IMG/VR virus record: IMGVR_UViG_3300028840_005080
Location: 1-64,000 of that record
Direction: 5' to 3' (one strand)
DNA: 64,000 bases
Origin: a virus
Shown: positions 1 through 64,000 of the stretch, one piece after another
How the letters are laid out: each line of letters begins with the position of its first letter
How positions within the stretch are numbered: position 1 is the stretch's first letter
Notes under the pieces: model-generated
Database searches by the model: none
Told to the model about the DNA's origin: nothing
What the model saw: only the letters and a program-made list of their open reading frames with translations
Program-made: the position numbers and the translations under genes

Positions 1-22
1 GCGGTTTATGGTTAAATCAATC

Positions 23-205
23 CTAATCCCAATTGCTGCTATGACCTTCTCCCCCAAAGCAGCTTTTGGTGGAATATTCATCCCAGCCCCTTCTGCGCCT
101 TTGTCTTCTTGCCATTTTTTTCCAAATGTTCTTGCTGAACTTAAAAACATGCCTTGGGGTCATTTTTTGCACTTTTACAATATTGTCCGAATCTGAGTAT
201 TTCAT
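23..205 (-). CDS. Small basic protein, paralogue A
   Basis: Sixty-residue hypothetical protein with an Arg-rich centre (RRQRRRR) and a Gly/Ser/Trp C-terminus. I choose the second ATG because AAAGGAG lies seven bases upstream of it. A near-identical paralogue lies at 2122-2304. Differences between the copies are largely silent in this frame (for example TCC/AGC both Ser, GGG GGA/GGA GGG both Gly-Gly) and the stop codon position is kept. This supports this frame over an overlapping one reached after the A7 run. Basic character suggests nucleic-acid binding, but no family is recognised. Confidence 0.5.
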   Translation of the reverse strand: MKYSDSDNIVKVQKMTPRHVFKFSKNIWKKMARRQRRRRGWDEYSTKSCFGGEGHSSNWD

Positions 206-248
206 TTTCATTCTCCTTTGTTTAAGTTTCCCTCATGTTGTTAAATAT

Positions 249-277
249 AATATAACATCTAAAAAAGGATTTGTCAA
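249..277 (-). promoter_or_regulatory. Sigma-70-type promoter, copy 1
   Basis: On the minus strand TTGACA (272-277) is followed by 17 bases and TATATT (249-254). It reads toward the small gene at 23-205, with about 36 nt of leader ending in AAAGGAG. The same promoter block recurs at 2074-2102 and 2348-2376. Confidence 0.8.
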
Positions 278-343
278 GTGTTATTTTTATTATTTTTTAT
301 ATTTTTTAAAAGAATGTACAGTAGTGTATAGGGTTATATTTGT

Positions 344-372
344 TTGACTGAATACACAAAAAGAACTATAAT
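344..372 (+). promoter_or_regulatory. Promoter of terminase gene
   Basis: On the plus strand TTGACT (344-349) is followed by 17 bases and TATAAT (367-372). GAAAGGA precedes the ATG at 393. This is the only clear plus-strand promoter seen, and it gives the large terminase its own transcription unit opposed to the rest of the window. Confidence 0.75.
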
Positions 373-392
373 ACTGAAATGAAAGGAAAATT

Positions 393-1688
393 ATGTCAGA
401 AAGCATCATTGAAAAAGCAATAAAACAATATGGGATGAAAGCTGTATCTGATTTTTTGAAGCATGAAAACAATCATATTCTTGCAAATCACTGGGAATTC
501 ATAGCCAGACCGGAACAATTGCCTCCGGGTGGCAATTGGCAAAATTGGTTTTTTCGGGCAGGAAGAGGTAGTGGCAAGACTAGAGCAGCCTGTGAATGGT
601 TGAAAAAAAATATCATACAAGGCGTTCTGAGACAGGCTGCGATATCCCCAACTGCCGGGGATTCCAGAAGGGTCATGGTCGAAGGCGAATCCGGAATATT
701 GAACGTGTGTCAAGATCTGAATCCGATTTACGAATCATCAAATTTGACCGTGCGCTTTCCGCAATTTGGCAATTCAAAAATATTTCTATATTCTGCTGAA
801 GAGCCTGACAGACTAAGGGGTCCGCAACATGAAAAAGCAGTATGTGATGAACTTGCGGCCTGGAAAAAACTACAGCAAACTTGGGATATGCTTCAATTCG
901 GATTGCGACTTGGAAAAAATCCGCAAACAATGATCCCGACAACTCCAAGGCCATTAAAACCAATAAAAGAAATTCTGGCTGATCCGAATACAGTAGAAAC
1001 ATACGGAACAACATACGACAATAAATCGAATTTGGCGAGTCAATTTTTCAGCCGAATTATAAAACGCTATCAGGGATCGAGATTGGGGCGACAAGAAATA
1101 GATGCGGAAATCCTCGAAGATAACCCGGATGCTCTTTTTAATCGTGAAAATATCGACAACAACAGACAAGACAAACATCCTCCTCTAAGAAGAATCGTGA
1201 TTGCGCTTGATCCGAGCGGCACGAACAAAGAAACATCGGACGAATGCGGAATATGCGCGGTTGGTATGGCTGGAAATAACCAGATATCGAAATTTTATGT
1301 ACTTGCGGATCGATCATGTAGAAAAGATCCGAATTCGTGGGCAAAAGTGGCTGTAAATCTGTATAGGGAATTGAAAGCGGATTATATCGTGGCAGAAACA
1401 AATTTTGGGGGCGACATGGTGAAATCAGTAATAAACAATATTGATCCGCATATAAAAGTAAAAGCGGTTCATGCAAGTCGGGGGAAAGCAATACGTGCCG
1501 AACCTGTTTCTGTGTTATACGAACAAAACAGAGTACACCATATCGGTTTTTTCCCGAAACTTGAAGACGAAATGTGTCAGTGGGATCCTTTGGATTCGAG
1601 TTACTCCCCAAACAGACTTGATGCGCTTGTTTGGGGAGTAACTAATTTGATGCGGAAAAGAAATACCGTGGAGTTATTTGCGAGGTAA
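393..1688 (+). CDS. terL: Terminase large subunit
   Basis: This 431-residue protein packages DNA into the prohead, acting as ATPase motor and headful nuclease. It shows Walker A (RAGRGSGKTR, about residues 55-64), Walker B (AVCDELAAW, about 148-156) and an RNase H-like nuclease domain. Nuclease motifs are ALDPSGTN (about 270), VAETNFGGDM (about 332) and SPNRLDALVWG near the C-terminus. The length and motifs resemble the compact terminases of gene-transfer agents and related siphoviruses. The start has a good ribosome-binding site and its own promoter. It is the only confident plus-strand gene, is flanked by direct repeats, and is about 9 kb from the candidate small subunit, all unusual. Confidence 0.95.
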   Translation: MSESIIEKAIKQYGMKAVSDFLKHENNHILANHWEFIARPEQLPPGGNWQNWFFRAGRGSGKTRAACEWLKKNIIQGVLRQAAISPTAGDSRRVMVEGESGILNVCQDLNPIYESSNLTVRFPQFGNSKIFLYSAEEPDRLRGPQHEKAVCDELAAWKKLQQTWDMLQFGLRLGKNPQTMIPTTPRPLKPIKEILADPNTVETYGTTYDNKSNLASQFFSRIIKRYQGSRLGRQEIDAEILEDNPDALFNRENIDNNRQDKHPPLRRIVIALDPSGTNKETSDECGICAVGMAGNNQISKFYVLADRSCRKDPNSWAKVAVNLYRELKADYIVAETNFGGDMVKSVINNIDPHIKVKAVHASRGKAIRAEPVSVLYEQNRVHHIGFFPKLEDEMCQWDPLDSSYSPNRLDALVWGVTNLMRKRNTVELFAR

Positions 1689-1740
1689 GACAGCGAAAAG
1701 GAATGACTCCGCCTCCGATTAAATAGAATATGTTTTTTGT

Positions 1741-1992
1741 CTATCCAATCCACTCAAATACAACGGATTGAACTTCGTTTGCAAAAATATATTCTTCCAA
1801 TTCCTGATCATCTTGGAATCCCCCGGATCGAGCAATGCCAATAATGTCAGCATCATCATAATGAATAATTCCTGAATCGTTTCCCTTCAAAGTAAAATCA
1901 ACATCCATCCCAGCTTGAATCAGTGCTGATTCGATATTGTTTCCTTCGATTTCTTGCCAAAAAAACCCATCAATATACAAATTATATTTCAT
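1741..1992 (-). CDS. Hypothetical acidic protein, paralogue of 8049-8279
   Basis: Acidic 83-residue protein of unknown function, convergent with the terminase gene. It shares a pattern with the protein at 8049-8279: a hydrophobic N-terminal strand, a Trp, GN(D)-I-SAL, then GNDSG and a DDAD/DDDD run. The two are paralogues by eye. Its ATG follows AAAAAGGAGAG. Upstream lie a 20-bp palindrome and a strong promoter, so it seems to have its own regulated transcript. Confidence 0.75.
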   Translation of the reverse strand: MKYNLYIDGFFWQEIEGNNIESALIQAGMDVDFTLKGNDSGIIHYDDADIIGIARSGGFQDDQELEEYIFANEVQSVVFEWIG

Positions 1993-2022
1993 TTTTTCTC
2001 TCCTTTTTTATGTTTTTAAGGG

Positions 2023-2042
2023 TATGTCGAAATTTCGACATA
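2023..2042. promoter_or_regulatory. 20-bp perfect palindrome, possible operator
   Basis: TATGTCGAAATTTCGACATA is a perfect inverted repeat. It lies between the promoter at 2074-2102 and the ribosome-binding site of the gene at 1741-1992, just downstream of the expected transcription start. It could be a repressor operator or a hairpin in the leader. The other two promoter copies lack it. Confidence 0.6.
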
Positions 2043-2073
2043 TTGTTTAAGTTTCCCTCATGTTGTTAAATAT

Positions 2074-2102
2074 AATATAACACTCAAAAAAGGATTTGTC
2101 AA
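2074..2102 (-). promoter_or_regulatory. Sigma-70-type promoter, copy 2
   Basis: TTGACA (2097-2102), 17 bases and TATATT (2074-2079) on the minus strand. About 70 bp around it match promoter copies 1 and 3. It reads into the palindrome and the gene at 1741-1992. Confidence 0.8.
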
Positions 2103-2121
2103 GTGTTATTTTAATATTATT

Positions 2122-2304
2122 TTAATCCCAATTGCTGCTATGACCTTCCCCTCCAAAGCAGCTTTTGGTGCTATATTCATCCCAGACCCTTCTGCGCCTT
2201 TGTCTTCTTGCCATTTTTTTCCAAATGTTCTTGCTGAACTTAAAAAGGTGTCTTGGGGTCATTTTTTGCACTTTTACGACATTATTTGCGTCCGAGTATT
2301 TCAT
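2122..2304 (-). CDS. Small basic protein, paralogue B
   Basis: Near-identical 60-residue copy of the protein at 23-205, with the same start context (AAAGGAG, seven bases, ATG) and the same end (SSNWD, stop). Differences such as S/A, D/N, I/V and V/L are conservative, which suggests both copies are or were expressed proteins. Function unknown; the Arg-rich core could bind nucleic acid. Confidence 0.5.
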   Translation of the reverse strand: MKYSDANNVVKVQKMTPRHLFKFSKNIWKKMARRQRRRRVWDEYSTKSCFGGEGHSSNWD

Positions 2305-2347
2305 TTTCATTCTCCTTTGTTTAAGTTTCCCTCATGTTGTTAAATAT

Positions 2348-2376
2348 AATATAACACTCAAAAAAGGATTTGTCAA
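2348..2376 (-). promoter_or_regulatory. Sigma-70-type promoter, copy 3
   Basis: TTGACA (2371-2376), 17 bases and TATATT (2348-2353) on the minus strand, reading into the gene at 2122-2304. It is part of the long direct repeat. Confidence 0.8.
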
Positions 2377-2431
2377 GTGTTATTTTTATTATTTTTTATA
2401 TTTTTAAAAGAATGTACAGTAGTGTATAGGG

Positions 2432-2638
2432 TTATATTTCTTCGGATTGATATTTGAACACAGCCAGAATCAACGCCCAAGCTCCCGCAATTTCATGATT
2501 CTCGATTCGTTTTTCCTCGTATTCATAACAATCGCACCAAGTGCAATTGAAATCAAAATCCTGATAAGCAGCATGAGAAAGACAGGATTCGTAATTATGA
2601 CAATCACAAAATCTTTCCGTTATTCGTTCCTGGAGCAC
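2432..2638 (-). CDS. Cys-rich small protein
   Basis: Unknown protein of about 68 residues, with a likely GTG start at 2638 seven bases after GGGA; a TTG at 2653 is the alternative. It carries CDC-x4-CLxxAA followed by CTWCDC, a likely zinc-binding module. The same spacing occurs at the C-terminus of the upstream gene product (2620-3153), so the two share a module. It overlaps that gene by about 19 bp. Confidence 0.6.
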   Translation of the reverse strand: MLQERITERFCDCHNYESCLSHAAYQDFDFNCTWCDCYEYEEKRIENHEIAGAWALILAVFKYQSEEI

Positions 2639-3153
2639 TGATATTTCCCGCAATCATCACAAAAGAAAATTGAATCAGACAGTGCGGCATTTAACAGGCA
2701 TGAATCATAGCAAACACAATCCCATTTTCTTTTAGGCTCAATGTTCTTGAATATCCCGACAATCTCAAGAAATTCGGCAATATTTGTAAAACATCTTGGA
2801 TCGGCAAATTTACAAATTCGATCCCGCATTTTAATAGTCAGTTTCGTTTTATTTTCAAAAACCCTTCTCAAATAATAATAACTGATGTTCCCTCTGGCAG
2901 ATATATCTTTCATTGTTATTCGTCTTTGTTTCATATAATTTTTCAATTTCGAAACAAACTCTCTTGATGATATATATTCTCTGTATTTATTATTCGTTAC
3001 AAACTCAATAGCGGAATCAAAATAATCATACCTTGCCTGTTTTTCGCCGCCTCCCACTTTTCGAGCATGGCCATTTTCAATCAACTTACTTGTCATATTA
3101 CAAATAGTTTTCGATTTGATTCCTGTTCTTTCGGATAATTCTATAAGTTTCAT
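2620..3153 (-). CDS. Putative HTH regulator with zinc module
   Basis: A 177-residue protein with three visible parts. The first 40 residues resemble a winged helix (LIELSERTGIKSKTICNM). The middle (about 85-140) resembles a Cro/CI-like helix-turn-helix (QRRITMKDISARGN). The C-terminus has CVC-x3-CLLNAA and CDDC, a likely zinc site shared with the next gene. It probably binds DNA, perhaps one of the nearby promoters; the target is unknown. Confidence 0.6.
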   Translation of the reverse strand: MKLIELSERTGIKSKTICNMTSKLIENGHARKVGGGEKQARYDYFDSAIEFVTNNKYREYISSREFVSKLKNYMKQRRITMKDISARGNISYYYLRRVFENKTKLTIKMRDRICKFADPRCFTNIAEFLEIVGIFKNIEPKRKWDCVCYDSCLLNAALSDSIFFCDDCGKYQCSRNE

Positions 3154-3518
3154 GTTATAAAATATTTTTGCTGTGTTTTATTTTTGCCTTCGATCCCTAT
3201 TCTATTTTTGCGAATCAAACTATTTATATAAAGATCATAAACTTTTGCGCCAGCTCCTTTTCCAAACAAATAGCTCGATAAAAGTTTTTTTCTTTCAACC
3301 TGACCATTATTCCGATCAATAAAACTCAATATCCGTTGTTCCTCTATTGATTCCGGAAGTAACAAAACTTCTTCTTCATCTTCTATTGAAATAACATTAA
3401 TTCGTTTTCTGTTTTCAAGATAATTATTTATAATTGAAGCAATATAAAGCGCGGATGTCAGATGAATGAAAAAATCAATGGGGATAATGATAAAATGATA
3501 CCAAGCGAAATATCTCAT
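3150..3518 (-). CDS. Membrane-anchored winged-helix-like protein
   Basis: A 122-residue protein with a hydrophobic N-terminal segment (about residues 5-30) and a C-terminal part rich in charged helices (about 60-122) that resembles a winged helix. It overlaps the next gene start by 4 bp. The function is unknown. A membrane-tethered regulator is possible but only inferred. Confidence 0.5.
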   Translation of the reverse strand: MRYFAWYHFIIIPIDFFIHLTSALYIASIINNYLENRKRINVISIEDEEEVLLLPESIEEQRILSFIDRNNGQVERKKLLSSYLFGKGAGAKVYDLYINSLIRKNRIGIEGKNKTQQKYFIT

Positions 3519-3521
3519 TTT

Positions 3522-3719
3522 CTAATCTTTATATAAAATTACTGTCTTGTTTTTAAAGTCTGGTTTCGCCTGAATATCCCGACAATCGCCGACATATTTA
3601 ACACAATCTTTCTCAAATCTGTCCCACATTGTCGCCGGAATTTCAATTTCCAAATCTTTTTCTTTTCGTATTTTTTTTACAATTTCTTTTGCTGTTTTTA
3701 ATATCACTTCCTCCCCCAT
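3522..3719 (-). CDS. Hypothetical protein
   Basis: Sixty-five-residue protein, Lys/Glu-rich at the N-terminus, with a CVKYVGDCRD stretch. Its start overlaps the end of the SNase gene by 16 bp, which fits one operon. No family is recognised. Confidence 0.6.
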   Translation of the reverse strand: MGEEVILKTAKEIVKKIRKEKDLEIEIPATMWDRFEKDCVKYVGDCRDIQAKPDFKNKTVILYKD

Positions 3720-4222
3720 GCTTCATTTTTGTTCTTTCCTTTATATTCAACAGCCAGTGAACATTCGACACCGCCAAACTCAAATTTAAGCAACTTGTCA
3801 GACAAATTTTCTCCGTCTATCTCTATTTCTGGCATTGGTCTCCCGTATTTGTCTCTGGCCTTTGTATTGATTACTTTTATATGTTTGGCTTCCTCTATCC
3901 ATTTTGTAACAAAAGCCTTGGCAAGATACGCTAATTTTTTATAAGCAATTTCTTTGTCGTTTGTTTCAGCCGTATCTATTCTTGGGAGTCTTATATTTTC
4001 TTTATCCGCACCAAACCATCCGTTGTTGTTTTTATAATAAATTTTTAATGTATCTCCGTCAATAACTTCGATTTTTTCAACCATATCCGGTTCGTATATT
4101 GTTCCGTTTGGTTCTGTTTCTACTACTTTATTATGATCTTTAAAAAGCCAATGGATAAAGATTACAAAAAACAGAGAGAAAATGCATACATAAATAATCC
4201 ATTTAATCGCTTGCACTATCAT
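3704..4222 (-). CDS. Membrane-anchored SNase-like nuclease
   Basis: A 172-residue protein with one N-terminal transmembrane segment (about residues 6-27) followed by a staphylococcal-nuclease fold. The fold is visible as VIDGDTLKIYY (about 52-62), IRLPRIDTAETND (about 77-89) and ARDKYGRPMPEIEIDG, near the expected catalytic Arg/Asp/Glu positions. SNase-like enzymes cleave DNA or RNA. The anchor would place the domain at the inner membrane, probably facing the periplasm. A role against competing incoming DNA is inference. The first 31 codons are duplicated at 4754-4847. The start follows AGGAATTA. Confidence 0.8.
   Translation of the reverse strand: MIVQAIKWIIYVCIFSLFFVIFIHWLFKDHNKVVETEPNGTIYEPDMVEKIEVIDGDTLKIYYKNNNGWFGADKENIRLPRIDTAETNDKEIAYKKLAYLAKAFVTKWIEEAKHIKVINTKARDKYGRPMPEIEIDGENLSDKLLKFEFGGVECSLAVEYKGKNKNEAWGRK
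4115..4208. repeat. 94-bp direct repeat, copy 1
   Basis: Perfect 94-bp match to 4754-4847. It encodes the transmembrane start of the SNase-like protein. Confidence 0.9.
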
Positions 4223-4677
4223 TAATTCCTATCATACAAATTGATTACTTTTCCAGTAGAAATTTCATCGACAGAACAATTATATAGCCAAATATCATTG
4301 TCTGTTTTCTTCCATAAAAAATGCTGAGCTTCATCCTGGCTTGGTGCACAAACAATGAATGATTGAATATCTGTTTTTAAAATATACAATTTTTTTGCTT
4401 CAAGAGGTTTTTTATAATTATAAATCTTTGTCAATTCGTTCTTCTCGAAAATTTTATCTCTATATTCAAGTTCATAATATTCCGTTTTATCCGTTATCAT
4501 TTTAGATTTTATTCTTGTTTTTTCCAAATTACCACTATAATCAACCAAGACATACTCGCCTTCGTTAAAAATCACATCTTTTTCATTATAGTCACACTGA
4601 GCCAAAATAACAACAAACAAAGTAAACATTGCGCAACCAACAACAAATCCGACCTCAAACCATGTAGATGATTTCAT
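4222..4677 (-). CDS. Single-pass membrane protein, unknown
   Basis: A 151-residue protein with an N-terminal membrane segment (about 6-27) and a beta-rich soluble part (YVLVDYSG-like start). It overlaps the SNase start by 1 bp. Its opening sequence was probably joined to neighbours by the same local rearrangement that duplicated the 94-bp block. No family is recognised. Confidence 0.6.
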   Translation of the reverse strand: MKSSTWFEVGFVVGCAMFTLFVVILAQCDYNEKDVIFNEGEYVLVDYSGNLEKTRIKSKMITDKTEYYELEYRDKIFEKNELTKIYNYKKPLEAKKLYILKTDIQSFIVCAPSQDEAQHFLWKKTDNDIWLYNCSVDEISTGKVINLYDRN

Positions 4678-4855
4678 TCTGTCTCCAAAACTTCAACAAT
4701 ATTTTCTGGTTTAAATTCAATTCCGTCAGTTGAAACATAAACACCTTCCGGATTGTTTCTACTACTTTATTATGATCTTTAAAAAGCCAATGGATAAAGA
4801 TTACAAAAAACAGAGAGAAAATGCATACATAAATAATCCATTTAATCATCTGCAT
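4655..4855 (-). pseudogene. Hybrid ORF from duplicated TM segment
   Basis: The first 34 residues repeat the transmembrane start of the SNase protein (94-bp perfect repeat). After KVVET the frame leaves any recognisable sequence. In another frame the same DNA encodes GVYVSTDGIEFKPENIVEVL, which matches the C-terminus of the protein at 5111-5341. This is most likely a recombination scar in which a second copy of the 5111-type gene lost its start to the duplicated membrane segment. The 66-residue hybrid could still be made as a membrane peptide. Confidence 0.6.
4754..4847. repeat. 94-bp direct repeat, copy 2
   Basis: Perfect match to 4115-4208, lying inside the hybrid ORF at 4655-4855. Confidence 0.9.
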
Positions 4856-4875
4856 TTTTATTTATTCAATCTGAT

Positions 4876-5130
4876 TTATGCTTTTGTTATATTTCGCAAA
4901 TCTTCTTCTATTTCATTAATCCGTATTTTCTCTTGCATAGAAATATAATTTATGCACTCATCTGAAGAAACTTGTTGACGATATTTATAATAATTCATAC
5001 CAACAATCTTTGATTCTCTTATAATCCCCCAATCCGGGGGAAATTCTGAAGTAGCAATAATAGGGCTTTTGCAATTATTATTATAACAATTTTCACATTC
5101 TTTTGTTGGATCATCGTTCAATTTGTCCAT
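4876..5130 (-). CDS. Cys-containing hypothetical protein
   Basis: An 84-residue protein with CENCYNNNC near the N-terminus, a possible metal or disulfide site, and a charged helical C-terminus. It overlaps the upstream gene by 20 bp. Function unknown. Confidence 0.6.
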   Translation of the reverse strand: MDKLNDDPTKECENCYNNNCKSPIIATSEFPPDWGIIRESKIVGMNYYKYRQQVSSDECINYISMQEKIRINEIEEDLRNITKA

Positions 5131-5341
5131 TTTTCAAAACCTTCATAACGTGTTCTGATTTAAATTCAATTCCGCATTCCGAAACATAGCCATCTTTAGT
5201 TTGTTCCACTATCGTTACATCAAAATAACTGATTCCGTTCTGACCAAACATATCGCCGAGTTTTACAATATCACCAACTTTCAAATTTTCAACATCCTTT
5301 TTTTCTACAACAAACGGGCTTTTAGCAGTAGAAAGTCTCAT
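5111..5341 (-). CDS. Hypothetical small beta-rich protein
   Basis: About 76 residues with LKVGDIVKLGD, typical of a small SH3-like barrel, and a C-terminal half related to the relic at 4655-4740. The ATG at 5341 overlaps the previous stop (ATGA) and has GGAAA upstream, so I prefer it to the ATG at 5350. Function unknown. Confidence 0.6.
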   Translation of the reverse strand: MRLSTAKSPFVVEKKDVENLKVGDIVKLGDMFGQNGISYFDVTIVEQTKDGYVSECGIEFKSEHVMKVLKNGQIER

Positions 5342-5391
5342 TGAACCCATTTCCTTTCACTTTCAGACCAATGTTCTGGAATTCTACTCAT
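5338..5391 (-). CDS. Very short ORF (17 aa)
   Basis: Starts inside the stop codon of the lipoprotein gene (ATGA) and ends inside the start codon of the next gene (ATGA). This chaining suggests translation for coupling, or a real micropeptide. The product is charged (SESERKW). Confidence 0.4.
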   Translation of the reverse strand: MSRIPEHWSESERKWVQ

Positions 5392-5507
5392 GGCTCTACC
5401 ATATCTCTTCTCGGATCATTTGGTTGGTCGTTATAATCTTTGTCAACACATCCGGAACAAAATATTGAAATAATAATAATCGATCCAATAAATATTTTTT
5501 TAATCAT
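5388..5507 (-). CDS. Small lipoprotein
   Basis: A 39-residue protein with a Lys-Lys N-terminus, a hydrophobic core and a lipobox-like FCSGC ending at Cys20, followed by a short acidic tail. It should be lipidated at the cell envelope. Such tiny phage lipoproteins can be outer spanins or superinfection-exclusion factors. No partner spanin is adjacent here, so the role is open. Confidence 0.65.
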   Translation of the reverse strand: MIKKIFIGSIIIISIFCSGCVDKDYNDQPNDPRRDMVEP

Positions 5508-5510
5508 ATC

Positions 5511-5657
5511 CTAATCCTCATCTATAATTTGATAATCATAATATTGATTTGGCTCCTCGACATATCTCAGCGCCTCTTCTCTTGTTCTGAATTTTTTAAT
5601 GTGTTTTTTCAATTTTGCTCCGTTTTTCGGAACGCATCTTACTCTTGTTTTTTTCAT
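5511..5657 (-). CDS. Small basic hypothetical protein
   Basis: Forty-eight residues, basic in the first half (KKTRVRC, LKKHIKK) and acidic at the end. Its ATG overlaps the stop of the gene at 5654 (ATGA). Unknown function. Confidence 0.6.
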   Translation of the reverse strand: MKKTRVRCVPKNGAKLKKHIKKFRTREEALRYVEEPNQYYDYQIIDED

Positions 5658-5824
5658 TTCTCGCCTCTGTGCAAAATTCTTTCGCTCGTAACTTTGTATA
5701 CCGAAACTTCATCCGTTGTTATATTATTTCGGATATATTTCGCTTTTTCATAGGCTTTTAATTTTGTAGTGCATTCACCAAACAAATCTTTGCCTATGAA
5801 AACCTGATATTTAATTATTTTCAT
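5654..5824 (-). CDS. Small hypothetical protein
   Basis: Fifty-six residues starting KIIKYQVFIGKD, with a Lys-rich helix. It is part of a string of overlapping short genes. No family is recognised. Confidence 0.55.
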   Translation of the reverse strand: MKIIKYQVFIGKDLFGECTTKLKAYEKAKYIRNNITTDEVSVYKVTSERILHRGEK

Positions 5825-5859
5825 TCAAGATCTTTATTCCTGTTCCAAAAGATTCAAAT

Positions 5860-6000
5860 TCAAACAAAAAACAAATGCAAAATTGAATCCGTCATCATTG
5901 TTAAACAATATAGAAAAATCATTTTGCTTTTAAAGGCCGGTATAATATCTTTGTTTTTAATTCCAAATTTCGTTTCCACCATTTTAACAAAATAACCCAT
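5860..6000 (-). CDS. Small hydrophobic-ended protein
   Basis: Forty-six residues with a strong ribosome-binding site (AAAAAGGAG, then ATG). The C-terminal half is hydrophobic (FLYCLTMM and LHLFFV), so it may associate with membrane. First gene of the small cluster at 5338-6000. Confidence 0.55.
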   Translation of the reverse strand: MGYFVKMVETKFGIKNKDIIPAFKSKMIFLYCLTMMTDSILHLFFV

Positions 6001-6049
6001 TTCGTTCTCCTTTTTTTTAAATTATCATATAAAACATCATCTCATACTT

Positions 6050-6078
6050 CTTTCGAAAAATCAAGACAATTTCGAAAG
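6050..6078. repeat. Inverted repeat CTTTCGAAA / TTTCGAAAG
   Basis: Nine-base arms (6050-6058 and 6070-6078) separated by 11 bases, between the ATPase stop and the gene at 5860-6000. Each arm contains TTCGAA. It may be a paired operator or a hairpin; no T-run supports a terminator. Confidence 0.5.
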
Positions 6079-6108
6079 AATTCAAAATTTTTCAAATATC
6101 TGAAATCA

Positions 6109-7374
6109 CTAATTATTTTTGATATAAACTTTCTTTGGTCTGCCTTTCCCATTATAGATCATATCTTCTTTCGCCTGATCAAATTCTATCAATTTTTGTA
6201 TCGAACCATCAAGCTCATCTTTTGTAATCTTATTTTGAAATTTATGAAATAATTCCGTCCTCGAAACCTCTTTATTATTCTTCAAAATTTCAATTATTCT
6301 TTTTTCAAGAGGATTCAAACTATTTTCAAAACTTTCAAAACTTTCAAAATCATTTGAATCTTCTTCGTATTTTCCAGGAAGATCGTATTCAATCCAACCC
6401 TCTCCAAAATCGACCTCGGCTTTGTGCTTGGATTTGACTTTCGACAATCTGACTTTCGCATCTATTTGTTCGAATATATCATTTCTTCCATCAAATCCTG
6501 TTGATTTTGTTCTTTTTGAGTGAGTTGCAAAGCAAAAATTGAATCCGACTTTTCTACCTTCTGTGAAAAAACTATCGGTAAAATCACTTATAATGTCTTT
6601 GCATTTTCCAGGGATTCTTGTCCATTCGTCTGCAACAATTCTGACTGTTTCGAATTGAGGATTTCTTTGAGCTGAATAAATTCTGTATCTTTTGTCTATT
6701 TCGCTGAGTATCCATTTTAGTGCTGATTTTATTTCTTGATATTTTCTGCCTTTTCCGACTATCTGAACTTCCGGCCACTTCCCAATATGATCATGAGTGT
6801 CCAGAATAATCACTCTTTCCCATTTTCTATATTGGCTTACAAGATGTTTCAAAATCGTAGTTTTCCCGCTTTCCTGACCTCCGACTATCCATATTCGTGG
6901 CGTGCTTGAAAGAACATCAATGATATTTTTAGGCTTTTCAAACTCAATTTCAGGAAAACGTGTGCCTACATTGACATATTTTGGCTGTTTTTTTTGTTCA
7001 ATATTATCAGATACTTGACAAAAATCACCCCTATAAGGAATTTGATTGTTTTGTGTACCTACAGTATTTTGAACTAGTTCATTTGATCCAGGATGATATT
7101 GAATATTTTGAATGCCTTGAAAAGCACATATCTGATTAGTGATATTATCTTTCAATATCAATGTTTCGCCTGGGCTTGCCTTAAATGTCTGAATAGAATT
7201 TTTCCAACGTTCTGCTTCAATCTGATTTTTCTTTTCTTCGATCTCAAGGCAAGCCAAATCTGTTCTCGCCTTTCTCTCTGTTATCAAATATTTTTGGAAA
7301 AGAAAATATCGAAACAGATGAAAAACAATAATAATAATTATAATAGAAAATATAACCCAAGAAATTATAATCAT
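6109..7374 (-). CDS. Membrane-anchored FtsK/HerA-like ATPase
   Basis: A 421-residue protein with one N-terminal transmembrane segment (about 2-25), a charged linker to about 155, then a RecA-like motor. Walker A is GGQESGKTT (about 165-173), a following strand is VIILDTHDH, and Walker B is VRIVADEW (about 245-252). The last 70 residues resemble a winged helix, the same layout as FtsK motors with their gamma domain. It probably moves or anchors DNA at the membrane. A role in genome segregation, DNA entry or packaging is inference. Zot-like or VirD4-like ATPases are alternatives. Confidence 0.7.
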   Translation of the reverse strand: MIIISWVIFSIIIIIIVFHLFRYFLFQKYLITERKARTDLACLEIEEKKNQIEAERWKNSIQTFKASPGETLILKDNITNQICAFQGIQNIQYHPGSNELVQNTVGTQNNQIPYRGDFCQVSDNIEQKKQPKYVNVGTRFPEIEFEKPKNIIDVLSSTPRIWIVGGQESGKTTILKHLVSQYRKWERVIILDTHDHIGKWPEVQIVGKGRKYQEIKSALKWILSEIDKRYRIYSAQRNPQFETVRIVADEWTRIPGKCKDIISDFTDSFFTEGRKVGFNFCFATHSKRTKSTGFDGRNDIFEQIDAKVRLSKVKSKHKAEVDFGEGWIEYDLPGKYEEDSNDFESFESFENSLNPLEKRIIEILKNNKEVSRTELFHKFQNKITKDELDGSIQKLIEFDQAKEDMIYNGKGRPKKVYIKNN

Positions 7375-7420
7375 TCAACATATCGTTTCATTAATTGCCT
7401 GTAGCCGAACAAAGCAGGGA

Positions 7421-7687
7421 TCACCCCGTGTCTTTTTTTTTAAAAAACTTAAAAATTTTTTTCAAGCCAGAACACACATACAAATATGTTGGGCCACCTG
7501 AAACCCCGCCATTTTCAATATAACCACTTTTGATTAGCTTGCGAACATTGTCATCACAATCAGAACACCATTGACAACTTTTAGTCAAACAGGATCTATT
7601 GTAATATCGATACTGTGCGGCAATATCATTAGAATCACAGCCGGGATTATTTTGAATATGATTGATTGCAAATTTCTTAAAACTCAA
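7421..7687 (-). CDS. Cys-rich winged-helix-like protein
   Basis: An 88-residue protein with a likely TTG start after GGGG. It has a helix-turn-helix-like N-terminus, a CLTKSCQWCSDCDD cluster that could bind zinc, and a positively charged end. Possibly DNA-binding; not recognised. Confidence 0.55.
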   Translation of the reverse strand: MSFKKFAINHIQNNPGCDSNDIAAQYRYYNRSCLTKSCQWCSDCDDNVRKLIKSGYIENGGVSGGPTYLYVCSGLKKIFKFFKKKDTG

Positions 7688-7690
7688 TTT

Positions 7691-7873
7691 TTACCCCTTC
7701 CATCCCATAATAGAAATAATAATAGCAACAATAGAAAATATAAGTGCCATAAAATCAACAATAATATTCGTTCTTCTTTTCTCCGCTTTAAGCTCCGACA
7801 TAAGATATTTTATGACCTCCGCACTACTCACCATATCTTTCTTATCTTTTCCAATAATTCTTTTAATCGCCAT
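7691..7873 (-). CDS. Small C-tail-anchored membrane protein
   Basis: Sixty residues: a charged, basic N-terminal half and one C-terminal transmembrane helix (about 42-60). It overlaps the previous gene. A small membrane protein of this kind could be a holin accessory or a host-interaction factor. Nothing specific is recognised. Confidence 0.55.
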   Translation of the reverse strand: MAIKRIIGKDKKDMVSSAEVIKYLMSELKAEKRRTNIIVDFMALIFSIVAIIISIMGWKG

Positions 7874-8036
7874 TTTGTTCATTCTCTTTAACTTGTTCTA
7901 TCCTCATTTTAAATCCCGGTTTTTTTAAATGTTCGATATTATTATCAAATCTTATAACTTCATCCAGCGTTTTTTGTTTTCCGTCTGTTTGTTCTTTTTG
8001 ACCCGGAATTGTAAAAAAAAATAGAAACCTTTGCAT
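7863..8036 (-). CDS. Small hypothetical protein
   Basis: Fifty-seven residues with a good ribosome-binding site (GAAAGGA). A hydrophobic start (RFLFFFTIPG) is followed by a charged tail. It overlaps the next gene by 11 bp. Unknown. Confidence 0.6.
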   Translation of the reverse strand: MQRFLFFFTIPGQKEQTDGKQKTLDEVIRFDNNIEHLKKPGFKMRIEQVKENEQNGD

Positions 8037-8048
8037 TTAAATATCCTT

Positions 8049-8279
8049 TCATCGATTTTCTGTTTTTTTAAATTTTATAATAAAATTATTATCTTCTGAT
8101 ATCTCGCAATCGCTTGCGGCTCTCATAAGATCATCATCATCAAAACACAACAATCCGCTATCATTACCAAAATGCAATATATCCGCATTTATTCCATTAT
8201 TGCTAAGTGCGGAATTAATATCGTTCCCATTGACAGATTTCCAATATTTATCATTTATTAAAATATCGAATCTTTCCAT
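8049..8279 (-). CDS. Acidic protein, paralogue of 1741-1992
   Basis: Seventy-six residues starting MERFDIL. It shares the sequence pattern Trp-x-x-x-x-GN(D)I-SAL followed by GNDSG and an acidic run with the protein at 1741-1992. The start follows GAAGAGAG. Function unknown. Confidence 0.65.
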   Translation of the reverse strand: MERFDILINDKYWKSVNGNDINSALSNNGINADILHFGNDSGLLCFDDDDLMRAASDCEISEDNNFIIKFKKTENR

Positions 8280-8280
8280 T

Positions 8281-8457
8281 TTATATACTCTCTTCACTAT
8301 CAACCCAATGTCGAAAATCACTACCGTATTGCTCGTTCATCAATTCTGCAAAGTTTTCCGCATCTTTTTTTGTGTTAAACTCTGTCTTCCCTTTTGCCGG
8401 GCCTACAATCGAACACCATTTCATATACCATTTTTTATTTTTTTTCTTATCTTCCAT
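8281..8457 (-). CDS. Small hypothetical protein
   Basis: Fifty-eight residues, very Lys-rich at the N-terminus (EDKKKNKKW), then a mixed domain with GPAKGKTEF and an aromatic, acidic end. It lies 2 bp from its neighbours in a row of short genes. Unknown. Confidence 0.55.
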   Translation of the reverse strand: MEDKKKNKKWYMKWCSIVGPAKGKTEFNTKKDAENFAELMNEQYGSDFRHWVDSEESI

Positions 8458-8459
8458 TT

Positions 8460-8657
8460 CTACCACCATTCATTGTTGTAAAATTGCTCCAAGTATTCAT
8501 CATTCATTCCAAGAGTTTTTTCTTCTTTTATTTTACCAACAAGATCCCAATTTCTTTTTCCGTCAGGGCTTTTACATTCATCACAATAATCAAAACGTAA
8601 TTTTTTTTCTTCAAATTTAATACCTCTTTTCTCAGCACATTTTTCACAAATCTTCAT
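8460..8657 (-). CDS. Zinc-ribbon-like small protein
   Basis: Sixty-five residues with CEKC at residues 4-7 and CDEC at about 25-28, a typical four-Cys zinc ribbon. The C-terminus is acidic and aromatic. Function unknown. Confidence 0.6.
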   Translation of the reverse strand: MKICEKCAEKRGIKFEEKKLRFDYCDECKSPDGKRNWDLVGKIKEEKTLGMNDEYLEQFYNNEWW

Positions 8658-8660
8658 ATT

Positions 8661-9518
8661 TTACCTTTCAAATGAGCTATTTTTTGTAATAATTTCTTCT
8701 TTTGTAAAATCAACAAATTTCGAAAACATTTCAGGGTCATATAAACCATTTAAATATCTACCTCCTTTTTCAATCAATGCGTTATACCCTTGTGCTCCGA
8801 ATGCTATGTTAGAAATATTTTCGATACTATCAAGAAATCCAAACAAACTTTTATAATCAACTTTGACATTTTTCGCTCTGCCCATTTCAACCATCGGGAG
8901 TATCACAAAATATTCTACTTGATTTTTGAATTCGTTGTAAATTTTCTCAAAATATTTTACAGAATGCAAATCAAATATCAATATATGCAAATGACAGACT
9001 ATATCCCATTGATCTGCTATTCGTACCATCGCTTTCCATCTGTCTTCCATATGCTCATGAGCAGTAACAGCTATACCTCCGCACTTTTCTTTTGTCGCAG
9101 CAAGAATATCAGGATTCGAATGCGATACAAGAGATCCGTTTGTCGTGTAATTTGGAACGATCTTCATATCATAAAAAGTTTCAAGAATATCGATAAATTC
9201 CGAATGTGCTGTTGGCTCCCCTCCGCCTATTGCAACTTGAAATGGCATTTTATCTTTCGGCATTTCTTCAAAAAATAATTTAATTTTTTCGGGGAGGTTT
9301 TTTGGGTGATCTTCTGTTTCCTTTGAATCCTGATAACAATATGGGCATCTTCCGTCGCATACATTTGTTATTTTAACATCCCAAAACTCCGGATATTTTA
9401 ATGGAGTAACAGGCTTTTTATGATCAATTGGCATCCTTATTGTTTTGCCATTTGAGAATATCGCCCTATAATTACTTTCTTCGTCGATTCTTATTCTGTC
9501 AAAATTTTTAAAATCCAC
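8661..9518 (-). CDS. Radical SAM enzyme
   Basis: A 285-residue protein with the radical SAM iron-sulfur motif C54-x3-C58-x2-C61 (CDGRCPYC) and a GGGEP motif at about 98-102 that binds SAM. It is a short enzyme with no visible extra cluster domain. Its core resembles minimal radical SAM proteins such as QueE-like or peptide-modifying types, but the substrate cannot be read from sequence. The neighbours are small unknown genes, so no pathway is suggested. Together with the fused radical SAM at 15950 it makes two such enzymes in one phage. Confidence 0.85.
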   Translation of the reverse strand: MDFKNFDRIRIDEESNYRAIFSNGKTIRMPIDHKKPVTPLKYPEFWDVKITNVCDGRCPYCYQDSKETEDHPKNLPEKIKLFFEEMPKDKMPFQVAIGGGEPTAHSEFIDILETFYDMKIVPNYTTNGSLVSHSNPDILAATKEKCGGIAVTAHEHMEDRWKAMVRIADQWDIVCHLHILIFDLHSVKYFEKIYNEFKNQVEYFVILPMVEMGRAKNVKVDYKSLFGFLDSIENISNIAFGAQGYNALIEKGGRYLNGLYDPEMFSKFVDFTKEEIITKNSSFER

Positions 9519-9529
9519 TTTTCACCCCT

Positions 9530-10045
9530 TTAACTGTAATAATATTCAGCATCAATCATCCCAAAAATATAATCCATAAGATTTGCATCTTGATCCTTGT
9601 TTTTAGGAACAATATAAAATTCATCATCGTAATTCATATCAGAATCATTAAGGAAATCCCTTATTTTTTCGCTGTTCTTTATAAAAAATTGCCGAAATTT
9701 TTCTCTTTTATATTCCCAACGATCTTTCATATTTTTTGTTTCTTCTTCATATTCTGAAAAAAGTTCTTTGAGCTCGTTATTAAGTACATCTTCATCAAAA
9801 ATATCATAATCTTTGCTATGATATCTATCATCAATAATATCTAATACATATCCCATATTAGGATATGTATATACATCAAAAAGATCTTCGGCTTTTCTAT
9901 CACTTCCGGCAATTTGCAAAACAGCATTCAACATCTCAAATGCTTTTTCTTTATATCCTTCTTTTGCAATAAAATAAACATTCCCGCTGCTATTCATAGC
10001 CAATTCGGAAACGCTATGGATTTTAACAATCATATCTTTTCGCAT
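9530..10045 (-). CDS. Hypothetical acidic protein
   Basis: A 171-residue acidic protein starting with VKIHSVSEL-like strands, with a long charged middle. The ATG at 10045 follows AAAGGAG by eight bases. It shares a faint N-terminal pattern (I-x-x-IHS, later SS-x3-Y-x-I) with the next upstream product at 10059. Unknown. Confidence 0.65.
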   Translation of the reverse strand: MRKDMIVKIHSVSELAMNSSGNVYFIAKEGYKEKAFEMLNAVLQIAGSDRKAEDLFDVYTYPNMGYVLDIIDDRYHSKDYDIFDEDVLNNELKELFSEYEEETKNMKDRWEYKREKFRQFFIKNSEKIRDFLNDSDMNYDDEFYIVPKNKDQDANLMDYIFGMIDAEYYYS

Positions 10046-10058
10046 ATATCATTCTCCT

Positions 10059-10415
10059 TTACCCCAAATGAAATCTTTGACAAGTGAAAGTATCCATTAA
10101 AAATTCTTGAATCCACCAATGAATATCATTATCTTCAAAACGCAAAATTACGCCTTCTTCGATTATAATATTATCTTTAAATTCCTTATACCAATGCCCA
10201 AGTCCTTCTTTTGTTTTCCCATATTCAATTTGAAAAACTTCATCAAATTCAATTATCTTTTCATCATTTGCTTTTTCATAAAGCTCCAAAGCTAATTCAA
10301 TAATCTCGCGTATAAAATCAACGGAATGCTTTTTATCGAAAATATAAAATTCATCGCTGCTTGATGTTATCGTGCCTGCTATACTATGGATTGGAATAAT
10401 AAAAACAGAATTCAT
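10059..10415 (-). CDS. Hypothetical acidic protein
   Basis: A 118-residue protein, acidic, possibly distantly related to the product at 9530-10045 by its IHS start and strand pattern. It overlaps the next gene by 4 bp. Unknown. Confidence 0.6.
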   Translation of the reverse strand: MNSVFIIPIHSIAGTITSSSDEFYIFDKKHSVDFIREIIELALELYEKANDEKIIEFDEVFQIEYGKTKEGLGHWYKEFKDNIIIEEGVILRFEDNDIHWWIQEFLMDTFTCQRFHLG

Positions 10416-10606
10416 TTCTTTTCATCCTTTTCAAAACATTCCCAAACTATCGAATTATTATCTTTGATTCGCAAAAATATTTCCTCAATTATTTTATCAA
10501 TAGTTATCCTCTCTATATTATTACTTATTTCCCCTAATTTTTCAATAATCTTCCCAAACATATCCATAAACTTCTTAACATCTGCTTTTGTTATTTCTAT
10601 TTCCAT
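10412..10606 (-). CDS. Helical hypothetical protein
   Basis: Sixty-four residues predicted mostly helical. I choose the ATG at 10606 because GGAG lies eight bases upstream; a GTG at 10615 is also in frame. It follows the candidate small terminase gene directly. Confidence 0.55.
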   Translation of the reverse strand: MEIEITKADVKKFMDMFGKIIEKLGEISNNIERITIDKIIEEIFLRIKDNNSIVWECFEKDEKK

Positions 10607-10611
10607 ATCAC

Positions 10612-11451
10612 TCACTCCTCAATTAATTTCGTTTCTTCCACTTCGACTGCTTCAACAGGAAATTGTTTTACGAATCTTTGCATTAATTCATCTATTTGTT
10701 TGTTTTTTTCCTCTATCAATATTGGTTTATCTCCGCCTGACAAAACAACTTCGCTATGAGTAGGTTTTACATATCTGTCTCTGAATTCCTGTTTGTGTTG
10801 TAACATCCAAGCAGCCCATTTTGGTTCTGGCTTAACATGTATTTTACTTATTATTTTTTTTAGTTGTTTTTTCCCTTTTTCGTCTACAATGGTTTCTATT
10901 CTCTCATCAGGAATCTCATAACCCTTTATGGCATCCTCGATAATAGAAATATAGTAAGCCTCCTTATCAGCTATGGATTTATCGAGTGTAAGTATAAATT
11001 TTAATGCGTACTTTTCATCCTTCGAAAATTCTTTAATATTATCAGCTATTTGCAAAATATCAATTTTATCACCTGTAATTTTATTTTTCTCAATAAATTC
11101 AACAACTTTCAAATGTGTTTTTTCACCAAGTTTTTTATACCGTATCAAAGTCGATTCTGTGATACCAAGAAGAGTCGCCAGCCCCTTCCCTGAAAGCATC
11201 CCGCCAAATTTTTCAACCTTTTTTATCATATGGTGGTTTAATTTATTTTTTGTTTTTGCCGTTCTTGGTGCTGGTTTGTATTTTGTGCTTTTACTATAGT
11301 CCCAATTTTCCTCTTTAATAAATCTATAGATATCTGACGGATTTGCTTTATATTTTTTTGCCAATTCTCTTACAGAACTGAATTTTCCGTTTTTATCTCC
11401 GTTTTCAAATTCTTTTCTTATTTTTTGTATTTTTCTTTTTCTTGCTGTCAT
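10612..11451 (-). CDS. Candidate terminase small subunit
   Basis: A 279-residue protein with an N-terminal helix-turn-helix (SVRELAKKYKANPSDIYRFI), a second HTH-like part (LATLLGITESTLIRYKKLG) and a C-terminal segment KPEPKWAAWMLQHKQEFRDR. That tail pattern is common in phage small terminases that recognise packaging sites. The chosen ATG (11451) has GGAAG upstream and overlaps the previous stop. It lies far from terL and on the other strand, so the assignment rests on the fold pattern only. A transcription regulator is the main alternative. Confidence 0.55.
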   Translation of the reverse strand: MTARKRKIQKIRKEFENGDKNGKFSSVRELAKKYKANPSDIYRFIKEENWDYSKSTKYKPAPRTAKTKNKLNHHMIKKVEKFGGMLSGKGLATLLGITESTLIRYKKLGEKTHLKVVEFIEKNKITGDKIDILQIADNIKEFSKDEKYALKFILTLDKSIADKEAYYISIIEDAIKGYEIPDERIETIVDEKGKKQLKKIISKIHVKPEPKWAAWMLQHKQEFRDRYVKPTHSEVVLSGGDKPILIEEKNKQIDELMQRFVKQFPVEAVEVEETKLIEE

Positions 11452-11552
11452 AAAAGATCTTCCGGACATATTTCTTGATAAATAAAATGAGAATAAATAT
11501 CGTCCAATAAAACTTCTATAAAATCATAATCTTCAACTTTTTCTTCGCTCAT
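11448..11552 (-). CDS. Short acidic ORF (34 aa)
   Basis: Acidic peptide (SEEKVEDYD, LLDDIY) whose stop overlaps the ATG of the small-terminase candidate (ATGA), which supports translation. An in-frame ATG at 11591 would add 13 residues. Unknown function; perhaps translational coupling. Confidence 0.5.
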   Translation of the reverse strand: MSEEKVEDYDFIEVLLDDIYSHFIYQEICPEDLL

Positions 11553-11640
11553 ATCTCTTTCGAAATAATGTGAATATTCCGAACTTGCCATCCGTATTCT
11601 GTTTTTTTACTTCACAAATTTTTCCAATTTTCCAATTATT

Positions 11641-12021
11641 TCACCAATCTTTCCATATATCCTGTCTTTTTTCTCTTAATTTCTTCGACTCAGCAATCCA
11701 ATCAACCAAATCATTTTTAACATCTGTTTTTATGCAATAATTCAACATAATATTTTCTTTTTCCGTATAATAATCTGTTAATTTTAAATTAAGTTCGTTT
11801 ATATTATCTGTTATTCTGTCAATCTCTTTGTCTATTTTATCATATTTATCATGCTCATTTTCCTGTATCAAATCCAATTCTTTATACAGTTCTTCTACTT
11901 GTTTTTTCTTCGAATTAATCAAATTAAATATAGATTCAACATCTATATTCAATTTATCATAAACATCATCCTGAACTGCGAATTCCCCTAATTCTAATTT
12001 TATTATCTTTAATGATTTCAT
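11641..12021 (-). CDS. Coiled-coil protein
   Basis: About 126 residues, with a long heptad-like region from about 30 to 90 rich in Lys, Glu and Leu. It ends in a Trp-containing basic tail. The chosen ATG gives SLKIIKLELGE as the first strand. Function unknown. Confidence 0.6.
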   Translation of the reverse strand: MKSLKIIKLELGEFAVQDDVYDKLNIDVESIFNLINSKKKQVEELYKELDLIQENEHDKYDKIDKEIDRITDNINELNLKLTDYYTEKENIMLNYCIKTDVKNDLVDWIAESKKLREKRQDIWKDW

Positions 12022-12096
12022 ATTTCCAGATTTATATCCCAAAACGCTCTTGATCTGCCGTCATCAATTCTCATATTTCAAAATAGTCCAAACACT

Positions 12097-12330
12097 TTAA
12101 CCAACCTTCAATTCTATCGCTATATTTGGTTTTCTTAAAATTTTCAATGTTTTTCTATATTTAAATTTCTTTTTTCTTAATGTATATTTATATTCTCCCA
12201 AACCACATTTTTTACAATAAACAATATCTGTAATTTTTCCTTGCAAATCATATGATCTTACATAATTTTCAAAATCATAATCATGTCTGCAAAAAAACAC
12301 TTGAAGTAATGTTGGTTCACCCCTTACCAT
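12097..12330 (-). CDS. Zinc-binding small protein
   Basis: Seventy-seven residues with CRHDYDF and, later, YCKKCGLGEY, which together resemble a split zinc ribbon. The C-terminus is strongly basic. It overlaps the preceding gene end. Possibly nucleic-acid binding. Confidence 0.55.
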   Translation of the reverse strand: MVRGEPTLLQVFFCRHDYDFENYVRSYDLQGKITDIVYCKKCGLGEYKYTLRKKKFKYRKTLKILRKPNIAIELKVG

Positions 12331-12335
12331 TTTTC

Positions 12336-12542
12336 TCAATCTTTCAAAATTTTTTCGATTCTGCTTAAAGAATGGTTTGCATCTTTTGCTTCTGTTCTTT
12401 TGATTATTTCATCAATTTCTCTTGCTTTTTTCGGATCATGTTTTTTGGCAATACTTGAGGCAACCAAAAACGTCATATAAGAAATATTTGGCAATTTGAT
12501 TATTTCTCTTATTATTTTTTTTCTTTCACCAATTTTTCCCAT
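12336..12542 (-). CDS. Helical hypothetical protein
   Basis: Sixty-eight residues, charged and helical, starting GKIGERKKI. No family is recognised. Confidence 0.55.
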   Translation of the reverse strand: MGKIGERKKIIREIIKLPNISYMTFLVASSIAKKHDPKKAREIDEIIKRTEAKDANHSLSRIEKILKD

Positions 12543-12571
12543 GTTTACCAAGATCCTTCGCTTATTCAGTT

Positions 12572-12708
12572 TCCAATATCCCTTTTATTAATTCTCCAAA
12601 ACGAGAAGATGTGAAAAAACTCATCATAAATTCTTTAAATTCATATTTGTTATTAATTCCAGAACATATAGATTCAATATACTCTTTATCTTGAAACTTT
12701 TTCGCTTA
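12572..12708 (-). other. In-frame extension after TAA of the kinase gene
   Basis: Immediately after the TAA of the gene at 12706-13755 the same frame stays open for 45 codons (FQDKEYIESICSG onward). No good start codon lies within it except a late ATG ATG. It may be the former C-terminus of that protein cut off by a stop mutation, or a stop codon that is read through. Confidence 0.35.
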
Positions 12709-13755
12709 ATAACCTTTCAATTTGTCATGCATTGATTTATACCATACCTCCAATTCCGATGCCATTTCCACTATTGTTTTCCCTCCGTCAATATAATTTT
12801 TTTCTATATAATCCTCTATCGACTCATACCCAAGCAATATCGATTTGCCATTCCAATCAATTCGATCTTTTTTTAACGGAATAAATTTTTTTGTTTTTTC
12901 TATTATTGTTTTTTTATCAATCCCTATAAGATCTGATAATTTTTCTGCGGATTGATCTTTTTCATAATACTCACACCAAAGCATATCTGAGACAGTTTCA
13001 TATCCAAGTTTTTCCGATATATCCTTCCATTCATCGTAGCTTATCGGTTTTCTGCCACTATTTCTGTATTCTGATATTTTTTTTTCGAAATCCGATACAC
13101 CGAGGCAATTTTTGAGATAGTGAGCGCATCCGATAATCACATAATCATCCGCAGCCAGCATAATATTCGCCCCGCACCATTCGCATTTTATTATATTTTG
13201 TTTATTCGTTACCATAGATAGAATTGAATCCTTTTGTTCCATTTCCGTCATTTTTTCACTCCGTTCCAACCATTTAATGAAACTTTTCGCTTCCTGTTCA
13301 AGTTCTTTAATCGATCCGTAATTATCAACAATATAATCATAATATGTCATTTTTACAGACATATCAGCCCCGTTATTCGCTGGTTTTGAATTCATTCTAT
13401 CTATTAGCAAAACTACAGAATTGTATTTATCAACAATCTTTTTTATTTCTTTTGGCTCTCTACAATGGATAAATACAATATAATTCTCGCAATTCTTAAT
13501 TTCATCAATCATACTGCAAGCATTACAAAAAGGGATATCATTGTATTCGATTGCGAGTTTTTTAAGATCATAAATCAATTTTCTTGTTTTATCATCTTTT
13601 TTCACTCCATTCCATCCGTAATAAATTTTCGTAATTTCTTTATAATCTTTCGCCGTGTCTATTTCAAAAATATTTTGTGACAATCCTTTTGCTTTTTTTA
13701 CGAATTCATTTTTTCCTACGCCATTATATCCGTTTATTATTACTATTTTTTTCAT
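12706..13755 (-). CDS. P-loop kinase fused to zinc and HTH-like parts
   Basis: A 349-residue protein. The N-terminal 170 residues resemble a nucleotide kinase, with P-loop NGYNGVGKNEF (about 8-18). They also have a lid-like region around IHCREP and DRMNSKPA, as in phage deoxynucleotide kinases. In the middle, CEWCGANI and a nearby CAHYLKNC suggest a zinc site. The C-terminal 140 residues hold homing-endonuclease or plant-type HTH-like repeats (ISYDEWKDISEKLG; IVEMASELEV). The fusion is unusual. It may link nucleotide metabolism to DNA binding, but that is inference. Confidence 0.6.
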   Translation of the reverse strand: MKKIVIINGYNGVGKNEFVKKAKGLSQNIFEIDTAKDYKEITKIYYGWNGVKKDDKTRKLIYDLKKLAIEYNDIPFCNACSMIDEIKNCENYIVFIHCREPKEIKKIVDKYNSVVLLIDRMNSKPANNGADMSVKMTYYDYIVDNYGSIKELEQEAKSFIKWLERSEKMTEMEQKDSILSMVTNKQNIIKCEWCGANIMLAADDYVIIGCAHYLKNCLGVSDFEKKISEYRNSGRKPISYDEWKDISEKLGYETVSDMLWCEYYEKDQSAEKLSDLIGIDKKTIIEKTKKFIPLKKDRIDWNGKSILLGYESIEDYIEKNYIDGGKTIVEMASELEVWYKSMHDKLKGY

Positions 13756-13927
13756 TTGATATATTTTTCTGTTTCTTCTTTTTTTGCGAATACCGGGAAA
13801 AGACCATTAACAATTTTGCCTTTTATATCGTAAGCAATTCTTCCTTTTCTTTTGAATATCCATCATTATCACAATTTGTTATCCAAATTTCATCTTTTCG
13901 TTTTTCCGGATGGTCATTGTTGTACAT
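13752..13927 (-). pseudogene. Small gene with one apparent frameshift
   Basis: The ATG at 13927 has AAAGGG upstream. The first 28 codons read MYNNDHPEKRKDEIWITNCD onward, then the coding sense moves to the next frame near a TCAAAAGAAAAGG tract and continues RIAYDIKGKIVNGLFPVF to a stop overlapping the next ATG (ATGA). One missing A would restore a 58-residue protein. It may be a real mutation, recoding or a sequence error. Confidence 0.55.
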
Positions 13928-13953
13928 TTTTATCCCTTTCTATTTTTTTTAAT

Positions 13954-14027
13954 AGCGGTGGCAGGATTCGAACCTGCGATCATGAGGGTATGAACCTCAT
14001 AGGATGACCAGACTTCCCTACACCGCA
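13954..14027 (-). tRNA. tRNA-Met (CAT)
   Basis: The minus strand folds as a cloverleaf. The anticodon stem TGAGG/CCTCA encloses loop TTCATAC (anticodon CAT), the T arm is GCAGG-TTCGAAT-CCTGC, and the acceptor is GCGGTG/CACCGC. The first acceptor position appears unpaired (T opposite T), so an initiator identity or an Ile tRNA with modified C34 cannot be excluded. CCA is not encoded. Confidence 0.9.
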
Positions 14028-14036
14028 TTATTTGAA

Positions 14037-14106
14037 GCGGAAAGAGGGGTTTGAACCCACACATAAACCCTGGAAAGGTTTTGCTCTACCATTAAGCTAT
14101 TTCCGC
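14037..14106 (-). tRNA. tRNA-Gly (TCC)
   Basis: The minus strand has acceptor GCGGAAA/TTTCCGC, anticodon stem AAACC/GGTTT with loop TTTCCAG (anticodon TCC), and T arm GTGGG-TTCAAAC-CCCTC. It reads GGA/GGG codons, which suit AT-rich phage coding. CCA is not encoded. Confidence 0.92.
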
Positions 14107-14117
14107 GTTTTGTGTTA

Positions 14118-14294
14118 TTAAATTGTTCCGCAAGTATTAAAATATTCAACACATGCGTTTCTAACTTCGTCAAACCCTTCCGGATCGGCTTTTTTAAATT
14201 GAAGGATCTCCGTATTTGTTACTTTTGAATATTCCCTGCCTTTACCATCACAATCCTCACCAAAAAATTTTTTTATAGCATCAAGCCCTGACAT
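14118..14294 (-). CDS. Small hypothetical protein
   Basis: Fifty-eight residues starting SGLDAIKKFFGEDCD, with a good AAAGGA ribosome-binding site. Three Cys are scattered. It lies just upstream (in transcription) of the tRNA pair. Confidence 0.6.
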   Translation of the reverse strand: MSGLDAIKKFFGEDCDGKGREYSKVTNTEILQFKKADPEGFDEVRNACVEYFNTCGTI

Positions 14295-14297
14295 TTT

Positions 14298-14465
14298 TTA
14301 ATCCTTTCTTTCGTTTTTATAATCATAACAACTTACGGCAAGAATATGAAACAATTTTTCTTTCATATCCAAACCATCTTCTATCAATCTAATATTTTCC
14401 AAAATCCCTCTTGCTTTTTCAACAAATCTGCAAGTAAAATACTTATCGCAATCTGTGCAATCCAT
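14298..14465 (-). CDS. Small Cys-containing protein
   Basis: Fifty-five residues starting DCTDCDKYFTC, a possible metal site, followed by one amphipathic helix. It ends 3 bp before the next gene. Unknown. Confidence 0.55.
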   Translation of the reverse strand: MDCTDCDKYFTCRFVEKARGILENIRLIEDGLDMKEKLFHILAVSCYDYKNERKD

Positions 14466-14508
14466 TCCGTTCTCCTTTCTATTTTTTTATCATTGTTCTA
14501 TTCGATTG

Positions 14509-14994
14509 TCAACATATTTTTCCACCATGCCTTTTCGATCTCGTCTTATTATATCTATGCTTTTCAAGAATTATTTTATGGATATCAACATTTTTGTTAA
14601 AACAAAAATTTTCTATATCACACAAAATCTGAGTAACATACTCGCTTTTTGTCAAATTTTTGTAACTTCTCATAAATTCATCCATATAGTCAAACCAATC
14701 AATAATAAAACAACTATTTTTATGATGAGAATAATCATCAGTTTTTACATCCACATTATAAAATCCCGCAATATCAAGAGCTCTTATAGAAATATCAGCC
14801 AATTCCACATAAAATCCGCAAGGTTTTTTGTCTTCATAATATGTTTCAAAATTCCCCTTTCTATACTCTTCAAAAGCCTCAAACAATTCTGATTTAACAA
14901 GAAATACCAATTCTTTCATTTCTCGTTTTTTATCATACCAACCTTTTTCAACCGCCAAATCATGAACTTCTTTTTTAAACAAATTGTAGTTCAT
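14509..14994 (-). CDS. MazG-like nucleotide pyrophosphohydrolase
   Basis: A 161-residue all-helical protein. The metal-binding helix SELFEAFEEYRKGN (about 33-46) and a later helix with ELADISIRALD (about 64-74) give the ExxE and ExxD pattern of MazG-like dNTP/NTP pyrophosphatases. The C-terminus HRYNKTRSKRHGGK is typical of phage members. Such enzymes sanitise nucleotide pools or lower host alarmone levels. It overlaps the methyltransferase gene by 20 bp, so nucleotide and DNA modification genes are co-transcribed. Confidence 0.75.
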   Translation of the reverse strand: MNYNLFKKEVHDLAVEKGWYDKKREMKELVFLVKSELFEAFEEYRKGNFETYYEDKKPCGFYVELADISIRALDIAGFYNVDVKTDDYSHHKNSCFIIDWFDYMDEFMRSYKNLTKSEYVTQILCDIENFCFNKNVDIHKIILEKHRYNKTRSKRHGGKIC

Positions 14995-15937
14995 TTTTAC
15001 TCCTTTCGTTTTTAATTTTAACTGCTTTTTTACAGTTTTTTACAGCAACTTTATAATAACTCTCTTTCAATTCGCTCCCAATAGCTTTTCTATTCATTAA
15101 TATAGCCTGATAAGCGAATGTACCTATACCAACAAAAGGATCGAAAATAATATCTCCCTCGTTTGTATACATTTCAATCAATCTTTCACAAACATCCAAT
15201 TGTAACGGAGCTATATGTTTATCATCGTCTTTATCTCTCCCTTCTTTTGTTTCAAGAGTACGTGTTTGTCTTATATCCCACCAAATTCCCGCATATCTTT
15301 GGAATCTGTTATGACTCAGCTTGTTGTGTCTTTGTTCGCTGTCGTATTTTCCTAACGGATCAAATCTTTCATCACCGATCCAATTCAAATATCCTTGTTT
15401 GTGTGCTACCGGTTTTTTATTTTCGCCGGGTTTTTTCATAACTATAAGAAAATCATTGCGCCCAAAACCTATCATAACAGAATCTTTTACAACTTGTTTG
15501 TGAGCCAATTTTATATTTTTAGTTCTTACTGCCTCAATAAGCGGATCTTTCCAGATTACACACTCAGTAAAAAATATAAAGCCAGCTTTCTCAAACAAAT
15601 GTATCAAATCACCTCTTAGATCTTTTGTTCCTATATATCCATGATGCTCTTTTGTAAGATTTGTGTTCTGTATATGAAAAACCAAATTTCTTCCTGGCTC
15701 AAGTATTCTGTAAAGATCCTTTATCATGAAATTAAAATGATTAAAAAATTCGTCATCTGTAACGCTGTTTCCCATATCTCTAACAGAATTACTATACGTA
15801 AACAACGATGAAAACGGAGGAGAAAACCCTATAAACCCAACGCTATTTTCCGGCAATCCTTTACAAACTTCGACGCTATCGCCATGATAAATAGCAAAAT
15901 CATCTGTCGCTTTTTGGTTTATTACATTTACTTTCAT
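14975..15937 (-). CDS. DNA N4/N6 methyltransferase
   Basis: A 320-residue methylase of the beta class. The catalytic motif SPPF (about 39-42, a DPPY variant; S at position one favours N4-cytosine but does not prove it) comes before the SAM-binding motif DPFVGIGTFAY (about 265-275). A DISTRICTLY phage-like extra is none; the length is usual. It sits with the SNF2-type helicase at 18272, an arrangement that recalls the methylase and helicase parts of the P1 antirestriction protein DarB. It probably protects phage DNA from host restriction. Confidence 0.85.
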   Translation of the reverse strand: MKVNVINQKATDDFAIYHGDSVEVCKGLPENSVGFIGFSPPFSSLFTYSNSVRDMGNSVTDDEFFNHFNFMIKDLYRILEPGRNLVFHIQNTNLTKEHHGYIGTKDLRGDLIHLFEKAGFIFFTECVIWKDPLIEAVRTKNIKLAHKQVVKDSVMIGFGRNDFLIVMKKPGENKKPVAHKQGYLNWIGDERFDPLGKYDSEQRHNKLSHNRFQRYAGIWWDIRQTRTLETKEGRDKDDDKHIAPLQLDVCERLIEMYTNEGDIIFDPFVGIGTFAYQAILMNRKAIGSELKESYYKVAVKNCKKAVKIKNERSKNELQFV

Positions 15938-15949
15938 TTTTTTACTCCT

Positions 15950-18034
15950 TTATTCGCGTTTTTTATTGTACTTATAGACAATGTTGCCGTTTTCATCCAA
16001 ACTTTCAGGCGTCATAATCCCTTCAAAAATTTTATACGGAGACAAACTATGATCCGGATTATTCCACAAAAAATGCAAGAAATCTTTTATTGTAAAACCA
16101 TGATACATCGCTCTTGTTTCGCATTTTTCATTAAACAAAGCGTATTTTACATTTTCAAAATGGACCATCTCGCATGAAATATCATCCCAGCCAACCCTTT
16201 TATTATCTTTACATAATAAAACCGCATTACAAAAATGGCCTTTGCAGAAATTAAAATTTTCAGGAACGCCGCAACAACAAGAATGATATGATTTTTCTTT
16301 AAAATGACAATCACTTACAAACAATTTTATATTTTTCGATTCGCATAATTGCCTAATGTCTTCAACAACATCTCTTTTTATATTTCTATTCAATCTTAAC
16401 GGACTGCCTTTATTTGAGGTAAACGTTTTATAAAAATTTGCAATGTCGTAACCTGATATATCACATAAAATTTTATAATTTTCTTTTGTGATTCTGTAAT
16501 CAAAACAAAAAAATTCAAGACTAACAGAATCAATACCACTATCAACCGCTCTGCTTATAAGCTCCTTATGATTGTCAGATACGCCATATATATACGGCCT
16601 CAATCTCAATGTTATTCCGCCAGGATTTAATTTTGCGATATTTTCAATTGCTTTTAATCTTTTTTTTGGTGACGGGGCTCTTTTTTCTAAAAATGCTGCT
16701 TTTTTTTCATTTGTTGTTATTAAAGTGAATTTTACATGAAAATTTTTATTATTTTTAAAAAAATTTATATATCTCTCATCCTCTGACCACCAAAAAGATT
16801 TAGTAGAAAATGAGATTTGATAGTCAAGTTCGTTTCTAAAAAAATCAATAAGTTCAAGGCCAATTCCATATTTTTTCTCAAAATTACAAAACGGATCGGA
16901 CAAACCGCCCCATTGCAATGCTTTTTTGTTTTTTATGAATTCGGAATATTGAGTTTTGGTTTTATTTCTAAAAATCCTTTTCACTGCTTCAACATTTACA
17001 TAATTCGCGATTTTGTTTATATAATCCTCTCTCCCTTTGCCTTTTATCAGCATTCTTTGGTATTGCGAAAAACAATAAACGCAAGAATAAAAACAATTTG
17101 AATATTGATCAAAAGTTAGTGGCAACGCGCAATCAACGGCTTCTGATGACCATCTCGGACTACTATAAAATTTTTGTTTCTTCTTTTTTTCTTTTATAAC
17201 AATATTTGATTTAAAATTATTTCTCCAATTTTCTATTTGTTTCCTTGAATGAAATCTCATTCTTAAATCCGTACCATCAACAAACCCCTTTCTTTTTTTA
17301 ATACAAAACAAACCAGGATATGTATTCATTAATTTTTTAACATCTTTTAGTCTGTGTTCTACTCTCTCATCATATATTCCCATTCCCCCTTTTTCATAAT
17401 GTCCTGATATAGGATGTATAAAATTATTTATTAAAACAACTCCGAATCTTAATAGATGATCTGCCGTATTTCTGAAATCTTCCATTGTTATCGTATGATC
17501 CCAAGTTAATTGATCATTTTTAATCAGAATCAACTTGCCTATGCAATAACCAACAAATCTGTATTTTTTCGCTCTGAAGTAAAAATTTGGTGTTGTTGCA
17601 AAAGAACACATTCTAACGTTGTTTTTTTCAGAAATTTCAATCATCTCTTTGCATTTTTCAATAAAAATATCTACACAACACTCGTTTGAAAAAACAGAGC
17701 TCCAATATTTATTATCTTTTATTCTTTCAAAATCGATTTTTTCCGTATTATAATATTCATCCGACACACAACTAATATTTTTGATGTTATCATCCGCAAA
17801 CACAAACCATTCATCTTTTTCAACAAGATTTTCTGTCACAAATTCTCTTTGCCTCGTTAATCCAAATTGATCCGTTTTTGCATTTGATATTATCAGATTT
17901 TTTTTTCTAATTGATGGATTGGAACGATACAAATCGTATTGTTCTTTGTTATGCACTATTATTTTTGCTTTTGGAAAAATTTTATGTGTAGAAATTGTAT
18001 CGTATCTGTTGTATGTAGGTATGAAAAATTTCAT
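15950..18034 (-). CDS. Glycosyltransferase-radical SAM fusion
   Basis: A 694-residue two-domain protein. Residues 1-280 look like a GT-A glycosyltransferase: FFIPTYNRYDT at the start, LTRQREFV (59-66) and a metal-binding-like ADDN (80-83). They resemble the glycosyltransferases seen with DNA base-oxidising enzymes in phages. Residues 290-680 look like a spore-photoproduct-lyase-type radical SAM domain with C314-x3-C318-x2-C321, WGGLSDPF, and many C-terminal Cys (CCCG region near 590) that may hold another cluster or zinc. Base modification of phage DNA is the leading inference. It lies between a DNA methylase and an SNF2-type helicase. Confidence 0.8.
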   Translation of the reverse strand: MKFFIPTYNRYDTISTHKIFPKAKIIVHNKEQYDLYRSNPSIRKKNLIISNAKTDQFGLTRQREFVTENLVEKDEWFVFADDNIKNISCVSDEYYNTEKIDFERIKDNKYWSSVFSNECCVDIFIEKCKEMIEISEKNNVRMCSFATTPNFYFRAKKYRFVGYCIGKLILIKNDQLTWDHTITMEDFRNTADHLLRFGVVLINNFIHPISGHYEKGGMGIYDERVEHRLKDVKKLMNTYPGLFCIKKRKGFVDGTDLRMRFHSRKQIENWRNNFKSNIVIKEKKKKQKFYSSPRWSSEAVDCALPLTFDQYSNCFYSCVYCFSQYQRMLIKGKGREDYINKIANYVNVEAVKRIFRNKTKTQYSEFIKNKKALQWGGLSDPFCNFEKKYGIGLELIDFFRNELDYQISFSTKSFWWSEDERYINFFKNNKNFHVKFTLITTNEKKAAFLEKRAPSPKKRLKAIENIAKLNPGGITLRLRPYIYGVSDNHKELISRAVDSGIDSVSLEFFCFDYRITKENYKILCDISGYDIANFYKTFTSNKGSPLRLNRNIKRDVVEDIRQLCESKNIKLFVSDCHFKEKSYHSCCCGVPENFNFCKGHFCNAVLLCKDNKRVGWDDISCEMVHFENVKYALFNEKCETRAMYHGFTIKDFLHFLWNNPDHSLSPYKIFEGIMTPESLDENGNIVYKYNKKRE

Positions 18035-18255
18035 TTTTTCTCCTTATTCATTTCAGAAAACGAATATATAACTTTTTTCCCATCTATCCCCAAGATTTTC
18101 ATGTAATATTCTTTTTCCTTATCATTCGACCAAACAAGAACAAATCTTCCATTCCTTGTATCCTTCCCTTTTACTTTTGGTTTTTCTAATTTTTCAGGAT
18201 AGTATTTTTCAGGATATCCGAATATATACGAGTTATAGAAAAATTTTTTATCCAT
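18031..18255 (-). CDS. Small hypothetical protein
   Basis: Seventy-four residues starting DKKFFYNSYIFGY, with GGAGG before the ATG. It overlaps the fusion gene start by 4 bp (ATGA type), so it is made with it. The sequence is basic with an SH3-like strand pattern. A role with the fusion enzyme is only suggested by position. Confidence 0.6.
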   Translation of the reverse strand: MDKKFFYNSYIFGYPEKYYPEKLEKPKVKGKDTRNGRFVLVWSNDKEKEYYMKILGIDGKKVIYSFSEMNKEKK

Positions 18256-18271
18256 AATAACCTCCAAAAAC

Positions 18272-19651
18272 TTAAATAAAATTAGGCAATACCATTTTAA
18301 AAATCGGATTATACAGAGTTTCTGTTTTTTTTGTTTTATCCAAATTTTTACTCGTTATATCTTTTGTGTTTTCAATGATTTTATTAAACATTTCAATAGT
18401 TTGTTCTTCTTTTCTTTTAATATTTTCTAAAACGCAAGATTCTTGATCGGATATAACAATAAAAGAATTTACATCTTTCTTTTGTCCAAATCTCCATATC
18501 CTTCTTTCAGCCTGATATAGCTCCTCCCATGAATCAGAAAGACCTACAAAAATCTGATTATTGCAATGTTTTTGAAAATTCAACCCATATCCGAATATTG
18601 ACGGTTTTGATACAAGTCTTTTAATTTGTCCTTTTTGAAAAGCTATGGCGGTTTCCTCTTTATGTCTGTCGCTATGTCTTCCGGCAACCTCAACAGCATC
18701 AAGTTCTTTTGCAAGTTCTGTTCCTTCAGCATTCAACCCGCACCATATGAGCCAGTTTTCATCAGGATTTTCGTCTATTATTCTTTTTGCTTCAATCGTT
18801 CTTTCTTTTATGGTGTTCCTTCTTGCTTTTCTTCTCTCATTCAAAGCCTTTTTCCCCGTAGTATAAAATCCGTCTTTTGTCCAATCGTGTTTTGTTTTTA
18901 CAACAACAAACTCTTTATTTAACTTTGGCAAAACAAATCTTTTGTCATCGTATCCCAAATCCGATGGCAATTGCATCATAATCATCCAAGAGGAAAGCCA
19001 TTGCCAAAATTTTTCATCTTTCGCATATCCTCGTAGTCTCCATTTTGAAACATCGCCTCCGTCATGAACGAAAAACATTGAAAGCATTTCTTTCAATTTC
19101 ATAACACCAAGCGCTTCAGCATGGTTGCCTATTTCTGTATAATCATTAGGACAAGGGGTAGCCGAACACATCAATTTATATTGAGTCCCAGTTAATTGTT
19201 TGGTAAACCAATTCCTTGTTTTGCTCGTCGAATGCTTTAAAATGCCTGATTCATCAAGAACAATTTGTGGAAATGCTGAAAAATCAAACTTCTCCATTTT
19301 TTCATAATTTGTAATATTTATACCTTTTTTCGCATCTTTCATATCGTTACAAATATTTGCTTTCGGATAACCGAATTTTTCAGCCTCTCTTGCAGTTTGT
19401 TTCGATACAGCCAATGGAGCAAAAATCAGCCCAGGTTTGTTTGTATTTTCTATACATTGCTGTATCCATTCAAGTTGGCACGGGGTTTTACCAAGCCCAG
19501 GAGCAAAAGCCAATGTACTCCTGCCCTTTCGAATAGCCCATTTAACGGAATCCCTTTGAAAATCATATAACTTATCATTTGTTTTTTTTGGTTCAAACCC
19601 GGATGGCTTATCAAAATAACTTTTCGTTTCAAGAAATTCATTATATTTCAT
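18272..19651 (-). CDS. SNF2-type SF2 helicase
   Basis: A 459-residue helicase with motif I APGLGKTP (about 50-57), motif II VLDESG (DESG, about 131-136), motif III CSATP, and C-terminal motifs FGYGLNFQKH and QAERRIWRFGQ (motif VI). The RIWRFGQ ending is typical of phage helicases that accompany DNA methylases. It likely remodels or translocates on DNA in the service of modification, as in DarB-like systems. No nuclease domain is seen. Confidence 0.9.
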   Translation of the reverse strand: MKYNEFLETKSYFDKPSGFEPKKTNDKLYDFQRDSVKWAIRKGRSTLAFAPGLGKTPCQLEWIQQCIENTNKPGLIFAPLAVSKQTAREAEKFGYPKANICNDMKDAKKGINITNYEKMEKFDFSAFPQIVLDESGILKHSTSKTRNWFTKQLTGTQYKLMCSATPCPNDYTEIGNHAEALGVMKLKEMLSMFFVHDGGDVSKWRLRGYAKDEKFWQWLSSWMIMMQLPSDLGYDDKRFVLPKLNKEFVVVKTKHDWTKDGFYTTGKKALNERRKARRNTIKERTIEAKRIIDENPDENWLIWCGLNAEGTELAKELDAVEVAGRHSDRHKEETAIAFQKGQIKRLVSKPSIFGYGLNFQKHCNNQIFVGLSDSWEELYQAERRIWRFGQKKDVNSFIVISDQESCVLENIKRKEEQTIEMFNKIIENTKDITSKNLDKTKKTETLYNPIFKMVLPNFI

Positions 19652-19676
19652 TTTCTCTCCTTTTTTATATTATTTT

Positions 19677-19874
19677 TTAACCATCTTTTTCATCACAAAA
19701 CGCTTTGCATACTTTGCAAACCTCAGAATTGGTTTCATCAACTTTTATAAAAACATGTGGTGGTATTTTGTGACTCATCATAATACTATCAGGCCAGCGA
19801 CAAATCGGCTTAAATGCACTATATTGTTTTCTTGTAACATTCCAAATACATCTTCTGTATTTTGGTATCGCCAT
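19677..19874 (-). CDS. Small Cys-containing protein
   Basis: Sixty-five residues starting AIPKYRRCIWNVTRKQ, ending with CKVCKAFCDE, a likely zinc site. The ATG at 19874 follows AGGAAT. Unknown. Confidence 0.55.
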   Translation of the reverse strand: MAIPKYRRCIWNVTRKQYSAFKPICRWPDSIMMSHKIPPHVFIKVDETNSEVCKVCKAFCDEKDG

Positions 19875-19878
19875 TTTT

Positions 19879-20496
19879 TTATTCCTCATCATTATTCGTA
19901 AAATTTTGCTCGTATAAAGATTCCACATAAGCAATAACCGGAGATAGCGAAATTTTATAACCATTTTCAATATCGTCTCTCCAAATCGAATCTATTAGCT
20001 CAAAATCGTGACCTTTTTCCATATAATTCTTAGCGATGCCATTAAGCGCATATTCTATATTTGTTTCCACATCTATAACTGTCATGGCTCTTGTACTACC
20101 ATAACATTTCAAAATAACTTTTTCTATTACAAATGGCCAATTTTTAAATATCTGATCATCAATACAAATTTCTTTTTCTTTTGTTTCTCGCTTCTTTAAT
20201 TCCGTATACAACCAATCCGCCATTTTCGTTGTAAATCTTATATTTCTTTCTTTTGCGATTTTTTCCATATCTTCAACAACTTTTTGAGAATCCTGACATT
20301 GATCCACCAAGCTATATAATTTTATAATTTTTACAGCATCAGGATCAATATGACTTACTCCACAATGTATACACTGCCAGTTATTTGTGTCAGGATAATA
20401 ATTCCAATTTATTTTTGATTCAACCGTCTTACATACCGGACATTTTTTGTGTGTCCCGTTTCTCAATCCTTCTTTTTCTTTTTCATTTTTTTTCAT
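19879..20496 (-). CDS. Zinc-ribbon protein, unknown
   Basis: A 205-residue protein with an N-terminal four-Cys zinc ribbon (CPVC at about 19-22, CIHC at about 42-45) as in primases and TFIIS-like proteins. A helical region follows. It may be a DNA-binding accessory to recombination, given the neighbouring SbcC half. No family is recognised. Confidence 0.6.
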   Translation of the reverse strand: MKKNEKEKEGLRNGTHKKCPVCKTVESKINWNYYPDTNNWQCIHCGVSHIDPDAVKIIKLYSLVDQCQDSQKVVEDMEKIAKERNIRFTTKMADWLYTELKKRETKEKEICIDDQIFKNWPFVIEKVILKCYGSTRAMTVIDVETNIEYALNGIAKNYMEKGHDFELIDSIWRDDIENGYKISLSPVIAYVESLYEQNFTNNDEE

Positions 20497-20505
20497 TTAA
20501 TCCTC

Positions 20506-21111
20506 CTATATCTCCGTTATATAACTAATCCCGTTTTCTTGTCTAACCTCAAAAACTTTGTCCGCAATATCTTTCAAATCCTCATGATGTGTTACCAAGA
20601 TTATCTGAACACCCATTTTTTCAGAAATTGATTTTAACATTGCAAAAGTTTTCAAAATCATTTCTCCGCCAAGATTGCATTTTATAGGTTCATCCAATAT
20701 AAAAATATTACGTGTTCTATTTGGCATTAATTGCCACAAAACTATCCTCATGGCAATTGAGATAATTGGGATAAGACCTCCGCCTTTCTCTGTTTTTAAA
20801 TCGTATTCAAATTTTCCCTCCTTTATTGTTGGTCTGCATTCTATTTTACTCCTCTTTCTCTCCAAAATCAACTTAAATCTGAAATTTTTATCATAAACAT
20901 CCTGAAGAGCCATTGTTACCAATTTTTCAACAGTTTCTGTAAATTTTGTTTGTGTTTTCGCAGCGACTTCTTGAAATATAAGCAAAACATCTTTTTCCTC
21001 TTTAATATTACGTTTTAATCTTTTTTTGCTTTTGTTCACATTTTTTAACTCTTTTCTATAAAAATCCCGTTCTGTTTTATATTTCAGATAATTTTGTTTA
21101 AAATCGGACAT
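20506..21111 (-). CDS. SbcC/Rad50-like ATPase, C-terminal half
   Basis: A 201-residue protein that starts as a coiled coil and ends as the second lobe of an ABC-type ATPase. It has a signature-like KGGGLIPIISIAM region (about 109-121), Walker B IFILDEP (about 137-143) and an H-loop VTHHEDL (about 174-180). It lacks Walker A. The missing half is in the gene at 22371-23324, so the two must assemble in trans to bind ATP. The nuclease subunit gene lies between them. Confidence 0.8.
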   Translation of the reverse strand: MSDFKQNYLKYKTERDFYRKELKNVNKSKKRLKRNIKEEKDVLLIFQEVAAKTQTKFTETVEKLVTMALQDVYDKNFRFKLILERKRSKIECRPTIKEGKFEYDLKTEKGGGLIPIISIAMRIVLWQLMPNRTRNIFILDEPIKCNLGGEMILKTFAMLKSISEKMGVQIILVTHHEDLKDIADKVFEVRQENGISYITEI

Positions 21112-21328
21112 TTATCTCTCTATCAATTTCGTGTGCTTTTGCTATTTTCGCATTTCTTTTTTTTACAAATTTTTCTTTTTTTAATTTTATTTCTGATATC
21201 ACACTTTCAATATCGTTTATCGAAACATCGAACTTTTCTAATTCATATATTAATTTCGCTATGTTTTTTTCAATCATTGCAATATTTATTTTAATTTTTT
21301 CTATATCTGCTCTGTCATCATTTTGCAT
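21098..21328 (-). CDS. Coiled-coil small protein
   Basis: Seventy-six residues, almost entirely heptad-like (ADIEKIKINIAMIEKNIAKL). It lies between SbcD and the SbcC C-half and overlaps the latter by 14 bp. It may supply coiled-coil arm sequence for the split SbcC. The ATG at 21328 has GGGAG upstream. Confidence 0.6.
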   Translation of the reverse strand: MQNDDRADIEKIKINIAMIEKNIAKLIYELEKFDVSINDIESVISEIKLKKEKFVKKRNAKIAKAHEIDREINVRF

Positions 21329-21422
21329 TTTTATCGCTCCCGCAAATGCAATCACTATTCATCAATATGATTTTTATTGCGCATTTTATAGTATGGCCTT
21401 CGTTAATCAACTTTTTTATCAT
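21318..21422 (-). CDS. Short ORF (34 aa)
   Basis: Small peptide with a basic start (IKKLINEGHTIKC) and CICGS near the end. It overlaps the next gene by 11 bp. The ribosome-binding site is weak, so this is tentative. Confidence 0.35.
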   Translation of the reverse strand: MIKKLINEGHTIKCAIKIILMNSDCICGSDKNAK

Positions 21423-21441
21423 CAAAATGTTTTGTTCGCTT

Positions 21442-22374
21442 TTAGTCCTCGGAGTTCTCATTCATCTTTTTCCATTCATTTATAAAGTCATTCCATCCGT
21501 CTATTTTGCCGGATTCGCTTTTTTTTATTGTGTTATCTATAACTTTTAAAACTCTTTTTTTTATTTTCATTTTTTTTATCAAGTCAATTAAATTTTTCAC
21601 AACATCTATTCCGGAACAACTTATATTTTTTGCGGAAATAGAAAAATCAATATCCGTTCTGTCCTCAATTTCTGTAAACATATCGATCGCTTTTTCACTT
21701 GATTCATGTGGTATTTCGATCCATTCTAATTGTGTTTTATCAAAGTCAAAAACCCAAAATCCGGGAGAATGATCATACAAATCTCGTTTTGTTCTATTCA
21801 TGCATCCAGAATTTACTATATATCTACCACCATAATCACTATAAAACTTCTTATGCATATCTCCGCAAACAATCAAATCAAATTTGTTTTCTACTAAAAA
21901 TTTATGAGCATCTGTATAAATATGACCCGGATACAGCTCTTCATCCCTAATCGGAGCGTGAATTACCAAAATATTCTTCGTGTTTTGACTTGGTTTTGGT
22001 AATTCTGCTCCATAAGGGCATCCTTTAATGACAATATTTTCAAATTCTATATCATTTCCACCCCCGCAATAATTTATATATCCGGTTTTTGACAGGATAT
22101 CAAAATTGTTATACATCAAATTTCTATTGTACATATCGTGTTGTCCTGGGACTGATATTATTTGCGGCATATTCATTTCAAATAATCTGACAAGCAAAAA
22201 ATATGACCTTGGTTTATCAAAAAAATCTCCGGCTTGCAATATTCTGCAATTATTTTTTTTCGCATAATCAAATATAAAACTTAACTTTTTAAATTGTTCC
22301 TCAACCAGATTGTCTTTTCGACATCCCGGATTCTTTTCGATTAAATGGATATCCGACAAACAAACAAATTTCAT
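21442..22374 (-). CDS. sbcD: SbcD/Mre11-like nuclease
   Basis: A 310-residue metallophosphoesterase with the motif order of Mre11 nucleases: CLSDIHL (D8, H10), QAGDFFD (about 46-52), GQHDMYN (about 77-83), VIHAPI (about 138-143) and CGDMH (about 171-175). The usual Asn of GNHD is Gln here. With the SbcC halves it would form a DNA-end-processing nuclease like T4 gp46/47. It overlaps the SbcC N-half gene by 4 bp. Confidence 0.9.
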   Translation of the reverse strand: MKFVCLSDIHLIEKNPGCRKDNLVEEQFKKLSFIFDYAKKNNCRILQAGDFFDKPRSYFLLVRLFEMNMPQIISVPGQHDMYNRNLMYNNFDILSKTGYINYCGGGNDIEFENIVIKGCPYGAELPKPSQNTKNILVIHAPIRDEELYPGHIYTDAHKFLVENKFDLIVCGDMHKKFYSDYGGRYIVNSGCMNRTKRDLYDHSPGFWVFDFDKTQLEWIEIPHESSEKAIDMFTEIEDRTDIDFSISAKNISCSGIDVVKNLIDLIKKMKIKKRVLKVIDNTIKKSESGKIDGWNDFINEWKKMNENSED

Positions 22375-23324
22375 AATAAAATTTTTTCTATCAAATCGCC
22401 ATTAATATCAGAATCGCAAACAGGACATTTTTTTAATTGTATTAGTTTTTTCTTATAACTCAATATTTTTGATTCTAATTCTTTTTTTGATTCATGTAAT
22501 TTACAAATATTTTTTTTATATTCCGCGCACTTTTCTAAAATATAGTCCAGCTCTTCTATGTCATAATCGTATTTTTTTATTTCTTCGATATTCTGAGCTG
22601 CAAATTTTAATCTACCCTTGTATTTTTCTAACTCCGATTGATTTTTATTATATTCTTCAAGCAACAAAAGTTTCTTGTCACATTGTGTTATTTTTTTCGT
22701 TATTTTTTCAATCTCTTCGATTATTATTTCGAATTCATCAAGTCTTTTATATCTTTTCAGTTTTTCTTCAAGGTTTTTTGATTTTGCATCAATATGTCTT
22801 AACTCCCGTCTATTTTCATTTATTTCCGAATTTAAACTTGATATCCATTGATCTATCAAATCAATATCTATTATTTTGTTTATTTCTTTTCCTATGTTTC
22901 CAGGGGAATCAAGAACAAGATAATGATGATCGTGTTGTTTTTGAAAATTAATCTGTCCTATATTGATTGAGTTTTCTACCAGATCGGGGATTGTTATACC
23001 AAATGACTCAAATTTCTGAATATCGTTTAAAATATATCTCCCAAGCCTTACTTTTTTCTTTGTTTTTCCTTTGCTTATGCGTTTTTCAAGTTTTACTTTG
23101 CAATCATTGAAAATAGCTTCAACGACTGTTTTTCCTTTGTCTCCCATAAAATTCGGGAAATATTTGCATCCGGGAAAATCGTTATTTACAAGCATACTCA
23201 GAGCGCGTAATACCGCACTCTTTCCTTTGTCTGATTCGCCAACAATCACATTCAGGCCTTCGGAAAAATCAAGACATGTATGTTTATGAGATTGAAAATT
23301 TTTTATTTTTAGCGTTTTTAACAT
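22371..23324 (-). CDS. SbcC/Rad50-like ATPase, N-terminal half
   Basis: A 317-residue protein with the Rad50 N-terminal lobe: IKNFQSHKHTCLDF then P-loop GESDKGKSAVLRA, followed by a long coiled coil. It ends at a zinc-hook-like CPVC about 14 residues from the C-terminus. It has no Walker B, which is found in the gene at 20506-21111. The break at the hook is where the two coiled-coil arms meet in normal Rad50. I use the inner ATG (LKTLKIKNFQ) as start. Confidence 0.85.
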   Translation of the reverse strand: MLKTLKIKNFQSHKHTCLDFSEGLNVIVGESDKGKSAVLRALSMLVNNDFPGCKYFPNFMGDKGKTVVEAIFNDCKVKLEKRISKGKTKKKVRLGRYILNDIQKFESFGITIPDLVENSINIGQINFQKQHDHHYLVLDSPGNIGKEINKIIDIDLIDQWISSLNSEINENRRELRHIDAKSKNLEEKLKRYKRLDEFEIIIEEIEKITKKITQCDKKLLLLEEYNKNQSELEKYKGRLKFAAQNIEEIKKYDYDIEELDYILEKCAEYKKNICKLHESKKELESKILSYKKKLIQLKKCPVCDSDINGDLIEKILL

Positions 23325-23391
23325 TCTTATAAAAAATCTTTCGGGCATGGATCAAAATAATAATCAACAAATTCACACTCGTCTGAATTAA

Positions 23392-23871
23392 TTATTTATA
23401 TTTTTGTCCGTAAAACTCTGGTTCAATGTTGTATTTGTTAAATAATATTGAAATTCTTTTTGTCATATTCCCATTATATTTCGGCAATTTATATTTGCCA
23501 TCATTAGCTTTTTTTAATTTATTATATGATGATTTTTTTAATTTTCTTTTTTTAGGTTTTTCGGAAGGATGCAATATTTGCACATGTTCTTCTCTTAAAT
23601 ATATTGCAACATTCTCCAAAAACATCGGTATTTCATATAATTTCACACTATATCTTTTAGCGTTGTTCTCAATTTTTCCAAGATATGCATTACAATCTGA
23701 ACATAAAACCCCTCTTATGAATCCACTACCTCCTAATTTTTTCCTATGCTCATGATCGAGGCTTGGTCTTATAATTTGCTTCTTACACAATGGACATATC
23801 CCGTTTTGTTTTTTTAATAATTTTTCTCTGAATTGCCTTATTTCTGAAAATTTCAAATATTTATTCATTTT
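23392..23871 (-). CDS. Recombination endonuclease VII-like
   Basis: About 159 residues. The core has CPLCKK, then SLDHEHRK (catalytic-type His), GVLCSDCN and LGKIENN, the zinc-bound His-Me motif of T4 gp49. Such enzymes resolve branched DNA before packaging. It follows the HTH gene by overlap and lies in the recombination cluster. The chosen ATG gives NKYLKFSEIR. Confidence 0.88.
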   Translation of the reverse strand, partial: KMNKYLKFSEIRQFREKLLKKQNGICPLCKKQIIRPSLDHEHRKKLGGSGFIRGVLCSDCNAYLGKIENNAKRYSVKLYEIPMFLENVAIYLREEHVQILHPSEKPKKRKLKKSSYNKLKKANDGKYKLPKYNGNMTKRISILFNKYNIEPEFYGQKYK

Positions 23872-24097
23872 ATTTCGATTTTTTTTCTTGCAAAAATTCA
23901 AAAGGATCAATGTCAAAAATTGAACACATTCTAATAAAAGATATAATTGATTTGTGATGTCTATTATTTTTTTTAATCCTCAGCATATCAACAAAATCAT
24001 CATAATCCGAGCCACACATTTCTGCAAGTTCTTTATATTTGTATCTTCGTTTTTTTATTATTTTTCTAATTTTTTCAATATCAAGAAAAACTTCCAT
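23870..24097 (-). CDS. Cro/CI-type HTH protein
   Basis: A 75-residue protein with a five-helix HTH pattern (YKYKELAEMCGSDYDDFVDML) and the ending FDIDPFEFL typical of XRE regulators. It may regulate the recombination operon. It overlaps the exonuclease gene by 17 bp. Confidence 0.7.
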   Translation of the reverse strand: MEVFLDIEKIRKIIKKRRYKYKELAEMCGSDYDDFVDMLRIKKNNRHHKSIISFIRMCSIFDIDPFEFLQEKKSK

Positions 24098-24941
24098 TGC
24101 AAAAATTTTCCCATCTTATTAATTCGTTTTTACTCAAATTATATCCATAATATTTAAATAATCCGTCAAAATCGCCAATATCAAAACTCGTTTCAAAATA
24201 TTCAAGTTCTTTTATTTTTTCTTTGCCAAAAGCATAAGGCAGTTTGATAAGCCTGTAATTCCTTTTGTGGATCGTTTTGTCTTTCAATATAGTTTTATAC
24301 GCTTTGATTTTTTTGTTTAACTCACCTTTCAAAAATTTCAACGCTGTTTTCTCTCCGACATTTTCAGATCCTTTTATATTATCAGAACTATCCCCCGCGA
24401 TCGTTTTAATTTTTATGACATCTAACGGATAATATCCATACTTTGCAAAAAATTTTCTTTTATTATAAATCACGTTCGCACTAAGACAATATCTTTTTGT
24501 AGTGTTATTTATAAGTTGCGACAGATCCGAATCAGATGAAATTATTATTTTATTTTCATCAGAATAAATATTACAAAATTCGGCAATAAGATCATCCGAT
24601 TCGTATCCATCTTGAATAAAAAAATTGAATCCCAATTGCTGAATTATTTCTTTCAATTCTTTTATCCATTTGTAAGCCACCATCAATCTCTTTTTTTCTT
24701 CTTTGTTTTTTGGTTTTCTATTTGCTTTATATTCGGAATAAACTTCTTTTCTGTATGATTTTTTTGAATCAAAAAAGAAAACAAAACTGTTCGTTTTGAA
24801 AAATTCGGCAAAATTCAAAATACGATTCATAAATCCATAAACAATGTCTTTCCCACTTTCCTCAATATCCATCTCTCTCGATAATGAATTAAAAGTAATC
24901 ATTGCCAAATTGTTACTATCAATAAGGATGTGTTTACTCAA
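24081..24941 (-). CDS. 5'-3' exonuclease (FEN-like)
   Basis: About 286 residues from a TTG start at 24941 (AGAGG upstream; an ATG at 25010 is the alternative). It has the flap-nuclease acidic motifs: LIDSNNL near the start, FFFDSKKSYRKE, then GYESDDLIAEF (about 130), IISSDSDLSQL and the helix-hairpin-helix AGDSSDNIKGSENVGEKTA. It should remove RNA primers or 5' flaps. It overlaps recA. Confidence 0.9.
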   Translation of the reverse strand: MSKHILIDSNNLAMITFNSLSREMDIEESGKDIVYGFMNRILNFAEFFKTNSFVFFFDSKKSYRKEVYSEYKANRKPKNKEEKKRLMVAYKWIKELKEIIQQLGFNFFIQDGYESDDLIAEFCNIYSDENKIIISSDSDLSQLINNTTKRYCLSANVIYNKRKFFAKYGYYPLDVIKIKTIAGDSSDNIKGSENVGEKTALKFLKGELNKKIKAYKTILKDKTIHKRNYRLIKLPYAFGKEKIKELEYFETSFDIGDFDGLFKYYGYNLSKNELIRWENFCNGSFS

Positions 24942-26058
24942 AACGCCTCTTTCTAACCTTTGTTTCTGTTTTGATGCTTTCAACAAATTCAAGCCATCTT
25001 TTCCCGACAATTTTTTTTAATTCTGTTTCCAAATTATTTTTTTCAATAAACTCAATAATTGTTCCGCTTTCTCTGTCATCGCTTTTTTTTCTTGATTCAA
25101 TAGGAAACGCTTCATTGTCGAAATCTGTAAGAACATAATGTTTCGGATTCTTATATCCTTGTTTATCGTATTCCGGCCAGAATTTTCTTTCGATAAGCCA
25201 ATTAATATTCGCACGAACATCATCTATTCCATAATCCGCATAAAATGGGATCTTGCTTGTTTTCCAACCAAATCCGGTACTTTTTGTTCGATGGATATTT
25301 ATAGTCATGTATCCGCCGATTTGACACAATTTTTTATTATCTTCTTTATAATTTATGTCTCCGGCATTATGAACCCAAAATCTTTGTTGAGACATAAAAT
25401 CTATTGCGCCTATCTGGCTTTTTTTATATGGCCGAAACACGCTATCTTTCCCAAAATTTTTCATTTCGTGAAAAATAAGAATTAACAAAGAATTAGTTTC
25501 TTTCAACCCACTCGCTATCGTAGTCAAAAATTGCGTTGTGTATTTTGCCTTTTCCGTTTTATAACTTTGCTCGCCTTCCTTTCTTTCCAAATCTTCCTTT
25601 ACCTTAAATGCGTCAAACGAATCCAAAACGGCTACAAATGGTTGCTTATCTTCGGACATCTTTTTAATTTCTTCAGCGACCAATTCAAGTCTCGGAGGAT
25701 AAGGAACTGGCTCAACATCCCCTATTTTATCATATGTTTTTTGACCGAACATTTTTTTTACATCAAAGCCAAAGCCGTTTTCGGATTCATAATATTTTAA
25801 TTTGTAGTTATCGAATTCCGGATTATTCGCGCAACAAGCCATGCAAGTCCCGGCCAACAAAGATTTTCCAGTGTTGCTTCCGCCAGCAAAATTTATTATC
25901 GTGCCTTTCTTATATCCGCCTTGCCAATGATCAGATAAAGCGAGATTTAAAATCGTAACTCCTGTATCTATAAAATCGCTTGGTTCTTGTTTTTTGCCTT
26001 TTGTTTCTGATTTAACATATTTTTCTATTTGTTCGGTTATTTTTTTTTGTCTGCCCAT
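24934..26058 (-). CDS. RecA/UvsX-like recombinase
   Basis: About 374 residues (ATG at 26058; an ATG at 26106 is possible). The ATPase core has Walker A FAGGSNTGKSLLAG, a catalytic-Glu-like YYESENGFG and Walker B FVAVLDSFDAF. A later HRTKSTGFGWKT could serve as the DNA-binding loop region. It promotes strand exchange in recombination-dependent replication. Neighbouring SSB, exonuclease and SbcCD genes fit this role. Confidence 0.85.
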   Translation of the reverse strand: MGRQKKITEQIEKYVKSETKGKKQEPSDFIDTGVTILNLALSDHWQGGYKKGTIINFAGGSNTGKSLLAGTCMACCANNPEFDNYKLKYYESENGFGFDVKKMFGQKTYDKIGDVEPVPYPPRLELVAEEIKKMSEDKQPFVAVLDSFDAFKVKEDLERKEGEQSYKTEKAKYTTQFLTTIASGLKETNSLLILIFHEMKNFGKDSVFRPYKKSQIGAIDFMSQQRFWVHNAGDINYKEDNKKLCQIGGYMTINIHRTKSTGFGWKTSKIPFYADYGIDDVRANINWLIERKFWPEYDKQGYKNPKHYVLTDFDNEAFPIESRKKSDDRESGTIIEFIEKNNLETELKKIVGKRWLEFVESIKTETKVRKRRFE

Positions 26059-26121
26059 TATGTTTTTTGCTTTCGTTTCAAAAAAAATTATTTTCCCGCC
26101 CACCATCCCGTAAAAAAATAA

Positions 26122-27270
26122 TCAAGCATCAACTATGTCGTCTATCGCATCCCAAAGTTGATCTTTACCCATCCCCTCTGGTTTTTTGATGCTTGAAAGA
26201 ACAGAGTATTTTTCAACAACTTTTAGCAATTCTTCTTTCGACATTTCATCAAGATCAAGTTTTTTAAGTTCTACAATCTGGCTTTCATTATCATCAGAAT
26301 CATCACTATTTTCTTTATCTTCATCCCAAGGCATTTCTTTATCTGATTTTACTTCAATTGTTTCATGCTCTTCCTGATTATAATCTTCATCCGCACTTTC
26401 CGGATCATCATTTTGAAATTCAACATTATCACCTTCGTAAAATTCGATAAACTTTTGTTCTGTGGCTGCCCAATCAACTTTATCATTATTCCAAACAAAA
26501 TTAGCCGTAACCAAATCCTCAATTATATAAGCCTTGGCCATATATTCCTCAACCGAATAATCCCGTTTTTTTAAAGCAACATTTGACATCTTTCCCCATG
26601 CTTCTTCATAATCAAGCTGGGTAAAAGAAATTATTCTCCCTTGCTCTTCCCAATCCCAATAAAGAATCAATCCGGTTTCATCATCATATCTGTCAGTATC
26701 AGGATCTTCTGCGACATCGTCAATTTGTTCCGCCCATCCCTTGTATTGCTCTTTTACGCTATAAGCAACCCTCCACAATTGCGATCCTTTTTCTTTTTCT
26801 TCATCATCCGAAATAACAAGCACATTCCAAGCAATTCTGTGTTTTGGCCGAATAGGTTTAATTCTTTCTTGGTTTTTTTCATAATCAAGATATAATCCGT
26901 TTTTATCATTATAAAGTTCATCGCAGGCTTTACAATATTTCCCATAAGTTTGTTTCAGACACAGCATGCTGTCTTTTCCGGATGTGCCAACATTTCTATG
27001 AATCACATGTCTAAAACAAAACGTCGGATCTCCTGACGATGTTCCGAAAAGATTTTTATTAATAACGCTTGGATATCTTCCAGTAAAATAAGGAACAATA
27101 ACGCATTGATGTTTTTGTTTTTGAGCTTTTGGTTTCCATTCATTGAACTTCCCGCCGAAAACCATATCTACATAATCATATATGCTTTCACCGTTTTTCT
27201 GCGCCTGTCTTTTTACGCTATACTGATTTTTTATTTTGTTTTTAAATTTTCGCATTTCGCTTCTTTTCAT
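26122..27270 (-). CDS. gp32-like single-stranded DNA-binding protein
   Basis: A 382-residue protein. The N-terminus is very basic (KRSEMRKFKNKIKN). The core has CFRHVIHRN and CLKQTYGKYCKACDELY, a zinc pattern like that of T4 gp32 and its relatives. A long acidic tract follows (about 280-335) and the last 45 residues form a Rho-N/SAP-like helical domain (SKEELLKVVEKY). Acidic tails of SSBs recruit replication partners. It precedes recA by 16 bp. Confidence 0.8.
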   Translation of the reverse strand: MKRSEMRKFKNKIKNQYSVKRQAQKNGESIYDYVDMVFGGKFNEWKPKAQKQKHQCVIVPYFTGRYPSVINKNLFGTSSGDPTFCFRHVIHRNVGTSGKDSMLCLKQTYGKYCKACDELYNDKNGLYLDYEKNQERIKPIRPKHRIAWNVLVISDDEEKEKGSQLWRVAYSVKEQYKGWAEQIDDVAEDPDTDRYDDETGLILYWDWEEQGRIISFTQLDYEEAWGKMSNVALKKRDYSVEEYMAKAYIIEDLVTANFVWNNDKVDWAATEQKFIEFYEGDNVEFQNDDPESADEDYNQEEHETIEVKSDKEMPWDEDKENSDDSDDNESQIVELKKLDLDEMSKEELLKVVEKYSVLSSIKKPEGMGKDQLWDAIDDIVDA

Positions 27271-27749
27271 TTAATTAATCCTTTCTGTTTTTGTTTCATT
27301 AATGGAAAAACTCGTTTTAACTCATAAATATTAAATGTATCTCTCCTGTGCCAAATAACCGTATCATAAGCATGTTTCAGTATTTTTTCGTCTTTTCTAG
27401 CTTTTGCATATCGATCATTTGCTTTTTTATATTCTTCTCCGTATTCTTTTAGTGTTTTGCAATATTCTGGATTTACCAAAATAACACTTTCTATTACATC
27501 TTTTGTAGGCTTACATTCAATTCCGTATTTTCTGGGATATTTTGTTATATCAATCCATAATTTAGCTCTAATTTTTTTTATAGAATCATCTTTTTTTGAT
27601 ATATATAAATCACCCTCTGCCTTTTGTAATTCTTCAACTGCCAATGCATATTCGCGATTATAATAATCACAAATATTTACATGTCTGTCCCATTCGCCGG
27701 CCAAATCGAATTTATCAAGATTTGCATCCTTTTCATAATCTCTTTCCAT
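27267..27749 (-). CDS. Charged helical protein, possible SSB partner
   Basis: About 160 residues, strongly charged and helical, starting ERDYEKDANLDKF. The ATG overlaps the clamp loader stop (TAATG) and its end overlaps the SSB gene. By position it could be a helicase-loading or recombination mediator, but no family is recognised. Confidence 0.6.
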   Translation of the reverse strand: MERDYEKDANLDKFDLAGEWDRHVNICDYYNREYALAVEELQKAEGDLYISKKDDSIKKIRAKLWIDITKYPRKYGIECKPTKDVIESVILVNPEYCKTLKEYGEEYKKANDRYAKARKDEKILKHAYDTVIWHRRDTFNIYELKRVFPLMKQKQKGLIK

Positions 27750-28672
27750 TATTCTTCCTCGCATGCATCATAACAAGCGTTTCTAAGTCCTATATATCCA
27801 CTGTCGTAAAAATTTTCCTCAAACCATTTAGCGATCTTCAAAAATTTTTCATCCGTGCTCTTTCTACAACATGAATTAAAATATTTCAAAATCCCGTGTC
27901 TTATTCCTTCTGCTTCATATCTGAATTCAAGATTATTGAGGATTTTATTAGTTTTCTCAAAATCTCCGTTCATCAAATTTCTGCAAAGCTCTTTTATTTC
28001 CGGATTTTTAGAAGATGGTATGCCGCTCTCGACCAATTTTATTTGTGTTTTTTTATCCTCAATATCTATTATTTTATCAAGAGCGACAACCATTTCACGT
28101 GGCGCACCTTCATTAACATCCGCAATTATTTTTAGTATTTCTATATCAACCTTTTTATTTTCTTTTTTGCAAATCGATTTTAATAGTTTGATCGATTCTT
28201 TTTCAGTGAACTTTCTAACATTATACCCGGCACATCTTTTGATCAATGTCTTTTTGATTTTCTGTGGATCAGTCGTGCAAAGAAAAAACCAAGCATGGCT
28301 TTTTGGCTCTTCGATCGTTTTCAAAAGTGTTTCTTGAAATCCGCTTGATGATTCCTGTGGCTCATCAATTATGTAAGCTGCATCTCTTCCGTCAAAAGCC
28401 TTATATTCTGACTCAAAATTTATCCTCCTGCCGTCATCTTTTTTCCCTTTATCCGCTGCGTTTACTTCGTTTATTTCAGCATTTATAAAATTCGCGCATA
28501 TCCTTGCAAGCGTAGTTTTTCCACAACCCGAAGGTCCGTAAAACAAAAATGATCTTTTTTTTCTGCTTTCGATTGCTTTTTTCAATCCAATTTTAAGTGC
28601 ATTATTTCCATAAAATTCATCAAAATTTTTTGGTCTGGATTTTAATTCAAGCGACAACAATTCTTTATTCAC
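27749..28672 (-). CDS. AAA+ clamp loader subunit
   Basis: A 307-residue AAA+ protein with Walker A YGPSGCGKTTL (about 45-55), Walker B AAYIIDEPQES (DEP instead of DEA), sensor 1 LCTTDPQKI and an arginine-finger-like IKRCAGY. It resembles RFC-small/gp44-type loaders that open the sliding clamp. Only one loader gene is evident, so it may form a homo-oligomer or use host subunits. Confidence 0.88.
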   Translation of the reverse strand: MNKELLSLELKSRPKNFDEFYGNNALKIGLKKAIESRKKRSFLFYGPSGCGKTTLARICANFINAEINEVNAADKGKKDDGRRINFESEYKAFDGRDAAYIIDEPQESSSGFQETLLKTIEEPKSHAWFFLCTTDPQKIKKTLIKRCAGYNVRKFTEKESIKLLKSICKKENKKVDIEILKIIADVNEGAPREMVVALDKIIDIEDKKTQIKLVESGIPSSKNPEIKELCRNLMNGDFEKTNKILNNLEFRYEAEGIRHGILKYFNSCCRKSTDEKFLKIAKWFEENFYDSGYIGLRNACYDACEEE

Positions 28673-28690
28673 TGCTTTTCTCTCCCTTAT

Positions 28691-29179
28691 TTAAATTTTT
28701 TTCACATCTCTATATTCGCAAAAAATGTTTTTATATTCGTCTGTCTTTTTCAGATATTCCAAACACTCCTTGTCTTCAATTTCAAATCTGTGGAGTTTGC
28801 AGACAATTTGAAAAAACAATCGTCTGTCTATTTTTGCTGCAAAACTCCCGCACCATAACGGAAGGCATGAAAAATCCAAATCAGCCCCACGCAAATCAGC
28901 CCCACGCAAATCAGCCCCGGACAAATCAGCCCCGGACAAATCAGCCCGACTCAAATCAGCCCCGGACAAATCAGCCTCTGACAAATCAGCCCGACTCAAA
29001 TCAGCCCGACTCAAATCAGCCTCTGACAAATCAGCCCCGGACAAATCAGCCCGACTCAAATCAGCCTCTGACAAATTAGCCCCGGACAACTTTGGGATTA
29101 TATTCCAATTTTCAAATCTCCATTTATTCCACTTATCAACCCCGCTTTTCAAAATTTTCAAATATTCTGAATTTGCCAT
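28691..29179 (-). CDS. Pentapeptide-repeat protein 1
   Basis: About 162 residues. A conserved N-terminus ([19 protein letters not shown]) is followed by about 15 ADLSx/ANLSx pentapeptides (about 34-100) that should form a right-handed beta helix, then a Cys-containing tail. Such helices mimic DNA and can bind gyrase (Qnr, MfpA) or block restriction enzymes. It lies between the clamp loader and polymerase genes. The ATG follows AAAAGGAG. Confidence 0.85.
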
Positions 29180-29201
29180 TTTCAATCTCCTTTTTTTGAT
29201 T

Positions 29202-32200
29202 TTACTTCCATTCTTTGAATTTTGCAACAAATTTTTTTATCCCTTTGTTGAAAAAACCTTTATTTGCTCTGTCATATAAAACACTTGCCGGATGAATACA
29301 AAAAACAACCCATGCGGCAATTTTATCAATCCACAAGCATTCACCTGATTTTCTTTTAATGCCGTAGTTTTCGTTTAGAAAATATTTCAAAGTAGTGGCG
29401 CCACATGCCAAAACAAGTCGACACTTAGAATCTCTAATTTCTTTTTGCAAATACTCTCCGCATTTCAAAATATGATGATCTTCCGGTTTTCTTATTCTTC
29501 CGTTGATCTTTCCGGGATAACACTTGCATATATTTGAAATGTGAAAATGCTTTTTTGAACACCCATATTTTTTTAATTCATCCCATAAAACCCTTCCGGC
29601 TCTTCCAACAAACCCAACGCCTTCTTTATCTTCATCCGGACCCGGCGCTTCTCCGACAACGAAAACATTGTATTTCCCTATTGATGGTTGAACAATTTGA
29701 TTTGCAATTTTGCTCAATTCGCATCTCTTACAACTTGCAAAATCATGACCTTTAAATTTTGTTTTTGTTATCAATTCGCATTCGCATTCCGGCGTCAAAA
29801 TCCCTTTTCTTATATCATCATAATCCTTTTGAAACCAATTATCACCAATTATCGAATTCAAATTTTTATATTTATCATTTGAAACCTTAAAGCCGAAATA
29901 TTTTTCATTTTTTTCATTCCATCCCTCGTCTATCCGCCTTGCTCCGACTTCATACAAAATTTTATCTTCGGCGGTATTTGTATCTTCCGCAACATAAAAT
30001 CCGCTTGGAATCTCATATTTCATTTTCGAAAACTTTTTGGCAAGAACCGGACCTGCTTTGTCGATTTCGATAAAAGGAGTGTATATTTTATCTCCTTTTG
30101 TAACCCATTTTTTCGCATCGGATATGCCTATTTTTGGTGGCATAATTTTTAACCCAAGATCGCCAACCATATTTATAAAATCTTGTTTGTCTTTGTCGTT
30201 TTCCGAATACATCAACGATGCGGATGCAAATTCGGCAGGATAATAATATTTTAACCACATCATTTGATATGAAATATAGGAATATGCCAAAGAATGCGAA
30301 AGATTGAATGCATATCCTCCAAACTCTTTGATTTCATTCCATAGATTAGTTGCTTTCTTACTTCCGATGCGTTTCCCAGCACCTTCTATGAATTTTTGCT
30401 CATATTTGTATAATTCACTGCCAGCGGATTTTGATATTAATTTTATAATTTTGTACGATTCTGATAAAGATATCCCGGCAAGCTCATGACATAACATCAT
30501 TACCTGTTCTTGATATATTATTGTTCCAAACGTCTCTTTTATTATATTATCTACTATTTTATTTCCTGTTTTGAAAATCTTTCTTTTATTCTTTCCTTGT
30601 TCGTATCTGTCAACAACGCCTCCTCTTAACGGACCTGGACGGCACATTGCGTTTACCGCATAAATATGTTCAAATTTTGTTGGTTTAATTTTTTTAAGAA
30701 TTCCGGTTTGAAGATCCGAATTAGCTTGCATTATCCCAGATGTATTGCCATTTGCGAATTCCGAAATTACTTTCTTGTCATTTGGTTCTATGGAATCTAT
30801 ATCTATTTCGATATTTTTATTTTCTTTTATTAATCCCAAAGTTTCGTCAATAACGGATAATGTTGAAAGTCCAAGAAAATCGAACTTTATCAATCCCATT
30901 CGCTCACAATATTTTTTATCCCAACATACACTAATTTCACCTTTTGTTTTTATAAGAGCGCACCTGTCACTTGTTTTTATATCTTCGTTCGCAAAAACAA
31001 ATCCCGCAGCATGTTGTCCATAATTTCTTATTGTTCCTTCAAGTTTTTTGCAATATTTGACTATTTCAGGATATTTTTCATTAAATTCGCGACCTTCGTA
31101 TGTTTCATCAATCGTCTTTTGAATTGCGTTTTCTGTTTTGTCATCAATAGCTTTTGTAAATTTGTCTACTTCTTTAAGCGGAATGTTAAAAACTCTTGAA
31201 ACATCTCTGACAACACCTCTCGCCTTCATTCTTGAAAAAGTTGGAATAGAAACAGCATCCCCGAATTTTAGTCTTGCATATTTTATAACCTTCGATCTTT
31301 TTTCAGGAGCAAAATCAACATCAATATCGGGCCACGCATCTCTTTTTTCATCGAGGAACCTTTCAAACATCATCTCGTATTTTACAGGATCGAGTTCTTT
31401 GGCAGTGATTCCTATCAAATTCGCAACCAAACTTCCCGAAACGCTACCTCTTCCAGGCCCTACAGGAATACCGTTTTTTTTACAATAATTTACAACATCT
31501 TCGACGATTAAAAAATAATTACTAAACCCCTTTTTTGATATTACACCAAGTTCCCTTTCAATTCTTTCTTTGTATATTTTTTTATTAGGGAGTTTTTTGT
31601 ATACCAACTCTCTCAGTTTTTCATCCGGATTTTCGCATACATCCGGCAATGAAATTTCTCTTTGTTCGAATCTGAAATTGCATTTTTCAATAATTTCCTG
31701 TGTATTGTTTATTGCTCTTTTTGCTTGTTTTTTTGATAATATTTCTTGTTTTTTAAAATCTTGTAAAACTTCAAGCGCTGTTTTCAAATGAGAACTATCG
31801 AATTTCCATCTGTTCGGATCATTCCAAGTTTTACCAGATTGAATTGCCAGCATAATTTCCTGGATTATCTTTTCATCTTCGTTAATATAGTGACAATCGC
31901 ATGAGGCAACTAATTTTGTATTGCATAATTCAAGACATTTTAAATTAACATATTTCTGAATATCCAAATCATGCGCCTGAACTTCATAATAAAAATCATC
32001 TTTTAATCTGTTACTTAATTCAACATGAAAATTTTTTACATTATCATTCCAATTATAGTCGGAAAGATAACTACTCGCACATCCGGATAAAATTACAAGC
32101 CCTTCGCAATGATTCAAAACGGTTTCAAAATCTGCTCTTGGACGTTTGTAATATCCCTCCAAATTTGATTTTGAAATGATATTACATAAATTTGCCCAAC

Positions 32201-32495
32201 CTTTTTTATTTTTTACAAGACAAGTCAGATGATATCGTTTTTCCTTGCCTATTTTTTTATACATATTTTCGACAAGATATAACTCGCATCCGTGAATAGC
32301 TTTTATATCTTGCTTATCGCACTCATCCTGAAACTCGATAAGACCGGAAACACCTCCATGATTTGTCAATGCAAGCGCTCCAAATCCAAGTTCTTTTACT
32401 CTTTTTGCATAGTTTTTTGCAGATCCGAAACCATCTAAAAGACTATGTTCGTTATGTACATGCAGATGGGTGAAATTCATATTTATTTTTTCCAT
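29202..32495 (-). CDS. dnaE: DNA polymerase III alpha fused to family-4 UDG
   Basis: About 1097 residues. An N-terminal PHP domain has HLHVHNEHS and SCDCHYI. The polymerase domain has [10 protein letters not shown], the catalytic pair in PDIDVDF and the third Asp in KFDFLGL. Past about residue 920 the sequence is a family-4 uracil-DNA glycosylase: [31 protein letters not shown], a further Cys and HPASVL. The usual DnaE C-terminal OB and tau-binding parts are missing. The polymerase would carry its own uracil-removing iron-sulfur domain. The start used is the ATG of [10 protein letters not shown]; an inner ATG is also possible. Confidence 0.95.
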
Positions 32496-32502
32496 ATCAT
32501 TC

Positions 32503-32637
32503 TTACATCTCGATAGTATCAAGTACGGATTGCATTGTTTTTATCAATTTTCTGAATTCCGCAACACTTAGATTTTGTGACAATCACAAATCATGCTTTG
32601 AACGTTGTTTGAACACAATCGTCGGTATCTTTTTCAT
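32503..32637 (-). other. Leader ORF interrupted by in-frame TGA
   Basis: An ATG at 32637 (GGAG nine bases upstream) opens a 17-codon ORF (KKIPTIVFKQRSKHDL). It ends at TGA (32584-32586), after which the same frame runs 26 more codons to TAA, just before dnaE. The TGA lies in a perfect stem TTTGTGA-TTG-TCACAAA. It could be two coupled leader peptides (restart at TTG) or a readthrough site. Confidence 0.4.
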
Positions 32638-32639
32638 AG

Positions 32640-32760
32640 TTATAATCTCCATTTCTTACTGTTATACGCCGATGTCCGAGCTATTCAGACCTAAAATCCG
32701 GCAAGCCAACCGAATTAACGCCATTCCTGACTTGGTTTTTACATCGGCTTACGAGGCTTT
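32640..32760 (-). ncRNA. Structured leader upstream of dnaE
   Basis: This stretch of the 325-base gap between dnaN and dnaE is richer in GC than its surroundings. A perfect 8-bp stem GCCGATGT/ACATCGGC (32741-32748 with 32668-32675) encloses 65 nt that can form inner hairpins (ACCAAG and GGCTTG arms). No known riboswitch class is recognised. The rest of the gap holds an AAAGGAG without a well-placed start codon and the interrupted leader ORF. Confidence 0.45.
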
Positions 32761-32847
32761 CACACGAAAATCAAATTATTTTTTGACATAGACATATTAT
32801 TATTTGTTTATTTTTCTCCTTTCGATAAAAAATTATAATTAGGCTTA

Positions 32848-33840
32848 CTAAACAGATTTTATCTTTACTATTCTTTTGAATTTTTCTCCGATGAACATAA
32901 TCCCATGATCGTTGATTTTTGCCTTTTTTGTCAATTTTAAAGAATCATAGAACAAATCAGAATCAACAAAAAATTCGATATTTTCGTTAAATCCGTCGAA
33001 TTCGATATTCTTTTTGATTCTGCCTTTTGCGCCTTTGTTGCCGATAATAACCGCTTCATTCTCGAATATTTTTATATTTATTGCGTTATCATCATCTTTA
33101 AAAATAACACATTCGTCAATAACTTTATCAAAATCTTTCGGAAATTCAATATCATTGCCTTCAAAATCTTCAAAAAATCTTCTCCATCCGTCAAAATTAG
33201 AAATATCATGACTTTTGAATTTTATTTGATAATCTTCTCCGTTCATTACAACAACATTTTCAGGAAGCACACAATATTCAATCGGATAGTTTTTAATAAT
33301 GAATTCTGATACAATCGGGTGAATACAAAAAGAAGATTTTATATCTACATCGCAACATGTGGCTGCTATCCTCGCTCCTCCTGTCGCAGCATCAATATCG
33401 AACACAACACTACTTGAAATATGATCTTTGTCTTTATTCGCCGTTTTTTGACAAATTTCCAATGCTTCGAAAAAATCTTCATTTAGTTGTTCAAATTCAC
33501 CAATTTCAAAAGAAAATCGCTTAACCTCGTTTTCTATGTCTGTTATTCCGAAATCAAGATTTATTGATTTCGATACAAAAGAAACAGACGACTCATCTAT
33601 TTTTAAATCAAATTCTGTTTCTTTTGTTTTCTTTAGAAATTTTACTAATTCGTTAGCGGGAATGGAAAACGTTTTTTCGTCTGTTTCAAATTTCGAAGAT
33701 ACCAAAATCAAACCGTTGGTAACCCAAATTCTGTTGTTGTAAAAAAACAACAAATCGCAATTTTCTAATCTTGGATTGTCTTTTGCATAAGGGGCCAGAA
33801 TTTGAACTTTTTTTAATAATTCATCCTTTTGTATTTTCAT
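32848..33840 (-). CDS. dnaN: DNA sliding clamp (DnaN-like)
   Basis: A 330-residue protein with the strand-helix pattern of bacterial beta clamps and no catalytic motif. It has LKKVQILAPYA near the start, FSIPANELVKFLKKTK, repeated three-domain spacing, and FFVDSDLFYDSLKL near the end. Sequence conservation with host clamps is low, so this relies on length, pattern and adjacency to dnaE and the loader. It overlaps a 24-codon leader peptide by 3 bp, suggesting coupled translation. Confidence 0.7.
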   Translation of the reverse strand: MKIQKDELLKKVQILAPYAKDNPRLENCDLLFFYNNRIWVTNGLILVSSKFETDEKTFSIPANELVKFLKKTKETEFDLKIDESSVSFVSKSINLDFGITDIENEVKRFSFEIGEFEQLNEDFFEALEICQKTANKDKDHISSSVVFDIDAATGGARIAATCCDVDIKSSFCIHPIVSEFIIKNYPIEYCVLPENVVVMNGEDYQIKFKSHDISNFDGWRRFFEDFEGNDIEFPKDFDKVIDECVIFKDDDNAINIKIFENEAVIIGNKGAKGRIKKNIEFDGFNENIEFFVDSDLFYDSLKLTKKAKINDHGIMFIGEKFKRIVKIKSV

Positions 33841-33911
33841 ATCATCCCTTTAAATTTTGAAATTTCAAGAACTTCTACCCTAATTTTATCTTCTTTCGCT
33901 TTTATCCTCAT
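33837..33911 (-). CDS. Leader peptide upstream of the clamp (24 aa)
   Basis: A strong AAAAAGGAG site precedes the ATG at 33911. The product is charged (RIKAKEDKIRVEVLEISKF) and its TGA overlaps the dnaN ATG (ATATGA). It likely couples dnaN translation to the leader RNA. Confidence 0.55.
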   Translation of the reverse strand: MRIKAKEDKIRVEVLEISKFKGMI

Positions 33912-33944
33912 TTTCAATTCTCCTTTTTTTTAATATTTTTAAAA

Positions 33945-34040
33945 ATGTGTCGTCTTGCGGATATTGCCAGAAAATGTTTTTGGTGAGCGATTGCTATCCG
34001 ATATCCGCTTTGTTGGCTAGGACAGACGACGTTGTCCCCT
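33945..34040 (-). ncRNA. Structured RNA leader of the clamp gene
   Basis: The RNA made from the promoter at 34066-34093 can form stem P1 (34024-34030 with 33949-33955, 7 bp) and nested stem P2 (34001-34008 with 33957-33964, 8 bp). An alternative hairpin GGACA/TGTCC (34033-34037 with 34020-34024) shares bases with P1, so the two exclude each other. This is a switch-like arrangement. No known class is recognised. Confidence 0.6.
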
Positions 34041-34065
34041 TAAAGGAGCGCAATCATAATCATAT

Positions 34066-34093
34066 ATTATATATATGTTTTTGAGATTGTCAA
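34066..34093 (-). promoter_or_regulatory. Promoter of the clamp/polymerase operon
   Basis: TTGACA (34088-34093) overlaps the last codons of the pentapeptide gene; 16 bases further is TATAAT (34066-34071). It starts the transcript carrying the structured leader, dnaN and dnaE. Confidence 0.8.
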
Positions 34094-34917
34094 TATTTAA
34101 GAGCTTCTTCATAAGTCATAAAAAAATGAATTCCATCAGAACATTCAGTTTTCGGATTATTATCATAGTTATCCGCTTTGACATACTTCCCAACAATATA
34201 TCGCAATTCCGGCCTAATCGATCCTGTAGATTCTTTTTTTATTTTCCCGTTTTCATCTTTAATTTCAATAACAAAGGCATATTCGGATCTACATTTTCTT
34301 CCAATCAAACTTGATGTTCTTCTTGAAAAAGCAGGGATCCTTAATTTTATTATATCTTCATCCCTTCCTTTTTTCCAACAATGAAATTCTCCATATGTCG
34401 GGCAAATTTTATAATCAGGCAAATCAGCCTCGAACAAATCAGCCCCGAACAAATCAGCCCCGAACAAATTAGCCTCGGACAAATTAGCCCGTCTCAAATA
34501 AGCCTCGGACAAATCAGCACATCTCAAATCAGCCTCGAACAAATCAGCCTCGAACAAATTAGCCTCGGACAAATTAGCCTCGAACAAATAAGCCTCAGAC
34601 AAATCAGCCCGTCTCAAATCAGCCTTGGACAAATCAGCCCGTCTCAAATCAGCCTCGGACAAATCAGCCCATCTCAAATCAGCCCCAAACAAATTAGCCT
34701 CAGGCAAATCAGCCTCGGACAAATCAGCCCATCTCAAATCAGCCCCAAACAAATTAGCCTCAGGCAAATCAGCCTCGGACAAATTGACATTATACAAATC
34801 AGCCTTGGACAAATAAGCCTTGGACAAATCTATAATTATACCCGGATTTTTCATCCTAAATTCATTCCATTTTTTTACTCCGCTTTTCAAAATTTCCAAA
34901 TGTTCTTGATTTGCCAT
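34090..34917 (-). CDS. Pentapeptide-repeat protein 2
   Basis: A 275-residue protein with the same N-terminus type as the one at 28691 (ANQEHLEILKSGVKKWNEF), then about 25 pentapeptides such as LSEADLFGADLRWADL (about 30-165). A C-terminal domain of about 100 residues ends HFFMTYEEALKY, a domain often attached to such repeats in phages and cyanobacteria. It may mimic DNA to protect against gyrase inhibitors or nucleases. The ATG follows AAAAAGGAG. Confidence 0.85.
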   Translation of the reverse strand: MANQEHLEILKSGVKKWNEFRMKNPGIIIDLSKAYLSKADLYNVNLSEADLPEANLFGADLRWADLSEADLPEANLFGADLRWADLSEADLRRADLSKADLRRADLSEAYLFEANLSEANLFEADLFEADLRCADLSEAYLRRANLSEANLFGADLFGADLFEADLPDYKICPTYGEFHCWKKGRDEDIIKLRIPAFSRRTSSLIGRKCRSEYAFVIEIKDENGKIKKESTGSIRPELRYIVGKYVKADNYDNNPKTECSDGIHFFMTYEEALKY

Positions 34918-35044
34918 TTTCTTTCTCCTTTTTTATTATTTAAAATAAAATAACAAAGTTTTTTTATAAGTCAATCATGAAAATAGCTGATTACAGTCAA
35001 TTATCAGCAAATATCAATACAATCCATCAAATTTCCTTCAAAAA

Positions 35045-36574
35045 TCATATAAAATCTCTTTTTTTCTCGATTTTTCTATGCCATTCTGAATCAACAAACA
35101 TTTTCCCATAATCCCGGCATTGTAAACACGCCGCTTGTCTGTCTGAAAAATCCCCATGTCTGTCGAACCAACCAATCCGTATGTATTTTAACCTCTTTTC
35201 ATATTTTGACTGCGATAAAAACAAAGCTCCGTCGACATTGGCCAAAACTCCGATTTTTGATCCGGATACATTTTTTTCATCGAGATTGTCCTTTTTTAGT
35301 GCATCATAATCGCCCTGATGCGCCGTAAACAAAGCAGCGTATCTTGATCCGGCCAGACCACACGCATTCCGATACATCAGATCGATGATATCATGCTTTT
35401 GTTCACATCCACTCATTGACTGTATAGAATCAAGAATGATCACATCCGGAATAAAATTTTCCTGATTCTCCAATATTTCCAAATCGCGCTCAACATTGAA
35501 AAATCCTGCCGAGAATTTTGGATACACACAGATTCTGAGATTATTCAATTTTAATCTTTCTATTTGTTTGCTCTTTTTTAAAACATGGTGTTCGCTCATT
35601 TTTTGTTTTTTTTTTGATTTATACCATACAGACGGAATAAAATGTTTGCTACCTCTGCATTCTGTACAAATTTTATGATCAACCGTCTTATAATCAACGC
35701 ATATTTTATAATCTTTGCCTACTACTGATATTTTGTTTTTTACTCTGTTCGGTTTTCTGCATTCAAGAGACTGATTTAAAAGACAATCAAAATAAGGAAA
35801 ATCATATTCATCATTGTTTTTGTCCAATTTCCCTGTAATTTGCTTATAAATTCTATCATCAGTTGCTTCCATCGTCATTTCAAAAGAAAACCAAACTACG
35901 CGAAGATGTTTTTCTATGGCCAATAACGCTGTTTCCTGAAGCCATGATGTTTTCCCGCGTTTTGGGATCCCCAAATAAACGTATGTATGTCCTTTTTTAA
36001 AATGCCCAACCAATTCTCCCAAAACTCCCGGAAATTTAAAAAGATTGTTTTTATCGCGATTTGCAAAATGATTTTTAATGTGTTCCGTATTAAAAGGATT
36101 ATACCATCCGCTCAGTTGATGTTCGACTTTTTTATATTCATCGTAAATCCTTTCAGCTTCTTCCGTTTTATCGTTTTCAAGAGCTAATTCAATTTTTTTT
36201 GTAAACAGCATCAATGATCGTTTTTTGAAATATTTTACAGCCAAATCATAAACATACGAATCATTAAAATTTTTTAACTCAAAATTTACAGAGATTTTTT
36301 CTATAAGAATTTGAATCAATTCATTTTCAGCATCTTCATATTTTATTTTTTTTTCATCAAATTTGTCAATTATATGTTTATTTGGTACTCTTCCATAATC
36401 TTTGAAATACTCAATACTCCATTCAATAATCTTTCTCATATTCTTGTTTATTATGTAATCACGCTGATATATCGGAATGATTTTTTTTATAAATTCATCA
36501 GAAATCACACATGCTATTACAATTTTTAATTCAATATTGTTTTCATTCGGTTTTTTTAATTCAACTATTCCCAT
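35045..36574 (-). CDS. DnaB-like replicative helicase with zinc insert
   Basis: A 509-residue protein. An N-terminal helical domain is followed by a RecA fold with Walker A LGIPKRGKTSW (about 201-211), FSFEMT motif and Walker B VIILDSIQSM (about 380-389). Residues about 260-320 form an insert with Cys264, Cys272, Cys292, Cys303 and Cys306, a likely zinc-binding region not present in ordinary DnaB. It unwinds DNA at the fork with the primase encoded at 42093. Confidence 0.88.
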   Translation of the reverse strand: MGIVELKKPNENNIELKIVIACVISDEFIKKIIPIYQRDYIINKNMRKIIEWSIEYFKDYGRVPNKHIIDKFDEKKIKYEDAENELIQILIEKISVNFELKNFNDSYVYDLAVKYFKKRSLMLFTKKIELALENDKTEEAERIYDEYKKVEHQLSGWYNPFNTEHIKNHFANRDKNNLFKFPGVLGELVGHFKKGHTYVYLGIPKRGKTSWLQETALLAIEKHLRVVWFSFEMTMEATDDRIYKQITGKLDKNNDEYDFPYFDCLLNQSLECRKPNRVKNKISVVGKDYKICVDYKTVDHKICTECRGSKHFIPSVWYKSKKKQKMSEHHVLKKSKQIERLKLNNLRICVYPKFSAGFFNVERDLEILENQENFIPDVIILDSIQSMSGCEQKHDIIDLMYRNACGLAGSRYAALFTAHQGDYDALKKDNLDEKNVSGSKIGVLANVDGALFLSQSKYEKRLKYIRIGWFDRHGDFSDRQAACLQCRDYGKMFVDSEWHRKIEKKRDFI

Positions 36575-36583
36575 TATCGCTCC

Positions 36584-37483
36584 TTAAAACAATTCGGGTT
36601 TTATTTCTTTTATTTTTGCAATCATAAGCCCATAAAGTCTTGAAAAATCAATAACAGGATTTTTATTTTTCTTAATAATACTCCAAATTTCTTCGTTTAT
36701 CAAATCATAATAAATCGTTTGTAGCAATCTTGGAATAAATTTTTTATCCCATTCTCCGATATCGTTTACGATTTTCGCATAAGTTTTTTCTACAAAATGT
36801 TCGGATATATATTTTTCAGCTATTTTCTGTTCTATTCCGCCTTTTGATTTTTTTATTGTTGGTTGATTTTTTGAATGTTTTTCTTTGAATTCGTTCGTGA
36901 TCATTTTTGCCCATGTTGTTCTTCCATATTTATTCCGGAAGTTATAATTTTTAACAACAACACCTTCACCGGTATTTTTGCCGTTATCGACAAGAAACCA
37001 ATTGCTTTCCAATTCGTGCAAAATATTATCCTTTGTCGGATTTTTTATAACACAAAGCGGAGGGATGAAATCAATATCGCGTTCAAAAAGATACAATCTG
37101 TATTTTTCATAACTCAGATATTCTTCTTTTTCATCATCAAAAACATCAAAAACATAAAACTTCCTCCATGCGTCTTTTTGATAATCCTTAAAACTATGCG
37201 GAACCAACCACTCTCCGTAAAGTCTCAAATTAGGATTGCATTGAAAAAAACATTTATAATTTTTAGATTTTTCTCCGTTTAAGACATAATCACAAAACCC
37301 GGCATTATCATCTTCTGTTGCGAGCTCTCTATTCCTTGATCCGACTTTTATTTTTTCATCTTCAAACCAAATACTCCCGTTTGTTCCGTCAATTTTTGGG
37401 AATATGTGACAAGTTCCTAATTCTATTCCAGCAACTTCGTCATTTTCGAATCTTTTAATGTGCATATATTTTTTAAATGACAT
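36584..37483 (-). CDS. RNA ligase (Rnl2-type)
   Basis: A 299-residue nucleotidyltransferase with the nucleophile motif FPKIDGTNG (Lys30), a downstream RLYGEWL motif and GEGVVVKNY motif IV/V-like region. These match T4 Rnl2-like RNA ligases that seal nicked or cleaved RNA. With phage tRNAs in the same genome it may repair host-cleaved tRNAs, though no kinase-phosphatase partner is seen here. Confidence 0.85.
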   Translation of the reverse strand: MSFKKYMHIKRFENDEVAGIELGTCHIFPKIDGTNGSIWFEDEKIKVGSRNRELATEDDNAGFCDYVLNGEKSKNYKCFFQCNPNLRLYGEWLVPHSFKDYQKDAWRKFYVFDVFDDEKEEYLSYEKYRLYLFERDIDFIPPLCVIKNPTKDNILHELESNWFLVDNGKNTGEGVVVKNYNFRNKYGRTTWAKMITNEFKEKHSKNQPTIKKSKGGIEQKIAEKYISEHFVEKTYAKIVNDIGEWDKKFIPRLLQTIYYDLINEEIWSIIKKNKNPVIDFSRLYGLMIAKIKEIKPELF

Positions 37484-37573
37484 TCTCGCCTCCTCATTTC
37501 GCGTATTTTCGATTATTTTTTAAAACCCATACCAAACCATTAAGAAAAAATAAAAGTCGAATTTTGAGGGTAA

Positions 37574-37960
37574 TCATGGCATTTTATGAGATTCTTTTAT
37601 AATCTTCTTTCTGTCAATAATATCTGTATCGCAATATTCAAAATCATAAAGTAAATCGCCTATGCTTTTAAATTTCGCTTCTTTCGCTTCATTTTTCGTG
37701 TCGTATTTAACACGAATGACATATTCAACAAAGTATTCTCTTCCAAAAACCCATTCTGGGCAAATTTTTTTAATTTGAAAAAAATCCAAATCAAACTCAC
37801 CATTTTCAAAAACATTCACCCAAAAATCAGTAAACGAATCAAATATATGTTGTTGAGTATCCCGATTCTGGAAAAATTTTTTTTCTTTTGCATCATATAT
37901 CGCAAATTTTTTTTCTTTTGCATCATCACGCAAATCGATAAATTTATATTTGTTTGCCAT
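37574..37960 (-). CDS. Hypothetical protein with N-terminal repeat
   Basis: A 128-residue acidic-basic protein whose N-terminus repeats the DAKEKKF unit twice in tandem (about 13-29). Later it is rich in aromatic residues. No family recognised. Confidence 0.6.
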   Translation of the reverse strand: MANKYKFIDLRDDAKEKKFAIYDAKEKKFFQNRDTQQHIFDSFTDFWVNVFENGEFDLDFFQIKKICPEWVFGREYFVEYVIRVKYDTKNEAKEAKFKSIGDLLYDFEYCDTDIIDRKKIIKESHKMP

Positions 37961-38021
37961 TTTTTTCTGTTCCTTTCTTTTTTTGTTCAGAAACGTTATT
38001 CCCTCTCCTTTCCAATAAAAT

Positions 38022-39383
38022 TTAACATTCTGTTGATTCTATTTCACCTATCCTTTGACCAAACTTCATAACCGTATCATAAAACCATCCCTGTGTAAAT
38101 ATCACAGGAGTCCAAATAGTATTTTTCTTTTCCGAAATTGAGTTTTCCATCATATCTATCAATTCCGGAAGTGTTGTTATTTCTCCGATAAATTTGTTTT
38201 GGTTTTCTCTAATCCACTTTTCTGCAATAATTGAGCCCGACATAAGTATTTGTTCTTCCTTCAGACTCAATTTTCTTGGGAATCGCTTTTTTAATTCACC
38301 ATAAACTTTTTCATTGTGTTTTGGAAGTTTTTTAGCAAATTTAAATTCCAGATCTCTGTAATCCGTATCTTTTATTTCGATAAACCAGCAATCTTTTTTT
38401 AATTTTATCGGATTTTTTGATTCTTTCGCTTTGTTTTTTACATAATTATTCCAGCCATTTAAAAAATCACATAAACTTACTCTATGGCCTATTGCTTGTT
38501 TGGATAAAATCAGCATATCTTTGTTTTGCCATAAACGATCATACTTTTCAATTGATTTTTTAATTATGGCTGAATCTGCGTCTTTTTCCAGTAAATTTAT
38601 TAATACTTGTATTGAATTATTATAAACTTTTGATCCTTCTCTGTGGGATATTAAATTTGATTTGCTGTTCCAATAATCCATGATTTCTTTTGATTTGTTA
38701 TAAAATTTGTTTTGTTCTGTTTTGGATAAATTTTTATTTGATTCTGAATTTATAACAGATTTATCAAAAACGGAATCTGTTGCTTTTGATTTATCAAAAA
38801 GCATGTTATTATTATTAATAACATTTTTTTTATGTTGATAATCTCTGTTGTTAATCTCTGTATTAGTGTTACGAAAATCTTCATGACCCTGGTACAAATT
38901 TTTGTAAGAGGGGGGTACTGTTTTTTGTAAGAGGGGGTGATTATATGTAAAATTTTCAATAGTTTCTGCAACCGGACAAATATACATAACATTATTCAAA
39001 ATAGTGTTATTATTTCGAATTGTTATTTTTCTGAATTCTCTTTTTATCAATCCGAGTAAAACAAGATTATCAATTGCTCTTTTAATTTGTCTTTTGCTTA
39101 AACCATAAAAATCAGCATAATCTTTATAGCTCTTTTGGAGCATATCGGCTTTGAATTTTGCTTTGTAATTTATTATATAGCCTGTTTTCTCGTCTCTTAT
39201 TTCTGTTGGGCGATACCAATAAACAACATCTGATAAAATATTTATTGCGAGAAGATCAGGCTTGCTTTTGCCCTTTTCTGTTTCCATTAATATCGTCTTA
39301 AACCAATTATGAGGAACAATATTTCCTGTTATGCCAAGTTTCATTATTTTTTCACATATTTCCCACGTTTGTTGTTTTTCCAT
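38022..39383 (-). CDS. Replication-initiator-like protein
   Basis: A 453-residue protein. The first 130 residues form a winged-helix domain of the kind in phage replisome organisers (PHNWFKTILME; KRQIKRAIDNLVLLGLIKRE). A long Asn/Lys-rich linker (about 160-230) follows, and then helical C-terminal domains. Two iteron-like DNA repeats lie inside its linker coding region, as in lambda O. The gene product probably opens the origin. It is preceded by an overlapping RHH regulator gene. Confidence 0.65.
   Translation of the reverse strand: MEKQQTWEICEKIMKLGITGNIVPHNWFKTILMETEKGKSKPDLLAINILSDVVYWYRPTEIRDEKTGYIINYKAKFKADMLQKSYKDYADFYGLSKRQIKRAIDNLVLLGLIKREFRKITIRNNNTILNNVMYICPVAETIENFTYNHPLLQKTVPPSYKNLYQGHEDFRNTNTEINNRDYQHKKNVINNNNMLFDKSKATDSVFDKSVINSESNKNLSKTEQNKFYNKSKEIMDYWNSKSNLISHREGSKVYNNSIQVLINLLEKDADSAIIKKSIEKYDRLWQNKDMLILSKQAIGHRVSLCDFLNGWNNYVKNKAKESKNPIKLKKDCWFIEIKDTDYRDLEFKFAKKLPKHNEKVYGELKKRFPRKLSLKEEQILMSGSIIAEKWIRENQNKFIGEITTLPELIDMMENSISEKKNTIWTPVIFTQGWFYDTVMKFGQRIGEIESTEC
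38899..38937. repeat. Two direct iteron-like repeats, candidate origin
   Basis: TTTTTGTAAGAGGGGG occurs at 38899-38914 and 38922-38937, start-to-start 23 bp. The two copies lie in different reading frames of the initiator gene (PLLQK and PPSYKN), so the conservation is at DNA level. AT-rich DNA with more short repeats follows at 38740-38880. Confidence 0.55.
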
Positions 39384-39528
39384 TATTTGATTCTCCGTTT
39401 TTTTTAACTAACCAATCTGATATGAGTTTGTTTATAACGCGACTTTTGTTATGCAACCCTTTGTCACAATACTCATCAAATTGTTTTTTTACATTTTCAT
39501 CAATCGTATAGCTTACAGTTATTTTCAT
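39352..39528 (-). CDS. Ribbon-helix-helix regulator
   Basis: A 58-residue protein whose first 40 residues fit the RHH fold: strand KITVSYTIDE, then helices VKKQFDEYC and RVINKLISDWL. The ATG follows GAAAGGAAAG. It overlaps the initiator gene by 32 bp and may autoregulate replication initiation. Confidence 0.75.
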   Translation of the reverse strand: MKITVSYTIDENVKKQFDEYCDKGLHNKSRVINKLISDWLVKKNGESNNGKTTNVGNM

Positions 39529-39591
39529 TTCTTTCCTTTCACATTATTTATATTATATTATCATAAAAATAATTTATTAAAAAGTTAAAAA

Positions 39592-39750
39592 TTACTTATC
39601 ATCAAACAAAAAAAACTCACATTTCTTCATTAGTTCATGTAAAAAAACAGAACAAAAAATCCAATTCTGACAATAAAGACTTTCCGGGTTATCCCAATAA
39701 GGGCAATTTTTACAGTGCTTTATTTTTGTGTTTGGTTTTGCTTCTGTCAC
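39592..39750 (-). CDS. Small Cys-rich protein
   Basis: Fifty-two residues from a GTG start. It contains CKNCPYWDNPESLYCQNWIFC, four Cys placed as in a zinc finger. It overlaps the end of the interrupted ORF. Tentative because the ribosome-binding site is weak. Confidence 0.45.
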   Translation of the reverse strand: MTEAKPNTKIKHCKNCPYWDNPESLYCQNWIFCSVFLHELMKKCEFFLFDDK

Positions 39751-39892
39751 GGTTTGTGCTTTCTTTGTCTATAATACGAAGATTGCAATCACATATTGGT
39801 TCAATTCATATTCCATCGATATATACCACTATGTTTCCACTCCCTTTGCGTTTTTGACAGGCTTTTTCTTCTTCTAGTAGAGGTATCGCCAT
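39710..39892 (-). pseudogene. Small ORF interrupted by in-frame TGA
   Basis: A strong AAAGGAG precedes the ATG at 39892. The reading frame gives AIPLLEEEKACQKRKGSGN up to TGA (39806-39808), then stays open for 31 more codons (IEPICDCNLRII onward). TGA reading as Trp would give one 60-residue protein. It may be a recent nonsense mutation, readthrough or two peptides. Confidence 0.45.
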
Positions 39893-39905
39893 TGTTTTTT
39901 CTCCT

Positions 39906-39989
39906 TTATCTCCATTGTTCCGCCATGGCTTTTGCTACTCCTGCATAAGTTTTACTCCTTTTCTTTCTTCTGTCATGGCTTGGTGGCAT
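39906..39989 (-). CDS. Short basic ORF (27 aa)
   Basis: Very basic peptide (PPSHDRRKKRSKTYAG) overlapping the end of the methyltransferase-like gene in another frame, with GGAAGAGAG a little upstream. Its stop precedes the next ribosome-binding site by two bases. Tentative. Confidence 0.4.
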   Translation of the reverse strand: MPPSHDRRKKRSKTYAGVAKAMAEQWR

Positions 39990-40461
39990 TTTCCATATTT
40001 TTTTGCTCTCTTCCCGATACGATTTTTGTAGGTTTTAGTTGTGGAAGCCTATTTATCCACAGACATGTGGCTTTTGTTTCTCCATGCCCGAATTGCCATG
40101 GTTGAATAATCTGATCAGGCTTTCTATAATGTGTTGACATAATTCCTATTGGATTTTCAATCATCCATTTGCAAGATAAATTCGTGAACATCAAAAAGAA
40201 ATCTATTGCTTCTTTTTGCCTACCGTCTTTTTGTTTCTCTTTAAACCATCTTGCTCCTGATGACGCAAGATGAGTACACGGCGGAAATGCCAAGACCATA
40301 TCCCATTTTTTCCAAAGTAAATTGGTTACATCATCTTGTATGTGCCATTCAGGATGATCACCACCACATTGTAAAATATCGCATGAAAAAGCACTATGTC
40401 CTTTTTTTCGAAATTCAATTGTAACAGCTTGACTTTCTTCACATGCAACTAAAATTTTCAT
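39973..40461 (-). CDS. C5-methyltransferase-like protein
   Basis: A 162-residue protein with a Rossmann start (KILVACEESQAVTIEF) and AFPPCTHLASSG, which matches the catalytic PPC motif of cytosine-C5 methylases. It is much shorter than true C5 methylases and no target-recognition domain is visible. Short phage homologues are common. It may be a DNA-modifying enzyme or a divergent relative with another task. Confidence 0.7.
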   Translation of the reverse strand: MKILVACEESQAVTIEFRKKGHSAFSCDILQCGGDHPEWHIQDDVTNLLWKKWDMVLAFPPCTHLASSGARWFKEKQKDGRQKEAIDFFLMFTNLSCKWMIENPIGIMSTHYRKPDQIIQPWQFGHGETKATCLWINRLPQLKPTKIVSGREQKNMENATKP

Positions 40462-40674
40462 TTACCAATCCAACTCCTTTCCGCCCCTAAAAAATTTTAC
40501 AGCACGATTATAAAGCAAAGCCAAACATTTTTTATCACAGTTATCAATATCAATTTTGAGTTTTTTGGCTTCCGATTCCACAATTTTTTCTGTGATTTCC
40601 TCATTTGCCGGTTTTACAGTGATTCTATAATTTTTGTCTTTAACTGTTTCTTTTGTTTTATGACTTGTAAACAT
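40462..40674 (-). CDS. Small hypothetical protein
   Basis: Seventy residues with Lys/Glu-rich strands at the start and CDKKC near residue 50. It lies directly before the methyltransferase-like gene and after a structured RNA stretch. Unknown. Confidence 0.6.
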   Translation of the reverse strand: MFTSHKTKETVKDKNYRITVKPANEEITEKIVESEAKKLKIDIDNCDKKCLALLYNRAVKFFRGGKELDW

Positions 40675-40703
40675 GTTATCCCCTTGTTTTAAAAAGAAGA
40701 GGA

Positions 40704-40835
40704 GCGCGGCATTTTTTTATCGATTGGCAGTCGAATACCGCGCGTTTTGGAGAGATTGGCAGAGGTATGAAAACTGTTTTGTTGTTGTAATTTTTTTTAT
40801 CCAACGCCAATTTCTCTCACTATAAAGATTGCCAG
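40704..40835 (-). ncRNA. Structured intergenic RNA
   Basis: Between the genes at 40462 and 40854 the minus-strand RNA can form a GCGCGGTAT/ATGCCGCGC stem (40735-40743 with 40704-40712, one G-U) and a longer-range stem (40806-40817 with 40751-40760). The motif GATTGGCAG or GATTGCCAG occurs three times on the plus strand. GC content is higher than nearby. No known RNA class or clear terminator is recognised. Confidence 0.4.
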
Positions 40836-40853
40836 TCTTTATAAGGAATTTTA

Positions 40854-41030
40854 TCATTCCTTCAAAAATCTGTCAAGTTTTGAACGAAGGAATTTTTGAT
40901 TGCCAACCAAAGATTTATTTTCTTTTTGGTTCTTATATTCAATCGACATAAAACATTTCAGGCAATAATTTTTATCTATTCCTGGGATTTCGTTCGTTGT
41001 ATCTTTACCACATATTTTGCATTTATTCAT
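40854..41030 (-). CDS. Zinc-ribbon small protein
   Basis: Fifty-eight residues starting NKCKICGKDTT with YCLKC at about 22-26, a four-Cys zinc ribbon, and a basic tail. Unknown function. Confidence 0.6.
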   Translation of the reverse strand: MNKCKICGKDTTNEIPGIDKNYCLKCFMSIEYKNQKENKSLVGNQKFLRSKLDRFLKE

Positions 41031-41032
41031 TT

Positions 41033-41464
41033 TCACTCGTTTTCATCTCCCAACATTTCCGAGTTTCGTTTTTTTTGACTCCAACCCTTTTTTATGACCT
41101 CTGCAAGTTTATTTAATCCTTTTTGCGTATCGATATGATAGTGGAAAACCCCATTACGATATTCATCACTATACCATTCCTTCGGGCTTATCCCTCCGGC
41201 ATATCCTGCTACTCTTATTTCTTTTCCATATTCTTCATGTAGTTTTTCTGCCACTTTGAACGAGATAGGATTTGTTTTTGTCTCTGCTATCCAATAATAC
41301 CATGCCCGTCTGAATATCCATCCATTCAAGATTCCTCTGTTTTTCGTTTTGACCTCATAATTTGAAAACGAATCGGAAATAATCAAATCGATTTTTGCTT
41401 CTTTTAATTCCGAAAAAGTTGTTGAATCCGCTATCTTTTCTGTTACCCCTGCCAAATTAATCAT
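41033..41464 (-). CDS. Hypothetical protein
   Basis: A 143-residue protein with a Trp/Tyr-rich centre (GWIFRRAWYYWIA) and HYHID near the end. The ATG follows CAAAGGAG. The centre resembles small phage proteins of unknown function; no family is assigned. Confidence 0.6.
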   Translation of the reverse strand: MINLAGVTEKIADSTTFSELKEAKIDLIISDSFSNYEVKTKNRGILNGWIFRRAWYYWIAETKTNPISFKVAEKLHEEYGKEIRVAGYAGGISPKEWYSDEYRNGVFHYHIDTQKGLNKLAEVIKKGWSQKKRNSEMLGDENE

Positions 41465-41554
41465 TTGTTATCTCCTTTGGCAATGAATTATTTTGTTTTC
41501 CATAATCAAAGCCTCCCTTACGTGGCTTCTGATATTAATAAAATGTTTAAAATT

Positions 41555-42096
41555 TTAATTTAAACTGTTGCATATCCAAACACATTCACCGACGATGTTC
41601 GAATCATCATCATAATATTTTGATAATTGATTATTTTCTATTCTTTTTCTAAATTCTTTTAAAGTTTCATCCTTAAAAATATGAACATCTTTTTTTAATT
41701 TTTATTTTTTTTTAAAAGCGATATTTCTGTAGACTTGTTCGATTCTTTTTGCTCTTTTGGATTCATTTTTATCAATACCAAAAATTAAAATATCTCCGTT
41801 TTTAACAAATTTTTGCAATCTTTCCGCTTTCAGAATTCGCGAACAGAAAGGCATTCTGTTATTTGCTATTGCTTTGTTGTCATAAAATAATTGCTCAGGA
41901 TTTCTGCCGTCATTATCTATTACTATTTTTTATGATACAAATCTTGTAAATCGTCCAAAAATCTATACAAATCAGGGTGCTCCCATTTTGTATCGTTAAA
42001 ATATAGAAGGACATTTTTGTTATATTTTTCTATTGCCCAATTTGCACAAAATGCTGATGCCTTGCCTCCGCTTAATGCGACAACAATTCTGTTCAT
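41555..42096 (-). pseudogene. Broken PP-loop (PAPS-reductase-like) gene
   Basis: The ATG at 42096 overlaps the primase stop and has GGAG. The product starts NRIVVALSGGKASAF, the PP-loop SGGK motif of adenine-nucleotide alpha hydrolases. The frame is lost at an A6 run near 41937, resumes in another frame with MPFCSRILKAERLQKF and FGIDKNES, is lost again at A9 near 41705, and a third piece ends at 41555. All three parts make sense as one protein of about 180 residues. The gene is decayed or the sequence has homopolymer errors. Confidence 0.7.
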
Positions 42097-42953
42097 ATCA
42101 ACATACTCCTTTTGAATTCTTTTATTTGTTTTTTTGTCATGTTCCCCGGATCATCATAATCACAACAAAAAACTCGGTTATCTATAAATCCGTCTAATTG
42201 ACAACCCAAATTTATCGCCTGCTCTTCCGCTCCTTTTGCTTTCTTTTTTCTTCCATCAAAAATTATATACACAAATTCAAATTTTTTAACAATCAGATTT
42301 ATTTGTTCATTTGAAAGGGAATCTCCCAAAGCCGGAATAGTATCACTTTCGTCGAATCTCCAACAATCAATCAAACCTTCAACCAAAAAAACATATTCTG
42401 TTGTGATTTTTTCGATATTATAAAGATACTGATTCGCGCTATCAGATTTCACGTACGGGATTCTTTTTCTTGTACAATCCGCATAAATCCACTCACCACC
42501 GTAAATAGGAACAAAAATGCTGAATCGATTTTGTCCTATTTTTCCAGTGAATTTTATGTTATATTTTTCTATTAGTTTCCACACATTGAATCCTCTTGAT
42601 TTCAGATATTTTTTATGAATTTCAAGAGGTTCATCAAGCAGATCTTTCGGAAGTTTTGTTTTTATTTGTTTTGTTTTTTTATTACTATCTGAAAAATATT
42701 TGTCTTTTACCAACGAATCGGTTATTTCTTTGGCATTTTTCCACGAACATCTTTCAAAATGTTTTACAAGCTCTGTCAGGTTTGTTTTACACTGACATCT
42801 CCAACAATTTAAGCCGCCTGTTGGGGATATTCCAAGATGATTTGAACTATCTCCGCAAAAAGGACAGCGGATGTTTATCCAACCTTTTCTACCGACGTTT
42901 TTACCACCTGTTTTCGGAGACAGTCCGTGTTTGTTTAACCAATTTAGAAGCAT
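42093..42953 (-). CDS. DnaG-type primase
   Basis: A 286-residue protein with an N-terminal zinc domain (CPFC at 30-33, CWRC at 50-53) and a TOPRIM fold (VFLVEGLIDCW at about 183-193, then IIFDGRKKKAKGAEEQA, and CDYDDPGNM). The usual DxD in the second TOPRIM motif is altered (FDGR). It makes RNA primers with the DnaB-like helicase. It is shorter than host DnaG because the helicase-binding domain is missing. Confidence 0.88.
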   Translation of the reverse strand: MLLNWLNKHGLSPKTGGKNVGRKGWINIRCPFCGDSSNHLGISPTGGLNCWRCQCKTNLTELVKHFERCSWKNAKEITDSLVKDKYFSDSNKKTKQIKTKLPKDLLDEPLEIHKKYLKSRGFNVWKLIEKYNIKFTGKIGQNRFSIFVPIYGGEWIYADCTRKRIPYVKSDSANQYLYNIEKITTEYVFLVEGLIDCWRFDESDTIPALGDSLSNEQINLIVKKFEFVYIIFDGRKKKAKGAEEQAINLGCQLDGFIDNRVFCCDYDDPGNMTKKQIKEFKRSMLI

Positions 42954-43514
42954 TTAACAATCCCACTCACTATTGTCGAATCGTGAGTTTCCCAATTTAA
43001 ATGGGATCTCAAGATTGTTCATATCGATATAATGATTTATTTCGTCATTTTTGATATAAATGACTTTTGATCCGTCCCAATGAACAAGATCAGACGGATT
43101 GCCTCCTGAAATTTTAATACGAATCCATGTTTCTGTTATTGGAAATTCACCTATGACAACATACCAAGATCCGATTCTGCCAGCCGCACCATCCGCTCCG
43201 TATGCATAATCGAGTTCTTTAAACGGATTTGTTTTTAATTTTTTTATAGTCCCATTACCTCGCCTTGTATAACCTCCTTGACTTGACAAAATAAAAAAAT
43301 CAGCGGAATTGCCGGAATTAATTCTGCATTTCCCCGTTTTTGTTTGCCCTATTGAGAATGCAGAATTAATTCCTTTTTTTAATTCTATATATCCGGGAGT
43401 CGGGATGAAGACTTCTTTCCTTCCTCTTCCATATTCTCCGATATGGAATCCCCACAGTTTTCCAAATGACATTTCTTTTTCGTAACTTTCAATACTGAAA
43501 TTTGTAAAAATCAT
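42954..43514 (-). CDS. Hypothetical protein
   Basis: A 186-residue protein, Gly-rich and beta-like, with YGRGRKEVFIPTPG and YGADGAAGRIGSW. It ends directly at the primase start and is probably co-expressed with it. Not recognised. Confidence 0.65.
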   Translation of the reverse strand: MIFTNFSIESYEKEMSFGKLWGFHIGEYGRGRKEVFIPTPGYIELKKGINSAFSIGQTKTGKCRINSGNSADFFILSSQGGYTRRGNGTIKKLKTNPFKELDYAYGADGAAGRIGSWYVVIGEFPITETWIRIKISGGNPSDLVHWDGSKVIYIKNDEINHYIDMNNLEIPFKLGNSRFDNSEWDC

Positions 43515-43551
43515 TACTTTTCTCCTTGTTTATTTAGCCAATTGATGAGCA

Positions 43552-43896
43552 TTATTGATTTTTCTCGTTCATGACATATGAAAATGCCTGTCTTAGTTGC
43601 GCCAAGTCCATTTCGTCAATCATGGTCGTATAATCTCTGTATTTCGGATCGTTTTTCAAATGTTCCCTGGCTTTGTCCGGCGTCCAATAGACAAGCTCCC
43701 AGGCATCCAGGTTGTCGGCATTTTTAATATCGATTTCATGGTTTGTATCATTGGGATCAAGACCCGCATAAAATATGCCGTGCCTGAATTCTCCACGCCA
43801 AGTTTGGTTGCCCCACAGAGGACGAGGCGCATTGATGATTTTCCAATCCCTCGGAATTATTGCTGGTCTGCTGTCAATGATATGAATCTTTTTCAT
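43552..43896 (-). CDS. Hypothetical protein
   Basis: A 114-residue protein with HIIDSRPAIIPRDW at the start and an acidic-helical end. Its start overlaps the helicase stop by 1 bp. Not recognised. Confidence 0.6.
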   Translation of the reverse strand: MKKIHIIDSRPAIIPRDWKIINAPRPLWGNQTWRGEFRHGIFYAGLDPNDTNHEIDIKNADNLDAWELVYWTPDKAREHLKNDPKYRDYTTMIDEMDLAQLRQAFSYVMNEKNQ

Positions 43897-45773
43897 TACT
43901 TTTCTCCTTCGATAAGTTTTTGGATTAATGATTCTATAATATCGCTTTCTTTGAATTTTCCGTCAATAATTTTTTCCGTGATTTCTCTTTTGTAATCAAT
44001 AATTTCACACAGATATTCGTCAAGCGTGCCCTTTGCAACGAATACATAGATTGTTACCGGCCTTTCTTGTCCGATTCTTACCAATCTGTCACAACATTGA
44101 TCAAAATCAGCCGGAACAAAAGGAAGCTCCGTAAAACCTCCGTAACATGCTGATGTAAGCGTTATCCCCACTCCTGCTGCTGAAATACCTCCGACAAACA
44201 ATTTGATATCACCGTTATTCTGAAATTCTTCGACAATGTTCTGACGTTTTTTTACGTCAATATCGCCGTCAATTTTAACACTGTTTTTATGAGATTTCAT
44301 TAATTCAGAAATCGCTTTTTTGTGGTGAGCGAACATGACGAATTTTTCATTATTATTGTCGAAAAAATCAGTTAACCATTTTTTGACAACTTTCGCTTTT
44401 GCATCGCCCAATATTCTTCTTAATCTGAATATACAGGCTTTTTTCTTTTTGTTGTCGTATTTACTTATATTATCAACAATTCCACGGATTTCGGCTTTGT
44501 ACTTTGCCATGTCAGATGATTCAAGTTCAATTGGCATGATTTGGATTGTTTTTTGCGGAAGATCTTTTAACACATCTGTTTTTTTCATTCTGATCATGCA
44601 ATAATTAAGATATTCATTGAGTTCTTTCGCATTCGAAATTCCGTTATATTGCCACCCAAATCCGTTATGACGTGGATTACAATATCTGAATCTGAAATCA
44701 TATCTTGTGCTTGCTACGGAGGGTTTGACTTTGTTCAGAATCGACCACAATTCATCTGCCGAATTTCTGAACGGAGTACCTGTGAGCGGGATTATATGTT
44801 TTGCGATATCGCATAATTCCCGAACCGCTTTTGACTGATAAGTTTGCGAGTTTCCTATTTTGTGTGATTCGTCTATAATTAATATTTCTACTTTGTTGAA
44901 ATAATTTATCCATCCGGAGTGTTTTATTTCAACATTTTTTTTATGAATATTTCTGATAATATCATAATTGACTATATAGAATTCCGCTTCAGGATCAAGT
45001 TGATTATTTTCGTTCGGAAGGCCGCTTAAAACTTGGATTTTTTTTTCACCAAGCCACTTTTCAATTTCAGATTTCCAATTTAATTTCAGTGTGGCCGGAC
45101 AAACGATGACAACCGGTCTTTTTTCGAGATGATGTTGACAATACATAAGAGACACAAGAGTTTTACCAAGCCCCATGTCCATTGCCAGCATACACTTTCC
45201 GGCGTGGCTTTCGATAAAATTAAACGCATCCCATTGAAAGTTATACGGAATACCTTTTAATCCTGATATTTCTTTAATTCCCGGATCATCAAAATTAATT
45301 TCATGAAAATATTTTTTGCGAATCGAATCATCAATGTCAAACTCGAAATCAACAAGTTTTTTATAATTATTCAAAGTAAACGGAACATGCCATTTTTTAT
45401 CAGAATATTTTCTACCAGCCAAAGTTTTTACGAAACCAAGCGTGTTCCTGAAATTATCTCCCGAAAAAGATAATAAAATTTTATTATCTTTCATTATTGT
45501 TGTTTTTTCGTTTTCGGGAGGTTTTATTTGTTCAGCAGTTGTAGTTATCGGAGTGCATTCCGGATTAATCGAAAACAACCCTGATTTGCTCAATTTCGAG
45601 AGATTTTCATTTGTGGCGTCTATTATCCATGCTTTTCTATCCCAATCAAATTTACGGCCTTTCAGAGTCTTAATGAAGTCTTTTTTCTTAACATTGTATT
45701 TGAATGAAGCAATAAATTTATCTGTTTCCTGATTTATTTCATATTTGTATGATTTTTTAATTTTTTCTATCAT
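43896..45773 (-). CDS. SMARCAL1-like HARP-SNF2 helicase
   Basis: A 625-residue protein. Two HARP-like repeats precede the motor: KDFIKTLKGRKFDWDRKAW (about 31-49) and FVKTLAGRKYSDKKW (about 114-128). The motor has motif I MDMGLGKTLVS (about 198-208), DESH motif II, TGTPFRN motif III, and the motif VI region DRLVRIGQERP. HARP helicases anneal single-stranded DNA and remodel stalled forks. A long structured RNA stretch precedes the gene. Confidence 0.88.
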   Translation of the reverse strand: MIEKIKKSYKYEINQETDKFIASFKYNVKKKDFIKTLKGRKFDWDRKAWIIDATNENLSKLSKSGLFSINPECTPITTTAEQIKPPENEKTTIMKDNKILLSFSGDNFRNTLGFVKTLAGRKYSDKKWHVPFTLNNYKKLVDFEFDIDDSIRKKYFHEINFDDPGIKEISGLKGIPYNFQWDAFNFIESHAGKCMLAMDMGLGKTLVSLMYCQHHLEKRPVVIVCPATLKLNWKSEIEKWLGEKKIQVLSGLPNENNQLDPEAEFYIVNYDIIRNIHKKNVEIKHSGWINYFNKVEILIIDESHKIGNSQTYQSKAVRELCDIAKHIIPLTGTPFRNSADELWSILNKVKPSVASTRYDFRFRYCNPRHNGFGWQYNGISNAKELNEYLNYCMIRMKKTDVLKDLPQKTIQIMPIELESSDMAKYKAEIRGIVDNISKYDNKKKKACIFRLRRILGDAKAKVVKKWLTDFFDNNNEKFVMFAHHKKAISELMKSHKNSVKIDGDIDVKKRQNIVEEFQNNGDIKLFVGGISAAGVGITLTSACYGGFTELPFVPADFDQCCDRLVRIGQERPVTIYVFVAKGTLDEYLCEIIDYKREITEKIIDGKFKESDIIESLIQKLIEGEK

Positions 45774-45809
45774 TATCCAGCTCCTTTTCGGTATTATGGA
45801 TAGTTATTA

Positions 45810-45890
45810 TTTTTTTGCGGGTTGTGTGTGTTCCTGTTATGTACATCAAAGCCATCAGGAACACACTTGGTTTACTGGGATGCCCGCATC
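45810..45890 (-). ncRNA. Structured leader upstream of the HARP helicase
   Basis: A perfect 11-bp stem GTGTGTTCCTG/CAGGAACACAC (45856-45866 with 45826-45836) lies inside a GCGGG/CCCGC stem (45883-45887 with 45817-45821). Upstream bases GATGCCCGCATC can pair otherwise. No U-run follows, so a terminator is unlikely. Function unknown; it fits a cis-acting leader. Confidence 0.5.
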
Positions 45891-45906
45891 ACCCTTAGGA
45901 GTGCGG

Positions 45907-46086
45907 CTATTCTGTCAATTCTTGTCTGAGCTTACCGGCCGTTTTTATTCTGACTTGTCGGCCAGTTTTGAGATTTGTCCCATTCCATCCTCCGTAAATC
46001 GATTCGGAAGTTAATTTTACCGAATCGATTTTGTTCGAGACTTTTACGGCGTATATTTTGCCGATTTTAACATCTTTCTTTTTCAT
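45907..46086 (-). CDS. Small hypothetical protein
   Basis: Fifty-nine residues, basic, with a SH3-like pattern (VKIGKIYAVKVSNK; VRIKTAGKLRQ). Its ATG overlaps the previous stop (ATGA). It contains an inverted repeat in its DNA. Confidence 0.6.
   Translation of the reverse strand: MKKKDVKIGKIYAVKVSNKIDSVKLTSESIYGGWNGTNLKTGRQVRIKTAGKLRQELTE
45996..46031. repeat. 12-bp perfect inverted repeat
   Basis: AAATCGATTCGG (45996-46007) and CCGAATCGATTT (46020-46031), spaced by 12 bases, inside the coding sequence of the 59-residue gene. It may be a protein-binding site or an RNA hairpin. Confidence 0.6.
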
Positions 46087-46841
46087 ACAAGCGCATCATA
46101 AACACGCCGCCCGTCTTCTGTGTTGAATTCGATTCCTCTTGGCGAACCTGCGGCTTTCGGATGACCGGCAAATTCTATACTGGCTACCGTTTTTCCGCCA
46201 AATGCATACTCCGAAAGCGGATTACAGTAGATTGATATTGATTTGTAATGTTTTCTATGAACAATCACGACATCAATGCCATCTTCATAAGCTCTGGAAG
46301 GATCGAGCGGATCGTTTGGACCGATAACCCAATATCCGACTGTTCCGTTCGAAGCAACATTACAATCAATATAGGCTTGCAAGCTGGCCATATTGGCTTT
46401 TCTGCCAATCTTGATGATTTTGTTTTCAGTGTGTTCCATCATTGTTTCAATGAGATGTGTAACTTCTTGCGGTTCGTCTTTGGGGAACGGGAATTTGAGA
46501 TCACGTGCCAATTGATTGACGCCCACCATATACAACAGAGTCAGATCAAACTTGTTGGAACATGCTGAGCTACCGTTCAAGTCAATTTTTTCCATTAGAT
46601 CGACATCGACATCCGGCAGTTCTTTTCCTGCCATTCGAAGCAACCCAATATATGTGTCAGCATCGATGTGAGTGATTTCTACCATATCATTTTCATCAAG
46701 TGTAGGAATCCGGTCATCATTGCATGGCGCGGGGTTTTCATGATGCACCCCGTGATGATCAAAATGATTCTGGCCATCTGCCAAACCTGATTCCAACGAA
46801 AAACTATTACCGCTTGCTTTTTTTATCAACATTACTTTCAT
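46083..46841 (-). CDS. DHH-like phosphoesterase
   Basis: A 252-residue protein with metal-binding-type motifs FDHHGVHH (about 27-34) and THIDADTYIG (about 57-66), and near the end EFAGHPKAAGSPRG, which matches the GGHPxAAG motif of DHHA1 domains. DHH enzymes hydrolyse nanoRNA, cyclic dinucleotides or single-stranded DNA. The substrate is unknown. A role against c-di-nucleotide signalling is possible but only inferred. Confidence 0.6.
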   Translation of the reverse strand: MKVMLIKKASGNSFSLESGLADGQNHFDHHGVHHENPAPCNDDRIPTLDENDMVEITHIDADTYIGLLRMAGKELPDVDVDLMEKIDLNGSSACSNKFDLTLLYMVGVNQLARDLKFPFPKDEPQEVTHLIETMMEHTENKIIKIGRKANMASLQAYIDCNVASNGTVGYWVIGPNDPLDPSRAYEDGIDVVIVHRKHYKSISIYCNPLSEYAFGGKTVASIEFAGHPKAAGSPRGIEFNTEDGRRVYDALV

Positions 46842-46865
46842 TTTTAATTCCCTTTCTTTTTTTGG

Positions 46866-47135
46866 TTAAACGGCGCATCTGACTTTGACAGTCTTAGCGC
46901 CGCACTTTGGACAGATTCCACTTTTTTCCGGAGGGCCATCAATCTGTTCATGATAACCGCACATTAATTCGCGTGCCGCCCGAAGGTGCTTGCAATTACG
47001 GTGAAAATAAAACCCTTTGCAATTGCAGCGGGATCGCCCCCCAATACTGTTGATGTGACATTGCTCGTAACCGCCAATATGAGCGGTATTCCCATTTTTA
47101 CAAATTTCCATTGGAACCAAAATCAAATCTGGCAT
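46866..47135 (-). CDS. SWIM-like zinc protein
   Basis: Eighty-nine residues with CNCKGFYFHRNCKHLRAAR, a good SWIM finger pattern (CxCx-n-CxH), and CPKCGAKT near the end. SWIM domains bind DNA or proteins and often accompany SNF2 helicases such as the one at 43896. The ATG overlaps the preceding stop (TAATG) and has AAAGGG. Confidence 0.65.
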   Translation of the reverse strand: MPDLILVPMEICKNGNTAHIGGYEQCHINSIGGRSRCNCKGFYFHRNCKHLRAARELMCGYHEQIDGPPEKSGICPKCGAKTVKVRCAV

Positions 47136-47458
47136 TACACTTTCCCTTTCAGAATCTTTCTTGCTGATTCCGGCCATTTCGTGTCGCACGACCAACCCGG
47201 AGTTTCGCTTTCCATCTTAAAGCAAGGAATTAATACCCCGTCAATATCCAGTTCAGGAACTGCCCACGTTGAAGATAAATATGTATAACTATCTTCAACG
47301 ATTTTATTGTCACGGAAAATGCAGCCACCTGTCCATTCCCAATCGTTCCTTAATCCGGCATTGCAAAAAACAGGTTTTTCTTTTGCGATTATTCTGGCTG
47401 CTTTATCCCAATCGAATACCATGAGTTCTTTCCCATAAAATGCATTGAAACTGTTCAT
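47135..47458 (-). CDS. Hypothetical protein
   Basis: About 107 residues from the ATG at 47458 (AAGGAG upstream), starting NSFNAFYGKELMVFDW. Rich in Trp and acidic residues. It may be a small regulatory or anti-defence protein; nothing is recognised. Confidence 0.6.
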   Translation of the reverse strand: MNSFNAFYGKELMVFDWDKAARIIAKEKPVFCNAGLRNDWEWTGGCIFRDNKIVEDSYTYLSSTWAVPELDIDGVLIPCFKMESETPGWSCDTKWPESARKILKGKV

Positions 47459-47471
47459 AATAATACACTCC

Positions 47472-47672
47472 TTACGGTTCTGTCTCGACATCGCAAAGGA
47501 TATCATTCGCTTTGTTAAGAGCGGACAAAATCTCTGTCAGCTTCATTTGTCCTTCCCCTGTCCAATTTTCATGGATATCAGGATTTCTGATTTCGGATTT
47601 CAGTAACATTTTGAAATCATCAATCTGCCCCAATAACATATCGTACATTTCCGAAATTTCTGACATGATCAT
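47472..47672 (-). CDS. Helical small protein
   Basis: Sixty-six residues, helical and acidic (SEISEMYDMLLGQIDDF). First gene after the promoter at 47727-47756, with AAAGGAG seven bases before the ATG. Unknown. Confidence 0.6.
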   Translation of the reverse strand: MIMSEISEMYDMLLGQIDDFKMLLKSEIRNPDIHENWTGEGQMKLTEILSALNKANDILCDVETEP

Positions 47673-47726
47673 TTTCAGTCTCCTTTATTTTTAATGTTGA
47701 TATTGAGGAGTATATTACAGAAAAAA

Positions 47727-47756
47727 ATTACAAAATGCAATCCTGATTTTAGTCAA
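47727..47756 (-). promoter_or_regulatory. Candidate promoter for the 47.7 kb operon
   Basis: TTGACT (47751-47756), 18 bases and TGTAAT (47727-47732) on the minus strand, in the AT-rich gap after the tail operon. It would start transcription of the gene at 47472 and the replication block below. Confidence 0.55.
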
Positions 47757-47844
47757 AAAATAACGATTATCGGCAAATATTCGGAAATATTATATCAAAA
47801 TGAATTATTTTCTTAATTTTTCAAAGAATTTCTATTATTTTCTC

Positions 47845-48450
47845 TTATTTTCTAAGAAATGACGGATTGTTTTTGATATTTTCACGATATTTCAAAGGAA
47901 TTCTGATTTTCCCTTGTTTCGGCGAGCGTAAATATCCGTTTTTTATAAAGAATTCGAATAATTTTCTTGTGATTCGGATGTCGTGCAAACAATATTCAAT
48001 TGTTTCAATAAAATTCGATGTGTTGAAATTTATACTGATTTTTTGTTTATTGAGGGTCATTTTGCATAAATCATTTAAATTTAATCCGCCTGGAGATTTT
48101 TTTTTAACAGATTCAGATAACTTTATACCATAAAATGATGATAAGACAATTAAAAATATATCATATTCAAGCCAATATGTTTCACGTGAAACAATTTTGA
48201 AATACGGGAAATTCAAGCGATATTTTCTATTGTTTCCAAGTAAAAGCCGAGTGTCAAAATTAATTCCGTTAAATGAAGCACATATGTTTCCATTCAATGC
48301 TCTTATAAGCTCTGAAGAATTGTCAAATATAAAATAGGTATCGCGATTATAACTGTAAATGCATCCGCACAAAAACCCCATCGTATTTTGGGGATCTTTA
48401 AACGTCCCTTTGTTCCTTGTCTCGCAGTCATATATTAAAATGTCTTGCAA
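47845..48450 (-). CDS. DEDD 3'-5' exonuclease
   Basis: About 201 residues from a TTG at 48450; the longer upstream frame overlaps the tail gene and looks non-coding. Motifs are LIYDCETRN (DxE), ASFNGINFDTRLL and YCLHDIRIT, the order of DnaQ/YprB-like exonucleases. It could proofread for the PolIII alpha subunit in trans. It contains a parS site. Confidence 0.7.
   Translation of the reverse strand: MQDILIYDCETRNKGTFKDPQNTMGFLCGCIYSYNRDTYFIFDNSSELIRALNGNICASFNGINFDTRLLLGNNRKYRLNFPYFKIVSRETYWLEYDIFLIVLSSFYGIKLSESVKKKSPGGLNLNDLCKMTLNKQKISINFNTSNFIETIEYCLHDIRITRKLFEFFIKNGYLRSPKQGKIRIPLKYRENIKNNPSFLRK
48178..48193. promoter_or_regulatory. parS site 1 (perfect 16-mer)
   Basis: TGTTTCACGTGAAACA is identical to the consensus chromosomal centromere bound by ParB/Spo0J. 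It lies within the exonuclease gene (codons for VSRET). A second perfect copy lies at 51986-52001. Confidence 0.85.
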
Positions 48451-48463
48451 TTTATATTCTTTC

Positions 48464-49588
48464 TTAAGTTTCCCATGGTTCGCCCCAGTCAATTGCGGCA
48501 TTATTAAAATTCGGGATTCCTGCCCAATCAAGATTAAGAATTGTATTTGATGTATATCCGTTATCGCAAGAACCCGAATACGTATAATCATCAAAATCAT
48601 AAAAAGTATCATAAACATATTCTGATGTAAATGAGTAAACGCTAAAGATCATCCCTAATTTTTCCGGACAATTATAATTATTTGTCCAATTGATTCTTAA
48701 TTGCGATGGTCTGTTTTCGTTTAGCCATTGTGTATGCTCAATCACGCTTTCGCCAGTCCAATTTTGATTGCAATAATTGCCAAAAGTCGGATATGTCAGA
48801 TATCTTTGATTTGATGTTTCCCATTTTGCATAAAAACTCCCTCCGTCATTCCAATAATCTGGAGTGAATCTTGAAACCCATCCGGAATCCGTATTAAATT
48901 CTATATTGTTAATATAGAAACTTGCTCCATCACGAATTGGACAGCAGATAACCGTTGGTTGTCCTGGTATGAGATAATACATATATAACTGAATATATGT
49001 TGCCCAATATAAACAATCAACAGGCTCATCCCAAAAACCTACGACAACCGGTCTTTCATAACTCCCATATTCATAAAAAACAACTACTATGTCATCTGCT
49101 TCAAATGCTGCCGTATCGCATTGCATATATTGTGCTTTGCATGATCTTGTAGAATCCCCGTATATTTCTACTTCCATATATTCGGCATCTGTGATCGAAG
49201 CAACTTTACCTTTTTTGTATAACGGATATTCTTTTTGCCAACGCCTGTTTCTTTCAGATGACAGGATGTACCCCTTGACAAGCTGATGTTTGTTGTTTGT
49301 TTCCCATAATTCTTTTGGTTTTTTCCACACAGAATTTGTTGAATATGTGTAAACAGGGATATTTTCTTCTTCCTGGCCCGTATGTGTATTCGGTAGGAAT
49401 CTTAGATTCCCGTGTCCTTTGTTGACAACAGGCGGTTCGTTGTCAATATCTGCGATTCTTACTTCGGTGCCCAAAAGAATTTCATCTTTTGTGACGCATT
49501 GTGCCGAAGTTTCGCCGATATCAGGAACATTTACGATATAATTATTATTTTCCGCATCATCAATATTTGTTATTACACCGCGACTCAC
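48464..49588 (-). CDS. Tail/baseplate protein
   Basis: A 374-residue beta-rich protein at the end of the tail operon. Early strands (TKDEILLGTEVRIADID) and GSYERPVVVGFWDEP resemble the OB-fold parts of baseplate hub or spike proteins. The C-terminal half is rich in Tyr, Trp and Asn as in receptor-facing tail proteins. It overlaps the hub gene by 4 bp. Confidence 0.6.
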   Translation of the reverse strand: MSRGVITNIDDAENNNYIVNVPDIGETSAQCVTKDEILLGTEVRIADIDNEPPVVNKGHGNLRFLPNTHTGQEEENIPVYTYSTNSVWKKPKELWETNNKHQLVKGYILSSERNRRWQKEYPLYKKGKVASITDAEYMEVEIYGDSTRSCKAQYMQCDTAAFEADDIVVVFYEYGSYERPVVVGFWDEPVDCLYWATYIQLYMYYLIPGQPTVICCPIRDGASFYINNIEFNTDSGWVSRFTPDYWNDGGSFYAKWETSNQRYLTYPTFGNYCNQNWTGESVIEHTQWLNENRPSQLRINWTNNYNCPEKLGMIFSVYSFTSEYVYDTFYDFDDYTYSGSCDNGYTSNTILNLDWAGIPNFNNAAIDWGEPWET

Positions 49589-50874
49589 GACTCTTTTCCG
49601 ATATATGCGCTAAATGTTGTTGTCGGCATGGATCCATATTGATAGGAATGTTGATATTCATATATTGGACATCCTGTTGCTGCCAAAGTCGCTTCGGTTG
49701 AGTTTATTGTGACAAACTTCCTTATTCCTATATCAGAATTTAAAATTGTTGTTATTTTAAAATTTTTTTCCATTTCTTGCGCATCTGAAATAATATTTGA
49801 AGCCAACCGCGCTGCCTCTGTTAAATTTTTTATAAGCCCGGATGATATTGTCAAATTGTTTATTCCATGCTTATTTGTATAATCACCAACTGCTTCCTGA
49901 TATGTACTTGCATTTTCGTCTACACCTATTACCTCACATCTTGTTGTTATTCCAAGTACATCATCTGTTTCGAAGCTTATTATTTGTGAATCATTATACG
50001 AAAGCGATGTTAGAAAATCAGAAGGTCTGTTTCCCACAAAATAATTTGTAACTCCTCCTGAATAATCCATGTAATGCCATAATTGCGTTCCAACAATTTT
50101 GACTATATCGTTTACTGCGGCAAGAGCTGTTTTATACGCAAAATCTTGTTCTGTCCAATCATAAAGTGAGTTTGTGTTTACGTAATAACTACCGCTTATT
50201 ATGTCTCTTCCTCCAAATATTTTTGCAAGATAATAATTTAGAATTCCATCTGCGTTTCCGGAATATTTTGATCCTGTGGCATCTTCGTATGATTCAAAAT
50301 ACACGGTATTCATCTCTGTTGCAATAGATGTTCCTGATAACGTTATATAATTATTCCCTCCGAAAGAATATGTTTCCGGTTTTCTGTTCGCAAACCCTTC
50401 AAACAATAATTCATAAGAAATTCCATTGTTTGATGAATAATAAATTTGCAATCTTTTATATCTGTGTGGTCCGAGTATTCCATAATCATCCAAATGTCCG
50501 GAAACCCACACTCTTGAATTATATAACTCAGCCTTGTCAATTGTTACGCTAAAACTACCTATGACATTACTTTTGGAATTAGAAATATTAAAAGCGTATG
50601 CTGTAGAAAGATATTGCCATTGATAAACGCCCACATCCGGGTCATAATCTCTCCACATTACATATGCTTTTGGCTTTATTATATCGCTTGGAGTAGGTAT
50701 TATTCCCGGATCAACCACAACTTCGCCTGGGATTATTCCCGGAATAGGCAACGCAACAAGATTTATGCTATATGGCAAATCTACGGAACCATAATGATAC
50801 GATCTTGAAATTTCAAAATTGAGCGTGATCGGGAATTGATGACCTTGGCCACCAAATAGGAGCGTCAGAGACAT
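49585..50874 (-). CDS. Tail hub-like protein
   Basis: A 429-residue beta-rich protein following the tape measure genes. It has a tandem beta-domain layout and GILNYYLAKIFGG, LSYNDSQIISFETDD and EAARLASNIIS regions like gp27-type hubs that join tail tip and tube. The assignment is from pattern and position. Confidence 0.6.
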   Translation of the reverse strand: MSLTLLFGGQGHQFPITLNFEISRSYHYGSVDLPYSINLVALPIPGIIPGEVVVDPGIIPTPSDIIKPKAYVMWRDYDPDVGVYQWQYLSTAYAFNISNSKSNVIGSFSVTIDKAELYNSRVWVSGHLDDYGILGPHRYKRLQIYYSSNNGISYELLFEGFANRKPETYSFGGNNYITLSGTSIATEMNTVYFESYEDATGSKYSGNADGILNYYLAKIFGGRDIISGSYYVNTNSLYDWTEQDFAYKTALAAVNDIVKIVGTQLWHYMDYSGGVTNYFVGNRPSDFLTSLSYNDSQIISFETDDVLGITTRCEVIGVDENASTYQEAVGDYTNKHGINNLTISSGLIKNLTEAARLASNIISDAQEMEKNFKITTILNSDIGIRKFVTINSTEATLAATGCPIYEYQHSYQYGSMPTTTFSAYIGKES

Positions 50875-50877
50875 TTA

Positions 50878-51480
50878 TTACTCTCCGCCACCAGCTTGGT
50901 ATGCTTCCCATGATCCGCTACCGGATGGTGTCGAATCGGATATCCATTCATCTATCGCACCCGTTGTTGCGGCATACCAGATATCCGCGCTTGTAACTCC
51001 GCCTGTAAGTGTGACATGCACCCCTATTTTGGCTCCGCCTTTGACAGACCACGTTTGCACCATACACAGTGTGTAATTTCCTGTTGTATACAATGCGCTT
51101 GCTGCTCCCGGAGGTGCGAATCCGGAAAATACTTTTGGTTCAAGAAACCCTAATGCATCATCTCCGCTATCTATCACTATTGGCGTTACTATGACATTGC
51201 CGACTGTCGATCCGGTACAATAATATTGAACAATGCATGTAAAAGTTGTGGCTTCTCCGATTGTTATCGCATTACTTAATATACCTGATGGAATTGTGCT
51301 AAACTGAAGATCATCATCGGATGACACAGTTCTATTGACCGTATCAAAATCAAGGCCATGATATTTACAAGTCGCATCAAAATACTGGACATCACGGGCA
51401 TTCGTGTCCGCATCGTCAACATTGGCATCGCGTGTGGCTATTCTACTTCCATCTGCTATTGTTGAACTTCTTTCAGCCAT
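50878..51480 (-). CDS. Minor virion protein
   Basis: A 200-residue Thr/Ser/Gly-rich beta protein with no charged enzyme-like motif (DGSRIATRDANVDDADTN; STIPSGILSNAITIG). It is probably a tail-tip or decoration protein, by position only. Confidence 0.5.
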   Translation of the reverse strand: MAERSSTIADGSRIATRDANVDDADTNARDVQYFDATCKYHGLDFDTVNRTVSSDDDLQFSTIPSGILSNAITIGEATTFTCIVQYYCTGSTVGNVIVTPIVIDSGDDALGFLEPKVFSGFAPPGAASALYTTGNYTLCMVQTWSVKGGAKIGVHVTLTGGVTSADIWYAATTGAIDEWISDSTPSGSGSWEAYQAGGGE

Positions 51481-51491
51481 TTACTTTTCTC

Positions 51492-51932
51492 CTAAGTTGA
51501 ATCCGGCGTTTCGAATTTTGCAACTATGCTCTCAAAAACTGCCGAATCTCCATCTAAAATTGTTTGATCACTATCATACGTTATTGCTGACATAATAGGA
51601 TCGTTTGTGACTGTATCGTTGTAAATAATTACGACTCTGTAAGGCCCTATGTTACCGCCCGATGCTGTTATTGTCACATTATTAAACGTTCTTTTGGCGA
51701 GATTATTTGCGTCATCAACAGCAACGGAACCACCGGACATCGTCTCTCCTCCGGCTGTGTATCCGTTTCCTGTTGAAAGTTCATTTCCTGAAACGTCAGA
51801 ATATTCAATATCATTATCAACATCAAAAGTGAAATTGCTACATAATATTAATTTGAATGTATCATTATCCCAATCTATTTCTTTTGTGGCCAATAACAGA
51901 GCCGCGTTTTGTGGGATTTGAACCGTAGCCAT
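51492..51932 (-). CDS. Virion structural protein
   Basis: A 146-residue protein with FKLILCSNFTFDVDND, NELSTGNGYTAGGETMSGG and GGNIGPYRVVIIYND, a pattern frequent in small structural proteins of environmental phages. It lies in the tail operon. Its exact location in the virion is unknown. Confidence 0.65.
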   Translation of the reverse strand: MATVQIPQNAALLLATKEIDWDNDTFKLILCSNFTFDVDNDIEYSDVSGNELSTGNGYTAGGETMSGGSVAVDDANNLAKRTFNNVTITASGGNIGPYRVVIIYNDTVTNDPIMSAITYDSDQTILDGDSAVFESIVAKFETPDST

Positions 51933-52183
51933 TATATTCTCCCTATTTCAAATCCGTTTATATCAAATTTTTTGTATCCCAAAAATGTTTCACGTGAAAC
52001 ATTCGTTTTTTCATAATTGAATTTGTTAAAAAATAATTCAATAGTAATATTTTTATAATTATCTTCATTATATGTCTGAATTCCGAATAAGCATTTCATA
52101 GAATTATTGAAGTAAAAATTTAGAAAATTTAGTATCAATCCTTCTTTATCGTTTTTATAAAAAATCAGATTAAAATCAAACAT
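51932..52183 (-). CDS. Hypothetical tail-operon protein
   Basis: An 83-residue Asn/Phe-rich protein between structural genes, overlapping both neighbours by 1 bp. It holds the second parS site in its coding sequence (codons for VSRET). Not recognised. Confidence 0.6.
   Translation of the reverse strand: MFDFNLIFYKNDKEGLILNFLNFYFNNSMKCLFGIQTYNEDNYKNITIELFFNKFNYEKTNVSRETFLGYKKFDINGFEIGRI
51986..52001. promoter_or_regulatory. parS site 2 (perfect 16-mer)
   Basis: TGTTTCACGTGAAACA again, 3.8 kb from site 1, same orientation in the coding frame. Two perfect copies of a 16-bp consensus in 64 kb are very unlikely by chance. Confidence 0.85.
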
Positions 52184-52572
52184 TATGCAGTCTCCATATC
52201 AATTGAATCGCCTGTTACAAGCATTTGAATAGCCGTATATGTTTTTCCGTATTCATTCCCGCTTTTTTGTACATCTGTAATATAAACAGGCCATGTTTTG
52301 TCAACATAATTGAAAAAATATTCCAAATACGTGTTGTCTTCTTTCATTTCCGCAAGCAAATTGTAATCATCTTGTGATAACCTTATATTCGATACTTCTA
52401 TTTTTGTTCCTTTGTTGTTATAATCCCATACAGCCCAAACAATATCGCCGTTAAGATATGTGACTTCTGCTATTTTTTTTTGACCTATTCTTTTAAAAGT
52501 TGGCTCATCAATATCAAAATTTATTGAATTTCCGGCTGTTCTGTAATATTTGCTATTTATCGAGGCTTTCAT
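52183..52572 (-). CDS. Distal-tail-like protein
   Basis: A 129-residue beta-rich protein right after the tape measure gene, a slot often held by distal tail proteins. It has INFDIDEPTFKRI and VYITDVQKSGNEYG. Assignment is by position. Confidence 0.5.
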   Translation of the reverse strand: MKASINSKYYRTAGNSINFDIDEPTFKRIGQKKIAEVTYLNGDIVWAVWDYNNKGTKIEVSNIRLSQDDYNLLAEMKEDNTYLEYFFNYVDKTWPVYITDVQKSGNEYGKTYTAIQMLVTGDSIDMETA

Positions 52573-52574
52573 TT

Positions 52575-55500
52575 TTATCCTTCTTGCCCGAATACATTGA
52601 ATTGTTCCGCTTCGGCTTCAACGAAAATTTGATCAATTAATGATTTTGTCAACCCTCTTAGCCATTCCTCCCCGTTTGAATTAACTTCGACATTAAAAAC
52701 AAATCTTTCCGGGAATCCGAATTGCCTTATTGCATCTGTTAATTTTTCCTGACTTTCTAAAAGATAACTATTTGATTCTATCAATGATTGGAGGGCATCG
52801 CGTGTCGCAGCCCCTCCTATTTCCGTATCAAAACCCGCAGCCTGTCCAAGCCCTCCTGTTGTTAAAAGCCTACCGATGCCTTCTTCTATCGCAGATGACA
52901 AACCCTCTGTTGTTTCTCCATCTTCTTCGGGAATAATAGGCTGTATCGGCGATACTGATAATTCTCCAAATGTATCTTGCATTGAAGGAAAATCCTCAAT
53001 GCTTTTAATTATTGTTCCTATCCCGCTCGTAACATTGCTAAAATCAGCTTCTATTTTTGGTTTCAATCCGCTTGTTTTATCTGCGAATCCGATTACTTTT
53101 CCCTGTATTTCCGCTATTTTTTCAGAAAGCGGGAGTTTGCTTGAGCCTGTCCCTGTAAAATCAATGTTGTATTGACTTGTTTGTTTTACCAAATCGGAGA
53201 GTCTCATAAACGAAGATGTCATTCCGCCTATTTGATTATTTATGCTTGAGAATGAACTTCCTATTTGATTTCCTATGTTCACAATATCTTTTGATCTGTC
53301 AGCTATTCCGCTAAAAGCCGAATCTATTTGATTACCGAGTCCGCCTATCACATCTGTTGTATTTTTTATTTGATCTTCTACGAGACTTTGTTGTGAAATA
53401 AGAGAATCGTTTTGATTTTGAAGTACGCTTACAGCCGCATCGCTTGCTTTTTGCATAAGATCGATTGAGAGCGTTGTATTTTGTTCAAGTGATTTTACTA
53501 CTTCACCTGATTCGTCTTTTATTTCTGTCTGTAATTCTCCGGCAAGATCGGCTGCTTTTTCATACAATTCTGCTGCTGCTTCAAAATTTCCTTTTGCACT
53601 TTCTTGCTGAGCTTGGGCATAAACTTCGTCGTATTCAAGTCGAATATCTTGGAATTGCTCAAGTTCAGTCATTGTTTCGCGTCTGGCTTCTCTTATTTTT
53701 TCTTCAGTAGTTTGCTGAATATCGACGATTTTCCCATTAATTTTATCAATTTCGTCAGCCAAACTTTGCCATTCGGATTTCAGATCATCAAGAATATCCG
53801 TAGCCTGATCGTAAATTTCTTCATATGCGCCTATTACTCCGTCAGCCATTTTTTCAGCGGCTTCTATGTTTCCAGAACCAAACGCTTCGTTTACTTGTTT
53901 AATTCCTTCCTGTAGTTTCGAAGCACTATCAACTATGTCGTTAAAAGAATCGGCTGCTTGCGTTGCCGATTCATCTACGGATGATGTGAAATTTCCATAA
54001 TCTTCTGTTAGGATTGATATTTCACCTGACAAACCAGTAAGCGTATCTTTGAAGTTTGTCCACCCTTCGATTCTTGCTTCAACATCCGCTGCGGCTTCTT
54101 CAAGCGTCTGATCAAGTACATCGACCTTAAGCCCGAAATTAGCGGCTTCAACAGTTATTGATTGAAATTGCTGTTGAAGTGCTTTTATTGCTTCCATGTC
54201 ATTTTTTGCCGCACTCGCTATTGATCTTTGACTATATGATCCGGCAAATTCTGCTACGTTGATTCTTGCATTATCAAGCAAAAGATTCAGATCATTAAGG
54301 CTCTGTGTTGCCGGATCAATGTCTACAAAAAAAGCTACCGGGATCTGCCATGCTTGCCTCATGTTTGTTGCTCGATCAAAAAGCATTTCAAGTTTTTCGC
54401 CAGCTACTTGAAAATCACTTGTTGTTTGTCTTGATAATTCGCTTGAGGCTGAGGCTGCTTCCTTTTCGGCGCTTGTTACTTCGTCTGTTTTTTCTTTTAC
54501 CGCCTGCTTTACTTCTATTAATTCGAGTTCGGCTTGTTTTTTTGCGAGTACGGCATTTGCATATTCTTCGCTATCCTGCCCATATTGTGATGCGGCAAGT
54601 TGTATACTTTCGCTTAATTTTTGTATTTTAAAATTAAGAAAATCTTCTTCTATTGCACGTTTTTGATTTGTCGCATTTTCAACACTGATAACTCCGCGCG
54701 CTTCTTGTTTTTCTATTTCGACAGTTGCGATTTCGTAGTTTGCTTGTCTTATTGAAATTTCTTCTTCCAGACTACTTTTTAATGCTTCTCTTTCTTCTTC
54801 TATTTTTTGTATTTTAAATTCTGTAAACTCTCTTTGTACGTCTTTTACTGCCTGATATGCCTCTTTTTGTCTTTCAACATCTTCCGGATAATTTTCTTTT
54901 ATGATATCATAGGCTTCTTGCGTTTTGCTTATTTTATCATTTAAATATGTTTCCTGAGCTTCAAGACGTTTTTGCAGAGACTCTTCTTCGTCAATTCTTC
55001 CTTCAGCCTCAAGAAGATTTATATCTGCTATATTTTGTTCATATAATATTTTTTCTTTTTCTAATGAGTTTTCTATATCTGTTAGCCTTGTTTCAAGATT
55101 TTTCTTTCTGTCTTCTTCTGCTTGTTGCTTTAGTCTTGTTACTTCGGCCTCGGCATTTTTTATTACTTCGATTATTTTGGCATTTTCGTCTTTTTCTGCC
55201 TGTGTTTTTTCACCGGTTTTTGATTTAAAATTTTCTATATCTTCGGAATAAAATTCTTTTAATGTATCAACTCTTGCTTGTGCTGCTTCTATCGAACTTG
55301 AATTATATTCTTCCTGGGCTTCGGCTTTTCTTTGATTTGCTTCTTCCGCGCTTATAACTCCGCTTTTTTCGAGTTCGTTTATTTCGTCTGTTGCTCCTTT
55401 ATATGTTTCTTTTCTTAATTCAAGAGATTTTTTTTGCTCTTTGTTAATCGTTTCAAGAGTTCTTTTATTTGATTCTACTATTTTTTCCCCGACTTTTTCT

Positions 55501-57341
55501 ACTATCCTTGCTTCTTCTTCAAGTATAAGGCGGGAGATTTCACCGTATTCTTCAAAATCCGCTATTGCCTGATCCGAATCGACTTTTATTTCGGCAGGTG
55601 GAAGATTGCTTATAACACTATCTGCTTTTTCCGCAACTTGTTCTATGGCATGTATGTTTTCAACGGACGCCTTTAAAACATTATCAACCCATAAATCAAT
55701 CGGCTCTCTGTTTGCGATTTCTGCATTGCCTTCTGCCGCTTTTTTCCCGTATTCTTGTATTCTTTGTGTAGTTGCCGCTATTTCTTCTTGCAGATCAACA
55801 AAAGGAAGTGTGTTAAGCCCTTCTTGCAGATCGAGGATATATTTGTTCGCATCTCTTAAAAATTCGTTAAAAATAACCTGAAGCTCTGTAACTCCAAGTG
55901 TTGCTGCGGTATACCAACCCGTAAACGCATCATGAACTGTTGCAACTATAAGAGCAATTGAAGTCAGCGACGTATTTATTATTTTTAGTATTCCTTCGAG
56001 TCTTTCACCTCCCGAAGTCGAATCAACAAAGCCTTTTACAAATTCGGCTCCCAAATTTATCATTATTTGGATATTTTGGCTCAGAATTGTTGATATGTCT
56101 GAAAGAAATTTGTAAACGTTTTGTATATTTCCTTGAAACGCTTGGTCAAATACTTCCTGTGCTGCTTGTCTTAATGCGTTAAATGCTTCTACAAGAGGAC
56201 CGCCTATCCCTCTGCCTGATTTTTCAAGTTCAAGCAATTGGCTTATAACACCTCTTATTCCGGAGTTTTCATCTTTTCCAACAAATTCTATCAAAACAGG
56301 AAGTAACTCTTCACCTATCGTTTTTTTAAATACGTCAAGTGTTCCGCCGAGATTATTAAGGACTATGCTCCACTTTTCTGATTTCTGTCTTGCTGCGTCT
56401 GTTGAGGAATTTGTTCCTGTTATTGTTGTTGTTAACTCTTTAATTGCTTGTGATTCGTTGTTTATAATTCCTGCGAATTGTGATGCTTCAACGCCAAATA
56501 ACGCAACAGCATCTGTTGCCGATATTGTTTGCCCTTTGAATGCATTTAATATTTCAATTGAGTTTTTTGTTGCCGGATTTACATCTTTATAAGTAAGGCC
56601 GTAATTTGCAAGTGCTGTTGTTCCTTTTTCTGTTTCTTTTGTCAGTGCAACAAGAGCACCTCTGAAAACAGTTCCTGTTTGAGACGCATCGAGACCTTGT
56701 TTCCTTAATAAAGCCAAAGTCGCGACAGTTTCTTCCAAACCCATATTAAACAAATTTGCTGTTGGCCCTGCGAATTTTAACGCTTCTCTTAAATCAGATA
56801 CGCTGGCAGCAGAATTAAATTGTGTTGCGGCGAGTACATTTGAGACTCTTGATACTTCCGTTACTTCAAGACCGAATTGGCTAAGAGTAGAAGTTAAAGC
56901 TGATACGCTTGTATTTAATTCTGTACCTGTAGCTATTTGTAATTCAATTGCCGCATCGGTAATATTTTCTAACTGATCCGCTGCTCCGAAACCGAATTGG
57001 GCAATTGACTCAAGCGCTTGTCCGGCTTGTGCGCCAGTTACCGGAAATTTTGCAACAAGACGATCAAGAATGTTTCCGATTTCTTCTGTTGATGCTCCCG
57101 CCTTGCCAACTACCGCACTGACATCAAAAATAGCATCGTTGAAATCCGCTGCGGCTTGAACAGCGCTTTGGCCGATACCTATTGTAAAATTTGCAAGCAC
57201 CAATGAAAATCCGGCTATTGCTGCCTGTGCTTCTACCGCTGCTGTCCCGATTCCACCCAAAAGCCCGCCAAATTTTTCAAGCGTTGAACTATAATCGTCG
57301 ACTGCGCTTATTATTATTTTTACTTCTCGATCAATCGCCAT
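52575..57341 (-). CDS. Tape measure protein
   Basis: A 1588-residue protein that sets tail length; at roughly 0.15 nm per residue the tail would be near 240 nm. The first 320 residues match the TP901-type core (EVSRVSNVLAATQFNSAASV; QTGTVFRGALVAL). The centre (about 630-960) has three coiled-coil repeats with EKSGVISAEEA, EAEGRIDEEES and EARGVISVENA. The C-terminal part is helical and ends with VEAEAEQFNVFGQEG. This is the clearest structural gene here. Confidence 0.95.
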   Translation of the reverse strand: MAIDREVKIIISAVDDYSSTLEKFGGLLGGIGTAAVEAQAAIAGFSLVLANFTIGIGQSAVQAAADFNDAIFDVSAVVGKAGASTEEIGNILDRLVAKFPVTGAQAGQALESIAQFGFGAADQLENITDAAIELQIATGTELNTSVSALTSTLSQFGLEVTEVSRVSNVLAATQFNSAASVSDLREALKFAGPTANLFNMGLEETVATLALLRKQGLDASQTGTVFRGALVALTKETEKGTTALANYGLTYKDVNPATKNSIEILNAFKGQTISATDAVALFGVEASQFAGIINNESQAIKELTTTITGTNSSTDAARQKSEKWSIVLNNLGGTLDVFKKTIGEELLPVLIEFVGKDENSGIRGVISQLLELEKSGRGIGGPLVEAFNALRQAAQEVFDQAFQGNIQNVYKFLSDISTILSQNIQIMINLGAEFVKGFVDSTSGGERLEGILKIINTSLTSIALIVATVHDAFTGWYTAATLGVTELQVIFNEFLRDANKYILDLQEGLNTLPFVDLQEEIAATTQRIQEYGKKAAEGNAEIANREPIDLWVDNVLKASVENIHAIEQVAEKADSVISNLPPAEIKVDSDQAIADFEEYGEISRLILEEEARIVEKVGEKIVESNKRTLETINKEQKKSLELRKETYKGATDEINELEKSGVISAEEANQRKAEAQEEYNSSSIEAAQARVDTLKEFYSEDIENFKSKTGEKTQAEKDENAKIIEVIKNAEAEVTRLKQQAEEDRKKNLETRLTDIENSLEKEKILYEQNIADINLLEAEGRIDEEESLQKRLEAQETYLNDKISKTQEAYDIIKENYPEDVERQKEAYQAVKDVQREFTEFKIQKIEEEREALKSSLEEEISIRQANYEIATVEIEKQEARGVISVENATNQKRAIEEDFLNFKIQKLSESIQLAASQYGQDSEEYANAVLAKKQAELELIEVKQAVKEKTDEVTSAEKEAASASSELSRQTTSDFQVAGEKLEMLFDRATNMRQAWQIPVAFFVDIDPATQSLNDLNLLLDNARINVAEFAGSYSQRSIASAAKNDMEAIKALQQQFQSITVEAANFGLKVDVLDQTLEEAAADVEARIEGWTNFKDTLTGLSGEISILTEDYGNFTSSVDESATQAADSFNDIVDSASKLQEGIKQVNEAFGSGNIEAAEKMADGVIGAYEEIYDQATDILDDLKSEWQSLADEIDKINGKIVDIQQTTEEKIREARRETMTELEQFQDIRLEYDEVYAQAQQESAKGNFEAAAELYEKAADLAGELQTEIKDESGEVVKSLEQNTTLSIDLMQKASDAAVSVLQNQNDSLISQQSLVEDQIKNTTDVIGGLGNQIDSAFSGIADRSKDIVNIGNQIGSSFSSINNQIGGMTSSFMRLSDLVKQTSQYNIDFTGTGSSKLPLSEKIAEIQGKVIGFADKTSGLKPKIEADFSNVTSGIGTIIKSIEDFPSMQDTFGELSVSPIQPIIPEEDGETTEGLSSAIEEGIGRLLTTGGLGQAAGFDTEIGGAATRDALQSLIESNSYLLESQEKLTDAIRQFGFPERFVFNVEVNSNGEEWLRGLTKSLIDQIFVEAEAEQFNVFGQEG

Positions 57342-57423
57342 GTGAATTTCCTACAAAAATGTAATTTATACAAGGAAAGTTACCAGAAATGCAAATTATT
57401 AAAAAGTGAAAAATTAGGATGGA

Positions 57424-57903
57424 TTAGGATTGTTCAATTTCAGTGAGATCAAGTGAGAATTTTACAACTTCGTTTATAAATCTTGGAGCTTTTTCGCTAA
57501 TTTGTAGAATTTCTTCAAAAGTGAATTTTGGATCAACAACATTTCTTTTAAAAACGCTTAGTTCAAAAATAGTGGAGTTGCCTATTTTTTCAGAATTTAT
57601 TATCTCCATAATTTTGTTAAAATCAACTTTTTCACCTTTTTCGGAACATTTGTTTATATATGAAAACAAAATTCCTGGCTGATTTGCCAAAGATTTGCAT
57701 TGAATATGATCATCAAGAGAGGCTCCTTTGACTCTCAATATAAATTGTTCATTTTCTTTCAGTCCTATTTTTTTGTTCCATTTGAGCGGAATTTTGAATT
57801 CTCTTATAATAGTTTTATTATTGATAAAATCGACAAAACTATCTTTGTTTAATATTACTTTTTCAGTTTCTTTGCTCTTTTTGTTTTTTCTTTTTTTATG
57901 CAT
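57424..57903 (-). CDS. Tail assembly chaperone, downstream part
   Basis: A 159-residue protein with a very basic start and a C-terminal DPKFTFEEILQISEKAP helix pair also seen in the product at 58094. It overlaps the gene at 57855 in the -1 frame, beginning near an A7 run. As in lambda G/GT, it may be made as a fusion by -1 frameshifting. An independent ATG exists but its ribosome-binding site is poor. Confidence 0.65.
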   Translation of the reverse strand: MHKKRKNKKSKETEKVILNKDSFVDFINNKTIIREFKIPLKWNKKIGLKENEQFILRVKGASLDDHIQCKSLANQPGILFSYINKCSEKGEKVDFNKIMEIINSEKIGNSTIFELSVFKRNVVDPKFTFEEILQISEKAPRFINEVVKFSLDLTEIEQS

Positions 57904-58097
57904 TCCAACAAACTTTCAAAATCGTATTTTTCATATTCAATGTTATAAAATTTTGCTGTTTGTATAATATTATAAATCCACCAATATTGAATTTCTTCGA
58001 GTGTTAATTTGTTGCCAAATATTCCGGACGTTTCATAAATAAATTTGTTTTTATCAGCACATAATGAAAACAGACTTTGAAGATAAATATCATTCAA
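57855..58097 (-). CDS. Tail assembly chaperone, upstream part
   Basis: An 80-residue protein ending IKKEKTKRAKKLKK. It overlaps the downstream chaperone by 49 bp. The zero-frame sequence ATA AAA AAA GAA (57888-57899) contains the slippery A AAA AAA, which would shift ribosomes into the downstream frame. It lies directly after the gene at 58094 (4-bp overlap). Confidence 0.6.
   Translation of the reverse strand: MNDIYLQSLFSLCADKNKFIYETSGIFGNKLTLEEIQYWWIYNIIQTAKFYNIEYEKYDFESLLECIKKEKTKRAKKLKK
57891..57897 (-). promoter_or_regulatory. Candidate -1 frameshift site (A AAA AAA)
   Basis: Slippery heptamer in the correct phase of the 57855 gene, followed by G, at the overlap with the chaperone gene in the -1 frame. 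Confidence 0.5.
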
Positions 58098-58723
58098 ATA
58101 GACTTCAAATTTTTTTTTAAAGTAGGTCCTTTTGCGGTAAGGGTTGAAATTTTATCCGAAATTCTTTGACAAACCATCGGAAACATTGTTGATAACCAAA
58201 CTATGTCCGACCAATTTAACTTTGGGTCAACCATTCCGTATTTTATCAAAAGTAGTTGAAATTTTGCTTGGGGATTCATGTTTTTGACTTTTTTCAGAGC
58301 ATTTAATGTCTCACTTTCCACTTCTTCCTCTGATTTTGCGGATGCACTTGTTATTCCGTCGACAAGATTCTGAATTTGTTCATTAACATCCATTCGCGCT
58401 CTTATGTATGATGAAAAATCAATTCCTGAAACTTTTATTGTGACTACTTTTATTTCTTCTTTTTCAAGCTCTTTTATTTCTTTTTGGAGTTTTTCTATTC
58501 TTTTATTTGTTTTTTTTACATCTTCGTCTTTTTGAATTGTTGTTTTTAATTTTTCCAATTCCGTTCTTTTTTGTCTTAAATCCTCTTCCTTTTTATTTAA
58601 TTCTTCTATTGACAGAAGCCCCATAATCGGATTTAGTTCCGGAACTTCTATATCAACAATTTCTTTTTCAAATACATTGTCTTTTCTTGAAAATTTAGCT
58701 TTGTCAAGAAGGATTCTTTCCAT
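58094..58723 (-). CDS. Tail chaperone-like protein
   Basis: A 209-residue protein. The middle has a long coiled coil (about 40-95). The C-terminal part has YGMVDPKLNWSDIVWLSTMFP, similar to the DPK-x-EEI pattern of the downstream chaperone. Position between tail tube and tape measure fits tail assembly chaperones. Confidence 0.65.
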   Translation of the reverse strand: MERILLDKAKFSRKDNVFEKEIVDIEVPELNPIMGLLSIEELNKKEEDLRQKRTELEKLKTTIQKDEDVKKTNKRIEKLQKEIKELEKEEIKVVTIKVSGIDFSSYIRARMDVNEQIQNLVDGITSASAKSEEEVESETLNALKKVKNMNPQAKFQLLLIKYGMVDPKLNWSDIVWLSTMFPMVCQRISDKISTLTAKGPTLKKNLKSI

Positions 58724-58759
58724 TATGCAGTCTTTCTTTTTAAGATAGGATTGTTTGAA

Positions 58760-58780
58760 TAGGGGGATTAATCCCCCCTA
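58760..58780. terminator. Hairpin between tail tube and chaperone genes
   Basis: A GGGGGATTAATCCCCC palindrome (58762-58777) flanked by TA arms. It can form a stable hairpin in RNA right after the tail tube gene. No U-run follows on the minus strand, so it may attenuate rather than stop transcription, reducing chaperone output relative to the tube. Confidence 0.45.
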
Positions 58781-58785
58781 ATTGT

Positions 58786-59829
58786 TTAACTAAGTTTCGC
58801 GTAAAGTTCTCCGTCCCCATTCACTGTTACAGCCGCATTAAGCGTATCTTCAACCGGGAAGTTTCGAGAAACAGTCCAAATTGCAAGGCCGGCATAATAC
58901 GGGGTTTCATCAGCATCCGGATAATGTTTGTACCATCTCTTTTTGTTTTTCAACAGAGACAATACGTCATTTACAGCGTTAAAATAAGCACTTCCGGAAC
59001 TCGACCAGCTTGGAGTTCCCAATGCTTTTTTGGATGCCGGATCGCGATATGCTCTTGATTCAATTACGGACACGTCTTCTGTGAAATTGAAATCATATGT
59101 ATCCGGAACTTCCTCAAAAATCGCGTCATAATATTGAGCGTAAACGTTTCTACGTGCTGTTCCCGATCCTGCTCCGTGTATCAACGGCAAAACAGATGCA
59201 AATTGAATACATCCGACATTTTGGGCGTCATTTCCACTTCCGTCATGATGAAGGATGGAAAAAGACGGAATATTAGCATATTCTTTTGTATCGCTATTGA
59301 TTTCGCCCGCTGTTACCGCAGCCGCACCGGAAACGCTTCCACCGTAATATGTCATTGTAACATATCCGATGAGAAATTCATTTTCCGGAATAAACGGAGG
59401 ACCGCCAGCAGCGCCTCTTGTAGAACTTGTATTCCCCTCTGTTCCCACTGTTTTATTGATAGTTCCGTTTGTATCAACACTAAGCGCTGTAACTTTCACA
59501 TAAGTAGCCGCTCCGGTAGGTCTTTCAAGATCGCTAATTGTTGTACCAGTAACTGTTACGGTTGATCCCAAAAGATACCCGGTTCCGGAACTCACATCCA
59601 CTTCGTTATTCCCACTACCCGCTGTTATTGTAAATCCGCTTACAACACCATCTAATCTTACTTCGGCTTGTCTGTCTTCATCATCACTAATGAATGTTGC
59701 AGATGTTACAAATTTTTTCCCAATATCAGCAGCGGGAGAGGACACAGTGCTTAGCACATTCCAAGGATAAAAGTCGGAACCAATTTCGGCTTCGATTTTT
59801 ACATCTTTCCCTGTTTTTCTTGTACCCAT
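58786..59829 (-). CDS. Major tail tube protein
   Basis: A 347-residue beta-rich protein starting GTRKTGKDVKIEAEIGSDF, with a Gly/Thr-rich mid insertion (about 70-180) and PVEDTLNAAVTVNGDGEL at the end. Its place two genes after tail completion and before the chaperones and tape measure supports the call. The insertion may be an Ig-like surface domain. Confidence 0.75.
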   Translation of the reverse strand: MGTRKTGKDVKIEAEIGSDFYPWNVLSTVSSPAADIGKKFVTSATFISDDEDRQAEVRLDGVVSGFTITAGSGNNEVDVSSGTGYLLGSTVTVTGTTISDLERPTGAATYVKVTALSVDTNGTINKTVGTEGNTSSTRGAAGGPPFIPENEFLIGYVTMTYYGGSVSGAAAVTAGEINSDTKEYANIPSFSILHHDGSGNDAQNVGCIQFASVLPLIHGAGSGTARRNVYAQYYDAIFEEVPDTYDFNFTEDVSVIESRAYRDPASKKALGTPSWSSSGSAYFNAVNDVLSLLKNKKRWYKHYPDADETPYYAGLAIWTVSRNFPVEDTLNAAVTVNGDGELYAKLS

Positions 59830-59832
59830 TTT

Positions 59833-60663
59833 TTAACCTCCCACATATACCTCTTCCGTGACCAAAAGCGGAATAATTCGGTATCTAACCGGGAAACGCA
59901 AATTGTCGACGGTTATGGTATCAAATGTGTAATCAATTATATTTTTCCCTCTTTCTTCCGTAGGATTGTCATAACCCAACAGAACACTACAATCATTCGA
60001 AGCGCCAGCAGATACTGTGACATAGTTTTGCGGACCTTCGTAACTTTCGATTTTGAATTTATTTGTTTCTGAATCGAAAGTTACGGTCGCATCGAGATAT
60101 CCGTCATCACTATGCGTTCCAAGTGCTCTTAGAGATGTTTGAATGTTTGTAGCTATGGCAGATCCGCTTAAAGTGGAACTACCGCAATTTATATTGTTAT
60201 AACCGCTCGAAGTCTTTCCGTTGATAATTACGGTTATTGTTGATTGCGAAGGTGTAAGATCGAAAGTCGATCCGGTATTTGAATTGCTTTCGCTATAACC
60301 TTTTGTGTTATAATTCGTTATCAGATCATTTCCTAATTCTCTTATTGCGTTTTTTATATCATCCGTAAATTCAAGCAATCCTTTGTAAGTTGTTCCGCCA
60401 TCCGTATATCCGGTGATTATTTCGGATAGTTGTTTTTGAAACTCCATTCTTGCGTATATGTCTATTTGGTAAACAAATTCCGCAATGTCAGGATAACTTC
60501 TTTTTCCGGTTGCTTCCACTTCGTTCAAAGGTTCAAGGATTACGGTATAAGGTTGTCTCGGATAATTTTCTTTAAACGCTTTTTCGAAATTACTTACATA
60601 TGCCGCAAGCGTGGTGTTGTTGTTAAGTTGATTGTATATGGCATTGTAAACGTCTTTAAACAT
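59833..60663 (-). CDS. Tail terminator-like protein with inserted domain
   Basis: A 276-residue protein. The first 115 residues resemble tail-completion proteins (FKDVYNAIYNQLNNNTTLAAYV; FVYQIDIYAR). A beta-rich insert follows (about 130-240) with LSGSAIATNIQTSLRALG, a motif known from flagellar-hook-like and surface domains. The last residues return to the fold. It lies just before the tail tube gene. Confidence 0.6.
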   Translation of the reverse strand: MFKDVYNAIYNQLNNNTTLAAYVSNFEKAFKENYPRQPYTVILEPLNEVEATGKRSYPDIAEFVYQIDIYARMEFQKQLSEIITGYTDGGTTYKGLLEFTDDIKNAIRELGNDLITNYNTKGYSESNSNTGSTFDLTPSQSTITVIINGKTSSGYNNINCGSSTLSGSAIATNIQTSLRALGTHSDDGYLDATVTFDSETNKFKIESYEGPQNYVTVSAGASNDCSVLLGYDNPTEERGKNIIDYTFDTITVDNLRFPVRYRIIPLLVTEEVYVGG

Positions 60664-60835
60664 TGTTTTTCTTATTATAAAAAAGGTTGTAAGTATCTTT
60701 ATGGCTAAATTTTATTCCGTTGTTTTCGAAATGTTCTATAATGTTATAAATTTCCATACATCCGTCAACTATGTATTTTTTAAAACCAAACCATGGATAT
60801 TTATTTTTATATGCTCTTTTCGCAATAGGAATCAT
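60656..60835 (-). CDS. Small hypothetical tail-operon protein
   Basis: Fifty-nine residues, basic and aromatic (IPIAKRAYKNKYPWFGF). The ATG overlaps the previous stop (TAATG) and its end overlaps the next gene by 8 bp. Unknown, perhaps a head-tail connector accessory. Confidence 0.55.
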   Translation of the reverse strand: MIPIAKRAYKNKYPWFGFKKYIVDGCMEIYNIIEHFENNGIKFSHKDTYNLFYNKKNNV

Positions 60836-61395
60836 TATACACCCAATCTTTTTTTAATCGTTTCATCGATCATTCTTTCAATATGCTCAACGTCGCTACC
60901 ACCTGGAATTCGTGAATATTTGTCACTAACTCCCAAATGAATCCTTGGTTGGATTTTGATATTAAATTCAACAGTTCTTCCGCTTGATTTTAATATCATT
61001 TTCGATTCGCCGCCTGTCTGAGTCAATGTGGCTCGTTCTTTCGCATTTCTTTTATAAAATATTTCAGCCTTGTTTTCACCCACTGTTTTCCATAATTCAT
61101 TTGCCATTCTTGTAGTGTTAACTGTCTGAAATTCCCACCCCTTGAATCGCCCGCCTTTAACTTTCTTTGTTGTCGGACCTGTAAGCGGGGAATTTTGCCC
61201 TTTCATGTCGGCATACCATTTTGGGTTTTCAGGCCATGGTTTCAATTCCGGATCGACTTTACGAGCGTATCCTATCTTTGCCGAATTTAGCAAAATTGTA
61301 GCCGCATCATCTAATATTTTTTGACGATCAAGCTGTGAAATACTTTTGAATGTTTGTCTGACTTCTTTGTCATCTATTTTTAGTTCGATAGCCAT
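60835..61395 (-). CDS. Tail completion protein (gpS/gp10-like)
   Basis: A 186-residue protein with LNSAKIGYARKVDPELKPWP, SPLTGPTTKKVKGG, and a C-terminal IHLGVSDKYSRIPGG. These match the pattern of phage virion morphogenesis proteins that finish the neck or tail. It is in the expected slot upstream of the terminator and tube. Confidence 0.7.
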   Translation of the reverse strand: MAIELKIDDKEVRQTFKSISQLDRQKILDDAATILLNSAKIGYARKVDPELKPWPENPKWYADMKGQNSPLTGPTTKKVKGGRFKGWEFQTVNTTRMANELWKTVGENKAEIFYKRNAKERATLTQTGGESKMILKSSGRTVEFNIKIQPRIHLGVSDKYSRIPGGSDVEHIERMIDETIKKRLGV

Positions 61396-61396
61396 T

Positions 61397-61471
61397 TTAA
61401 ATCATTGGGCATCCGTATACAAAAAACATCGATATAAAAAGTAGCATAAATCCTAATTTCGTTCTGTTCAT
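61397..61471 (-). CDS. Tiny lipoprotein, possible outer spanin
   Basis: Twenty-four residues: NRTKLGFMLLFISMFFVYGC then three residues. The hydrophobic core and VYGC lipobox suggest a lipoprotein, although the mature part would be only four residues, too short for a normal Rz1. AAAGGA precedes the ATG. It follows the candidate inner spanin by 1 bp. Confidence 0.45.
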   Translation of the reverse strand: MNRTKLGFMLLFISMFFVYGCPMI

Positions 61472-61472
61472 A

Positions 61473-61847
61473 TTATTCCTTTCTTGAATGATATTTATCA
61501 TAATGTTCCTGATATCGTTCTTTTAGAGCATCTATACATACACGATTTTCCGTTATTTTACCTTCGATATATGTCCATTTTTCGACATTTCTTTTTTCGA
61601 AATTCTCATGCATTCCTCTTATCATATCACGCATATCTATTTTTTGGGCTTTATAACGTTCTTCGAGATCAGCTTTTACTTCCTGATAACGCGCATCCAT
61701 ATCGTCTTTAACTTCTTTATAGCGTCTGTTCATATCTTCTTTGACATGACGTGCCCAAAAAAAGATGGCTGTGAGGATTAATCCTGAAAAAGTTCCGTTT
61801 ATAATCCCCACAATTTTAATTACATCATATGTTGTTATCGGATTCAT
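61473..61847 (-). CDS. Membrane protein with coiled coil, possible inner spanin
   Basis: A 124-residue protein with one transmembrane helix (about 12-32) and then a charged coiled coil with repeats of (R)YKEVK/RYQEVK/RYKAQK. The topology resembles Rz-type inner spanins or XhlA-like lysis proteins. Neighbouring lipoprotein and membrane genes suggest a lysis unit placed within the tail operon. Confidence 0.5.
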   Translation of the reverse strand: MNPITTYDVIKIVGIINGTFSGLILTAIFFWARHVKEDMNRRYKEVKDDMDARYQEVKADLEERYKAQKIDMRDMIRGMHENFEKRNVEKWTYIEGKITENRVCIDALKERYQEHYDKYHSRKE

Positions 61848-62195
61848 TTATTGTCTGATTTTTTCCATGTTATCATCATGCCCCGCATTAAACCAAGTTT
61901 CATACGCTTGAGTAGTAGTGACGCAACTTGTCAATTGAGCCACTGTGAATCCCGAAAACGAGGTTGCATCGATATCCGCTTGAATAAATTCATTTGCTTC
62001 GCCGCTGCTAAACGCAAGACTCGACCATTTTTGATCCATTTGTTTTGCATATTCGCGCACTTCGACCATCATATTTGCCAATGTTCGCATATCTGACAAA
62101 TAAGTTGCTTTTTGATCATCGATTAATGCTGCTCCTACAAGTCCTGCAAATCCGATTACGAGTACGAGTATCAATCCTACGATTTTTTCTTTCAT
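61848..62195 (-). CDS. Secreted or membrane-anchored small protein
   Basis: A 115-residue protein with an N-terminal hydrophobic segment (EKIVGLILVLVIGFAGLVG) followed by a helical, acidic part. It could be a signal peptide or an anchor. It is next to the possible spanin. Function unknown. Confidence 0.5.
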   Translation of the reverse strand: MKEKIVGLILVLVIGFAGLVGAALIDDQKATYLSDMRTLANMMVEVREYAKQMDQKWSSLAFSSGEANEFIQADIDATSFSGFTVAQLTSCVTTTQAYETWFNAGHDDNMEKIRQ

Positions 62196-62240
62196 TCCAA
62201 TCCCCCTTATGTGTATGAATTTATTATAATTTCAAATCCT

Positions 62241-63746
62241 TTACGATGTTGTCCCCATCAATCTCCATCTGTTTGCAATTGGATCGTGCCAAATTATACA
62301 CGAATCATTCTCAGTTAAGGTCAACGTACCAGGCAACGCAAATCTGTTTACGGTTGTTGATGTTAGCTGTTCGTGTAACAGACGTATGTTGTTTGTGCTT
62401 ATATTTATAAGGTGTATTTTTTTATTGGCCTGTTTTGCAATTCCGTTAATATCGACATTTGTCGTTGTATCTATTCTGATTATCCTTGCCGATGCCAATC
62501 CCGTTGGGTTCCAATCGTCCTGATCAGCGCTTAAAGCCGCCGGGGATATATACGATGATATGTATTCATCCTGAAAATCAAATGTTCTGTCAAGATCAAG
62601 GCGTGATTGATCTTCAACCCACGTAAACGTTGCATCATCGTTGAACCCGTTAAATGACAATGTGTAATCTATGTTAAATAGCCCTCGGCCGATTATCAGG
62701 TTTTTCCCTGATATTATGTTTGATCCGGTGGTCCTAATCTCCAATATGCCTGTTGAATCTGTTTCGAACGTTGAATATACAGAACCGCTATATCGGCTTC
62801 TCATTTGCGGCCCCGCTGTAGATATGAAATCCAATTTATTTAATGGGTTCGAGACACCAAATCCCACATCACCGTCCGTGTCAACAACGATAGAACTGGC
62901 AGGGGTTCCAGCCAGAAATGTCAATACGTTCGCGCCCCCTGTGACATCTCTGACGACGAACGCCTCAGCTGAATTCAAACCGAAATTCCATGTTCTATCT
63001 GTATTTGCAAGCTCCAGGTTAAACGCCGCCCCGTCGTTTTTTTCTGCCCGAAACGCAGTCGTACCAGTTGTGTATATGTGTAGCGTTCTCGTCGGGTCGA
63101 TATTTATTCCAATAGCATTGGAAGGCGCATCAACCCTTAAAACCGTATTTTCAACCCATGCGCTCCCATTCCAAAACAACGTATTTTGTGTCGCCGTGCC
63201 ATCGGCTATCAACACGTTGGCCGTCGCCGCCGTCACGCGTCCGAAGGAGTCAACAGTAATATCCGCGCTCGTGTATGATCCCGGGGTCACACCTGACGTA
63301 GCCATACCGATTGTCATTGACGGAAGCGCCAATGTTCCACCGCCTGTAATCGGTGATGTGACGTTCACCTGAAACGCCTCACAAGCTATTTGACACGCGT
63401 CACCGTTCGGATCGTATACCGACGTGTACATGTCACCTCCGCCAGCGCCATTTGTTGCTGCTGTTATTTGCCCTTGCGCATTAACGCTGATATTTGCAGA
63501 TGTATAATCTCCGGGCGTTACAGTTGTATTTGAAATATCTATTGTTCTATCAGCGGACAAATCGCCTCCGCCTTCAAGCCCGATTCCGGCTATTATTTGA
63601 CGTGATTCTGAAACACCGCTTGATTCCTGAACATAATCAAAAGCATTTGTGTATGGATTGAAAACCGTTTTATATGGCTGTGCATCGCTTTTTTGCGCGA
63701 TACATACAAACGCAATCAATATCGATATGTAGAATATCTTTTTCAT
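62241..63746 (-). CDS. Fibre-like protein with a signal peptide
   Basis: A 501-residue protein. The first 22 residues form a clear signal peptide (KKIFYISILIAFVCIAQ, cleavage likely near SDAQ). Then comes tail-fibre-type sequence with repeats such as TPGDYTSANISVNAQGQIT and TPGSYTSADITVDSFGRVT, and a long beta-rich shaft. Tail fibres are normally made in the cytoplasm, so a secretion signal is odd. The gene is richer in GC than its neighbours, suggesting recent acquisition. Confidence 0.7.
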   Translation of the reverse strand: MKKIFYISILIAFVCIAQKSDAQPYKTVFNPYTNAFDYVQESSGVSESRQIIAGIGLEGGGDLSADRTIDISNTTVTPGDYTSANISVNAQGQITAATNGAGGGDMYTSVYDPNGDACQIACEAFQVNVTSPITGGGTLALPSMTIGMATSGVTPGSYTSADITVDSFGRVTAATANVLIADGTATQNTLFWNGSAWVENTVLRVDAPSNAIGINIDPTRTLHIYTTGTTAFRAEKNDGAAFNLELANTDRTWNFGLNSAEAFVVRDVTGGANVLTFLAGTPASSIVVDTDGDVGFGVSNPLNKLDFISTAGPQMRSRYSGSVYSTFETDSTGILEIRTTGSNIISGKNLIIGRGLFNIDYTLSFNGFNDDATFTWVEDQSRLDLDRTFDFQDEYISSYISPAALSADQDDWNPTGLASARIIRIDTTTNVDINGIAKQANKKIHLINISTNNIRLLHEQLTSTTVNRFALPGTLTLTENDSCIIWHDPIANRWRLMGTTS

Positions 63747-63997
63747 TTTATATATTCCTGCCTACTACCAAGCGAATCTTTTTCTATGTGTACATCGAAT
63801 TCAATTATGTATTCAGTCAATGAACTCGGATCAACACCCGCAAAAAGAACGCTATCATTAGATACATCTCTGAAAATAGCAAAATGGATACAGCAACTCA
63901 TGCTTGTAATAGTATAAAAACAGATTCCATCATCCATCGATAATATATTCAAGAGCATCATAATCATCAGCTTTATGAACAAAGTCATTATTTCCAT
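63743..63997 (-). CDS. Hypothetical protein, possibly cut by window end
   Basis: Eighty-four residues with a hydrophobic start and an acidic end (EYIIEFDVHIEKDSLGS). Its stop overlaps the fibre gene ATG (ATGA). The frame is open to the window end, so the true start may lie outside. Confidence 0.5.
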   Translation of the reverse strand: MEIMTLFIKLMIMMLLNILSMDDGICFYTITSMSCCIHFAIFRDVSNDSVLFAGVDPSSLTEYIIEFDVHIEKDSLGSRQEYIK

Positions 63998-64000
63998 TTG

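Follow-up and report, generated by a model that had tools for sequence, protein, structure and literature searches.

The gene at 15950..18034 (minus strand) joins, in one uninterrupted 694-residue reading frame as originally predicted, a TAGT-like glycosyltransferase to a radical SAM domain with the fold of spore photoproduct lyase (SPL), and it is likely to encode a bifunctional phage enzyme that hypermodifies the bases of the phage's own DNA, by a chemistry that we infer from its parts. The gene lies in a window of 64,000 nucleotides from an uncultured phage, positions 1-64,000 of the 87,412-base virus record IMGVR_UViG_3300028840_005080, and was assigned from its open reading frame and domain matches. 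The evidence behind this reading consists of the domains and their folds, the catalytic residues that are conserved, the genes found in association and the fusion itself; DNA as the substrate, the identity of the base, the sequence of the steps and a protective role are predicted from it. Against it, TAGT-like and radical SAM enzymes can also act on non-DNA substrates, and the fusion is a single case. The family to which the radical SAM half belongs is a larger find than the singleton fusion, and probably decorates phage DNA bases.

Architecture of the fusion protein

Profile searches and structure prediction for each half, the checks proposed with the original prediction, returned a TAGT-type GT-A glycosyltransferase and an SPL-fold radical SAM domain. 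The glycosyltransferase half with its lysine-rich linker (residues 1-287; 17174..18034, minus strand) contains the LTRQREFV and ADDN motifs on which a GT-A assignment of residues 1-280 had been made. Searched alone, residues 1 to ∼280 match Pfam TAGT (PF20691) with an E-value of 5.5e-6, and the half also matches phrog_842, a beta-glucosyl-HMC-alpha-glucosyltransferase (E 3.6e-6). The TAGT score is 21.6 bits for the full protein, 26.9 for the domain alone and 28.1 when neighboring in-frame matches are included, against a Pfam cut-off of 27.5. The AlphaFold2 model (pLDDT 79) finds GT-A enzymes in Foldseek, and the putative metal/nucleotide-sugar motif Asp82-Asp83 (17786..17791, minus strand) is conserved in 19 homologues, with D82 invariant and D83 nearly so. 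A family profile of the glycosyltransferase matches the wall-teichoic-acid glycosyltransferase TarS at 4e-6. The E-value of a glycosyltransferase profile for the window protein itself is circular, the window sequence having been in the seed, and was excluded as evidence. The TAGT enzyme of T2/T6 adds a second glucose onto glucosylated hmC (PMC13216743; PMC13390438). On sequence and model, the assignment of this half as a TAGT-like GT-A glycosyltransferase holds, with transfer to a base-linked group in DNA as its predicted activity.

The radical SAM half comprises the last 407 residues (288-694; 15953..17173, minus strand). It matches PF04055 with an E-value of 1.3e-4 (22.6 bits, under the Pfam cut-off of 29.5) and the NCBIfam PA0069/Rv2578c radical SAM model at 2.8e-11, although a score of 42-43 bits against a cut-off of 360 places it outside the PA0069 family. 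The C-x3-C-x2-C motif (C314, C318 and C321; 17072..17095, minus strand), the expected [4Fe-4S]/SAM site, is invariant in 36 of 36 homologues. AlphaFold2 run on these 36 sequences gave a pLDDT of 94 and a pTM of 0.92 for this half, and the best five Foldseek matches of the model in the PDB are all SPL (E 4e-8 to 8e-7); a PDB sequence search with the whole fusion protein returned no match. The motif and the predicted radical SAM barrel together place the half in the radical SAM superfamily.

The earlier description of this half as SPL-like was right for the motif and the fold, but the catalytic residues differ. In SPL, Cys140 is the hydrogen donor, and the PDB titles of the matched SPL entries name C140 and Y98 mutants. 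The SPL segment FEAA(C140)TSD, which reads FEAASTSD in the crystallized C140S mutant, aligns with QWGGLSD of the fusion's family, so that the equivalent of Cys140 (GtSPL numbering) is Gly377 (G90 of the domain); the position is Gly in 35 of 36 members and Ser in the other, in an alignment made through a natural SPL homologue at an hhalign probability of only 24% and anchored by the S-D pair that follows. The equivalent of SPL Tyr98, after the third cluster Cys, is Phe in all 36 rows. Because it has neither Cys140 nor Tyr98, the half does not appear to be an SPL-type lyase, and on these sequence grounds "photoproduct lyase" is its ancestry and not its activity. The family's own invariants, numbered as in the fusion, are Cys302, Arg477, Arg479, Glu507, Asp575 and Trp657; 35 of 36 members also have the pair Cys587-Cys588.

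Genes around the fusion

A strong Shine-Dalgarno sequence, AAGGAG (18040..18045, minus strand), stands 5 nt ahead of the fusion's ATG, which is overlapped by the stop of a 74-residue open reading frame (18031..18255, minus strand; ATGA). The flanking DNA methylase, SNF2-type helicase and MazG-like enzyme named in the original prediction were all recovered by profile searches, each on the minus strand: an N4/N6 methyltransferase whose gene follows the fusion after 12 bp (14975..15937; PF01555, 2.1e-22), a MazG-like nucleotide pyrophosphatase whose gene overlaps that of the methylase (14509..14994; phrog_9236, 2.1e-24) and an SNF2-type helicase with homologues in 316 phage records (18272..19651; PF00176, 4.3e-8). 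The 12-bp gap and the methylase/MazG overlap suggest that fusion, methylase and MazG-like genes form one transcript. A possible deoxynucleoside monophosphate kinase (12706..13755, minus strand; a weak phrog_139 match, 1.6e-7) could activate a modified dNMP.

Elsewhere in the window, also on the minus strand, are a DNA polymerase III alpha subunit whose C-terminus carries a uracil-DNA-glycosylase domain (29202-32522; PF03167, 3e-22), an odd combination for a phage in which uracil may be modified, a further radical SAM gene outside the fusion's family (8661-9518; PF04055, 6.5e-11) and two pentapeptide-repeat proteins, one with DUF5758, that are possible DNA mimics (28691-29230 and 34090-34917).

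Partners of the radical SAM family in viral loci

An alignment-based scan recovered 56 viral loci with a member of the radical SAM family, 41 of them distinct, and in all of these except the window it is a separate gene. A glycosyltransferase (TAGT or GT4) lies within several genes of it at 26 of the 41 loci, the window's fused domain included; TAGT occurs in 17 neighborhoods and GT4-like enzymes in others. Six further loci have the amino-acid:DNA transferase ADDT or a P-loop kinase and no glycosyltransferase (26 and 6 are hand tallies). ParB-like genes are present at 23 loci, a second, SPASM-type radical SAM gene at 10, a sliding-clamp-like gene and a small conserved protein at 12 each, and TET at two (L005 and L007). 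TAGT was found in 20 of 43 records bearing the radical SAM gene and in none of 37 control viral contigs picked by random 16-mer (Fisher 2.7e-7; 6e-6 for records of at least 15 kb). Along the radical SAM tree the TAGT partner type changes at least seven times: the transferases come and go around a radical SAM protein that stays. Among the 19 records of at least 40 kb, 14 have neither TET nor a member of the thymidylate-synthase (TS) family (PF00303), and 13 of these 14 carry a glycosyltransferase or ADDT; most records with the radical SAM gene are fragments, and absence of TET or TS weighs little. Searches of named phage genomes gave no close relative.

The hypermodification pathway proposed from the window alone gains support from homologues beside TAGT, TET, ADDT, ParB and other modification genes and from the lack of TAGT in random contigs. 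Radical SAM enzymes do have a precedent in the hypermodification of phage DNA: M6-type thymidine hypermodification uses radical SAM isomerases.

Several loci are of interest in themselves. TAGT, PIG-L deacetylase and radical SAM genes are consecutive in L001, where the PIG-L GlcNAc deacetylase (5689-6294) hints at an amino sugar on DNA. L005 (5764-11328) and L007 have a TET-ParB-radical SAM-TAGT-SPASM radical SAM-cupin cluster, and the phage record has no C5-cytosine methylase, so TET may act on thymine there. In L050 (6713-9161) and L056 (6490-9263) the gene is broken into several open reading frames by an intein-like sequence (C-terminal VHN-C) at a radical SAM motif cysteine, the third in L050 and the first in L056; the middle frame of L050 resembles, by eye, a Vsr-type endonuclease. 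The gene in L027 (7995-9242) and L028 has 19 in-frame TGA codons at family glycines; in this phage TGA seems to be translated as Gly (code 25), and a Gracilibacteria/SR1 host is probable. L004, a 677-residue protein considered as a second fusion, was rejected, its N-terminal part being a GC-rich spurious extension with no glycosyltransferase similarity.

Relatives in bacterial genomes

Bacterial genome contigs supplied 26 loci, and at 23 of them a ParB-like gene lies directly upstream of the radical SAM gene (hand tally). These relatives are shorter (339 residues in L071 and 337 in L072), and the searched flanks of the 26 loci gave no profile match to TAGT, ADDT or TET; a GT4-like gene is present in two contigs, L062 and L063. 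The gene order is ParB, ParB, radical SAM, terminase small, terminase large and portal in L071, and ParB, radical SAM, terminase small and terminase large in L072, with L085 similar. These three loci (∼6800-13000) are Firmicutes prophages with a ParB-radical SAM-terminase order, L072 belonging to C. hydrogeniformans and L085 to Faecalibacterium, and offer a cultivable route to the modification. The ParB protein corresponds to the N-terminal domain of phage ParB-methylase fusions (phrog_498), and the phage cytosine carboxymethyltransferase CmoX is likewise accompanied by ParBc genes (PMC12783734). The ParB association and terminase adjacency indicate that the radical SAM gene occupies the usual position of a DNA methylase. 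Of all the evidence this speaks most strongly for action of the enzyme on DNA, perhaps without any sugar.

A possible source of the modified base

TET, ADDT (PF18724), C5-cytosine methylase and ThyX were not detectable in the 87,412-base record, which is possibly incomplete. The glycosyltransferase had been linked to base oxidation, but no TET accompanies it in this record. Outside the window, at 65299-66006 of the record, lies a TS homologue that is 56% identical to the TS of an ADDT-bearing phage with the radical SAM gene. It has Asn at the equivalent of position 177, which specifies dUMP by the rule that Asn here selects this substrate (PMC8670742). This enzyme is possibly a source of 5hmdU and could simply make dTMP. 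Given a dUMP-type TS homologue, adjoining radical SAM, ParB and GT4 genes and no TET, the likeliest substrate in the window phage, as judged from gene content, would be a 5hmdU-derived base. The same region forms a second modification-like cluster (L059, 1299-11603; 65.3-75.6 kb of the record) with the TS homologue, methyltransferases, a short SPL-like radical SAM gene, a ParB-like gene and several glycosyltransferase-like genes, including a GT4-like one; the ParB gene is ∼51 kb from the fusion.

Discussion

In the mechanism that we favor, ParB-like proteins or the glycosyltransferase half would place the enzyme on DNA, and the radical SAM half would use its [4Fe-4S] cluster and SAM to generate a 5'-deoxyadenosyl radical. 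This radical would strip a hydrogen off a DNA pyrimidine, or off the first group attached to it, to create a new functional group, and the glycosyltransferase half would move a sugar from a nucleotide-sugar to the position so made or to a pre-existing hydroxymethyl. The starting base in the window phage would most likely be 5-hydroxymethyluracil, supplied by way of the TS homologue at 65.3 kb of the record. In most relatives the two activities fall to separate neighboring genes, which are frequently accompanied by a ParB-like protein, the probable guide of the enzyme to DNA, and resistance of the decorated DNA to host nucleases is the likely purpose. Two orders are compatible with this scheme: the radical SAM step may come first, as base-level chemistry, or the glycosyltransferase may act first and the radical SAM enzyme reshape the sugar.

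That the radical SAM protein acts second, on a sugar or amino acid which a transferase has already attached (isomerization, epimerization or dehydration), is possible though doubtful, and the probability of this reading overlaps with that of hypermodification as a whole, of which it is a finer-grained version. The radical SAM protein of M6 is distantly homologous (hhalign probability 96.9, E 1.9e-10), although the similarity is only at superfamily level; ADDT and a P-loop kinase at some loci and the PIG-L deacetylase between glycosyltransferase and radical SAM genes in L001 would also suit this order, and the fusion makes channeling of a single substrate plausible. However, one radical SAM family pairs with chemically unrelated transferases, and the shorter relatives in bacterial genomes have ParB and flanks free of TAGT, ADDT and TET matches, from which no attached group seems to be needed.

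The converse proposal, that the family is an oxygen-independent, ParB-guided enzyme that functionalizes the base directly in DNA, is tentative and rather unlikely as a specific claim. Hydrogen could be taken, for example, from the thymine 5-methyl to give a 5-methylene radical, the species quenched by the Cys of SPL, which with no Cys here would be free for hydroxylation or coupling; the resulting handle would be decorated by glycosyltransferases or amino-acid transferases, in place of TET or a hydroxymethylase. The 14 of 19 longer records lacking TET and TS, 13 of them with a glycosyltransferase or ADDT, support this proposal, as does the pairing of shorter relatives with ParB where TAGT, ADDT and TET were not detected nearby.

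It is improbable that the cassette modifies a non-DNA target such as surface glycans, tRNA or capsid protein. General sugar-nucleotide genes at some loci and the resemblance of the glycosyltransferase fold to the wall-teichoic-acid enzymes TarS and TarP would fit such a target, but the neighbors (ParB, TET, ADDT, DNA methylase and terminase) all handle DNA, and characterized TAGT enzymes work on glucosylated hmC in DNA.

Still less probably, the fusion is an assembly error that merged two adjacent genes arranged as in other phages. It is found in the window record only, among ∼41 viral loci, the linker DNA at the junction is A-rich, and a near-identical contig (L061) stops within the glycosyltransferase half, so that the junction is backed by one assembly only. 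Against this, the frame is continuous through 694 codons and the junction DNA has no start codon near the radical SAM domain, which could therefore not easily be a separate gene. The association of sugar transfer with radical SAM chemistry stands regardless.

That this is a DNA-repair enzyme, a phage-borne photoproduct or lesion lyase fused to a glycosyltransferase by chance, is very improbable, for although the fold is nearest to SPL and the Fe-S motif is kept, the hydrogen-donor Cys and Tyr98 are replaced throughout the family and the adjoining genes serve modification, not repair.

DNA hypermodification, as the preferred reading, would make the radical SAM family a widespread and apparently undescribed class around which phage DNA-modification cassettes are built, with ParB as its partner and sugar or amino-acid transferases as variable additions. 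Through the fusion, sugar transfer and radical chemistry would become parts of a single pathway, in a two-in-one enzyme amenable to assay. Any new base modification would matter for restriction evasion, for how sequencers read phage DNA and for oxygen-free C-H functionalization of DNA. Hypermodification is already known to employ TAGT-type glycosyltransferases and, separately, radical SAM enzymes; the glycosyltransferase-radical SAM fusion, the ParB-radical SAM core and the exchange of transferases were not found in a literature search that had key papers outside its reach.

Comparison with known systems

The radical SAM half shares with SplB its fold, the C-x3-C-x2-C motif and a Tyr ahead of the third Cys, but it differs in Cys140 and Tyr98, in an additional C-terminal part, where an Asp is invariant and the Cys-Cys pair is found in 35/36, and in having modification genes as neighbors. 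The PA0069/Rv2578c families (NCBIfam) are its best sequence-family match, over ∼200 residues, yet it scores 30-60 bits against cut-offs of 360-430. The glycosyltransferase half resembles TAGT (PF20691; the T2/T6 beta-glucosyl-HMC-alpha-glucosyltransferase) in its GT-A fold, conserved Asp pair and similar length, with borderline Pfam membership; unlike the T2/T6 enzyme it is fused to a radical SAM domain, in a record with no detected TET or dCMP hydroxymethylase (Asp177 type). TET/TAGT cytosine hypermodification relies on a TET/JBP dioxygenase, which is absent from the 87,412-base, possibly incomplete record. ParB-methyltransferase and ParB-CmoX phage modules (PMC12783734) likewise set a ParB-like partner beside a DNA-modifying enzyme, but here that enzyme is a radical SAM protein, not a methyl- or carboxymethyltransferase. 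M6, whose DNA contains 5-(2-aminoethyl)deoxyuridine derived from 5hmdU (PMC6449724), is alike in being a hypermodifying phage with a distantly homologous, SPL-like radical SAM protein; its type of pathway uses an amino-acid:DNA transferase (PF18724), none of which was detected in the window record.
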